Below are positions 1 through 40,439 of a stretch of DNA of 40,439 nucleotides, one piece after another. Origin of the DNA: Verrucomicrobiota bacterium (GTDB lineage: Bacteria > Verrucomicrobiota > Verrucomicrobiia > Opitutales > Opitutaceae). Position 1 is the first letter of the stretch; the number at the start of each line of letters is the position of its first letter. The position numbers were made by a program, and so were the translations under genes. The notes below the pieces were generated by a model, which saw nothing but the letters and a program-made list of their open reading frames with translations, searched no databases and was not told the DNA's origin. The stretch is taken from the NCBI GenBank assembly GCA_025352985.1, contig JANXRL010000091.1, positions 1 to 40,439 on the forward strand. The letters are read 5' to 3'.

Positions 1-1599
1 GGCAAGGAGGAAAACTTCTCCGGCCTGATCGATCTGGTCCACAATGTAGCCTACATTTTTGACGACACCACCGATCCGCTCGGCATGAATCCGGTCACCG
101 GCCCGATTCCCGCCGAATACGTCAAACAGGCCAAGGAATACCGCGAAAAACTGATCGAAGCCGTTTGCGACTTCGACGACGTGATTGCCGAGAAATACCT
201 TGGTGGCGAAGAGATCACGGTTGATGAATTCATCCTCGCGGTCCGCAAGGCCACGATTTCGATGAAGTTCACCGGCGTGATCCCCGGTTCCGCCTTCAAA
301 AAGAAGGGTGTCCAGCGTCTTCTCGATTCTGTTGTCACCTATCTTCCCAATCCTCTCGATGTTCCCGCCATGAAAGGCCAAGACGTCGATGGTAATGAGG
401 TGCTCGCGGTTGTTGACGACAAGGCCAAGCTGGCCGGTCTCGCGTTCAAGCTTTGGAACGATCCGTTCGTCGGTCGTCTGGTGTTCTTCCGTATCTACAC
501 CGGCAAGCTCCCCAAGGGCATGCCCCTCTACAATCCCCGCACCCGCCGCACCGAGCGCGTTTCCCGCCTCGTGCTCATGCGCGCCATGGATCGTGAGGAA
601 ATCGACATGGCCTACTCTGGCGACATCTGCGCCCTCGTCGGCGTCAAGGAAGTCATCACCGGCGATACGCTTTGCGACGAAGACTTCGATATCCGTCTGG
701 AGCCGCCGTCCTTCCCCGAGCCTGTTATCGCGATGTCCATCGAGCCCAACTCGAAGGCTGACCAGGAAAAACTCGGCATGGCGCTTCAACGCCTCGTGGC
801 CGAAGATCCTACTCTCCGCGTCAAGACCGACCTCGACACGGGTCAAACGATTCTCGCCGGCATGGGCGAACTCCACTTGGAGATCATCGTTGATCGCATG
901 AAGCGCGAGTTCAAGGTCGAGGCTACTTCCGGCAAGCCCCAGATCGCCTACCGCGAGACCATCACCGGTCCCGCCGACGGCGAAGGCAAATTCATCCGCC
1001 AGTCCGGTGGTAAGGGCCAATACGGCCACGTCGTCGTCAAGATCGAGCCCAACGAAAAGGGCAAGGGCATCGAAGTCATCAACGAAACCGTTGGCGGCTC
1101 CATCCCGAAGGAATTCATCAAGCCTGCGACCGAAGGTATTCTCGAAGCCACTAACAATGGTGTCGTCGCCGGTTACCCCGTGGTCGATGTCATCGTGCGC
1201 ATCGTTGACGGTTCCTTCCACGACGTGGACTCGTCCGAAATGGCGTTTAAGATGGCCGGCATCTTCGGCTTCAAAGACGCGATGAAAGCCGCCAAGCCCA
1301 TCCTTCTCGAACCCATCATGGGGGTCGAGGTTACCACTCCTGAAGACTATCAGGGCGACCTCATCGGCGACATCAACCGTCGTCGCGGCCGTATCAACGG
1401 CATGGAGTCCAAGAACGGCGCCTGCATCATCAATTCGAACGTCCCGCTCGAAATGTTGTTCGGCTACGTCACTGACATCCGCTCCCTCTCCAAGGGCCGC
1501 GCAAGTGCTTCGATCACCCCGTCGCACTTCGAACAAGTTCCTTCCTCTCTCCTCACCAAGATCGTCGAGACCTCCACCAAGGCTCCCGCCCGCAGCTAA
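1..1599 (+). CDS. fusA: Translation elongation factor G, 3' part (EF-G)
   Basis: GTPase that drives ribosome translocation and, with ribosome recycling factor, subunit splitting. The gene enters the window already in frame at base 1 and shows 532 residues up to the TAA at 1597-1599; the P-loop and switch regions lie upstream of the window. Visible are the end of the G domain (GKEENFSGLIDLV), domain II, domain III (MGELHLEII), domain IV (SGGKGQYGHV, whose tip enters the decoding centre) and domain V with the INRRRGRI segment. rpsJ follows after 18 bases with no tuf gene between, although many bacteria have tuf there. The long uninterrupted family match makes this secure. Only the true start and the GTP-binding motifs cannot be judged. 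Confidence 0.98.
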   Translation, partial: GKEENFSGLIDLVHNVAYIFDDTTDPLGMNPVTGPIPAEYVKQAKEYREKLIEAVCDFDDVIAEKYLGGEEITVDEFILAVRKATISMKFTGVIPGSAFKKKGVQRLLDSVVTYLPNPLDVPAMKGQDVDGNEVLAVVDDKAKLAGLAFKLWNDPFVGRLVFFRIYTGKLPKGMPLYNPRTRRTERVSRLVLMRAMDREEIDMAYSGDICALVGVKEVITGDTLCDEDFDIRLEPPSFPEPVIAMSIEPNSKADQEKLGMALQRLVAEDPTLRVKTDLDTGQTILAGMGELHLEIIVDRMKREFKVEATSGKPQIAYRETITGPADGEGKFIRQSGGKGQYGHVVVKIEPNEKGKGIEVINETVGGSIPKEFIKPATEGILEATNNGVVAGYPVVDVIVRIVDGSFHDVDSSEMAFKMAGIFGFKDAMKAAKPILLEPIMGVEVTTPEDYQGDLIGDINRRRGRINGMESKNGACIINSNVPLEMLFGYVTDIRSLSKGRASASITPSHFEQVPSSLLTKIVETSTKAPARS

Positions 1600-1617
1600 C
1601 CTCGTTCTTTTTATCGC

Positions 1618-1926
1618 ATGAAAGGCCAACGCATCCGCATCAAACTCCAAGGTTTCGACTATCGAGTGATCGACCAGTCCGCCTCGGAAATCGTCGAGAC
1701 CGCCAAGCGCTCCGGCGCTCGTGTCTCCGGCCCGATCCCTCTTCCGACCCGCATCGAGAAGCTTTCGGTTAACCGTTCCCCTCACGTCGATAAGAAGTCG
1801 ATGGAGCAGTTCGAGACGCGCACGCACAAGCGCCTTATCGACATCATCGAGCCCACCGCCCAAACGGTGGACGAGCTCAAGAAACTCAACCTTCCCTCCG
1901 GCGTCGATATCACCATCAACGTTTGA
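1618..1926 (+). CDS. rpsJ: 30S ribosomal protein S10
   Basis: Small-subunit head protein that also acts as NusE in transcription antitermination. The 102 residues match the usual family length. The N-terminal [19 protein letters not shown], the central [20 protein letters not shown] stretch and the [14 protein letters not shown] helix are all diagnostic. The ATG at 1618 is the only sensible start and has no recognisable Shine-Dalgarno sequence in front of it (the spacer is T-rich). It is the first gene of the classical S10 block here, but it sits only 18 bases behind fusA, so str-type and S10-type operons appear joined. Confidence 0.98.
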
Positions 1927-2042
1927 GTTAACCCAAAGTCACTTCACACATCAGTTGCTGCCCATGTGCGCACCGCGCACCGCTGGGTTTCCACTAATGT
2001 AGGTTGTTAAACGGAAATTCTTTCCACCTACCACTTAGCACC
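1927..2042 (+). promoter_or_regulatory. Structured leader between rpsJ and rplC
   Basis: This 116-base spacer is much longer than most others in the operon. It contains AACCCA at 1930-1935 able to pair with TGGGTT at 1984-1989, enclosing a second small stem, GTGCG at 1966-1970 with CGCAC at 1976-1980 around a five-base loop. A short leader in this position could serve as a ribosomal-protein autoregulation site (L4 regulates S10 operons in some bacteria) or hold an internal promoter. That role is inference; only the spacer length and the pairing are seen. Confidence 0.3.
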
Positions 2043-2690
2043 ATGTCCTCTACGCTATTAGGCAAAAAACTCGGCATGACGCAGGTCTACGACGCTAAAA
2101 ACGTCCTAGTCCCCGTCACCGTGGTCGAAGCCGGCCCTTGCCCGGTCGTCCAAGTAAAAACGAAACAGATCGACGGTTACGATGCCGTTCAGATCGGTTT
2201 CTCCAAGCAAAAGTCGAAGAACGCTTCGAAGGCTGAACAGAACCACGCCAAAAAGGCTGGTCTCGTAGAGACGCCCCGCGTCCTCCGTGAAGTTCGTCTC
2301 GAAGGCGCTTCAACCCTCAAGGTCGGTGACGTTGTCACCGTCGCTGATTTTCAGGAAGGCCAGCTCGTTGACGTCAGTGGCGTCACCAAGGGCAAAGGCT
2401 TCCAGGGCGTCGTGAAACGCTTCCGTGTTGGCGGCGGTCCCGCCACCCACGGTTCCATGTTCCACCGCCGCATCGGTTCCATCGGTATGCGCCAGACTCC
2501 TGGCCGCGTCTGGAAGAACCAAGCGATGCCTGGCCACATGGGCCAGCTCTCCCGCACCATGCAGAATCTCATTATCGTGAAGATTCTCCCCGAGAAGAAC
2601 CTTCTTCTCGTCAAGGGCGCCATTCCCGGCGCCAACGGTGATGACGTCGTCGTCCGCACCGCCATCAAGGGCCAGCCCAAGAAAGCCTAA
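2043..2690 (+). CDS. rplC: 50S ribosomal protein L3
   Basis: Early-assembly large-subunit protein that reaches the peptidyl transferase centre. The start at ATG 2043 gives 215 residues beginning MSSTLLGKKLGMTQVYD, the standard L3 N-terminus; an earlier in-frame codon at 2004 would add an unrelated tail and is rejected. The conserved core KGKGFQGVVKRF, GGPATHGSMFHR and GSIGMRQTPGRVWKNQAMPGHMG is complete. No Shine-Dalgarno site is visible before the chosen start. rplD follows after 20 bases. Confidence 0.97.
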   Translation: MSSTLLGKKLGMTQVYDAKNVLVPVTVVEAGPCPVVQVKTKQIDGYDAVQIGFSKQKSKNASKAEQNHAKKAGLVETPRVLREVRLEGASTLKVGDVVTVADFQEGQLVDVSGVTKGKGFQGVVKRFRVGGGPATHGSMFHRRIGSIGMRQTPGRVWKNQAMPGHMGQLSRTMQNLIIVKILPEKNLLLVKGAIPGANGDDVVVRTAIKGQPKKA

Positions 2691-2710
2691 CCCTTAAGGA
2701 CACCTACGAC

Positions 2711-3346
2711 ATGAAACTCAAAGTTTTCAGCTCCGACGGCAAGACCTCCCGCGAACAAGACTTCGCCGGTCTGCCCACCTTCGAAGGCGACAAGGGCCTT
2801 CAGGCGGTCAAAGAAGTGATCGTCGCTATCAACGCCAACAACCGCCTCGGCACCCACTCCACGAAAACCCGTGGCGAAGTGTCCGGTGGCGGCAAGAAGC
2901 CCTGGCGCCAGAAGGGCACTGGTCGCGCCCGCGCCGGTTCCACCCGCTCCCCGATCTGGGTAGGCGGTGGCGTCGTCTTCGGCCCCAAGCCCCGCGACTA
3001 CTCCAAGAAGATCAACTCCAAGGTTAAGGCTCTCGCCTTCAGCCGCGCGTTGTTCGACCGCGTTTCCGCCGGCGAAATCGACGTCATCGACGCCTTCGAA
3101 ATTAAGCCGGTTAAGACGAAGGTCATGAACCAGATCATCGAGCGCATCGCCCCCAAGGGTAAGATCCTCATCGTGGACCACGAATTCACCGCCGACACCG
3201 CCCGCGCTGTCTGCAACCTCGAGCGCATCTCCGTCCAGGAGGCCAGCGCTCTCAACACCCTCGATCTTGCTCAATACAAGAAGATCATCGTGAGCGCCAA
3301 GGCGCTCGAAACCATTATCGCCCGCGTCAACGGAGGTAAGAACTAA
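2711..3346 (+). CDS. rplD: 50S ribosomal protein L4
   Basis: Large-subunit protein lining the exit tunnel; in some bacteria it also represses its own operon. The 211 residues include the tunnel-loop signature [20 protein letters not shown] and the following [13 protein letters not shown] segment. An AAGGA at 2696-2700 precedes ATG 2711 at a usable distance. The stop TAA shares its last base with the ATG of rplW (TAATG at 3344-3348), which indicates translational coupling. Confidence 0.97.
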
Positions 3347-3627
3347 TGAACGCTGGAAAAGTTCTCAAACTCGTCCGCCTCACTGAAAAGTCTAACAAAC
3401 TTTCCTCTGAGCTCGGCCAATACACCTTCGAGGTCGCCATCGGCACCAACAAGCATCAGATCGCGGAAGCCGTCGAGAAGACCTTCAAGGTCTCCGTCAC
3501 CCGCGTGAACACTTCCGTTTACCGCGGAAAGAATAAAAAGAGCCGTCAAGGCCGTCCCAGCATCACGTCAGACTACAAGAAGGCCATCGTGACGCTGAAG
3601 ACCGGCGACAAGATCGAGCTCGTCTAA
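3346..3627 (+). CDS. rplW: 50S ribosomal protein L23
   Basis: Large-subunit protein at the tunnel exit, the docking point for trigger factor and SRP. The 93-residue product has the family pattern RLTEKSNKLSSELGQYTFEVA followed by the basic extended loop (VYRGKNKKSRQGRPS) and a C-terminal beta strand. One of the few clear Shine-Dalgarno sequences of the operon, GGAGG at 3332-3336 inside the end of rplD, sets ATG 3346 as the start. The gene overlaps rplD by one base. Confidence 0.97.
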   Translation: MNAGKVLKLVRLTEKSNKLSSELGQYTFEVAIGTNKHQIAEAVEKTFKVSVTRVNTSVYRGKNKKSRQGRPSITSDYKKAIVTLKTGDKIELV

Positions 3628-3644
3628 CCCGGAGAACATACAAC

Positions 3645-4514
3645 ATGCCTCTTACTCCTATCCGTCGTCCCCTCACGCCTTCCCAGCGCTTCACGCAGCT
3701 GAACAAGCCCGAGGGTCTTTCCAAGAAGCGCCCCGAGGCTGCCCTCACCGAAGCCAAGCCCAAGACCGGTGGTCGCAACGTCTATGGCCGCATCACATCG
3801 CGTCGTCGCGGCGGTGGCCACAAGAAGCTTTACCGCATCATCGACTTCAAGCGCGACATTCTCGACATGCCCGCCAAGGTGCAGGCGATCGAGTATGATC
3901 CCAACCGCACCGCTCACATCGCCCTACTGGCTTACACCAGCGGCGAGAAGCGCTACATCATCGCCCCGAAGGGCCTTAAGGCTGGCGACACCATCTTCGC
4001 CTCCGACAAGGCCTCGTTGAACGACTTCAACGTCGGCAACAACTTCCCCCTGTCGATCATCCCTCCCTCCACGAAGCTGCACAACGTCGAGCTCGTCCCG
4101 GGCCGCGGCGCCCAGCTCGGTCGCACGGCCGGCACTTCCATCGAACTCGTCAACGTCGAGAATGGTGCCGCCCAGATCAAGCTCCCCTCCGGCGAAATCC
4201 GTCTGGTCAACCCCGCCTGCCGCGCCACCATCGGTGAAGTCGGCAACGGTGACCAGATCAACGCTTCGCTCGGCAAGGCCGGCCGCAATCGCTGGCTCGG
4301 CAAACGTCCCCGTCAGCGCGGCGTTTCCATGAATCCGGTCGATCACCCCAACGGTGGCGGTCAGGGCAAGTCCAAGGGCGGCGGCGGTCGCCAGCACCTC
4401 GTTTCCCCCTGGGGCCAGCTCGCCAAGGGCTTCCCGACCCGCAAACGCTCGAAGCCCTCGAGCAGCCAGATCCTTGTGCGCCACAACGGCCGCAAGCCCC
4501 GCGGCCAGAAGTAA
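3645..4514 (+). CDS. rplB: 50S ribosomal protein L2
   Basis: Highly conserved primary 23S rRNA-binding protein needed for subunit joining and peptidyl transfer. The 289-residue protein carries GRITSRRRGGGHKKLYR near residue 45, LPSGEIRLV, and the C-terminal RGVSMNPVDHPNGGGQG box containing the histidine often linked to the catalytic centre. A GGAG lies 13 bases before ATG 3645. It is slightly longer than the usual 275 residues because of an extra N-terminal stretch (about residues 20-40). Confidence 0.98.
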   Translation: MPLTPIRRPLTPSQRFTQLNKPEGLSKKRPEAALTEAKPKTGGRNVYGRITSRRRGGGHKKLYRIIDFKRDILDMPAKVQAIEYDPNRTAHIALLAYTSGEKRYIIAPKGLKAGDTIFASDKASLNDFNVGNNFPLSIIPPSTKLHNVELVPGRGAQLGRTAGTSIELVNVENGAAQIKLPSGEIRLVNPACRATIGEVGNGDQINASLGKAGRNRWLGKRPRQRGVSMNPVDHPNGGGQGKSKGGGGRQHLVSPWGQLAKGFPTRKRSKPSSSQILVRHNGRKPRGQK

Positions 4515-4532
4515 TCTTACACCCTTACCAAC

Positions 4533-4811
4533 ATGGCACGCTCCATCAAAAAAGGTTTCTTCGTCGATTACCACCTGCTCGAGAAAATCGAGAAGGCCGT
4601 CAAGGCCGGTGGCTCCAAGAAACCCATCCAGACCTGGTCCCGCCGCTCGACGATCACGCCCGATTTCATCGGCCACACGTTCAGCGTTCACAACGGCAAG
4701 GCTTTCATCTCCGTGCACGTCACCGAGAACATGGTCGGTCACAAACTGGGCGAATTCGCGCTTACCCGCGTGTTCAAGGCTCACGGTGGCATGACCCGCA
4801 AGGAAATCTAA
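4533..4811 (+). CDS. rpsS: 30S ribosomal protein S19
   Basis: Small-subunit head protein contacting S13 and the intersubunit bridge. The 92 residues begin [19 protein letters not shown] and contain [23 protein letters not shown] split across the centre, then [12 protein letters not shown], all typical. There is no Shine-Dalgarno sequence before ATG 4533 (CA-rich leader). Unlike the usual order, rplV does not follow at once: an exported protein gene is inserted downstream. Confidence 0.97.
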
Positions 4812-4828
4812 GTTCGTTCACCGCCGCC

Positions 4829-5164
4829 ATGCTCCGTCGCCTCCTCCAGTTTGCCGCCGTCATCGCCGTCGCTTCCGCGACGACGCTGTCGGCTGCGCTG
4901 GTCGATACGCGTTCGGTCGAGGCGGCTCCGGTGGTGTCCGTGCGCGTCACGCGCGTCGCGGACATCGTGCTCCTCGGAGCCGGCTTCACCGCTGGTCTCC
5001 GTCAGGGCATGGTCTGCCGCATCACCCGTGGAGATATGGATGTCGCCGAGGTTGTCCTCGTCGATCTCCGCCTCCGCTCCGGTGCCGCGCTCATCCTGCA
5101 ACTCGCCCCCGGTCAATCGATCCGGACCGGCGACGTCGCCACCGTCAAAACTCTCAAAGCATAA
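4829..5164 (+). CDS. Small exported protein of unknown function inside the S10 operon
   Basis: A 111-residue protein starting at ATG 4829, 18 bases after rpsS. The first 25 or so residues form a typical signal peptide (MLRRLLQFAAVIAVASATTLSAA), so the product is probably periplasmic or envelope-associated. The rest looks like a compact beta barrel: GAGFTAGLRQGMVCRITRG, then VAEVVLVDLRLRSGAALIL, then IRTGDVATVKTL. This pattern resembles the C-terminal barrel seen in FlgT-like and other envelope proteins, but I cannot assign a family with confidence. It is oriented with the operon, has normal codon use, and sits where bacteria normally have no gene between rpsS and rplV. The function is unknown. 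Confidence 0.8.
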   Translation: MLRRLLQFAAVIAVASATTLSAALVDTRSVEAAPVVSVRVTRVADIVLLGAGFTAGLRQGMVCRITRGDMDVAEVVLVDLRLRSGAALILQLAPGQSIRTGDVATVKTLKA

Positions 5165-5177
5165 TAAACACATCAAA

Positions 5178-5215
5178 AGGGCAGGGGACTTTTCAGTCCT
5201 GCTGTCGCCCCTAAA
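5178..5215 (+). promoter_or_regulatory. Intergenic hairpin before rplV
   Basis: The spacer between the exported protein and rplV can fold: GCAGG with AC (5181-5189, two G bulged) pairs with GT and CCTGC (5196-5202) around a T-rich loop, and GGGC (5179-5182) or the neighbouring G run can alternatively pair with GCCC (5207-5210). It could be an attenuator or processing site separating the inserted gene from rplV. The role is inferred. Confidence 0.35.
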
Positions 5216-5230
5216 AAGGAATCTCAAACC

Positions 5231-5572
5231 ATGGAAGTCCAAGCCCTCACCCGATACGCTCGCATGTCCCCTAAAAAGGTCCGCGAAGTCGTCCGCACCA
5301 TCCAAGGCCGCAAAGCCAACGATGCCGTCGATCTGCTTACGCTGATCCCTCGCAAGTCCGCCCGCCTGATCGTCAAGACGCTCAAGAGCGCCATCGCGAA
5401 CGCCGAAAACAACAACAACCTCTCCGCCGATTCCCTGATCGTGAAGAGCGCCCTCGTTGAAAACGGACCTGTTCTCAAGCGCTTCAAGGCTGGCGCCCGC
5501 GGCACCGCGATGCCCCGCCGCAAGAAGATGTCCCATATCCGCATCGTCCTCTCCGACGGCAACTCCAACTAA
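5231..5572 (+). CDS. rplV: 50S ribosomal protein L22
   Basis: Large-subunit protein whose beta hairpin lines the exit tunnel next to L4. The 113 residues show ALTRYARMSPKKVREVVRTI at the start and the tunnel hairpin FKAGARGTAMPRRKKMSHI near the end, both characteristic. An AAGGA at 5216-5220 stands before ATG 5231. rpsC follows after 9 bases. This is the first ribosomal gene after the inserted exported-protein gene. Confidence 0.97.
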   Translation: MEVQALTRYARMSPKKVREVVRTIQGRKANDAVDLLTLIPRKSARLIVKTLKSAIANAENNNNLSADSLIVKSALVENGPVLKRFKAGARGTAMPRRKKMSHIRIVLSDGNSN

Positions 5573-5581
5573 TTTAATCCC

Positions 5582-6217
5582 ATGGGCCAAAAGACCAATC
5601 CGATCGGCTTCCGTCTCGCCGTCCGCCGCAACTGGCAGTCCCGCTGGTATGCTACCAAGAAAGACTTCGCCAAGCTCCTCCTCGAGGACCAGATCATCCG
5701 TTCCAAGCTGATGGAGAAGTTGAAGCAGGCATCCGTGCCTCGCATCTTCATCGAACGCGCCTCCAACCGCGTCCGCGTCAAGATCTACACCGCCCGTCCT
5801 GGCATCGTCATCGGCCGCAAGGGCGCCGAGATCGAGAACATCAAGGCCGAACTCGCGAAGCTCACCGGCAAGGACATCCTCCTCGACATCGTCGAAGTGA
5901 AGAAGCCCGAGATCGAGGCTCAGCTCGTCGCCGAGAACGTATGTCTCCAGCTAGAGCGCCGTATCGCTTTCCGCCGCGCCATGAAGAAGGCCGTCGAAAT
6001 GGCCATGGCTCTCGGTGCTGAAGGTATTCGTATCCAGTCCTCGGGTCGCTTAGGTGGTGCTGACATCGCCCGCCGCGAGTGGCAACGCAAGGGCCGCGTG
6101 CCCCTGCATACCCTCCGCGAGAACATCGACTACGGCTTCGCCGAGGCGAACACCGTTTACGGCAAGATCGGCGTCAAATGCTGGATCTGCAAAAAAGAAA
6201 CCGACGTGACGCTCTAA
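5582..6217 (+). CDS. rpsC: 30S ribosomal protein S3
   Basis: Small-subunit protein at the mRNA entry channel with helicase activity together with S4 and S5. The 211-residue product begins [18 protein letters not shown], has the KH-domain GxxG loop in [12 protein letters not shown] (about residues 74-85), and the C-domain [13 protein letters not shown]. The length is near the family norm. No Shine-Dalgarno sequence is seen before ATG 5582. Confidence 0.98.
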
Positions 6218-6258
6218 CCGGCCGCTCGCTCTAACCATTTAACACAAGAGAAACCACC

Positions 6259-6681
6259 ATGGCTCTCGCTCCGGCACGCACCAAATACCGCAAATCACAA
6301 AAGGGTTCCCGCAAGGGCAACGCTAAGCGCGGTAACACTATTTCATTCGGCGAATTCGGCCTCCAGTCCCTGACCCGCGGTCCCATGACCGGTCAGCAGA
6401 TCGAAGCCGCCCGCGTCACCATTTCGCGCCACCTCAAGCGCAAGGGAAAACTCTGGATTCGTATCTTCCCCCACAAGCCAATTACCAAGAAGCCCGCCGA
6501 AACGCGAATGGGCTCAGGTAAAGGTCCGGTCGAATACTACGTCGCCCAGATCAAGCCCGGTGCCGTCCTCTTCGAACTCGCCGGTGTCCCGGTGAGCGTC
6601 GCAAAGGAAGCCTTCCGCCTCGCCGACGCCAAACTGCCCTTCCACTGCCGCTTCATCGTGCGTGAAGGCTCCGCTGAATAA
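6259..6681 (+). CDS. rplP: 50S ribosomal protein L16
   Basis: Large-subunit protein near the A-site tRNA elbow. The 140 residues include [37 protein letters not shown] and [19 protein letters not shown], the last carrying the conserved arginine region that is hydroxylated in some bacteria. The 41-base spacer before it has only a weak purine run (AAGAGAAA). rpmC follows after 27 bases. Confidence 0.98.
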
Positions 6682-6708
6682 TCAGCCGCCAACCAACCAA
6701 ACACCGCC

Positions 6709-6912
6709 ATGAGCACCTACAAGGAAATCAGTGAACTCGCCCCCGTCGAGATCGCCACTAAGCTTAACGAAAACCGCGAAAAACTCCTCCAGCTCCGCCT
6801 GCGCAAGCAGACGGGCCAAGTCGAGAAGACCTCCGAGCTCCGCTCCCTCCGCAAGGACGTCGCCCGCCTCGAGACCGCGAAGACCGCCAAGAACAAGAAG
6901 GCCGCCGCCTAA
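6709..6912 (+). CDS. rpmC: 50S ribosomal protein L29
   Basis: Small helical protein at the tunnel exit beside L23. The 67 residues form two helices: [19 protein letters not shown] and the family core [34 protein letters not shown] split by a short turn. A lysine/alanine tail ends the protein. The leader before ATG 6709 is CA-rich with no Shine-Dalgarno sequence. The expected order rplP-rpmC-rpsQ supports the call. Confidence 0.95.
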
Positions 6913-6947
6913 CCGCGCCCCGCGCCGTCTCCAACCCGCATACGAAC

Positions 6948-7280
6948 ATGTCCACCACGACCCGCAATTCCCGCAAGGACCTCATCGGTTTCGTCACCAG
7001 CCGCTCCGGTGACAAGTCCATCAAGGTCACCGTTCCCTATAAGATTCCTCATCCCCTCTACCAGAAGGTCATCAATCGTAAAACCGTTGTGCACGTTCAC
7101 GACGAGAAGAACGAGACCAAGGTCGGCGACAAGGTCGAGATCATGGAAACCCGCCCCCTCAGCCGCCTCAAGCGCTGGCGCGTGGTGAAAGTCCTTGAGG
7201 CCGCCATCCTCGCCGACGGTGCCGCCATCAGCGAAAAAGACGTCGCCGAGCTCGTCCCCACGAAGACGACCAAGGTTTGA
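6948..7280 (+). CDS. rpsQ: 30S ribosomal protein S17, C-terminally extended
   Basis: Primary 16S rRNA-binding protein of the body. The core is recognisable: GFVTSRSGDKSIKVTV, HPLYQKVINRKTVVHVHDE, VGDKVEIMETRPLSRLKRWRVV. At 110 residues it is about 25 longer than typical S17; the extra part is a C-terminal tail (about residue 84 onward, AAILADGAAISEKDVAELV). ATG 6948 has no Shine-Dalgarno sequence. Confidence 0.96.
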   Translation: MSTTTRNSRKDLIGFVTSRSGDKSIKVTVPYKIPHPLYQKVINRKTVVHVHDEKNETKVGDKVEIMETRPLSRLKRWRVVKVLEAAILADGAAISEKDVAELVPTKTTKV

Positions 7281-7308
7281 TTAGATAACATTTAAAAAGT
7301 AAAACATC

Positions 7309-7674
7309 ATGCTCCAACTCCGCTCCTGGATGGACGTCGCCGATAACACCGGCGCGCGCCGTGCCATGTTCATCAGCAAAAAAGGCCAGAACACCACCAC
7401 CGCCGGCGTGGGTGATGTCATTACTGTCCACATCAAGGAAAGTTCCACCGATGCCAGCGTGAAAAAGGGTGAGGTCGCCAAGGCCGTCATCATCCGCACG
7501 AAGGCCCCGGTCCGCCGTTCCGACGGCAGCTACCTTCGCTTTGACAGCAACGCCATCGTCATCATCGGCACCGACGGCAATCCCAAGGGCACCCGTATCT
7601 TCGGCCCTGTCGCCCGCGAACTGCGTGCGAAGAACTTCATGAAGATCATCTCGCTCGCTCCGGAGGTTCTCTAA
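7309..7674 (+). CDS. rplN: 50S ribosomal protein L14
   Basis: Large-subunit interface protein forming a bridge with 16S rRNA and the docking site for RsfS. The 121-residue protein has [53 protein letters not shown] and the C-terminal [23 protein letters not shown], a textbook L14. Length and start at ATG 7309 agree with the family. rplX begins one base after its stop. Confidence 0.98.
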
Positions 7675-7675
7675 C

Positions 7676-7945
7676 ATGGCTTCTACTAAATATCACGTTA
7701 AACGCGGCGACGAAGTCGTCGTTATCGCCGGCTCCCACAAGGGCAAATCGGGCAAGGTCCTCGAGATCCTCCCTGCCAAGTCGCGCGTGCGCGTCGAAGG
7801 CGTTGCCATGATGAAGCGCCACATGAAGAAATCGCAGGAAAACCCCAACGGCTCGATCGTTGAGCGCGAGGGTTCCGTGCACGTCTCCAACCTCCAGAAA
7901 AAAGCCGTTTTCGACGCCTCCAAAAAACGCGCCGTGAAGGTCTGA
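7676..7945 (+). CDS. rplX: 50S ribosomal protein L24
   Basis: Assembly initiator of the large subunit, located near the tunnel exit. The 89-residue protein has the KOW motif region HVKRGDEVVVIAGSHKGKSGKVLEI followed by EGVAMMKRHMKKSQENPNGSIVERE. A strong Shine-Dalgarno GGAGG at 7662-7666, inside the end of rplN, fixes ATG 7676 as start. The gene is followed by a 124-base spacer with a terminator-like hairpin. Confidence 0.96.
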   Translation: MASTKYHVKRGDEVVVIAGSHKGKSGKVLEILPAKSRVRVEGVAMMKRHMKKSQENPNGSIVEREGSVHVSNLQKKAVFDASKKRAVKV

Positions 7946-7974
7946 TTTCCGCGACTTCTAAAATAGAACTTGCC

Positions 7975-8010
7975 AGGGGCGACGCTACCTCGTGTAACTT
8001 CGCCCCTTTT
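7975..8010 (+). terminator. Terminator-like hairpin between rplX and rplE
   Basis: AGGGGCGA at 7975-7982 pairs perfectly with TCGCCCCT at 8000-8007, enclosing 17 bases, and the stem runs straight into TTTT (8007-8010). The large loop and short T run suggest partial termination or an attenuator rather than a full stop, since rplE-rplO must be transcribed. No obvious promoter could be picked out in the remaining 60 bases before rplE. Confidence 0.5.
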
Positions 8011-8069
8011 CGCCTAAACACACACACTCAAATTGTCGCCGGGTCGGTAATCCGTCGGCTCTTACCATA

Positions 8070-8669
8070 ATGAGCAGCAAATACATCCCTTCCCTCAAAA
8101 AGCTCTACACAGAGCAGATCGTCCCTGAGCTCGTTAAGAGTCGCGGCTACAAGAACACGCACGAAGTTCCGAAGATCACCAAGATCTCGTTGAACACCGG
8201 CATCGATGCCGAAGCCGACAAGAACCAGATCGGCGACGTCGCCCGCGACCTCGCCGCTATCGCCGGCCAGAAGCCCGTTCTCTCCAAGTCCAAGAAGGCC
8301 ATCTCGAATTTCAAACTTCGCGAAAATCAGGTCGTTGGCGCCCACGTCACCCTCCGCGGTGATCGCATGTGGGAATTCCTCCAGCGCTTGCTGGCGGTTG
8401 CCCTCCCCACCATCCGCGACTTCCGCGGCGTCGGCTCCAAGCTCGACGGCCAAGGTAACTACAACCTCGGCATTTCCGACTTCACCATCTTCCCGGAAAT
8501 CACCGTGGAAAACGTCAAGAAGACCATGGGTCTCGACGTTACCATCGTCACTACCGCGAACACCGACGAAGAAGGCCGCGAGCTCCTAAAGCTCCTCGGC
8601 ATGCCCTTCCGTCGCACCGAGGCTCAGGTCGCCGCCGACGCTGCCGCCGCCAAGACCAACGCCGCCTAA
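8070..8669 (+). CDS. rplE: 50S ribosomal protein L5
   Basis: 5S rRNA-binding protein of the central protuberance. The 199 residues contain [36 protein letters not shown] split by the RNA-binding loop, [37 protein letters not shown] and [20 protein letters not shown], all diagnostic. A short alanine-rich tail (about 15 residues) follows the normal C-terminus. The start at ATG 8070 lacks a Shine-Dalgarno sequence. Confidence 0.97.
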
Positions 8670-8680
8670 CCTTTCCGACA

Positions 8681-8986
8681 ATGCCGAAGACATCCGCCAT
8701 CAATCGTAACGAGAAACGCAAGACGCTCACCGCCAAGTTCGCCGCCAAGCGCGCTGAGCTCAAGGCCATCCTCTCCACCTCTTCTATCAGCGACGAAGAA
8801 TTCTTCGCCGCCCAGAAGCAGCTTCAGAAGCTCCCCCGCAACTCCTCGAAGATCCGCATCCGCAACCGCTGCTCCCTCAGCGGCCGTCCGCGTGCCTTCA
8901 TCCGCAAGTTCGGCGTTTCCCGTATCACCTTCCGCGAGCTTGCCCTTGCCGGCAAAATCCCGGGTGTGACGAAGTCTTCTTGGTAA
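8681..8986 (+). CDS. rpsN: 30S ribosomal protein S14 (zinc-independent long form)
   Basis: Small-subunit head protein. The 101 residues and the C-terminal block [21 protein letters not shown] followed by [18 protein letters not shown] identify S14. Only one cysteine is present in the region where zinc-binding S14 has CxxC pairs, so this is the long C-minus type that works without zinc. The N-terminal region is helical and lysine-rich. No Shine-Dalgarno sequence before ATG 8681. Confidence 0.97.
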
Positions 8987-9047
8987 AAAACTTTTGGGCG
9001 CCGGGAGTCGGATATGACCCGAACGCTCCTCTCAAACAAACATCCAC

Positions 9048-9440
9048 ATGAACGATCCCGTCAGCGATTTCCTGACCCGCCTGCGCAATGCGTCCAAGGC
9101 CGGTCTTGCCGAGTGCGTCTCGCCGCACTCCAAACTCAAGGAGAGCCTCGCGGCCATCCTTAAAACCGAAGGTTACGTTTCCAACGTGACCGTCGGCGCC
9201 GATGCCCAAGGCCACAAGACACTCGTCGTCAAGATGAAGTATGTCGATAACGCCCCCGCCATCACGAACCTCTCGAGCGTGTCGACCCCCGGTCGGCGCC
9301 TCTACTCCCGCTACACGGAAATCCCCCGCGTGCTCAACGGCCTCGGCATCAGCATCCTTTCGACCTCGAAGGGCCTGCTGAAGGACCAAGACGCCCGTCG
9401 CCAAAAAGTTGGCGGCGAAATCATCTGCAAAGTTTGGTAA
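9048..9440 (+). CDS. rpsH: 30S ribosomal protein S8
   Basis: Primary 16S rRNA-binding protein of the platform; represses the spc operon in E. coli. The 130-residue protein starts MNDPVSDFLTRLRNASKAG and ends with the family signature RVLNGLGISILSTSKGLLKDQDARR split near GGEIICKVW. Length agrees with the family. The 61-base leader (8987-9047) can form a bulged stem of GGAG/TCGG with CCGA/CTCC, which might be a regulatory structure. Confidence 0.97.
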   Translation: MNDPVSDFLTRLRNASKAGLAECVSPHSKLKESLAAILKTEGYVSNVTVGADAQGHKTLVVKMKYVDNAPAITNLSSVSTPGRRLYSRYTEIPRVLNGLGISILSTSKGLLKDQDARRQKVGGEIICKVW

Positions 9441-9457
9441 CCAGGAGCACCCATATC

Positions 9458-9994
9458 ATGTCACGCATCGGTAAAGTTCCCGTTCCCATTCCCGACAAGG
9501 TCAAGGTCGACATCAAAGGCATGACTGTCTCTGTCGAAGGCCCCAAGGGCAAAGTCTCCAAGACGTTCGCAAACGTCGTCACCCTCACGATAGCCGATAA
9601 AAAGGTTACCGTCGCTCCGGTTGATGACAGCCGTTTTTCCCGCGCCATGTATGGCACCGCCCGTTCGGTGATTGCCGGCATGATCAAGGGAGCCTCCGAG
9701 GGCTTCGTTAAGGATCTCGAAATCCAAGGCGTCGGCTTCAAGGCCAACCTCAAGGGCAAGGTCCTCGATCTCGCTCTCGGTTATTCGCACGCGATCCTTT
9801 TCGACATTCCCGAAGGCATCAAAATCACCGTCACCGATCAGACCAAGGTCAAGGTTGAGGGCGCTGACAAGCAGCTCGTCGGCAAGGTCACGGCTGAGAT
9901 CCGCAGCTACTATCCGCCTGAGCCTTACAAGGGCAAAGGTGTCCGCATCGTGGGTGAACGCGTCCGCCGCAAAGAAGGCAAGACCGTCGCTTAA
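9458..9994 (+). CDS. rplF: 50S ribosomal protein L6
   Basis: Large-subunit protein near the factor-binding site. The start is set at ATG 9458 (MSRIGKVPVPIPDKVKVDI), preceded by AGGAG at 9443-9447; an upstream in-frame GTG at 9434 lies inside rpsH and adds a non-family tail. The 178 residues show the two L6 repeats and the signature PPEPYKGKGVRIVGERVRRKEGK at the C-terminus, read in two parts. Everything fits an intact L6. Confidence 0.97.
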   Translation: MSRIGKVPVPIPDKVKVDIKGMTVSVEGPKGKVSKTFANVVTLTIADKKVTVAPVDDSRFSRAMYGTARSVIAGMIKGASEGFVKDLEIQGVGFKANLKGKVLDLALGYSHAILFDIPEGIKITVTDQTKVKVEGADKQLVGKVTAEIRSYYPPEPYKGKGVRIVGERVRRKEGKTVA

Positions 9995-10040
9995 CGTCTA
10001 TTTTATTACTATTTATCCGCTCTTACGGGCCGCATAACTC

Positions 10041-10403
10041 ATGAATACCATTCGCAAAGCCGACCTCCTTCAAAAGCGTCGTTGGCGCATCCGCAAGAAG
10101 GTGTTCGGCACCGCCGCACGCCCCCGTTTTGCCGTTCGCTTCACCAGCAAGCACATCTACGCACAAGCCATCGACGACGAAGCCGGCACCACGCTGGTTT
10201 TCCTGTCGAGCCTCGATGCGGAGCTGCGCAAGCAGAAGCTCACTTCCAACCTCGCCGGCGCCAAGGCGCTCGGCGTGGCTTTCGCCCTCAAGGCCAAGGC
10301 TGCGGGTCTCTCCTCGGTCGTATTCGACCGTTCCGGCGCCCTCTACCACGGCAAAGTTAAAGTTTTCGCTGACGCCGCCCGTGAAGGTGGTCTCGCATTC
10401 TAA
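10041..10403 (+). CDS. rplR: 50S ribosomal protein L18
   Basis: 5S rRNA-binding protein of the central protuberance. The 120 residues begin with the basic RNA-binding arm ([20 protein letters not shown]), continue with [21 protein letters not shown] and end [27 protein letters not shown], read in segments, all typical. No Shine-Dalgarno sequence precedes ATG 10041. rpsE starts five bases after the stop codon. Confidence 0.97.
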
Positions 10404-10408
10404 CATCT

Positions 10409-10957
10409 ATGAGCACTGGCAATTTTTCCAATAATGGCGGTGGCGGCGGTGGTAACCGTCGTGATCGTCGCGCGCCCGCTCCTTCCGCCGATGGCGCTCC
10501 CGAGATGGTCGAGAAGATCGTCTTCATCAACCGCTGTGCCAAGGTGGTCAAAGGTGGCCGCCGCTTCAGCTTCTCCGCGCTGTGCGTGGTGGGCGACCGC
10601 AAGGGCAAAGTCGGCATCGGTTACGGCAAGGCGAACGAAGTTCCCGACGCCATTAAGAAGAGCACCGAGCACGCTAAGAAGCACATGGTGACCGTGACGC
10701 TCAAGGGCGACACGATCTCCCATGATGTCATGGGCGTGGCCGACGGTGGCAAGGTTCTCCTCAAGCCCGCTTCGCCCGGCACCGGCCTTATCGCCGGCGG
10801 CGGTGTGCGCGCCGTTCTCGAGGCCGCTGGCATCAAGAACATCCTCACCAAGTCGATGGGTTCCAGCAACCACATCGCCATCGTCAATGCGACCCTCAAC
10901 GGTCTGCTGCAGCTCCGCACCGCCGAGAAGATCAAGGCCGTGCGCGCTTCTGCCTGA
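10409..10957 (+). CDS. rpsE: 30S ribosomal protein S5
   Basis: Small-subunit protein with roles in decoding accuracy and mRNA unwinding. The 182-residue product has a glycine-rich N-terminal extension ([14 protein letters not shown]) before the double-stranded RNA-binding fold [20 protein letters not shown], then [20 protein letters not shown] and the C-terminal [18 protein letters not shown]. The glycine/arginine start is longer than in E. coli. The order L18-S5-L15 is standard; rpmD (L30), which lies between S5 and L15 in many bacteria, is missing. Confidence 0.97.
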
Positions 10958-10979
10958 TTCATTAAAACATAATCCGAGT

Positions 10980-11005
10980 CCCGCCTTGCGCCAAAGCAGG
11001 GTGGG
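10980..11005 (+). promoter_or_regulatory. Intergenic hairpin before rplO
   Basis: The segments 10980-10989 (CCCGCCTTGC) and 10996-11005 (GCAGGGTGGG) form a ten-pair stem with two G-U pairs around a six-base loop. No T run follows, so it is not a normal terminator. It occupies the place where rpmD would usually be and may influence processing or expression of rplO. The function is inferred. Confidence 0.4.
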
Positions 11006-11026
11006 GCGCCCTCTCAAGGAACTCCC

Positions 11027-11473
11027 ATGAAACTCCACGAACTTAAGAACGTTAAAGGCGCCATCCACCGCAAAAAGCGCGTTGGTTGCGGCGAAGGCGG
11101 CGGCCACGGCAAGACCTCTGGTCGCGGCGGCAAAGGCCAGAGCGCCCGCTCCGGCTCCAGCATCCGTCCCGGCTTCGAAGGCGGCCAGATGCCCCTTTAC
11201 CGCAAGCTTCCTCACCGTGGCTTCAACCAAGCTTCATTCCGCAATGCGCCCGAAGTCGTCAATGTCGGCGATCTTGCCCGTCTCGATGCCAGCGTCACCG
11301 AGGTCAACTCTGCCATTCTCGCCAAGGCTGGAATCGTCCGCGGCGACAAGTCCCTCCTTAAGATCCTTGGGGATGGGGAATTGACCCGCGCTTTCACGAT
11401 CACGGCGGCCAAGTTCTCCGAAACCGCCAAAGCCAAGATCGAAAAGGCTGGCGGCCAAGCCATCGTAGCCTAA
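11027..11473 (+). CDS. rplO: 50S ribosomal protein L15
   Basis: Late-assembly large-subunit protein. The 148 residues start MKLHELKNVKGAIHRKKRVG and contain the glycine-rich stretch GGGHGKTSGRGGKGQSARSG and the FEGGQMPLYRKLPHRGF motif. The C-terminal half has the usual ILAKAGIVRGDKSLLKILGDG pattern. AAGGAA at 11016-11021 precedes ATG 11027. A strong terminator stands right behind the gene, which is unusual because secY normally shares the transcript. Confidence 0.97.
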   Translation: MKLHELKNVKGAIHRKKRVGCGEGGGHGKTSGRGGKGQSARSGSSIRPGFEGGQMPLYRKLPHRGFNQASFRNAPEVVNVGDLARLDASVTEVNSAILAKAGIVRGDKSLLKILGDGELTRAFTITAAKFSETAKAKIEKAGGQAIVA

Positions 11474-11483
11474 ATTTGGTGCA

Positions 11484-11517
11484 GGCCGCGCGAAAACGAT
11501 TCGCGCGGCCTTTTTTT
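11484..11517 (+). terminator. Strong intrinsic terminator between rplO and secY
   Basis: GGCCGCGCGAA (11484-11494) and TTCGCGCGGCC (11500-11510) form a perfect eleven-pair stem with a five-base loop, followed by seven T (11511-11517). This is a classical rho-independent terminator. It separates the S10-spc ribosomal genes from secY, so secY-map-rpsM and later genes probably need read-through or a promoter in the 33 bases that follow, where none is clear. Confidence 0.85.
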
Positions 11518-11550
11518 GTTTTTCGACCCTAGTCCCTCGATTTCACCGCT

Positions 11551-13053
11551 GTGCTTTCCGCTTTCACGAATTCACTGAAGATCCCCGAGCTGCGCTCCCG
11601 CATCTTCTACACTCTCGCCCTCCTTTTCGTAGCCCGCGTCGGCGCGCATATCCCGCTGCCCGGTCTCGACCCGCACCCGCTGCAGGAATTTTTCAAGCAG
11701 CAGGCCGGCAGCGCCGGTGGCGCGCTTGTTGGACTCTACAACATGTTCACGGGAGGCGCGCTCGTTAAGGGTGCCGTTTTTGCCTTGGGCATCATGCCCT
11801 ATATTAGCGCGTCCATCATTTTCCAATTGATGACCGCCGTGGTGCCGATGCTCAGCCGCCTCCAGCAGGAGGGCGATGTCGGCCGCCAGAAGCTCACCCA
11901 ATACACCCGCTACGCCACGGTGGTCATCTGCTTGGTGCAGGGAACGCTGCTCATTCTCGCTCTTGAGAATCCCAGCCGTCTTTTCGGACCAAATTTCGAC
12001 GTTAATCTTTACGGCCCCATCGTCATCGTTTCCAAAGGATGGTTCTTGGTAACTTCGGTTATCTTCATGACCGCCGGCACGCTGCTTCTCATGTGGCTCG
12101 GCGAGCAGATCACCCAGCGTGGTATCGGAAACGGTGTCTCGCTTCTCATCACCATCGGCATTCTCGCCGATATTCCCGGTGCAGCCACCGCCACCTACCA
12201 ACTGTTCTTCCCGGCCATCGGTGTAGCCGGCTTGGGCGTGCCGCAGGCCATCGTGATGACGCTCCTCTTTGTTCTCGTGACCATGGGCATCATCATGGTC
12301 GTGCAGGGTCAGCGCAAAATTCCCGTCCAATACGCCAAGCGCGTCGTCGGCAACAAGGTCATGGGCGGCCAGAGCTCCTTCCTTCCCCTCAAAGTTAACT
12401 ACTCGGGTGTCATGCCCGTGATCTTCGCCAGCGCTATTCTCCTTTTCCCGCAGCAGATTTTCTCGCAGGTCGGTGCGGCTTTTAACCTTAAGTTTTTGAC
12501 CGAGCTCTCCCAAAACCTTCTGCGCGGCCACTGGGTTTACTACTCCAGCTACGGAGTGCTCATCTTGTTTTTCAGCTATTTCTGGGTGTCCGTCATGTTT
12601 AAGCCCATCCAGATTGCCGATGACCTCAAGAAATACGGCGGCTATATCCCGGGCGTTCGCCCTGGTGAACCCACCGCCCACTTCCTTGATTTTATCATGA
12701 CCCGCATGACGCTCGCCGGAGCACTCTTCCTGACGATCATCGCCGTCATGCCCGACGTTTTGCTTTTCGAGCTCAACGTCCCGCAACGCATCGCGATTTT
12801 CTTTGGCGGCACGGGCATGTTAATCACCGTTGGTGTCATTCTCGACACCATGAAGCAGATCGAGACCTTCCTCCTGCAGCGCCACTATGACGGTTTCCTG
12901 AAGAAGGGCCGCATCCGCGCGCGTAGCCCGGGGGCCACCGCCATCGGCGAGGCCGCCGATATCAAGACCGTGGGCAAGCTCTGGCTCGTCCTCGGCATCA
13001 TCTTCGCGATCGGCATCATTGCCTGGTCGGTGAAGTATTTCCAGACGCACTAA
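11551..13053 (+). CDS. secY: Protein translocase subunit SecY
   Basis: Central channel of the SecYEG translocon in the inner membrane. The 500-residue protein, read from GTG 11551, has ten hydrophobic membrane segments; landmarks are HIPLPGLDPH near residue 33, MFTGGALVKGAVFALGIMPYISASII, QQEGDVGRQKLTQYTRY, and VMFKPIQIADDLKKYGGYIPGVRPG before segment nine, each read in parts. Length is above the usual 440 because of longer loops, e.g. after residue 20 and around 200-220. The 77-base gap before it contains the terminator described separately. No Shine-Dalgarno sequence is seen. Confidence 0.97.
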   Translation: MLSAFTNSLKIPELRSRIFYTLALLFVARVGAHIPLPGLDPHPLQEFFKQQAGSAGGALVGLYNMFTGGALVKGAVFALGIMPYISASIIFQLMTAVVPMLSRLQQEGDVGRQKLTQYTRYATVVICLVQGTLLILALENPSRLFGPNFDVNLYGPIVIVSKGWFLVTSVIFMTAGTLLLMWLGEQITQRGIGNGVSLLITIGILADIPGAATATYQLFFPAIGVAGLGVPQAIVMTLLFVLVTMGIIMVVQGQRKIPVQYAKRVVGNKVMGGQSSFLPLKVNYSGVMPVIFASAILLFPQQIFSQVGAAFNLKFLTELSQNLLRGHWVYYSSYGVLILFFSYFWVSVMFKPIQIADDLKKYGGYIPGVRPGEPTAHFLDFIMTRMTLAGALFLTIIAVMPDVLLFELNVPQRIAIFFGGTGMLITVGVILDTMKQIETFLLQRHYDGFLKKGRIRARSPGATAIGEAADIKTVGKLWLVLGIIFAIGIIAWSVKYFQTH

Positions 13054-13076
13054 AACAGTGCTTTACTTAGGGTAAA

Positions 13077-13544
13077 GTGTCTGCACGCTCTGACCTCTTT
13101 TCTTCTCGCGGCGCTCCCGCCAAACAGAAGTTAATACTGCTCGGTTCATCGCCGTTTTCTTCGGAAAACGACATGGTCCGGCTTCGTTCTTTGAATATTG
13201 AGCACGTCTCTCTCGCCGATCTGATACGGCTTGAGATTTCGCGTCGCTCGTCCCTCGGCTCACAAGTCGAAAGGACGATTCGCCAAGGATCACCCTTGGC
13301 GGACGAAACCGCCCTCGCGCTTCTGCGCAGGTGGTTTTGGGCACGCAAACCCGATGCGGGATTCGCCCTGACCGGCTTCCCGGCTACGCTGCTCCAAGCC
13401 AAAGTGTTCGACGAATGGCTCGACGCCCGTGATGAAAATCTCGATGGCGTCTTCGTGGATGAGGCGGTTTCCGCCCATCCCGTCGCCCAACACTATCGCA
13501 CCCTCGGTCTTGTGGCCGAGAACCTTGAATTCGCCGCTGCATGA
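13077..13544 (+). CDS. Adenylate-kinase-like protein lacking the P-loop (probable pseudoenzyme)
   Basis: A 155-residue protein from GTG 13077 in the exact place of adk (between secY and map). Traces of the adenylate kinase fold are clear: KLILLG at the first strand, HVSLADLIRLEISRRSSLGS for the AMP-binding helix, and DAGFALTGFPATLLQAKVFDEWL for the GFPRT region. The ATP-binding loop that should read GxPGAGKGT is instead GSSPFSSEND, and the arginine of GFPRT is alanine. The LID domain and C-terminal arginines are missing. Nucleotide phosphoryl transfer is therefore very unlikely; a structural or regulatory role, or gene decay, is possible. The stop overlaps map (ATGA), so the frame is kept open and coupled. 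A functional adk must lie elsewhere. Confidence 0.7.
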   Translation: MSARSDLFSSRGAPAKQKLILLGSSPFSSENDMVRLRSLNIEHVSLADLIRLEISRRSSLGSQVERTIRQGSPLADETALALLRRWFWARKPDAGFALTGFPATLLQAKVFDEWLDARDENLDGVFVDEAVSAHPVAQHYRTLGLVAENLEFAAA

Positions 13545-14323
13545 TCCCCATCAAAAACAAAGAGGGGATCGCCCGTATGCGCGAATCCTGTGCGATCGCG
13601 GCCACTGTCTTGAACAAGCTTAAAGAGCTCGTTCATCCCGGTGTGACCACCTATGACTTGGATCAGGCTGCGCGCGATTTTATCGCCCAGCATGGAGCCC
13701 GGAGCGCCTGTTATGGCTACCAACTCGGCAGCCGTCGTTATCCCGCCTACACTTGTATTTCCGTTAACGAAGAAGTCGTTCACGGTATCGGTTCCCTCAA
13801 GCGCGTTCTGCGCGAAGGGGACATCGTTTCCCTGGACGTAGTCATCGAATACAACGGCTACATCGGCGACAACGCCTTCACCGTTCCGTTGGTCAAAGTC
13901 ACACCTCGTGTGGCTGATCTTCTCAAGGTAACCGAAGAGGCGCTTTATCTCGCGATCAAGCAGGCGCAGGTTGGCAATCGTATCGGCGACATTTCGCATG
14001 CGGTGCAGACCTTCGTTGAATCCCACGGATTCAGTGTTGTTCGCGACATGGTTGGCCACGGAGTCGGCACCTCGATGCACGAGGAACCTCAAATACCGAA
14101 CTTCGGCAAACGCAGTTCCGGCGAAAAGATCAAGGCCGGCATGACGCTCGCGATCGAACCCATGGTCAACATGGGCGCCTACCGAACCAAGACCCTCAGC
14201 GACGGCTGGACGATCGTCACCTCCGACGGATCGCCTTCCGCCCACTTCGAACACACCGTGCTCACCACAGAAAAAGGCCCCGAAATCCTCACGATTCCGC
14301 GTGCCGCCTCAGTTTCAGTCTAA
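13541..14323 (+). CDS. map: Methionine aminopeptidase, type I
   Basis: Cytoplasmic dimetal hydrolase removing the initiator methionine from nascent proteins. The 260 residues have the pita-bread fold with all five metal ligands in context: D in SLDVV, D in YIGDNAF, H in MVGHGVGTSMHEEP, E in LAIEPMVNMG and E in HFEHTVL. The substrate histidine lies in NEEVVHGIG. ATG 13541 overlaps the stop of the adk-like gene by four bases. The next gene is rpsM; infA and rpmJ, often found here, are absent from the 52-base gap. Confidence 0.97.
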   Translation: MIPIKNKEGIARMRESCAIAATVLNKLKELVHPGVTTYDLDQAARDFIAQHGARSACYGYQLGSRRYPAYTCISVNEEVVHGIGSLKRVLREGDIVSLDVVIEYNGYIGDNAFTVPLVKVTPRVADLLKVTEEALYLAIKQAQVGNRIGDISHAVQTFVESHGFSVVRDMVGHGVGTSMHEEPQIPNFGKRSSGEKIKAGMTLAIEPMVNMGAYRTKTLSDGWTIVTSDGSPSAHFEHTVLTTEKGPEILTIPRAASVSV

Positions 14324-14375
14324 TCCATTTTCCCTGTCATTTTCTCAACCACTAACTCTCAACTAAAACCCATCT

Positions 14376-14756
14376 ATGCCACGTCTCCTTGGTGTTGAAA
14401 TTCCCGCGAAGAAGAAAGTCGCGTTTGCCCTCCGTTATATCTACGGAATTGGTCCTGTTCGCGCTGATCTTATCCTCAGCGAAACCGGTATCAGTCCCGA
14501 AGTCCGTGCTCAGGACCTTACCGAAGAGCAGCTCAACAAGATCCTCCACGTCATCACCGAGCACAAGTGGGTGGTCGAGGGCGATCTCCGCCGTGAGTTG
14601 ACCGGCAATCTGAAGCGCCTTCAGGCCATCAATTGCTACCGCGGCGTCCGTCACCGCAAGAGCCTCCCGGTGCGCGGTCAGCGCACCAGCACCAACGCCC
14701 GCACCCGCAAGGGACCGCGTCGCACCGTCGGTGTCACCAAAGCCAAAGTCGAATAA
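14376..14756 (+). CDS. rpsM: 30S ribosomal protein S13
   Basis: Small-subunit head protein contacting the P-site tRNA and the L5 bridge. The 126 residues begin [19 protein letters not shown], have [12 protein letters not shown] (helix-two-turns-helix) and the signature [20 protein letters not shown] with the basic tail [12 protein letters not shown]. Length is typical. No Shine-Dalgarno sequence precedes ATG 14376. Confidence 0.97.
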
Positions 14757-14768
14757 TCCTTTAAAGTC

Positions 14769-15383
14769 ATGGCCGAAGAAAAATCCGCTCCCAAAAAAGA
14801 AAAAACCCCGAAGCCCGCTGCTGCTGGCGCCGAGGTCAAAGCTCCCGCTGCCGACAAGCCAGCCAAGGCTCCGAAGGCTCCCAAGGCCGAAGGTGCTGAA
14901 GGCGCCGTCGCCGCTCCTGCCGCCCCCGAGAAGCCCGTTGAGCTCATCGGTGGTGTCGCCCGCCAACCCACCGCTGAAGATCTCCTCAAGGAAGAGCTCG
15001 GCACGATCAAGATCCGCAAGGCCAAGGGCTCCAAGAACGTCACCTCCGGCGTCGCCAACATCCTCGCCTCTTTCAACAACACGATCGTCTCGATCACCGA
15101 CGGCAAAGGTGCCGTCATCGCCTGGTCCAGCGCCGGCAAGTGCAACTTCCGCGGTTCCCGCAAGTCCACCGCCTACGCCGCCCAGGTTGTCGCTCAGGAC
15201 GCCGCCCGCAACGCCATGTCGCACGGCCTCAAGGACGTGGTCATCAAGGTTTCCGGTCCCGGTCTCGGTCGTGACAGCGCCATCCGCGCCCTCCAGGCCA
15301 TCGGCCTTGAGATTTCCACCATCATCGACGTTACGCCGGTGCCGCACAACGGCTGCCGTCCCCGTAAGCGCCGTCGCGTCTAA
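14769..15383 (+). CDS. rpsK: 30S ribosomal protein S11 with long Ala/Pro/Lys-rich N-terminal extension
   Basis: Platform protein forming the mRNA exit path. The family core (about residues 75-204) is intact: [40 protein letters not shown] and [20 protein letters not shown] with the C-terminal [12 protein letters not shown]. In front lies about 75 residues of alanine, proline, lysine and glutamate with a few conserved-looking turns ([20 protein letters not shown]), so the protein is 204 instead of roughly 129 residues. No internal ATG gives a cleaner start before the core. The extension is probably disordered and surface-exposed. Confidence 0.95.
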
Positions 15384-15426
15384 TCAGTCGCGTTCCTCAA
15401 TCCAACTTAAACAAAAGTAACCCACC

Positions 15427-16038
15427 ATGGCTCGTTACACAGGTCCTACCACCCGCATCAGCCGCCGTTTCGGTCAGCCGATCTTCGGCGCGACGAAGGC
15501 GTTTGAAAAGCGCAACTTTCCCCCCGGCCAGCACGGCCCCAAGCTCCGTCGCAAACTCTCCGAGTATGCCGTCGGTCTTAACGAAAAGCAGAAGCTCCGT
15601 TACACCTACGGCCTGCTCGAGCGCCAGTTCCGCCGCACCTTCGAGATCGCCAAGAACGAGCGCGGCGTCACTGGTGAACGCTTCCTCCAGCTCCTCGAGA
15701 CCCGTCTCGACAGCGTGATCTACCTCCTTGGTTTTGCCAAGAGCCGCGCGGCCGCCCGCCAGCTCGTCGGCCACGGTCACGTCCGCGTTAACGGCCACAA
15801 GGTCGACATCGCCAGCTACGCCACCCAGGCGGGCGACGAGATCGAGATCAAGAACCTCGCGTCCTCCCGCCAGCTTGCCCAGCGCAATCTGGAAGAGAAC
15901 CGCGCCCGCCCCGTCCCGGGCTGGCTCACCCTCAATGCCGAGCAGTTCAAGGCTGTCGTCACCCGTCTGCCCAACCGCGACGAGATTGGTGCTGACATCA
16001 ACGAACAGCTCATCGTTGAGTTCTACTCCCGCTTCTAA
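15427..16038 (+). CDS. rpsD: 30S ribosomal protein S4
   Basis: Primary 16S rRNA-binding protein and partner of the mRNA entry helicase. The 203-residue protein shows MARYTGPTTRISRRFG, the KLRYTYGLLERQFRRTF helix region and the S4 RNA-binding domain RLDSVIYLLGFAKSRAAARQLVGHGHVRVNG in segments. The zinc cysteines of some S4 proteins are absent (C-minus type). The order rpsM-rpsK-rpsD-rpoA is the standard alpha operon. Confidence 0.98.
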   Translation: MARYTGPTTRISRRFGQPIFGATKAFEKRNFPPGQHGPKLRRKLSEYAVGLNEKQKLRYTYGLLERQFRRTFEIAKNERGVTGERFLQLLETRLDSVIYLLGFAKSRAAARQLVGHGHVRVNGHKVDIASYATQAGDEIEIKNLASSRQLAQRNLEENRARPVPGWLTLNAEQFKAVVTRLPNRDEIGADINEQLIVEFYSRF

Positions 16039-16074
16039 GCCGGAGATCTATTTTAACCGTAATCAATCACCTCC

Positions 16075-17088
16075 ATGCCCAAACGCCTCGGAAAGTTCGA
16101 ACTGCCCAATAAACTCACCAAGGTCGAGGAAGGTGCCACGCCGACCTACGCCAAGTTCATCGCCGAGCCTTTCGAGGCCGGTTATGGCCACACCATCGGC
16201 AACTCCCTCCGCCGCGTGCTGCTGAGCTCCATCGAGGGCTCCGCCATTTCCTCGATTAAGATCGAGGGCGTGCAGCACGAGTTCCAGAGCATCGATGGCG
16301 TCGTGGAAGACGTCACCGACATCGTTCTCAACCTTAAGAAGATTCTGGTCGTCTCCCAGAAGCGCGAGCCTCTCACCCTATCCATCAAGGTGAAGAACCG
16401 CGCGGGTGCCGTCACCGCCGCAGATATTCAGGCCGATGCCAGCATCACCATCGTTAACCCCGACCAAGTCATCGCCACCCTCGAAAAAGGCGCGACGTTC
16501 GAGGCCGAGGTCGAGATCAAGACTGGCCGTGGTTATTATCCCGGCGAGCAGAACAAAAAGGAAGAGCAGGCCATCGGCGTCATTCCGATCGACTCTCTCT
16601 TCTCGCCCGTTCGTCTCGTTAAGTATGCCGTTGAGAACACCCGCGTCGGCCAGATTACCGATTATGACAAGCTCATCCTCGAGATCTGGACGGACGGCCG
16701 CATCAATCCTGACGACGCCCTCAAGCAGTCCGGCTCGATCCTGAAGCACCACCTCGATGTCTTCGACCGTGTCAGCGACGAAGCCTTTGAATTCGAAAAC
16801 CAGCAGTCGGAGGTCAGCGAGGAGCAGAACAAGCTCCGCAAGCTCCTCAACATGTCGGTCAACGAAATCGAACTTTCCGTCCGCGCCGCCAACTGTCTCA
16901 ACAACGCGAACATCACGACCGTTGGCGAGCTGGCGATGAAGACCGAGCAGGAGATGCTCAAGTATCGTAACTTCGGCAAGAAGTCGCTCAACGAAATCAA
17001 GGACAAGCTTGAGGCCCTCGGTCTCTCCCTTGGCATGAAGTTCGACGAACGCCTCCTCGACGCGGTTCCCGCCAAGAAGGAAGCCTAA
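16075..17088 (+). CDS. rpoA: DNA-directed RNA polymerase subunit alpha
   Basis: Assembly scaffold of RNA polymerase and promoter UP-element contact. The 337 residues hold an N-terminal dimerisation domain with EPFEAGYGHTIGNSLRRVLL and SIEGSAISSIKIEGVQHEF, then a linker near residue 245 and the C-terminal domain with LSVRAANCLNNANITTVGEL and LKYRNFGKKSLNEIKDKL, the 265-type arginine helix. All parts are intact. It is followed by rplQ as in most bacteria. Confidence 0.98.
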   Translation: MPKRLGKFELPNKLTKVEEGATPTYAKFIAEPFEAGYGHTIGNSLRRVLLSSIEGSAISSIKIEGVQHEFQSIDGVVEDVTDIVLNLKKILVVSQKREPLTLSIKVKNRAGAVTAADIQADASITIVNPDQVIATLEKGATFEAEVEIKTGRGYYPGEQNKKEEQAIGVIPIDSLFSPVRLVKYAVENTRVGQITDYDKLILEIWTDGRINPDDALKQSGSILKHHLDVFDRVSDEAFEFENQQSEVSEEQNKLRKLLNMSVNEIELSVRAANCLNNANITTVGELAMKTEQEMLKYRNFGKKSLNEIKDKLEALGLSLGMKFDERLLDAVPAKKEA

Positions 17089-17180
17089 GCCTTAACACCT
17101 TTGCGGCTCTCGCGCCGTCCGTGTCGCCCACCGCTGCGACCGGATTGCCGATCGGGAGCCGCTTTAACCAAACTATACCA

Positions 17181-17669
17181 ATGCGCCATCAAAAGCACCG
17201 CCACTCCCTCGGAGTGACCATCGAGCACCGCGCCGCCATGTTGTCCAACATGGCCGCCTCGCTCATTAAGCACGACCGTATCGAGACGACCCTGGCCAAG
17301 GCCAAGGCCCTCCGCCCCTTCATCGAGAAGGTCATCACCAAGGCCAAGCAGGCTGCGGCCAAGACCGAAAAGAAGGATTCCGTCCATCTCCGCCGCCTCG
17401 CCCTCAAGGTCGTGCGCGACGAAGATGCCGTTACCCTTCTCTTCAACGAAAAGTATAAGGAGTTCGTCAACCGCACCGGAGGTTACACCCGCATCTACAA
17501 GCTCGCGCTTCCGCGTATCAGCGATGCCGCCGAAATGGCATTTATCGAGTTCGTGAAGGCCGACGATCCCGGCTATAAGAAGACCAAGAAGTCCGCCAAG
17601 GGCAAAAAGGCTTCCGTTAAGACCACCGAAGCGGCCCCCGCTGCCGAGGCTCCCGCCGCCCAAGCCTAA
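17181..17669 (+). CDS. rplQ: 50S ribosomal protein L17 with Lys/Ala tail
   Basis: Large-subunit protein near the tunnel exit. The start is set at ATG 17181, MRHQKHRHSLGVTIEHRAAM, which matches the family; an upstream in-frame codon at 17121 would add an unrelated 20-residue tail. The 162 residues include SLIKHDRIETTLAKAKALRP and GGYTRIYKLALPRISDAAEMA. A C-terminal lysine- then alanine-rich tail of about 35 residues lengthens it. It closes the ribosomal superoperon and is followed by a strong terminator. Confidence 0.96.
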   Translation: MRHQKHRHSLGVTIEHRAAMLSNMAASLIKHDRIETTLAKAKALRPFIEKVITKAKQAAAKTEKKDSVHLRRLALKVVRDEDAVTLLFNEKYKEFVNRTGGYTRIYKLALPRISDAAEMAFIEFVKADDPGYKKTKKSAKGKKASVKTTEAAPAAEAPAAQA

Positions 17670-17710
17670 GCTCGTGGTGAAGCGCCCTAGCGCTTCTCTT
17701 ACGTTTCAAA

Positions 17711-17746
17711 AAAACGCGCCGAAGTTTTTCTTCGGCGCGTTTTTTA
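17711..17746 (+). terminator. Intrinsic terminator of the ribosomal superoperon
   Basis: ACGCGCCGAAG (17714-17724) pairs with CTTCGGCGCGT (17730-17740) around a five-T loop, with A residues before the stem and a run of T behind it (17740-17745). The flanking A and T runs make it workable in both directions. It ends the transcript after rplQ. Confidence 0.88.
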
Positions 17747-17756
17747 GTTTTCCGGT

Positions 17757-17781
17757 TGTAGGAGCCCGTTTACGGGCGATT
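17757..17781 (+). repeat. REP-like extragenic palindrome
   Basis: GTAGGAGCCCGTTTACGGGC at 17758-17777 has a GTAGGAG head and a palindrome, GCCCGT (17764-17769) with ACGGGC (17772-17777). This head-plus-palindrome layout is that of repetitive extragenic palindromes known from other bacteria. No second full copy occurs in the window, so the repetitive nature is inference. Confidence 0.35.
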
Positions 17782-17817
17782 ATAGCTGTAAATCCGTCCT
17801 GTTCCAACGAGCACCCC

Positions 17818-18042
17818 ATGGCCCTTCAAGTTTCCGCCCTTATCTATTGTTTGGCCGTCGCGGCGGTGTTTCTGGGTATGTGGCTTTATTACGACCACCG
17901 CGACCATGCCCGCTTCGAGATTGAGCGGCGCAAGACCACCTTTTGTTGCCAGTATTGCGAACACATCTATGCCGCCGAAGGCGTCTTGGATTTCGGTGTT
18001 TGCCCCCGTTGTGGAAAGGAAAATGCCCGCCTTAAATTTTGA
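17818..18042 (+). CDS. Small membrane-anchored zinc-ribbon protein
   Basis: A 74-residue protein from ATG 17818. Residues 5-26 form one membrane segment ([21 protein letters not shown]), followed by a charged linker ([15 protein letters not shown]) and a cytoplasmic-looking zinc ribbon with two knuckles, CCQYCEHIY and [14 protein letters not shown] do not recognise a named family. It lies between the ribosomal terminator and guaA and may be transcribed with guaA, whose start is about 100 bases downstream. Small protein plus a coherent domain layout support a real gene. Confidence 0.75.
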
Positions 18043-18143
18043 CGAGGAGCGGCGGTCGCGCCGCATTGACACCCTGCGCTCCGGTCGCGCACTTTTCCTG
18101 CTTTGATTCACGTCCAATCCACGCCTTCGGCGTTCTCTTTCTC

Positions 18144-19685
18144 ATGTCCCAGACCATCGCCGTCATCGATTTCGGTTCCCAATACACGCAGATCATCGCG
18201 CGCCGCATTCGCGAGTGCCAAGTTTACTCCAAGCTCTACCACTACACGGTGACGGCCGAGGAACTGAAGAAGGACAACGTCGTCGGCATCATTCTCTCCG
18301 GCGGCCCCAGCTCAGTTTTTGCTAAGAAAGCTCCGATTCCCGACAGGGCGCTTTTTGATCTCGGCGTGCCAGTCCTCGGCATCTGCTACGGTATCCAGCT
18401 CATGGGCCATCTCCTCGGCGGTCAGGTCTCCAAGAGTGATCACCGTGAATACGGCCACGGCACCCTCGCGATTCAGAAAGCCGGCCGTCTTTTCGCCAAG
18501 CTCCCAAAAAAACTCAAAGTCTGGAACTCCCACGGCGACCGCCTCATCAAACTGCCGCCGGGGTTCACCGCCATCGGCACTACGGACAATTCTGAGTATG
18601 CCGTGATCGAGGACGCCAAGCGCGGCTTCTACGGCATACAGTTTCACCCCGAGGTTTTTCACAGCGAACGCGGCACCGACGTCATTCGCAACTTTCTCGT
18701 CGGCGTGTGCAAGGCCGCGCAAGACTGGACCACCGATGACTTCATCGCCCAGTCCGTCGCTGGCATCCGCGCCACCGTCGGCAAAAAATCCCGCGTGCTC
18801 CTCGGACTTTCCGGCGGCGTGGATTCCTCCGTGGCCGCCGCGCTTATCCACAAGGCCATCGGCAAGCAGCTTACCTGCGTATTCGTGGACAACGGCCTTC
18901 TCCGCAAGGGTGAGCGCGAGGTCGTTGAATCGCTCTACGCGCGGAACTTCAAGATCGACGTGCGTGTCGTGGATGCATCGGGCCTTTTCCTGCGCCGCCT
19001 GAAAGGGATCACCGATCCCGAGCAGAAGCGCAAAATCATCGGTGTAACCTTCGTCGAAGTGTTCGAAAAATCCCTCAAATCCATCGGTGGCGCCGATTAC
19101 CTCGCGCAAGGCACACTCTATCCCGACGTGATCGAGAGCGTCGCCATCGCCGGCAATCCCGCCGCGCTGATCAAGTCCCACCACAACGTCGGTGGCCTGC
19201 CCGCCCGCATGAAGCTCAAGCTTCTCGAGCCACTCCGCGAACTCTTCAAGGACGAGGTCCGCGCCGTCGGCACCGCCTGCGGCCTGCCGAAGGAAGTCGT
19301 TTGGCGTCAGCCTTTCCCAGGTCCTGGTCTCGGCGTGCGCGTCGTCGGCGAGATCACCAAGGAACGCCTCGAAATCCTCCGCAATGCCGACTTCATCCTA
19401 CAGGAAGAGATGATGGCTAACGGCTGGTATTGGAAAGTCTGGCAGTCGTTCGCCGTCTTCATCCCGGTGAAGACCGTCGGTGTCGTTGGCGATGAGCGTA
19501 ACTACTCCTACGTGATCGGCCTCCGCATCGTGGAGAGCATCGACGCAATGACTGCCGACTGGACGCGCTTGCCCTACGATCTGCTCCAAAAGATTTCCTC
19601 CCGCATCACCAACGAGGTCCGCGGCGTCAGTCGTGTCGTCCTTGATATCAGCTCAAAGCCCCCCGCGACCATCGAGTGGGAATGA
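18144..19685 (+). CDS. guaA: GMP synthase (glutamine-hydrolysing)
   Basis: Converts XMP, ATP and glutamine to GMP in purine synthesis. The start at ATG 18144 gives 513 residues, the family norm, beginning [20 protein letters not shown]. The glutaminase domain has the nucleophile in [11 protein letters not shown] and the histidine/glutamate in QFHPEVFHS. The ATP-pyrophosphatase domain has the P-loop [13 protein letters not shown], and the C-terminal dimerisation domain ends PATIEWE. Upstream in-frame sequence back to 18039 shows no family match. The stop overlaps the next gene (ATGA). Confidence 0.98.
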
Positions 19686-20470
19686 GTTACTCCCGTCATC
19701 TCATGAACCCCTTGCCTCGTTATCTGGCCGCTCTGGTTTCCCTGCTCGTGCTTTCGCCTTTCGGGCTGTGGGCTGCCGATGTGGAAGCGGTGATCGCCAA
19801 GGCTAGGACTGCGGTTGGGGACGAAGCGGCGCTTACATCTCTCAAGTCGGTCCACTATTCCGGCACCATCGAAACCACGTCAACCGATGAAAAAGGGCAC
19901 TCTAAGCCGGTGACGGTTGCGATCGAGATCATCTTCCAAAAGCCCAGCCAGCAGCGCATCGTTGCCACCTCGGCCGACAAGATCGAGATCACCGCGCTCG
20001 ATGGCTATGACGGCTGGCAACGCGAACAGGATCCCAAGGATTCCGCCCGCTGGCGCATGGCCCTGCTTTCAAAGGATCAAATCCAGCGTCTCCGCGCCAA
20101 CGCTTGGGAGAATCTTTTCTTTTATCGCAACATCGAGCGTGTCGGCGGTCAGGTCTCGGATATGGGAACGGCCGAAGTGAATGGGAAGACCTGCTGGAAG
20201 CTGAGCTTCGATCACGGTGCGGGCATCATTTTTTACCGTTATTTCGACCAAAAAACCGGCCAACTTCTGCTGACCGAAACCGCGCCCGGTGTGCATATAC
20301 GCGAACAAGAAGAAATGGCCGTAGATGGAATCAAATTCCCTCACAAGATAATTACGGAAAGCAAATTACCCAACGGTGAAACTCGCACGGTCACCATCGT
20401 TTTTGAAAAGATAACGGTTAACGAGACTTTCGCGGACAGTCTTTTCGCGGTGCCGATTTTGGAGCGCTGA
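19682..20470 (+). CDS. Exported protein, LolA-like outer membrane lipoprotein-sorting fold suspected
   Basis: A 262-residue protein starting at ATG 19682, which overlaps the guaA stop. A signal peptide is clear ([19 protein letters not shown], cleavage after WAA near residue 28). The mature part begins with a helix ([18 protein letters not shown]) and continues with alternating beta strands such as [33 protein letters not shown] and [15 protein letters not shown]. This arrangement resembles LolA/LolB-type or DUF4292-like periplasmic barrels; similar proteins are common in Acidobacteria and Verrucomicrobia. No enzyme motif is seen, and the function is not known. An alternative start is ATG 19703. 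Confidence 0.78.
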
Positions 20471-20593
20471 AGGTGGGATGGTATCTAAGGGGCAAAACAC
20501 CCGACCGTCGGTAAATTGGGAGCGTAAAGCTGGATTTCCGTCTCGCGCCCGCAGGGTGTTGCGAATAAGACCTTTTCGAATATTACTCTAATC

Positions 20594-21889
20594 GTGCGAA
20601 CCCTGCAGTTTGCTTCCAAATCCTTCGACTCTGAACTGGCTGACTTTTGCCGCGGTGCCTCCGTGCCAAAGGAAATTTCGGATGCTGTCACCGCAATCCT
20701 TGCGGACGTGCATCAGCGCGGAGACGAAGCCGTGGCCTACTACGCTGCCAAGTTCGACGGGGCCAAGCTGCGCGCCCGCGACTTCCGCGTAAAACCCGCC
20801 GAGATTGCCGCCGCCGCCAAACGTCTGCCCGCCTCCGAGCGCAAAGCGCTCGTTGCCGCTCACGAAAACATCGTGGCCTTTAACAAGCAGAGCCTGCCCA
20901 AAGACTGGCTCGGAAAAAACAAACACGGCGCCGAAGTCGGCGAAATCAACCACCCGATCCGCCGTGTCGGTCTCTACGTCCCCGGCGGCGAAGTGCCGCT
21001 CGTCTCGACCGTGTTGATGACCGCGACACTCGCGAAAATCGCCGGCTGCCCCGAGATCGCCGTCTTCACGCCTTCCAACTCTCAAGGCAAAATCGCCGAC
21101 GGCCTCCTCGCCGCGCTCGATCTCGTCGGCATCGACGAAGTTTACCGCATCGGTGGAGTGCAGGCCATTGGAGCCGCCGCTTACGGCACGCTCACCGTTC
21201 CTGCTGTCGATAAAGTTTACGGCCCTGGCAACGCCTACGTGTGTGAAGCCAAGCGCCAGGTCTTCGGCACGGTTGGCGTTGATTCGCTCCCCGGCCCGAG
21301 CGAGGTCATGGTGATTGCCGACGAGACGGCCCGCATTGATTTCGCCGCCGCCGATTTGCTGGCGCAGGCCGAGCACGGTTCAGGCCGCGAGAAAATCTAT
21401 CTCGTGGCGACGTCTGCGAAGATTTTAAACGACATCCATGCTGAGGTGCAGGTCCAGTTGAAGCTCATCTCACGTTCGGAAAAAACCCAGCGCGTGCTCA
21501 CGAACGGTTTTGTCTCCATCGAGGTGAAGAATCTTTCCGAGGCCGCCAAGGTCGCGAACTATGTCGCGCCCGAGCACCTCGAATTGCTGGTCAAGGATTC
21601 CGTGCACAAAACCCTTCTCCGCGACATCACCACCGCCGGCGCGATCATGCTCGGCAACTACACGCCGACTGCTCTCGGTGATTTCACCGCCGGCCCGAGC
21701 CACGTGCTGCCAACGGCTCGCGCCGGCCGCTTCTTTAGCGGCCTCCGCGTCGCCGATTTCATGCGCCGCACAAGCGTGATCCGCTACGACAAATCCACCG
21801 TCAAAAAAGGCGAACCTGTCGTGTCCGCTTTTGCCGCGATGGAAAAACTCGATGCCCACGGCCGCAGCGTGAAAATCCGCGCTCTTTGA
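20594..21889 (+). CDS. hisD: Histidinol dehydrogenase
   Basis: Zinc- and NAD-dependent enzyme for the last two steps of histidine synthesis (histidinol to histidine). The 431-residue protein from GTG 20594 has RRVGLYVPGGEVPLVSTVLM, the signature KVYGPGNAYVCEAKRQVFG, LPGPSEVMVIAD, the metal-binding DLLAQAEHG, and VAPEHLELL. All are intact. A weak promoter-like pair, TTGCGA at 20559-20564 and TATTAC at 20581-20586, stands just before the start. hisC follows after ten bases. Confidence 0.97.
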   Translation: MRTLQFASKSFDSELADFCRGASVPKEISDAVTAILADVHQRGDEAVAYYAAKFDGAKLRARDFRVKPAEIAAAAKRLPASERKALVAAHENIVAFNKQSLPKDWLGKNKHGAEVGEINHPIRRVGLYVPGGEVPLVSTVLMTATLAKIAGCPEIAVFTPSNSQGKIADGLLAALDLVGIDEVYRIGGVQAIGAAAYGTLTVPAVDKVYGPGNAYVCEAKRQVFGTVGVDSLPGPSEVMVIADETARIDFAAADLLAQAEHGSGREKIYLVATSAKILNDIHAEVQVQLKLISRSEKTQRVLTNGFVSIEVKNLSEAAKVANYVAPEHLELLVKDSVHKTLLRDITTAGAIMLGNYTPTALGDFTAGPSHVLPTARAGRFFSGLRVADFMRRTSVIRYDKSTVKKGEPVVSAFAAMEKLDAHGRSVKIRAL

Positions 21890-21899
21890 TTCGCGTCCC

Positions 21900-22997
21900 A
21901 TGTCCGACCTTTCGACTCTCGTTCTGCCGCACATCCAGAAACTGCACGCCTATACGCCCGGTCTCCAGCCTGCCGAACCCGGCTGGGTGAAGCTCAACAC
22001 CAACGAGTGTCCGTATCCGCCCAGCCCGCGCGTCGCCACCGCCATCCGCGCCGAGCTTGCCGAGGACGGAGAACTGCTCCGCCTCTATCCCAATCCGAAG
22101 AGCACACCGCTTCGTCAACTCGTCGCCAAGATCCACGGCCTCCGTGAAGAAAACGTCCTCATCGGCAACGGCTCCGACGATGTCCTGAATCTTCTCGTGC
22201 GCGTCTTCGGCGGGCCGTCTGCGGCGACCGGTTTCACGCTGCCGAGCTACTCGCTTTATCCCGTCCTCGTTGCGATCAACGACGGCGCAACCACTGTCAT
22301 CGAGTTCGACCGCTCGATGAAACTACCTGTCGATAAAATCGCTGCATCCGGAGCTCGCGCGTTTTTCCTCACGTCGCCCAACGCGCCTACCGGCGTCGCG
22401 TTCAGCAACGCCGAGCTCGCTGCCGTTCTGGATAAATTCTCTGGCGTGCTCGTGGTGGACGAAGCTTACGCCCCGTTCGCGAAGGAAAACGCCGTCCCGC
22501 TGCTCGCGCGTTATCAGAATCTCGTCATCACGCGCACGCTCTCCAAGGCCCATGCCCTCGCCGGTCTGCGTGTCGGCTACGCGCTCGCGAGCTCTACCGC
22601 GATCGAGTTGCTCGACCGCGTGCGCGACAGCTACAACGTCAACCGTCTCTCGCAGGCCGGCGCTTATGCCGCGCTCGCCGACACGGGTTACTACGACGCG
22701 ATCATCGGAAAGATCATCTACACCCGCGATTATTGGGTGAGCGACTGGTCGGATCGCCTTGGCTGGTTCATCTATCCCTCGCAGACCAATTTTATCTTTG
22801 CCGAGCCGAAAAACGCCCGCGGCGAAACCGGTCCGGCGGTCGCGAAATCGCTCTACGATTTCCTCCTCACGCAGAAGATCCTGGTGCGTGCCTTCCCCAG
22901 CAACGCCTTGACCGCGCCTTTCCTGCGCATCAGCGTCGGTAGCGATGACGAAATGTTCGCCGTTAACACCGCAATCAACGTTTGGTTGAAGATGTAA
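21900..22997 (+). CDS. hisC: Histidinol-phosphate aminotransferase
   Basis: PLP-dependent fold-type I enzyme transferring the amino group to imidazole acetol phosphate. The 365 residues contain KLNTNECPYPPSP, GNGSDDVLNLLVR, the aspartate region VLVVDEAYAPF and the PLP lysine in TRTLSKAHALAGLRVGYAL. Intact and of normal length. Together with hisD upstream and hisB-hisH downstream it forms a histidine cluster, which is interrupted behind this gene by a retroelement. Confidence 0.97.
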   Translation: MSDLSTLVLPHIQKLHAYTPGLQPAEPGWVKLNTNECPYPPSPRVATAIRAELAEDGELLRLYPNPKSTPLRQLVAKIHGLREENVLIGNGSDDVLNLLVRVFGGPSAATGFTLPSYSLYPVLVAINDGATTVIEFDRSMKLPVDKIAASGARAFFLTSPNAPTGVAFSNAELAAVLDKFSGVLVVDEAYAPFAKENAVPLLARYQNLVITRTLSKAHALAGLRVGYALASSTAIELLDRVRDSYNVNRLSQAGAYAALADTGYYDAIIGKIIYTRDYWVSDWSDRLGWFIYPSQTNFIFAEPKNARGETGPAVAKSLYDFLLTQKILVRAFPSNALTAPFLRISVGSDDEMFAVNTAINVWLKM

Positions 22998-23135
22998 TTG
23001 AACTACGCAAGCAGGTGGCAGTGGTTCCAAGCCAGAAGGCTTAAACTTGGGGAATTGTATTGTCGCAAAAAATTTTTCTCGCTGCGCGCGGGCGGCATCA
23101 CATCTGGCTTTCTTTTACAATTCTATAACTAAAAT

Positions 23136-24143
23136 ATGAGAAAAATCCAGCTACTCAAAGCTGCTGCGGTAGCGGCCTTCATGATGGCAGGCGGCGCGTT
23201 GAGCGCGCAGGCGCAAATCACGATCCCTACTGTGACGGTGGGTAATGTCGGCAATTCCGTCGATACCAGCACCTACGGGGCGGTGGGCTACAGCTACGCC
23301 ATCGGCACCTATGAGGTGACGACGAATCAATATACGTCATTCCTGAATGCGGTGGCGGCGACGGATACGTTTAGCCTCTATGATACGAACATGGATTCGT
23401 CGCAGTATGGTGGCATCACGCGTTCCGGTTCGTCGGGCAGCTACAGCTACGCGGTGAAGAGCGGCTTTGAGAATAAGCCGGTGAACTAAGTGTCGTTCTG
23501 GGATGCGACGCGCTTTGCGAACTGGCTGAACAACGGGCAGGGCAGCGCAAGCACGGAGACAGGCAGCTACACGCTGGGTAGCGTGACGAATCCGGTGAAC
23601 AGCTCCGTGACGCGCAATGGAGGGGCGAACTGGGTGGTGGCGAGTGAGAACGAGTGGTATAAAGCGGCGTATTACGACCCGACGAAGAATAGCGGCGCGG
23701 GCGGCTACTGGTTGCACGCGACACAGAGCGATACGCTCGGACAAAACAACCCTTTCACGGATACGAACGGGGCAAATTATAACGATGGGGATTTTGCGGT
23801 TTTTACGGGCAGCGACGACGGAGCGCTGCCCGTCGGCACTTATGTTAACGCGCAAAGTTTTTACGGCACCTTCGACCAAGGGGGTAACCTATTTGAGTGG
23901 AACGAGGCGATTGTCTCTGGCCCCAGTCGTGGGCGGCGGGGCGGCTCGTGGGACTTCAACGAGAGCGGCCTGCGGTCCTCGGGCCGGTTCGGCAGAGTCG
24001 CGGCGGGCGGGAGCTACGACTTAGGTTTCCGTGCTGCCAGCCTCGCGCCTATACCCGAGCCGAGCACCTATGGGGCCGCGATGGGAGTAATGGCGCTCGG
24101 AGTCGTGATGATGCGACGCAGGAAGGTGCGCGGCACTCTTTGA
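23136..24143 (+). pseudogene. DGR target: exported FGE/SUMF1-like variable protein with PEP-CTERM anchor, interrupted by a stop
   Basis: One reading frame from ATG 23136 to TGA 24141-24143 (335 codons) broken only by TAA at 23487-23489. The part before has a signal peptide (about residues 1-26, ending SAQA) and the FGE opening YAIGTYEVTTNQYTSFLNAV. Directly behind the stop the frame goes on with VSFWDATRFANWLNNGQG; family members read KPVNYVSFWDA, so the stop probably replaced a tyrosine codon (TAC/TAT to TAA). Later come ENEWYKAAYYDP and DQGGNLFEWNE, the C-type-lectin-like fold, then the variable repeat RGGSWDFNESG to GFRAAS. The end is a PEP-CTERM signal: PEPST (about 24054-24068), a hydrophobic segment and RRRK, which is processed by an exosortase for surface attachment. 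Translation of the second half from GTG 23490 would lack the signal peptide. Confidence 0.88.
23938..24047 (+). repeat. DGR variable repeat (VR)
   Basis: This 110-base segment aligns without gaps to 25590-25699. By hand count 77 positions are identical. Of 33 differences 21 fall on template adenines (14 A to G, 7 A to T, none A to C). In the central 80 bases 21 of 30 template adenines are changed but only 5 of 50 other bases. It encodes RGGSWDFNESGLRSSGR and the following residues up to GFRAASL of the target. Seventeen codons differ in a way that includes an adenine change. The few changes at other bases, mostly at the 3' end, point to time passed since the last homing event. Confidence 0.88.
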
Positions 24144-24164
24144 ACTTTTAACCTTTTACCCTTT

Positions 24165-24197
24165 CCGTAGGGCTTCACGCGAGGTGAGGCCTTACGG
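24165..24197 (+). repeat. Hairpin/cruciform downstream of the VR
   Basis: CCGTAGGGCTTCAC (24165-24178) pairs with GTGAGGCCTTACGG (24184-24197) as a 14-pair stem with two G-U pairs and a GCGAG loop. It begins 22 bases after the target's stop codon and 118 bases after the VR. Hairpins shortly behind the VR help target recognition in studied DGRs, but there they lie much closer. Here the PEP-CTERM anchor separates the two. It lacks a T run, so it is not a simple terminator. Confidence 0.5.
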
Positions 24198-24209
24198 GAA
24201 CCAGAACGA

Positions 24210-24241
24210 GACCCGGCCTTAAGGCCGGGTCGAATTTTTTT
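24210..24241 (+). terminator. Intrinsic terminator behind the DGR target
   Basis: GACCCGGCCTT (24210-24220) and AAGGCCGGGTC (24221-24231) form a perfect 22-base palindrome, followed by GAA and a T run (24235-24241). Without a spacer the loop must open a few central pairs. It likely ends the target transcript before avd, so that avd and the reverse transcriptase would be transcribed separately or by read-through. Confidence 0.7.
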
Positions 24242-24334
24242 GGAGACCGACTATGTAGCCAAATCCAAAGCCCAAGGAGCCTGCGCCGTCACCGCATTCT
24301 GCGGCTGCGCAGGCCGCGCCGCTGCGTAAAAGCG

Positions 24335-24670
24335 ATGAGCTGCCAGGTGCTGCTGGTGCGTTGGTATGAGGTGGTGAAGTGGCTGCTGGAGCGGGTGGAG
24401 AGTTTTCCAAAAAACCAGCGCTTCATTTTCGGTCAGAGGGTGGCCGATGCGACGCTCGACATTATGGATCTGCTGGTGGAAGCGGCCTACCGGAAAGAGA
24501 AACGGGAGGTGCTGGTGCGGGCCAATCTACGCCTAGAACGGCTGCGCTGGCTGCTGCGGCTGGCGCGGGAGCGAAATCTGCTGACGGCGCGGCAACAGGA
24601 ATTCGTGGCGGAGCAATTCCTCGAGTGCGGCAAGATGCTCGGTGGCTGGATAAAGGCCAGTGCGGCCTGA
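24335..24670 (+). CDS. avd: DGR accessory protein Avd, N-terminus probably broken
   Basis: Avd is a small basic four-helix bundle that forms a pentamer and binds the DGR reverse transcriptase and template RNA. The 111 residues from ATG 24335 show the family pattern: WYEVVKWLLERVESFPKNQRF, FGQRVADATLDIMDLLVEAAY, the basic RANLRLERLRWLLRLARER and LTARQQEFVAEQFLECGKMLGGW, read in parts. In the other frame the preceding bases encode a typical Avd lead-in ending APLRKSDELP, which would join VLLVRW if one G in 24345-24347 were removed. That upstream frame opens with ATG 24253 followed at once by TAG. So the original gene seems to have lost its first 30 or so residues to a +1 frameshift and a stop. 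The four-helix core may still be made from ATG 24335, which has no good ribosome-binding site. Confidence 0.82.
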   Translation: MSCQVLLVRWYEVVKWLLERVESFPKNQRFIFGQRVADATLDIMDLLVEAAYRKEKREVLVRANLRLERLRWLLRLARERNLLTARQQEFVAEQFLECGKMLGGWIKASAA

Positions 24671-24712
24671 AAAGTCGCACGGCACGCGTAGAAAAAACGA
24701 AGCACGACGACG

Positions 24713-25850
24713 ATGGCGCGATCTTTTGGCGCACTTTGGGAGCGCATCACCTCGTTGGAGAACCTGTTCGCGGCGGCGGAAGAGGCGATGCAGGGTAAAC
24801 GGTGCACGGGCGCGGCGGCCCGCTCCTTCGCGCGCTGGGAGGAGGAGTGCGTGCGCCTGCGTCTAGCGCTGCGGGACGAGAGCTGGCGGCACGGGCCGTA
24901 TACCTATTTCACAATCAGCGACCTAAAGGAGCGGGTGGTGGCGGCAGCGACTTTTCGCGACCGGGTGGCGCACCATGCCGCTGATGCGGGTGCTCGAGCC
25001 GCTGCTGGATCCAACGCTGGTGGAGGACACCTTCGCGTGCCGCCGGGGTAAAGGCACGCACGCGGCTATGGCGCGGGCGCGGGAGTATACCCGGCGTTAT
25101 CCGTATTTCTTGAAGTGCGATATTCGGAAGTATTTCCCCTCGATCCCGCACGTGCGGCTGGCGATGCAGTTGGCCGGGCGGTTGCGCGAGGCGACGGTGC
25201 GAGGAATGATCGCGGAGATCCTCGCCAGCCATGCGGCCGCCGAGGAGCAGGTGTGACCGGGCGAAGACCTGCTGGCGGTGGAGGTGAGGCGGCGGGGGCT
25301 GCCGATCGGGAACCTGACGAGCCAGTTTTTCGCCAATCTCTACCTCGATCTGCACGAGCATTTCATCAAGCAGGAGCTACGGGTGCCGGGCCACGTGCGT
25401 TACGTGGATGACTTTATCCTCTTCGGCGAAGATAGGGCGCAGGTGCGGGAGTGGGGCGCGCATGTGAAGGCGTTTGTGCGCGGGCTGGAGTTGAGCATCC
25501 ACCCGGATAAATACCGCTGCGGGCCGACGGCGGGCGGGGTAGATTTCTGCGGGTTCGTGGTGTTTGCCGACGGGCGGATACGGTTGCGCGGGGCGGTTCG
25601 TAGAACAACAACGAGAATATCCTTCGGTCCTCGAACCGGAACGACAACGACGCGACGAACGAGAACAACAACATCGGTTTCCGCGTCGTCAGCCTCTGGA
25701 CCGAGGAGCGCCGCGAGGCGCGCTTCGCCAGCCCGACGGGCCAGAACGCGACGGGCCCGGCCTCGGCGCGCCGTGCCACGTCCGGAGGCACCGGTGCGTC
25801 CCGTGTGGGCCGACGGCGCTCTCGCGAGCGACGGCGGTGCAGGCGAATAA
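24713..25850 (+). pseudogene. DGR-type reverse transcriptase, frameshifted, interrupted and C-terminally truncated
   Basis: The first frame (from ATG 24713) has the DGR start RSFGALWERITSLENLFAAA, YTYFTISDLKERVVAAA and FRDRVAHHA. At 24977-24980 one extra base shifts the frame; the match goes on as LMRVLEPLLDP, FACRRGKGTHAAMARA, and LKCDIRKYFPSI with the first catalytic aspartate. TGA at 25254-25256 (probably from a TGG) breaks this frame, which then continues with RRRGLPIGNLTSQFFANLYL, the DGR-specific IGNLTSQ box (25305-25325), and RYVDDFILFG with the catalytic YVDD (25401-25412). Homology ends near 25588 after VDFCGFVVFADGRIR, where the sequence passes directly into the template repeat; the usual C-terminal thumb of roughly 80 residues is missing. 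The open frame runs on to 25850 through non-coding sequence. Confidence 0.88.
25590..25699 (+). repeat. DGR template repeat (TR)
   Basis: Adenine-rich copy of the VR, with many AAC codons when read in the VR frame: RGGS-stop-NNNENILRSSNRN, then DNDATNENNNIGFRVVSL. AAC-rich templates are typical since AAC can mutate to many residues without giving a stop. Unusually the tryptophan codon after RGGS is TAG (25601-25603) here and TGG in the VR, so a copy unchanged at that adenine would stop translation of the target. The TR touches the truncated end of the reverse transcriptase gene instead of lying in a separate spacer. Confidence 0.88.
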
Positions 25851-25881
25851 GTGCGGAGTCGCCCCGCTGCGGTCGGTAAGT

Positions 25882-25905
25882 GCGCCGGTGGTTTTCCGCC
25901 GGCGC
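25882..25905 (+). repeat. Stable hairpin between TR and hisB
   Basis: GCGCCGGTGG (25882-25891) and CCGCCGGCGC (25896-25905) form a ten-pair stem with one U-G pair and a TTTT loop. No T run follows directly; GTATTTTT comes 21 bases later. The 300 bases between the TR and hisB (25700-25997) hold no recognisable gene, only this hairpin and very GC-rich sequence. It may be the 3' end of the TR RNA or a weak terminator. Confidence 0.45.
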
Positions 25906-25997
25906 GCCCAAGGCCGTGGCGGGGTATTTTTCGCAAGTGGCCTCCGTTCTTGTCTTTGGCCGTGATAACGCGTGAAACTCAAGTTGTAACCCATTAT

Positions 25998-26594
25998 ATG
26001 CCCGCTTTGCGCACAGTAACTCTCTCCCGCAAGACCGCCGAAACCGACATCGCGCTCACGCTCGCCGTCGACGGCACCGGCGTGTCGAAAATCGACACCG
26101 GTGTCCCGTTCTTCGACCACATGCTCACGCTCTTCGCGAAGCACGGCCTCTTCGATCTCGACGTGACGTGCGACGGCGACGTCGCCGTCGATTATCACCA
26201 CACCGTTGAGGACGTCGGCCTCGTGCTCGGCGACGCCTTCAAGAAGGCGCTGGGCGACAAGCTCGGCATCAAACGCTACGGTTTTTTCCTGCTGCCCATG
26301 GACGAATCGTTGGCGCGTGTCGTCGTGGACATCGGCGGACGTCCGCATCTCGCCTATCAGGTCGAGGCGTCGACGCAGTTCGTGCGTGATTTTAATATTA
26401 TCTTGGTGAAGGAATTTTGCCGTGCGTTCAGCAACGCGCTCGGCGCGAACCTCCACGTCACGCTGATCTACGGCGAGGAGCCGCACCATGTTGCCGAGGC
26501 CATCTTCAAGGGCCTCGCACGTGCTCTCGATACCGCCACCCAGATCGAGCCGCGCGCGGCTGACCAATTGCCTTCCACCAAGGGCAAGATTTGA
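25998..26594 (+). CDS. hisB: Imidazoleglycerol-phosphate dehydratase
   Basis: Manganese enzyme of histidine synthesis converting imidazole glycerol phosphate to imidazole acetol phosphate. ATG 25998 gives 198 residues, the monofunctional length (no phosphatase domain). Metal-binding motifs are intact: [30 protein letters not shown] and the second repeat [19 protein letters not shown]. The open frame extends upstream to 25851 but this part is GC-rich non-family sequence. It is separated from hisC by the retroelement. Confidence 0.97.
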
Positions 26595-26602
26595 TTGGTC
26601 GT

Positions 26603-27259
26603 ATGGCTGTTCCCGTCATCGCCGTCATCGATAACGGCATTTGCAACCTGCGCAGCGTCACCAAGGCCCTTGAGGCCGTCGGGGCCGACGTGAGGATCGT
26701 GCATACGCCGGCCGATGTCGAAGTGTCGTCGGCCGTTGGATTGGTGCTTCCAGGGGTGGGGGCGTTGGAAGATTGCGTCGCATCGCTTAAAGCCAGCGGG
26801 CTTGCAGGCACCGTCCGCGCGTGGATCGCGGCGGATCGTCCATTTCTTGGTGTGTGTCTCGGTATGCAGGCGCTTTTTGATTATTCTGAAGAGGGCGGAA
26901 AAACGGAAGGTCTCGGCATTTTCCCCGGCAAGGTGGTGCGTTTTCAACGCCCTCCGGAGTTTAAGATTCCGCACATGGGCTGGAACACCGTGCGGTTCAC
27001 CCAGTCGGATTCGCCGCTGGCGGACGGACTGCTGAACGAAGGCGAAGCCTTTTATTTTGTGCACAGCTTTCACTGTGTCCCGTCCGATCCGTCACTGATT
27101 TTAGCCGAATGTGATTACGGCGGCGTCTTCACCGCCGCGATTGGGCGCGGGCGTTGCTTCGCGACCCAGTTTCATCCTGAGAAAAGCCAGGCCAAAGGGC
27201 TGAAAATTTACCGTAATTTTGCCGAGGCCGCTTCTGCTTCGGCCGCGATCCTGGCTTGA
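26603..27259 (+). CDS. hisH: Imidazole glycerol phosphate synthase, glutaminase subunit
   Basis: Supplies ammonia from glutamine to HisF. ATG 26603 gives 218 residues starting MAVPVIAVIDNGICNLRSV; a TTG at 26591 overlapping hisB is possible but less likely. The triad is present: cysteine in FLGVCLGMQALFDYSEEG, histidine and glutamate in ATQFHPEKSQAKG. PHMGWNTV, the conserved oxyanion-side motif, is also seen. Its partner hisF is not in this window; gltA comes next. Confidence 0.97.
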   Translation: MAVPVIAVIDNGICNLRSVTKALEAVGADVRIVHTPADVEVSSAVGLVLPGVGALEDCVASLKASGLAGTVRAWIAADRPFLGVCLGMQALFDYSEEGGKTEGLGIFPGKVVRFQRPPEFKIPHMGWNTVRFTQSDSPLADGLLNEGEAFYFVHSFHCVPSDPSLILAECDYGGVFTAAIGRGRCFATQFHPEKSQAKGLKIYRNFAEAASASAAILA

Positions 27260-27397
27260 GCACCCGGTTAATCGCGGGGTGGGGCAATACTTTTGCTAAA
27301 CTCACCGACCGTTCGCACTTATGGATGCCGCGAAGTAACACTCCGCTGTGCGACTTTCCTTTGCATCCGGTGCGGATTTTGCTCTGTTCATTTACCT

Positions 27398-28690
27398 ATG
27401 GCGAATTCTGCTACCCTCAAACTCGACGATAAAGAAATTACCCTGCCCATCATGATCGGTTCCGAGGGGGAGCGAGCCATCGACACCCGGAAACTCCGCG
27501 CCGACACGGGCTACATTTGCTACGATCAGGGTTACGGCAACACGGGCTCCTGCGAAAGCACCATCACCTATCTGGATGGTGACAACGGCATCCTCCGCCA
27601 TCGCGGTTATCCGATCGAACAGCTCGCGGCCCAGTCCAACTACGTCGAGACCGCGTATCTGGTCATCTACGGCGAACTGCCCAACGCCGACCAGCGGGTC
27701 AAGTTCGGCAAGCTCCTCCGCGAACACGCCATCGTGGACACGCAGATGCAAAAGCTCTTTGAAGGATTTCCCAAAGAAGCCCCGCCGATGGTCATGCTGA
27801 GTTCTCTGGTCGGCGCACTGGGAGCCTACCATCCCGAGCTCGCGACCAATAATTTCGAGGAAGACCTCAAAAATTTCGACCAGTCCGCCGCGATCCTCAT
27901 CTCGAAGATCCGCACGCTCGGCGCGATGATCTACCGTCACCAGAAAGGGCTGCCATACATCTTCCCGAAGGATCTGCCGTTCGCGGACAACTTCCTGCAC
28001 ATGATGTTTTCGGAGCCCTACGATGACTATAAGATCATTCCGGAGGTCTCCCGTGCGCTGAATCTCCTCTTGCTCCTCCACGTCGATCACGAGCAGAACT
28101 GCTCGACTTCCACTGTGCGGATGGTCGGTTCCAGCGCGGCCAACATCTTCACGGCGCTTTCCTCCGGCATCGGCGCGCTTTCCGGCCCGCTCCACGGCGG
28201 TGCGAACACCGCCGTGATGAACATGCTCCAGTCGATCCACGACGAGGGCGACGACGGCACGCGTTTTGTCGAGTCCGCCAAATCGGGCAGCAAGAGCAAC
28301 CGCCTGATGGGCTTCGGCCATCCCGTTTATCGCAACTACGACCCGCGCGCGAAGATCATCGGCAAGGCCTGCGACGAAGTGCTTGCGAAACTGGGCATCA
28401 AAGATCCGCTGCTCGACATCGCCAAGCGCCTGGAAGAGGCCGCGCTGCACGAGGATTATTTCATCTCGCGCAAACTCTACCCGAACGTCGATTTCTACAG
28501 CGGCATCATCATGCGCGCCCTCGGCATTCCGACGAGCATGTTCACGGTGATCTTCGCCATGGGCCGTGCGCCGGGCCAGATCGCCAACTGGCGTGAAGTC
28601 GCCTCGAATACCAAGGGTCGTATCTACCGCCCGCGCCAGATTTTCGTGGGCGCGCCGAAGCGCGATTTTATTCCGATGAACCTGCGCTAA
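27398..28690 (+). CDS. gltA: Citrate synthase (type II)
   Basis: Condenses acetyl-CoA and oxaloacetate, entry step of the TCA cycle. The start at ATG 27398 gives 430 residues, typical for the hexameric NADH-sensitive type. Key parts: the N-terminal beta domain with GYICYDQGYGNTGSCES, catalytic histidines in LHVDHEQNCSTSTVRMVGSS, GPLHGGANTAVMNML and MGFGHPVYRNYDPRAK, and the aspartate in NVDFYSGI. The frame is open upstream to 27293 but without family match. The 138-base spacer after hisH has no clear promoter. A bidirectional terminator follows. Confidence 0.97.
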   Translation: MANSATLKLDDKEITLPIMIGSEGERAIDTRKLRADTGYICYDQGYGNTGSCESTITYLDGDNGILRHRGYPIEQLAAQSNYVETAYLVIYGELPNADQRVKFGKLLREHAIVDTQMQKLFEGFPKEAPPMVMLSSLVGALGAYHPELATNNFEEDLKNFDQSAAILISKIRTLGAMIYRHQKGLPYIFPKDLPFADNFLHMMFSEPYDDYKIIPEVSRALNLLLLLHVDHEQNCSTSTVRMVGSSAANIFTALSSGIGALSGPLHGGANTAVMNMLQSIHDEGDDGTRFVESAKSGSKSNRLMGFGHPVYRNYDPRAKIIGKACDEVLAKLGIKDPLLDIAKRLEEAALHEDYFISRKLYPNVDFYSGIIMRALGIPTSMFTVIFAMGRAPGQIANWREVASNTKGRIYRPRQIFVGAPKRDFIPMNLR

Positions 28691-28723
28691 ACGCGGCCAA
28701 GCCGTCGATAAAACGACCCACTC

Positions 28724-28755
28724 AAAAAAGCCGGGCGAATTTCGCCCGGCTTTTT
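28724..28755. terminator. Bidirectional intrinsic terminator between gltA and the convergent gene
   Basis: GCCGGGCGAA (28730-28739) pairs with TTCGCCCGGC (28741-28750); six A stand before and five T after the stem. This makes it a terminator for gltA on + and for the membrane protein gene on -, whose stop is only four bases away. Confidence 0.88.
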
Positions 28756-28758
28756 GCT

Positions 28759-29508
28759 TTAAAGCTTGTCGGAATTTTGAACCGCAGCCGCCGGTTTCGG
28801 TTTTGGCTTCTCCGGCGGAGCCTTGAAGATTTCCTCCAAGCTCAGGCCGGTGAGGGTTTGTATGCCGCCGATCAGTTTCCACAGGGCGAACATCATCATG
28901 GCCATGCTGGGAACGGTGGCGACCGGGATGTCGAGCAGGTGCATCTTGGCCAGCTCGGCATTGAACTCCGGCGTGCCACCCGGGCTTTTGATGACGTAGC
29001 GGGCGAGACCAAAGTTAAGCGCGCCGCTGACCACAAACGTGGCGACGAGGAGCATGCTGGCGTGGTTGATCAGCCGTTCAAACTCCGGGCGATTGCCTCG
29101 CTGCGCCAGAGCGACGTCCACCCGGGGGACGTCGATGACCTGTTCGTTGTAGAGAATCTCCCGCACGAGCGGACGTTTTGTCCGGGACGAGACCCACACG
29201 GCTAGACCGATCAAAACCGGCACGGCCCCGCTTTTGACGGCGAACCAAAACGGGGCGACTTTGAGGAGTCCCAACCCGCCCGAGGCGACCACACTCACCA
29301 ATCCCAGAATGGAGATGAAGTTGGTTTTTCTGCGGACCGCCAGATCCCAGGCCCCATAGCCCAGGGGGAAGGCGACGGCTACGACCAATGCCCACACGGG
29401 ACCGAGCCTTTCGGGTTTGCTGAGCAGCGAGAGGGCGGCCCACGGAATGCCGATGTTGAAAATCAGATTAAGAAATAGGTTTTCGGGCTTGGGCGCTGGC
29501 TTGGTCAT
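28759..29508 (-). CDS. VC0807-like multispanning membrane protein
   Basis: A 249-residue protein read from the ATG at 29508 down to TAA 28759. About six membrane segments are visible; the first half has NLFLNLIFNIGIPWAALSLLS, PVWALVVAVAFPLGYGAWDL and ISILGLVSVVASGGLGLL, a pattern like the VC0807 family (distantly related to septation protein A). The segment near residue 160 (INHASMLLVATFVVSGALNF) and the end region before a proline/lysine tail are also hydrophobic. No catalytic residue pattern is seen; the biological role is unknown. Upstream in-frame sequence to 29796 overlaps pdxJ and is rejected. Confidence 0.82.
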   Translation of the reverse strand: MTKPAPKPENLFLNLIFNIGIPWAALSLLSKPERLGPVWALVVAVAFPLGYGAWDLAVRRKTNFISILGLVSVVASGGLGLLKVAPFWFAVKSGAVPVLIGLAVWVSSRTKRPLVREILYNEQVIDVPRVDVALAQRGNRPEFERLINHASMLLVATFVVSGALNFGLARYVIKSPGGTPEFNAELAKMHLLDIPVATVPSMAMMMFALWKLIGGIQTLTGLSLEEIFKAPPEKPKPKPAAAVQNSDKL

Positions 29509-29607
29509 AACGGCCAACCAATCTTGAACTCGCGGTCGCAGGAAGGAAAATTCAGGGCATATTCCTGATTTCCTGACTCTCCCATTTCTGTTTGTCTCCA
29601 TGATCCC

Positions 29608-30351
29608 ATGATTCTCCTTGGCGTAAACATCGACCACTGCGCGACTGTCCGGCAGGCCCGCTACCGCAGTTATGCCCAAACCGAGGGCGGGCCGGTCGAG
29701 CCTGATCCCGTGCAATTTGCGCTGCAGGCGGAAGCGGCCGGAGCCGATGGCATCACCTTGCATCTCCGCGAAGATCGCCGCCACATTCAGGATCATGATG
29801 TGTGGCGGCTACGCGAAATCGGCCGCACGCCCCTCAACCTGGAGATGGCCTGCACACCCGCGATGATCGCTTTTGCCCTGAAGCTGAAGCCGCACACGGT
29901 CTGCATCGTGCCCGAGAGCCGCGAGGAGATTTCCACCGAGGGAGGGCTGGATGTTGTTGGCAACCGTGACCGGGTAAAGGCCTGCGTCGAGGCGATGAAC
30001 GCAGCGGGTATCATCACCAGTCTTTTCATCGATCCGGTGCCTGCGCAGATCGAAATCAGCGCCAGGCTCGGTGCGCCATGGATCGAATTGCACACCGGGG
30101 CATGGGCCAATGCCTGGCATACGCCACAGCGGGCCGCCGAGTTTGCGCGGTTGCGGGAGGGCGCGCTCGCCGCGCATGACGCCGGTCTGGTCGTCAACGC
30201 CGGCCACGGTATCAACTACGCGAACGTGACCGAGATCCGCACGCTGCCGCATGTGCACGAGCTCAACATCGGGCACACCATCGTCAGCCGAGCGCTTTTC
30301 ACGGGCATCGTGGAGGCCGTGCAAACGATGAAGAGCCTCATGAATCCATGA
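29608..30351 (+). CDS. pdxJ: Pyridoxine 5'-phosphate synthase
   Basis: TIM-barrel enzyme that closes the pyridine ring from 1-deoxy-D-xylulose phosphate and 3-amino-2-oxopropyl phosphate in the DXP-dependent vitamin B6 pathway. The 247-residue protein begins MILLGVNIDHCATVRQARY, then GADGITLHLREDRRHIQD, LNLEMACT, and GLVVNAGHGINYANV, all family signatures with the catalytic histidine and glutamate. Its stop overlaps the next start (ATGA at 30348-30351). It forms a tight run with acpS. Confidence 0.97.
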   Translation: MILLGVNIDHCATVRQARYRSYAQTEGGPVEPDPVQFALQAEAAGADGITLHLREDRRHIQDHDVWRLREIGRTPLNLEMACTPAMIAFALKLKPHTVCIVPESREEISTEGGLDVVGNRDRVKACVEAMNAAGIITSLFIDPVPAQIEISARLGAPWIELHTGAWANAWHTPQRAAEFARLREGALAAHDAGLVVNAGHGINYANVTEIRTLPHVHELNIGHTIVSRALFTGIVEAVQTMKSLMNP

Positions 30352-30770
30352 GCGAGCCGCGCCTCATTTCCCTGCCTCCCGGCGGCCTGCTGCTTGGGCT
30401 TGGCGCCGACCTCATCGATGTGGCGCGCATCGCGGGCGTGTTGGAGCGCCAGGGCGACCGTTTTCTCAGCCGGGTTTTCACCGACGAGGAGCGTATCTAT
30501 TGTTTCGGGATGAAGTTTCCGCACAAGCATCTCGCCGCCCGCTTCGCCGCGAAGGAAGCCGTTTCGAAGGCGTTCACGACCGGTATCGGCGCGGAGATCG
30601 GCTGGAAATCCGTGTCGGTTTACCACGGCGAACGGCACGAGCCGCTCGTGCGCCTCGACGAAAAAGGGCTGGCGCTGCTCCGGCAGGTGGGCGGCACGTC
30701 GGTCATGCTCACGCTTTCACACACGGATACGGCTGCGATGGCCGTTGCCGCCATCGTGAAGTCTGCCTAG
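30348..30770 (+). CDS. acpS: Holo-[acyl-carrier-protein] synthase
   Basis: Transfers 4'-phosphopantetheine from CoA to acyl carrier protein. The 140 residues show the motif LGLGADLIDVARIAGVLER with the magnesium-binding aspartate and HLAARFAAKEAVSKAFTTG with the second signature (FxxKEAxxKA). The first 12 residues are an extension compared with typical 125-residue AcpS. It overlaps pdxJ by four bases, a common pairing in bacteria, and the hydrate-repair gene starts ten bases after it. Confidence 0.96.
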   Translation: MSEPRLISLPPGGLLLGLGADLIDVARIAGVLERQGDRFLSRVFTDEERIYCFGMKFPHKHLAARFAAKEAVSKAFTTGIGAEIGWKSVSVYHGERHEPLVRLDEKGLALLRQVGGTSVMLTLSHTDTAAMAVAAIVKSA

Positions 30771-30780
30771 GTTTTCCCCC

Positions 30781-32226
30781 ATGGTCGTCGCGCATCCCAT
30801 CCTCACTTGTGCCGAAGCCAAGGATTTCGAGGCGGCCTGTTTTGCCGGTGATGAAGAGAGCGAGTGGGCGGCGATGCGGAAAGCCGGCCGCGCAGTCGCC
30901 AAGGCGGTGTTGATGGATTTCAGCGAAATCGGTGAATTTCCCGCCGCCGCCCGCGTAGTCGTGTTGGCGGGCAAGGGGCACAACGCGGGCGATGCGCTCA
31001 TCGCCGCGCGGCATATTCGCGAACTGCATCCGCACGCTCGCATCGAAGTCCGGTTCATTTACGGCGAGCGGGCACTGCGACCGTTGGCGCAACGCGCGTG
31101 GCGCGAACTGGCTCCCGGCGCGACGAGCGTCAGTCGGTGGTTGGCGGATGGCTACGATCTCTTGCTGGATGGCGTGTTTGGTTATCAGTTTCGTGCTCCG
31201 CTCGAGCCTGCGGTTTTGGCGCTTTTTGCCGAGGTGCGCGCGCTCAAAATCCGGCTTCGGGCGGCGGTTGACCTGCCAAGTGGCTTGGGCGAACCCGGGG
31301 CGTTCCAAGCGGATTTCATCTACGCGACCGGCATCGTGAAGTCGCCGTTGCTCACACTGCCGAATGCCGGGCGCATTCGTTATCTCGACTTGGATTTTGC
31401 GGTGACGGCGAATGCATCGGAGCGGGTGCTTGCGTCGGCGACGCTCGATCCGCTTCGAGCACTGCGGTATTCACGTTCCGACAAGCGCACCTTCGGGCAT
31501 TTGTTTGTCGTGGGCGGCTCGCGGAGCTATCCGGGCGCGGTGCTCATGAGCGTGCTTGCGGCGTTGAGGAGCGGGGTGGGGCTGGTGACGGCGTTTGTGC
31601 CAGAGTCGTTGGTGGCGGCGTTTGCCGCGCGCGCGCCCGAGGCGATGTGGGTGGGCTGGCCGGAGACGCCAGAGGGTGGCCTAGCCCTCGAAGGCTCGCA
31701 CTTGCTGGCCGCGCGAGTGGACCGGGCTTCGGCGCTGCTCGTCGGTCCCGGCTTGGGGCGCGAGCTGGAGACGCTGGCGCTCATCAAAGATGTCGTGTCG
31801 CGTTCGTTCGTTCCGCTGGTGATCGATGCGGATGCGCTCCAGCCGGACATCGTGCGCGCGGGCGCCGCGCCGCGCGTGCTTACCCCGCATGGGGGGGAGT
31901 TTGCCCGCATCGAGGCGGCGATTCCGATGGGGTCGGTGACGATTCGGAAAGGTCCGATCACGACCGTGCAGGCGGGGGACGCGCGTTATCACAGTTTTTT
32001 TGGAGGCCCGGTCCTGGCGCGTGGAGGCAGCGGGGATATTTTGGCCGGATTGACCGGGGGGCTGCTGGCGCAGTCGCCGGCCGATCCGCTGGAAGCGGCT
32101 TGCCGGGCGGCCGTTTGGCACGGGCAGGCGGCGGATGCGCTCGCTCAAGCCCACGGGCAGGTAGCGGTGCAGACCACGCAGTTGATCGACTTTCTCCCGG
32201 CGGTGTTAAGAAAGGACCACGTATGA
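30781..32226 (+). CDS. nnr: Bifunctional NAD(P)H-hydrate epimerase/ADP-dependent dehydratase
   Basis: Repairs damaged NAD(P)H: the N-terminal YjeF-like domain (about 1-215) epimerises the hydrate, the C-terminal ribokinase-like domain (about 220-481) dehydrates it using ADP. Seen are VVLAGKGHNAGDALIAARHI, VDLPSGLGEPG, then GHLFVVGGSRSYPGAVLMS, LLVGPGLGRELE, LTPHGGEFARIE and ARGGSGDILAGLTGGLLAQ with the catalytic aspartate. The epimerase motif reads GKGHNAGDA where most have GxGNNGGDG, a mild deviation. Stop and dprA start overlap (ATGA). Confidence 0.93.
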   Translation: MVVAHPILTCAEAKDFEAACFAGDEESEWAAMRKAGRAVAKAVLMDFSEIGEFPAAARVVVLAGKGHNAGDALIAARHIRELHPHARIEVRFIYGERALRPLAQRAWRELAPGATSVSRWLADGYDLLLDGVFGYQFRAPLEPAVLALFAEVRALKIRLRAAVDLPSGLGEPGAFQADFIYATGIVKSPLLTLPNAGRIRYLDLDFAVTANASERVLASATLDPLRALRYSRSDKRTFGHLFVVGGSRSYPGAVLMSVLAALRSGVGLVTAFVPESLVAAFAARAPEAMWVGWPETPEGGLALEGSHLLAARVDRASALLVGPGLGRELETLALIKDVVSRSFVPLVIDADALQPDIVRAGAAPRVLTPHGGEFARIEAAIPMGSVTIRKGPITTVQAGDARYHSFFGGPVLARGGSGDILAGLTGGLLAQSPADPLEAACRAAVWHGQAADALAQAHGQVAVQTTQLIDFLPAVLRKDHV

Positions 32227-33344
32227 GCGATCTTACGGAAACACAGGCGTTTCTCGTTTTGAATGCGCTGCCGAACATCGGCCCCATCACGCTCAACCGC
32301 TTGTTGGAGGAACTCGGCGGCGATCCATGCGCGGTGCTGACGACGGACCCCAGGCGGTTGTCGGAGGTCAAGGGCGTGGGGCCGGTCATCAGCGGGACGC
32401 TCGCCCACTGGCGCGAACATTTTGACCTCGCGCGCGAGGAGGAACGCATGGCGCAGGCCCACACCACGTTCATCACGATGCGTGATCCGGCCTATCCGAA
32501 ATTGCTCCGGGAGATCGATAGCCCGCCTATCGGACTTTACCGGAAAGGGACGTATGATTTTGCCAAGCCTTGCATCGCCATCGTGGGCAGCCGGAGGACG
32601 ACGCTCTATGGCCAGAGTGTCGCCAAAAAACTGGGCGCGGAGCTCGCACGGCTGGGTTTCTGCGTGGTTAGCGGGCTGGCGCGCGGCATCGACACGGCGG
32701 CGCACGAGGGCGCTCTTTCGGTGGGAGGCATGACGGCGGCCGTGCTGGGCAACGGCATCGACATCATCTACCCTCCGGAGAATCTCACGCTTTACCGGCA
32801 GGTTGAGGAGAAGGGCGCGATCGTTTCGGAATTTCCCTTCACGCGCCGGGCGGACAAGCAGTCGTTCGCGATGCGCAATCGCATCGTCGCCGGCATGAGC
32901 GAGGCGGTCGTGGTGGTGGAGAGCGACGTGAGCGGGGGCTCGATGATCACGGCGCGTTTTGCGGGCGAGCAGGGCCGGTTGATTTTTGCAGTGCCGGGGC
33001 GGATCGACCAGCCGTCGAGCGCGGGGTGTCACCAGCTCATCCGCGATGGAGCTACGCTGCTCACGAGCGTGGATGATATTTTGAGCGAGCTGAGCTACCT
33101 TGATGGTCTGCGTCCGTCGGCGATTCCTGAAAAGACTACGGGCGGGACGGCGCTGGCGGCGTCAAATCTCACGGAGGAGGAGCGGCAAGTTTATGCGTGC
33201 TTTGCAGGTGGAGCCATGGTGTCGATTGACACGGTGAGCGGGCAGACGGGGCTGCCGACGGCGCGGCTTTCGGCGACGTTGATGATGCTGGAGTTGAAGC
33301 GGCTGATCGCGAAGCGGGCGGACGGCACGTTCGAGGCGCGGTGA
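32223..33344 (+). CDS. dprA: DNA-processing protein DprA
   Basis: Binds incoming single-stranded DNA in natural transformation and loads RecA. ATG 32223 gives 373 residues. An N-terminal helix-hairpin-helix/SAM-like part (ALPNIGPITLNRLLEELGG, LSEVKGVGPVISG) precedes the Rossmann fold with CIAIVGSRRTTLYGQSVA, VVSGLARGIDTAAHEGAL, AVLGNGIDIIYPPEN, FAMRNRIVAGMSEAVVVVE and FAVPGRIDQPSSAGCHQLI. A C-terminal winged-helix domain (about residues 310-373) is present. The stop lies one base from the stop of dabA on the other strand. Confidence 0.96.
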   Translation: MSDLTETQAFLVLNALPNIGPITLNRLLEELGGDPCAVLTTDPRRLSEVKGVGPVISGTLAHWREHFDLAREEERMAQAHTTFITMRDPAYPKLLREIDSPPIGLYRKGTYDFAKPCIAIVGSRRTTLYGQSVAKKLGAELARLGFCVVSGLARGIDTAAHEGALSVGGMTAAVLGNGIDIIYPPENLTLYRQVEEKGAIVSEFPFTRRADKQSFAMRNRIVAGMSEAVVVVESDVSGGSMITARFAGEQGRLIFAVPGRIDQPSSAGCHQLIRDGATLLTSVDDILSELSYLDGLRPSAIPEKTTGGTALAASNLTEEERQVYACFAGGAMVSIDTVSGQTGLPTARLSATLMMLELKRLIAKRADGTFEAR

Positions 33345-33345
33345 C

Positions 33346-35691
33346 TCAGACGGTGCGCCAACCGTCGAGCGTGTAGCGGTGGGCTTCGTCGCCTTTGAGG
33401 GCGACCAAGTGGATCCAGCCGTGATCGAAGAGCTGGCGCACACCGGGCTGGGCGGCGAGGACGGCGTCGATGCGGTCGGGGGCGACGTCGATGTAAACGG
33501 TAAGCCGGCGTGGTTCGTGGACGAATTTTTCGCCGTCGTGAATGGATTGGAGCGGGAGGCCGACCTTGAGGTCGCCGCCGTTGCCTTCGAGCACACCGAG
33601 GCCGCCTACGACGTTGTGGAGTATCTTGTTGCCGCTGCCGTAGCGGACGGGGTCCACGCGGGAGGCGTAGTATTGGAGGTTGATCCAACTGGCGACGACC
33701 ACGGGGGCGCAGAGGATGAGGGTGAGAACTTTGTTTTCTGGGTCGGCGGAGGCGTCGTAGTCGTGGAGGAAGGTGCGGCCATCGAGCTTGAGCGCGGTGG
33801 TGCGGCTGCGGGGCGCGGCGATGAGTGCGGCGTTGTTGGCGAGGCCCCATTCGGGGCGGACTTGTGAGATGTCGGCAGCGCGTGCGCGCACGGTGGCCTC
33901 GAGGCGGGCGGTGGGCGTGGCGGCGAGGCCGAGGGAGGGGGCACGTTCGTGGCGGGCGCCCGCGCCGGCGGCGACCAGCGCGGGGCGGAGGATGCCGAGG
34001 TCAACCGTATGGGAGTCGGGAACCTTTTCGAGGTCGAAGAGCGCGACGCCGTCGGTCGCGGTGTTGTGCAGGCCCGCGACAAACACGGTGTCGGCCGGGA
34101 TCGTGATGCCTTTCGCAGCCAGAATGGTGCGCACCTGCGGGTCGTTGAAAGTCGTGACGGCGAGGCGGGCGTTCACATCGCCGGCGTGGCCGCCGCAGGC
34201 GCCGCAGTCGAGGGAGGTGGCGTAGGGGTTGTTGGCGCTTTCGCTGCCGTGGCCGCAGATGAGGACGAGGCGGGGGAAGTTTCGCGTGAAGCTCATATTG
34301 CGCAGGGCGCCCTCGGCGATGGCGGCGCGGGTTTCGGCGGTGGCAGAGACGAAGTCAGGCGCGACCCGCGAGCATGTCGGGTCGCCGGAGCGCGGGTTGC
34401 GGCCGAGGGCGGCGCCGAAGGCGAGGCCGGCGGATTCGACGAAGGAGAAGCAGGAGGCGGCGGAGTTTTGGAATGCCTTCCAGGCGCCAGCCTCGGCGCG
34501 TCCGGCCCGGACGGAGGCGGCCTCGGAGGCCGAGAGCGGCTCGTGGGTCTCGACCGGGGGCACGAGCAGGACAGGGCAGCGTGCGCCGGGAGCGGAGGAG
34601 GTGGTAGTGTGATGGGCGACGGGGAAACCGAAGAAGCCGGCGAAGCCGGTGGTGGCGATGCCGGGGTAGGCGGCTTCGAGGTGGCGGCGGAAGACTTCGG
34701 AGCGCACGTCGATGCAGAAGATGGCCTGGGCGGCGGGCCGGGTGGGAGGCATCGTGGACGGTTGCGTGGCAAGGGTGCGAGCGAGGGTGCGTTGGTAGCC
34801 GAGTTCGTAAGCGAGCTGCCAGCGGGTGAGTGCGGTGAGCAGGTGGGAGTCGGGGGTGACGGCGCGCTGGTTGCGCCAATCGGAGCGGAAGACGCCGTCG
34901 TTGCCAAAGGCGTTGAAGAGGGCGGCGTCGTAGGCGAGGCGCACGGCGAGGAGCTGGTGGAGCGCGGTGTTGTCCCGGCCCCGGAGCGAGTCCTCGCGGA
35001 CGAGGTATTGGATGTAACCGGCCCATCCTGAGATGGTGGCTAGCTGCCGATGGAGGAAGTCAACGGTCGGAATATTGGAGGGGAGGAGGAGGTGCAGGCA
35101 TTGTTCGATGCATTCATCCGCATTGTTCGGCAGGCTGGCGATAAAGGTATGGAAGCCGGCCAAGCCGAAGGCTTCTGGGTTGTGGTCGTGCAGGGAGGCT
35201 TCGCGCCAAGAGGCGAAGAGGCCGCGCGATTTCCAGGGGGAGTTCCAGGTGGTCTGGTTTTCGTCGAAGGTGATGGCGCACCACTTGGAGATTTCCTCGA
35301 CGACAAAGACGCTCCAGTGGGCGCGGGGGCGTTCTTGATCGAGGAGATCGGCGACGGTGAGAATGGGTTGGGGCGTTTCGGCCGAGGCGAGTTTAGCGAG
35401 GGCGTCTTCCAGTTGTTGCACGGACCAGGTGTCGTCCGTGACTTCGGCGATGTCTTGAGGGGAGATCGCGCCTGAACGATAGGCGGCGAGGTAGTCGGCG
35501 GGAGATTGGAGGGGGACGGCCCCGGTGGCGCGTTGGAGCAGGGCGCAGGCTTCGGGGAAAGGCCGGTCGATGAGGCCGACGAAAGGGTTGACGGCGACGA
35601 AGTGCGTGAGCGGCCAGAGCGGCGGTATGCGGCTGAGGGCGGAGGCGATGTCGGTGGTATGACCAAGCGCGCGAGTTTCGGTGATCGTCAT
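33346..35691 (-). CDS. dabA: Inorganic carbon transporter subunit DabA
   Basis: DabA is a peripheral membrane protein with a beta-carbonic-anhydrase-like zinc site; with DabB it couples CO2 hydration to ion flow and so accumulates bicarbonate. The 781 residues include the start signature PPLWPLTHFVAVNPFVGL. The proposed zinc ligands are all present: C and D in AIFCIDVRSEVFRRHLEA, H in LICGHGSES, and C fifteen residues later in ATSLDCGACGGHAGD, the spacing known from characterised DabA. It is read on - from ATG 35691 and lies 46 bases behind dabB. A long open frame on the opposite strand is a GC-rich shadow. Confidence 0.94.
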   Translation of the reverse strand: MTITETRALGHTTDIASALSRIPPLWPLTHFVAVNPFVGLIDRPFPEACALLQRATGAVPLQSPADYLAAYRSGAISPQDIAEVTDDTWSVQQLEDALAKLASAETPQPILTVADLLDQERPRAHWSVFVVEEISKWCAITFDENQTTWNSPWKSRGLFASWREASLHDHNPEAFGLAGFHTFIASLPNNADECIEQCLHLLLPSNIPTVDFLHRQLATISGWAGYIQYLVREDSLRGRDNTALHQLLAVRLAYDAALFNAFGNDGVFRSDWRNQRAVTPDSHLLTALTRWQLAYELGYQRTLARTLATQPSTMPPTRPAAQAIFCIDVRSEVFRRHLEAAYPGIATTGFAGFFGFPVAHHTTTSSAPGARCPVLLVPPVETHEPLSASEAASVRAGRAEAGAWKAFQNSAASCFSFVESAGLAFGAALGRNPRSGDPTCSRVAPDFVSATAETRAAIAEGALRNMSFTRNFPRLVLICGHGSESANNPYATSLDCGACGGHAGDVNARLAVTTFNDPQVRTILAAKGITIPADTVFVAGLHNTATDGVALFDLEKVPDSHTVDLGILRPALVAAGAGARHERAPSLGLAATPTARLEATVRARAADISQVRPEWGLANNAALIAAPRSRTTALKLDGRTFLHDYDASADPENKVLTLILCAPVVVASWINLQYYASRVDPVRYGSGNKILHNVVGGLGVLEGNGGDLKVGLPLQSIHDGEKFVHEPRRLTVYIDVAPDRIDAVLAAQPGVRQLFDHGWIHLVALKGDEAHRYTLDGWRTV

Positions 35692-35737
35692 AAAGGTGAT
35701 TTTTTAAAGAGAGGCGTTGGGTGCGATTTGGTGCGGG

Positions 35738-37279
35738 TCAAACGGTCTGGTGGCGGGGCCAGAGGACGCTGAGGAAACGGTTGGCATAGGTGCCGATGTA
35801 GAATCCATTCAGCGCGTGGACGTAGAGTCGCCGGCCTAAATCATAGTTGGCGGCACGCCAGAGAAGGGCTTGGAAGATGAACAACCCGACGAATATCGTG
35901 CCGACAAAGGCGAGAAGCAGCGGTGGAGGCGTGACCACCGGAAGATCGATGAAAAGCGTGTTGGCACCCGTGTTGAGGGCGAGGCTGGCGGCGGCGATAG
36001 CCGAGGCGGCGGCAACCCCGCGCAGCGCGGTGGGTGTGCCGACTCCGGTCGACCAAATGCGGGCGAGGCCGTAGGCGAGCGCGAGGGAGAGGATTAGGGC
36101 GAAGACTCCAAGGTGAAGAGGAATGCCGGGCGCGAGCAAGTTGAGAGCAGTTGCGTTGCCGGTGACCAGCAAGGCACCGCCGAGCACGCCGATGGTGAGC
36201 GCGGGGGTCTTCAACTTGATCGCGACGCGGGGGATCGCGCCGATGGTCGAGCCTGCGGAGAGGAAGGCGTGGGCTTTGTAGAGCGAGTGCGCGACGATGT
36301 GGAGCAGCGCGAGACCGAACGCGCCGAGTCCGCACTGGAGCATCATGAAACCCATCTGAGCGATGGTGGAGTAGGCGAGTGCGCGTTTCACGCTTGGTTG
36401 GGCGAGCATGACGATGGCGCCTAACGCGGCGGTAAACGCGCCGAGGATTGCCAAGGTGGAGAGTGCGGCGGGCGCGTTGACCAAAAGCGGCGAGAGCCGC
36501 ACCACGAGAAAACCGCCGGCGTTTATGATGCCGGCGTGCATGAAGGCGGAGACAGGAGTGGGGGTTTCCATGGTATCGGGCAGCCAACTATGAAAAGGAA
36601 ATTGGGCGGACTTGAGCGCGGCGCAGCCAACCAAGAGAAAACCGGATATTGTCAGGCCGTCGGTCTTACCGGTGGAGATGGCGGCGAAGAGGCCGTCGAG
36701 CTCCCATGTGCCGTAGGAGCGATACAGGAGGAGGGCGGCGATCAGGAGGAGCGCATCGGCGAGGCGACTCACCACAAATTTTTTGCGAGCGGAGAAAATC
36801 GCTCCAGCGCGTCCGGGATAGTGAAGGAGCAACCGGTGTAGGCAGAGACTGGTCATTATCCAAGCGCCCGCGATGATCAGCAAGTGGTTGGACAACACCA
36901 CGGTGAGCACCGAGGCGAGGGTGAGGCTCATCCACGAGAAGAAACGCGACTGGCCTGAGTCGCCTGCGAGGTAGTTGCGCGAAAAACGCAGCACGACCAT
37001 GCCCAGGAAGGACACCAGCACCACCATTACGGAGGAGATGGCGTCGAGCCGCATGGAGGGATTGAACGCGGAGTCGGTTCCGAAGGGGGTCCAGTGGACT
37101 GTGACAGGGGCGCCAGAAACGAGAATTACGGCTGCGATGACGGCAAGCAAAACGGCTGTCGCGGCGCCGGCAGACGTAAGCCAGCCCGCGAGGGCCGGCT
37201 GGCTTCCTCTGGCGATGAGACCGGTGGCGAATGGCAGAAGCGGGATGGCGATGAGCAGAAGCGGGAGAAGCGAGTGCAT
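35738..37279 (-). CDS. dabB: DabB, NuoL-like proton-conducting subunit
   Basis: Membrane partner of DabA, related to the antiporter-like subunits of complex I and Mrp. The 513 residues form about 13-14 membrane segments. Landmarks are RFSRNYLAGDSGQSRFF, the glutamate/lysine region AALKSAQFPFHSWLPDTMETPTPVSAFMHAGIINAGG in parts, and PSVKRALAYSTIAQMGFMML followed by HIVAHSLYKAHAFLSAGS, which contain the conserved proton-path lysines and histidines. Adjacent dabA downstream in the same direction makes DabB more likely than a complex I subunit, as no other nuo genes are near. Confidence 0.93.
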   Translation of the reverse strand: MHSLLPLLLIAIPLLPFATGLIARGSQPALAGWLTSAGAATAVLLAVIAAVILVSGAPVTVHWTPFGTDSAFNPSMRLDAISSVMVVLVSFLGMVVLRFSRNYLAGDSGQSRFFSWMSLTLASVLTVVLSNHLLIIAGAWIMTSLCLHRLLLHYPGRAGAIFSARKKFVVSRLADALLLIAALLLYRSYGTWELDGLFAAISTGKTDGLTISGFLLVGCAALKSAQFPFHSWLPDTMETPTPVSAFMHAGIINAGGFLVVRLSPLLVNAPAALSTLAILGAFTAALGAIVMLAQPSVKRALAYSTIAQMGFMMLQCGLGAFGLALLHIVAHSLYKAHAFLSAGSTIGAIPRVAIKLKTPALTIGVLGGALLVTGNATALNLLAPGIPLHLGVFALILSLALAYGLARIWSTGVGTPTALRGVAAASAIAAASLALNTGANTLFIDLPVVTPPPLLLAFVGTIFVGLFIFQALLWRAANYDLGRRLYVHALNGFYIGTYANRFLSVLWPRHQTV

Positions 37280-37312
37280 GACTTGCAGAATAACGGTATT
37301 CGTGGATTTAGG

Positions 37313-37336
37313 GAATTATAAGCTTTATACGAATTC
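37313..37336. promoter_or_regulatory. Imperfect palindrome between dabB and the LysR-type gene
   Basis: GAATTATAAGC and TTTATACGAATTC around a shared centre form an AT-rich near-palindrome in the 81-base divergent gap. It matches the T-N11-A layout of LysR-type operators and overlaps possible -10 hexamers (TATAAG). It could be the site from which the regulator controls dabBA and itself. This is inference from position and symmetry. Confidence 0.45.
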
Positions 37337-37360
37337 GTTAGGTTTTAGTTAATGATAATC

Positions 37361-38254
37361 ATGTTTTTGAATTACCATCATCTGCGATATTTCCGGGTCA
37401 TCGCTCGTGAGCTGAACCTGACGCGTGCGGCGGACAAGTTGAAGCTGTCCACGCCGGCGTTGAGCGTGCAATTGAAGCTGTTGGAGGAGAGCCTGGGGCA
37501 CCGTTTGTTTGTGCGGGAGAAAGCCGGTCTGACGCTGACCGAGGCGGGGCGGCTGGCGCTGGATTATGCGGATACGATCGGGCGAGCGGGTGAGGAGTTG
37601 GTCGATGTTATGCAAAACCGGAAGCGCGGGGGGCGGCAGGTGCTGCGGGTTGGGGCGGTGGCGACGTTGTCCAGAAATTTTCAGCTGGATTTCCTGAAGC
37701 CGGCGCTGCATCGCACGGATGTCGAGGTGATCATCCGGTCGGGTGCATTGCGTGATCTCTTGGTGGGGTTGCATGCTCACGAGGTGGACTTGGTGCTTTC
37801 AAACCAGGCGGCACGACGTGATGCGGAGCGTCCTTGGCACAGTCACCTGTTAGCGGACCAACCGGTGAGTCTGGTGGGTGTGCCCGCTTGGAAGAAGAAG
37901 CGGTTGAAATTTCCGGAGGATTTTCGGGATGTGCCGGTGATCCTGCCGAGCATGGAGAGCAACACGCGCGCGGCCTTTGACCGGATAACGGCGGCGGCGG
38001 GTGCGAGACCGCGTATTATGGCCGAGGTAGATGACATGGCGATGCTGCGTCTGTTGGCCCGCGAGGGAGAGGGGCTTGCACTCGTTCCATCCGTGGTAGT
38101 GCGCGATGAAATCGAAAGTGGCGTGCTGGTGGAGACCCATCGTATATCGCAGATTCGCGAGACGTTTTACGCGATCACGCCGAGTAGGCGTTTCCCAAAT
38201 CCGCTAGTGGGCGAACTGGTCGAGCGAATGGGAGGCGCGAAGAAGCCGCGATAA
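37361..38254 (+). CDS. LysR-family transcriptional regulator (NhaR-like), next to dabBA
   Basis: A 297-residue regulator from ATG 37361 (MFLNYHHLRYFRVIARELN); an ATG three codons upstream at 37352 is possible. The winged helix-turn-helix is clear: LTRAADKLKLSTPALSVQLK, LEESLGHRLFVREKAGLTLTEAG in parts. The remaining 230 residues form a periplasmic-binding-like sensor domain starting VLRVGAVATLSRNFQLDFL. NhaR is the closest named type by its YHHLRYF start. It is divergent from dabB, so it probably controls DabBA expression, maybe in response to carbon or ion state. The effector is not known. Confidence 0.92.
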   Translation: MFLNYHHLRYFRVIARELNLTRAADKLKLSTPALSVQLKLLEESLGHRLFVREKAGLTLTEAGRLALDYADTIGRAGEELVDVMQNRKRGGRQVLRVGAVATLSRNFQLDFLKPALHRTDVEVIIRSGALRDLLVGLHAHEVDLVLSNQAARRDAERPWHSHLLADQPVSLVGVPAWKKKRLKFPEDFRDVPVILPSMESNTRAAFDRITAAAGARPRIMAEVDDMAMLRLLAREGEGLALVPSVVVRDEIESGVLVETHRISQIRETFYAITPSRRFPNPLVGELVERMGGAKKPR

Positions 38255-38263
38255 AACCACCGT

Positions 38264-38605
38264 TCAACCCGGCGGCCAACTCATCTGGCGTTTGGCCAGC
38301 ATGTGAACATGAAGATGAGGAACGGTTTCACATGCGTCGGGGCCGTGGTTGATGACGAGGCGGAAGCCTCGGGCGAGGTTGAGTTTCTTTGCAACGGCGC
38401 CGGCGGTGATCAAGAGATGGCCAAGCGTGGCTTCGTCGGACGGTGAGGCATCGCCTACGCGTGGAATCACGGTCTTGGGGATGATGAGCAGATGAACGGG
38501 GGCGGCGGGCTGGATGTCGTGGATGACGATGCAGCGGTCGTCTTCGTGCTCGATGTTGGCGGAAATCTCGCGGTCGATGATGCGTTGGAAGAGAGTTTTC
38601 GACAT
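38264..38605 (-). CDS. HIT-family nucleotide hydrolase/transferase
   Basis: A 113-residue histidine triad protein (HINT/PKCI branch), start ATG 38605. It begins TLFQRIIDREISANIEHEDD, has VIHDIQPAAPVHLLIIPK and the catalytic triad HLHVHMLA near the C-terminus, with the upstream asparagine in RLVINHGPDACETV. Members hydrolyse adenosine phosphoramidates and related nucleotides. It is convergent with the LysR gene (9 bases between stops) and may follow the upstream - strand genes, although an inverted repeat lies between. Confidence 0.95.
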   Translation of the reverse strand: MSKTLFQRIIDREISANIEHEDDRCIVIHDIQPAAPVHLLIIPKTVIPRVGDASPSDEATLGHLLITAGAVAKKLNLARGFRLVINHGPDACETVPHLHVHMLAKRQMSWPPG

Positions 38606-38620
38606 GGAGATTTTCTATAC

Positions 38621-38700
38621 GGAAATCAGGAAATCAGGAATCGGAAAAATACCGGGGGCTGCATTAATTTAAATCCGTTCCGGTTTATTTCCTGATTTCC
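38621..38700. repeat. Inverted repeat with internal direct repeats
   Basis: GGAAATCAGG at 38621-38630 is the exact reverse complement of CCTGATTTCC at 38691-38700. The left arm is repeated as AAATCAGGAA (38631-38640). Inside, AAATACCGG and CCGGTTTATTT can add partial pairing. It fills the gap between the unknown gene and the HIT gene. The 15-mer TCAGGAAATCAGGAA (38626-38640) recurs in reverse complement at 29562-29576. Confidence 0.6.
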
Positions 38701-38710
38701 AGATTCAAGC

Positions 38711-39217
38711 TCAGAGAAACAACAGGCGCAGGTCGGCGCTGGGCGCGGTGCGGGCGGCGGCGAGCTCGCGGGTGTAGGCGAGGGCCTCTTCGTATTCGCG
38801 CTGGCGTCGCGGTGTCGCGCGTTTGTCGGGCGGGAGCAGGGCGGGGCGGAGATTGGTGACGAGCAGCGTGGACTCGCGATAGGGTGCGAGACGTTTGAGT
38901 CCGGTCATGAGTTCGGCGCGGGCGAAGAGCGGTGTCGCCGAGGTGAGAGTGCTGAGCGCGTCCCAGTGGAAAAAACCGTGACGCGGCTGGCCGGCGAAGA
39001 ATTTCTCTAGGAGCAGCGCGGCGGAGGCGTTGAAGGCGTCGTCGTATTTGGCTGCGAACTCGGGGTGCTCGCGGGTTTGTTCCTCCAGCTCGCCAATGCT
39101 GAAGGCGATGGCTTCCTTGATCTGTTGAGCGAGGTAGAGGTCGTGGCCGGTGACGTGCGCGAAAAGCGCGTTGATGAAGTGCAGGCGGCGAAGGTCGTCG
39201 CGGGCGGGAGCGGGCAT
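38711..39217 (-). CDS. Protein of unknown function downstream of nrdR
   Basis: A 168-residue, largely helical and charged protein; I recognise no family. It starts MPAPARDDLRRLHFINALFA, contains HDLYLAQQIKEAIAFSIGEL and KYDDAFNASAALLLEKFFAG, and ends with a basic region (DKRATPRRQREYEEALAY) and LRLLFL. No signal peptide or membrane segment is visible, so it is probably cytosolic. Its ATG shares one base with the nrdR stop (TGATG), showing translational coupling. Base composition and frame use fit a real gene. Confidence 0.78.
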   Translation of the reverse strand: MPAPARDDLRRLHFINALFAHVTGHDLYLAQQIKEAIAFSIGELEEQTREHPEFAAKYDDAFNASAALLLEKFFAGQPRHGFFHWDALSTLTSATPLFARAELMTGLKRLAPYRESTLLVTNLRPALLPPDKRATPRRQREYEEALAYTRELAAARTAPSADLRLLFL

Positions 39218-39684
39218 CAGGCGTGCGAATCGGGCTTTTTGTCGAGGGCGTTGATCTCGTGCATGAACTCCGAGACGTCGCGGAACTCTTTGTAAACGCT
39301 GGCGAAGCGGACGTAGGCGACCTCGTCAATCTTGCGCAGGCGCTGCATGACGGCGTCGCCGATAGCGTGCGAGGGGATCTCGGTGTCGTATTGGGCCTCG
39401 AGGATGTCGATGACGTCTTCGATGAGCATGCCGATCTGCTCGTTGTCCACGGGGCGCTTGTGACAGGCAGCGCGGGCGGCGCGGACGAGTTTCTCGCGGT
39501 CGAAGTCCTCGCGGCGGCCGTCGCGCTTGATCACGACGAGTCCCTCGCGCACGAGAAGCTCGGTCGTGGTGAAGCGGTTTCCGCACTCAAGGCACTCGCG
39601 GCGACGGCGGATTGAACCACCTTCCTTGCTGATGCGGGAGTCGATGACCTTGTCCTCGATGGAGGTGCATTTGGGGCAGCGCAT
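39217..39684 (-). CDS. nrdR: Transcriptional repressor NrdR
   Basis: Zinc-finger/ATP-cone repressor of ribonucleotide reductase genes. The 155 residues begin MRCPKCTSIEDKVIDSRISK, with zinc ligands C3, C6, C31 and C34 (CLECGNRF), then the ATP-cone from about residue 49 (VVIKRDGRREDFDREKLVRA) to VYKEFRDVSEF. Length and motifs are standard. The gene follows the glutaminase gene by 11 bases and is coupled to the next gene. A nrdAB or nrdJ target gene is not in the window. Confidence 0.97.
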   Translation of the reverse strand: MRCPKCTSIEDKVIDSRISKEGGSIRRRRECLECGNRFTTTELLVREGLVVIKRDGRREDFDREKLVRAARAACHKRPVDNEQIGMLIEDVIDILEAQYDTEIPSHAIGDAVMQRLRKIDEVAYVRFASVYKEFRDVSEFMHEINALDKKPDSHA

Positions 39685-39695
39685 GGGAGGTTGGA

Positions 39696-40262
39696 TTAGT
39701 TAAGCGCGAGAAAGTTCTCCAGAATTTTCATGCCGCCCTCGGTCGCGATGGATTCGGGATGAAACTGCACGCCCCAGATGGGGAGCGTCTTGTGGCGCAG
39801 GCCCATGATCTCGCCTTCCGCGGTATCGGCGGTGATCTCCAGCGAGTCGGGCAACGTGGCGCGTTCGACGAGAAGCGAATGGTAGCGGGTGGCGGCGAAG
39901 CCCTGCGGGAGGCCTTTGAACACGTCGGTATTCTTGTGGAGGATCGGCGAGGTCTTGCCGTGCATCAGGCGGTCGGCGCGCACGACGCGGCCGCCGAAAT
40001 AGTGGCCGATGGACTGGTGGCCGAGGCAGACGCCGAAGATGGGTTTCTTGCCGGCGAAAGTCTTGATCATGTCGAGCGACACGCCGGCTTCGGCGGGCGA
40101 GCAGGGGCCGGGTGAGATGAGCACGCGGTCGGGGTTGAGTGCGAGGGCCTCGGCGGGTGTGATCTCGTTGTTGCGAAAGACGCGCTGCGCCACGCCCAGT
40201 TGGCCGAAGTATTGGACCAGGTTGAAGGTGAAGGAGTCGTAATTGTCGATGACGAGCAGCAC
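39696..40262 (-). CDS. trpG: Anthranilate/aminodeoxychorismate synthase glutaminase subunit
   Basis: Class I glutamine amidotransferase supplying ammonia for anthranilate (tryptophan) or aminodeoxychorismate (folate) synthesis. From GTG 40262 it has 188 residues starting [19 protein letters not shown] after the initiator; a TTG at 40307 would add 15 non-family residues. The nucleophile is in [16 protein letters not shown], and histidine/glutamate in [15 protein letters not shown]. TrpG and PabA cannot be told apart by sequence, and the partner synthase is not in the window. Confidence 0.93.
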
Positions 40263-40333
40263 GGCGGTTTTGCGGGAGATTACCAAGCAGATTGACAGGG
40301 GGGTCAAGCGTGCGGGTAGGGTGGGGTGCGCAA

Positions 40334-40439
40334 ATGCTTCGACACTTCCAGCTTCTCAAGACCGACACCGCCACCGCCGCTCGGCGCGGCCGCCTTACCA
40401 CCCGTCATGGCGTAATCGAGACGCCCATCTTCATGCCAG
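40334..40439 (+). CDS. tgt: Queuine tRNA-ribosyltransferase, 5' part
   Basis: First 35 codons of a tRNA-guanine transglycosylase, which exchanges guanine 34 for preQ1 in tRNAs with GUN anticodons. The N-terminus after [15 protein letters not shown] reads [19 protein letters not shown], a strong family signature. The gene is cut by the window end. It is divergent from trpG; a TTGACA (40292-40297) lies 37 bases before ATG 40334, but a convincing -10 is missing. Confidence 0.9.

Follow-up and report, generated by a model that had tools for sequence, protein, structure and literature searches.

A decayed diversity-generating retroelement between hisC and hisB of an Opitutaceae-like bacterium

Very probably, a cellular, Avd-type diversity-generating retroelement (DGR) entered the hisC/hisB junction in an Opitutaceae-like bacterium and has decayed since. 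We observed the parts of the cassette, A-biased differences between its template and variable repeats (TR and VR), the kinship of its reverse transcriptase (RT), an empty site in 12 congeners, lesions, and a homologous copy at another locus of a congener. This DGR represents, in decayed form, a Verrucomicrobiota/Planctomycetota lineage with PEP-CTERM-like tails on its targets. The window, i.e., the whole stretch of DNA that was analyzed, is 40,439 nt long.

RESULTS

Parts of the cassette

On the + strand, hisC is followed by the target gene with the VR inside it, avd, the RT, the TR, and hisB. These coordinates bear out the original prediction, which had placed the target, VR, Avd, RT, and TR in succession between hisC and hisB. 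The features of the locus are listed below.

21900..22997, +: hisC, intact (365 aa; Aminotran_1_2, 160.7 bits)
22998..25997, +: insert of ~3.0 kb between hisC and hisB that 12 congeners lack
23083..25924, +: stretch of homology to the DGR in G009, a congener; the right end is sharp, the left only approximate
23136..24143, +: target gene, with a signal-peptide-like start, an FGE/C-lectin-type body, the VR, and a PEP-CTERM tail; in-frame stop at 23487-23489
23936..24044, +: VR, in a 109-nt ungapped alignment to the TR
24051..24125, +: PEP-CTERM sorting tail, 3' of the VR (TIGR02595, 17.1 bits; cut-off, 16)
24210..24241, +: terminator-like hairpin and T run, 3' of the target; kept in G009
24335..24670, +: avd core, with an open frame from an internal ATG
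24713..25589 (end approximate), +: remains of the RT, in three pieces
25588..25696, +: TR, 109 nt, repeat of the VR
25697..25924, +: RNA 3' of the TR
25858..25931, +: terminal RNA hairpin (model R1), with outer stem 25862-25873 paired to 25913-25924
25998..26594, +: hisB, intact (198 aa; IGPD, 205.2 bits)

The profile searches proposed along with the prediction recovered both retroelement proteins. Avd scored 101.5 bits against NCBIfam NF033474 (DivGenRetAVD; cut-off, 80) and 62.8 bits against Pfam bAvd (cut-off, 40), and the three RT pieces matched phrog_1423 at 72, 81, and 103 bits. The RT also carries the IGNLTSQ and YVDD motifs that had been read from the letters as DGR-type.

Over the 109 ungapped nucleotides, the TR and VR differ at 21 of 31 A positions and at 10 of 78 others (T, 6/16; C, 4/33; G, 0/29). 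The careful TR/VR alignment proposed as a test thus returned A-biased differences (Fisher p ~4e-8). A pattern search of the window's own genome found exactly two TR/VR-type sites. Strong matches in a DNA search with the TR and its 3' part were confined to the genome's own sequence and G009; this search missed the window's own VR and was left unused for excluding further VRs.

A congener carries a homologous DGR at another locus

G009 is the MAG Opitutus sp. GAS368 isolate ZE-03apr19-77 (L084/L054). Its DGR has the same gene order as that of the window, with RT pieces 88-93% identical and Avd 96% identical over 108 aa; by blastn, identity is 82% over 23083-25595 and 94% over 25588-25924, i.e., the TR with its 3' RNA. 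The G009 cassette differs in its locus: it shares contig and strand with hisB but lies ~20 kb downstream of it. On one side is an IS1380 transposase (397.9 bits); the ORF on the other side resembles a tyrosine recombinase only weakly (18.2 bits, under the Pfam cut-off of 27.1). The DGR is therefore not fixed at one locus. Unlike the window copy, that of G009 has an unbroken RT and repeats that differ only at A (20/32 A positions and 0/78 others). It is not flawless either, since its target ends just before the PEP box.

Synonymous p-distances between the window and G009 are 0.20-0.41 for the RT, Avd, and target pieces (0.10 for the 27-codon piece after the VR), mostly lower than the 0.39-0.64 of eight neighboring ORFs. 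A ninth neighbor, with a synonymous distance of 0.17 and a dN/dS of 1.13, was omitted as probably read in the wrong frame. The lower divergence of the DGR parts suggests movement or transfer of the cassette within the genus, but stronger constraint on the DGR could be another cause.

Decay of the window copy

The original prediction put no weight on the decay of the DGR. The target, avd, and RT are indeed present, but the first and last are broken, as is the avd leader. The target has its in-frame stop; the RT is disrupted by a frameshift near 24974 and a stop at 25254-25256 and has lost its C-terminal part, where ~209 nt present in G009 are missing, a size inferred from coordinates. RT homology to G009 ends at 25595 and TR homology starts at 25588; with this 8-nt overlap, the junction looks like a deletion between short repeats. 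The avd leader starts at 24253 and meets a stop directly after; the core is open. The TR and VR have also drifted at non-A positions. Between the TRs of the window and G009, 9 of 115 positions differ, with all four bases affected, and this drift explains part of the non-A excess between TR and VR. It is not the whole cause, since a comparison of the window VR with the G009 TR over 115 nt still leaves 9 differences among 82 non-A positions.

Between the window and G009, dN/dS is 0.05-0.17 for the RT and Avd pieces together and 0.06-0.17 for the RT alone. The RT has therefore been under selection for most of its history, and the breaks came late compared with the split between the two copies. 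Judging from the lesions, the cassette is almost certainly dead in its own genome and should not be read there as a working DGR.

It is unlikely that the DGR is still active, its breaks being sequencing or assembly errors or being bypassed. The Avd core is open and nearly identical to that of G009, and the TR with its 3' RNA is the best-preserved part of the cassette; both speak for activity. Against this stand several independent lesions, among them the inferred deletion of the RT up to the TR, and a drift at non-A positions that the G009 repeats do not share. Nor was a second RT found to act in trans, given a single RVT_1 match in the genome and only the two repeat-type sites; an RT elsewhere could have been missed, as the assembly is 92% complete. 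Misassembly at the locus is possible in an assembly of 199 contigs.

The insertion site

The his genes flanking the cassette, predicted to be intact and in the same direction, are both complete at a distance of 3,000 nt, and HisC aligns over its full length to congeners at 80-89% amino acid identity where these are complete. A hisB search recovered all 13 genomes of the genus in the collection searched (the window's own and 12 congeners). The hisC/hisB junction holds no insert in 12/12 congeners, where the two genes overlap by 16 or 22 nt. The comparison with related genomes thus upheld the claim that the cassette split a continuous his cluster. The nearest congeners by HisB, G005 (95%) and G006 (93%), yielded no RVT_1 match and no TR/VR pattern in genomes only 88 and 87% complete.

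The original prediction had given the extent of the DGR as 23136-25905; a DGR does lie there, but the element reaches further, to ~25924. No repeats at the insert ends, and no duplication of the target site, rose above chance level; direct matches there are at most 7 nt long and inverted ones at most 6 nt. Composition gave no sign of foreign origin (G+C of 0.613 in the insert versus 0.603 in the window). A sigma-70 promoter scan found none with 0.5 expected, and the 3 terminator-like sites found versus 2.9 expected in shuffles make such sites weak evidence by themselves.

That the cassette lies within an unrecognized prophage or other mobile element that came in along with it has a slimmer chance than continued activity. 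The mobile-element genes beside the G009 copy lend this some credit. In the window, however, the DGR fills the whole ~3.0-kb insert, the flanks hold hisD, hisC, hisB, hisH, rpoA, guaA, citrate synthase, pdxJ, and similar genes, and no transposase or integrase occurs among the ORFs tested. In agreement with the prediction that no phage gene is linked to the cassette, a PHROGs scan of 10 neighboring proteins detected no phage structural or replication gene; the PHROG families matched by two housekeeping neighbors, a GMP synthase-like protein and HisC, are shared metabolic families.

A very improbable reading makes the hisC-DGR-hisB order ancestral, with loss of the cassette in all 12 congeners. 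DGR-type RTs do occur at low frequency across the family: an Opitutaceae scan gave an RT match at E 1e-20 or better in 22/252 genomes, 8 of which, the window's own genome and G009 included, matched at ≥40% identity. Avd passed its cut-off in only 2/56 relatives. Loss fits poorly, however, with the tight hisC/hisB overlap that the congeners have in common and with G009, the one congener with a DGR, having it elsewhere. Insertion into the junction thus remains our preferred reading.

Kinship of the RT

The RT tree comprised 37 rows, with the window RT entered as three pieces joined with X at the breaks, and included no retrons. The window RT belongs to the DGR clade. It pairs with the G009 RT at 100/100 inside a nine-row clade (support, 100/98) of Verrucomicrobiota, Planctomycetota, and two rows labeled only as bacterium. 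The 28 DGR rows split at 100/100 from nine group II-like RTs, a label assigned from YADD motifs and scores without a family scan. The next six best relatives are cellular (L085-L090) and are 51-58% identical to the G009 RT, whereas RTs from viral contigs reach up to 37% identity (best 80) and those from phage records up to 36.5% (among the best 15 of 147 matches).

We rejected a group II intron RT, and it is barely conceivable that a group II or retron RT stands next to a fortuitous repeat: RT pieces B and C have their best NCBIfam scores with group II models, but these 43 and 41 bits are far under the cut-off of 300, the intact congener RT reaches 117 bits against that cut-off and 39 bits against retron St85 (cut-off, 235), and tree placement, IGNLTSQ, Avd, and the A bias of the repeats all speak for a DGR. 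The phylogeny, which had been named as a way to refute the prediction, therefore left the RT apart from the group II-like RTs in a tree without retrons, and the identification as a DGR holds on the Avd score, the RT motifs, the tree, and the repeats.

A structured RNA 3' of the TR

The TR and the RNA 3' of it are 94% identical to G009, versus 82% for the rest of the segment. The region 25690-25931 has a fold z-score of -3.2 and folds better than 199/200 shuffles. The outer stem of the terminal hairpin closes at 25924, exactly where homology to G009 ends. Inspection by eye identified hairpins with this architecture (stem, RGUAG, variable loop, CGAAMG, stem) in 30 loci. In an alignment of 20 of these, both partners have changed in 10 of the 12 pairs, and pairing holds in 88.8% of cells, as opposed to 36-50% in slid controls; the former percentage is inflated, as hairpins were chosen partly by stem energy.

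Model R1 gives the window hairpin 41.7 bits, this sequence being itself in the model. Among 66 loci outside the model, R1 returned 17 matches at E ≤1, each lying on the same strand as the RT at a distance of 33-312 nt from it, nine of them with E <0.01; the other 49 loci gave no match at that threshold. Fifteen of the 66 had earlier been viewed by eye, and 13 of the 51 unseen loci matched. An alignment of 18 R1 matches, drawn from 50 of the 66 loci at E ≤5 and with one match far from the RT, has double changes in 11/12 pairs, although it was fitted to the model. R1 missed 6 of 10 unaligned by-eye loci at E ≤1 (L092, L102, L113, L119, L128, and L130), recovering L128 only at E 4.1. An extra match in L126 (E 1.3) lies far from the RT, one group II-like RT locus matched at 15.8 bits (E 0.6), and a search of 60 out of 80 viral loci gave 2 weak matches beside the RT.

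Rfam searches with 7 sources had no match at the gathering score; those below it, found with an E-value threshold (L085, 25 of 64 bits; window, 18 of 112), were taken as chance. R1 found no convincing match in the spacer of the Bordetella phage BPP-1 DGR (best, 4.6 bits on that strand and region), and a 9.2-bit partial match just after mtd/VR1 of BPP-1 is probably also chance. According to PMC12875486, the BPP-1 spacer folds and recruits RT-Avd. By analogy, we take the 3' RNA element to be a probable counterpart of that spacer region.

The right homology limit at the hairpin end and a left limit just upstream of the target start would suit DGR cassettes being copied whole to new loci through RNA by the DGR RT, as group II introns are. 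We give this only a small probability. Better supported is a more modest reading, in which the terminal hairpin is a 3' domain, widespread but uncatalogued, of template RNAs in cellular DGRs.

The target and its PEP-CTERM tail

The tail of the window target only just passes the TIGR02595 cut-off and scores 18.2 bits against Pfam PF07589, under its cut-off of 20.7. The window target pieces themselves had no FGE match in the domain scan, but the orthologous G009 target, at ~71-76% amino acid identity, matches FGE-sulfatase at 80.8 bits. By this orthology, the VR would sit in a C-lectin-type, ligand-binding target. The stop upstream in the target makes the window tail itself unlikely to be produced. 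An exosortase is encoded in 13/13 genomes of the genus, including the window's own, so the sorting machinery is present, and the target protein may have been sorted via its tail.

The six next relatives by RT, i.e., a Prosthecobacter MAG (L085), a Verrucomicrobiaceae MAG (L086), Rubritalea profundi L087, L088, L089, and an Isosphaera MAG (L090), share the RT clade of the window and have the TR after the RT. Translation reveals PEP-CTERM-like tails after the VR in the window and in five of these six targets (L085, L086, L087, L088, and L090), the L089 target lying off its contig; in G009, such a tail lies behind a stop. Domain scans placed both FGE and PEP-CTERM over cut-off in the Rubritalea L087 target, and FGE only in L085 and L086, whose VRs differ from their TRs by 1-nt indels that put the tail out of frame. 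The L090 tail, a PGP variant, was judged by eye; the stretch scanned there gave no FGE or PEP-CTERM match. A literature search, with subscription papers mostly outside it, found no paper pairing diversity-generating retroelement with PEP-CTERM.

DISCUSSION

By homology to known DGRs, we infer mutagenic retrohoming as the former mechanism of this element. After insertion of the DGR between hisC and hisB, RT-Avd would have reverse transcribed the TR RNA with its structured 3' part, incorporating nucleotides at random opposite A. The cDNA would then take the place of the VR, toward the 3' end of the target, and so vary the binding face of a C-lectin-type (FGE-like) protein whose PEP-CTERM tail could allow sorting by the exosortase system of the host. 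Decay of the cassette would have followed insertion.

The DGR of phage BPP-1 (NC_005357) likewise combines target-VR, Avd, TR, and RT in one cassette and, according to PMC12875486, has a structured spacer 3' of the TR; it differs in being phage-borne, with the TR before the RT and Mtd as the target. Cellular DGR clades, with targets bearing signal peptides, are described in PMC8144416. PMC10907252 treats transposons as vectors and horizontal transfer along with degenerate DGR loci; in Thiohalocapsa PB-PSB1, such loci are pseudogenized and shaped by mobile elements. That genome has multiple loci, of which intact ones supply function, whereas the window holds a single decayed locus in a biosynthetic operon. 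DGR decay and mobility are thus already known in kind. What the present locus adds is an exact empty site, in a his operon, and a DGR lineage with PEP-CTERM tails.

If confirmed, the covarying hairpin would help to locate template RNAs of DGRs and to draw comparisons with the BPP-1 spacer.

Typical DGRs have the VR at the C terminus of the target. The lineage described here joins a hypermutated C-lectin-type domain to a PEP-CTERM tail encoded past the VR; thus, anchoring of the protein could depend on frameshifts in the VR.

To conclude, our comparison dates a stand-alone cellular DGR within a single genus, which shows the empty site, the insertion, its decay, and a sister copy elsewhere. The spread of DGRs without phage or transposon genes thereby becomes directly testable.

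RNA hairpin 3' of the template repeat

Many cellular DGRs carry, downstream (3') of the template repeat (TR), a covarying hairpin in which RGUAG ... CGAAMG is enclosed by a GC stem, and for which Rfam holds no family. Among the loci left out of model building, it lies close to the reverse transcriptase (RT) in 17 of 66. Examples are listed here; further loci also carry it.

25697-25931, window: hairpin-bearing RNA stretch
6745-6796, L085 (Prosthecobacter MAG): covarying hairpin
9319-9370, L086 (Verrucomicrobiaceae MAG): covarying hairpin
2112-2164, L088 (related DGR locus): covarying hairpin
2939-2994, L090 (Isosphaera MAG): covarying hairpin

Variation among related elements

Relative to its own TR, the variable repeat (VR) has two 1-nt insertions in L085 and one 1-nt deletion in L086, and the PEP-CTERM tail frame is thereby lost in both. 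These indels may represent slips during retrohoming or assembly errors at hypervariable sites.

4720-4919, L085: VR region with indels
7221-7417, L086: VR region with indels

G147, from another genus of the family, has a diverged repeat pair 5' of avd and RT in place of the post-RT TR, and short dispersed repeats surround its avd.

L259:1701-1833 and L259:2208-2337: diverged repeat pair

The single 4.2-Mb genome of genus member G002 yields 31 RVT_1 matches, many with near-identical scores, an abundance that probably reflects recent expansion of one RT element.

In the congener G009, the DGR is bordered by two ORFs that are possible carriers of it, and the target has a stop codon directly ahead of the PEP box despite a TR/VR of fully active appearance.

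L054:4957-6366 and L054:42-824: flanking ORFs (IS1380 transposase, weak tyrosine recombinase-like)
L054:3164-3250, minus strand: target 3' end, stop before PEP box

This G009 target protein would be secreted without its anchor.
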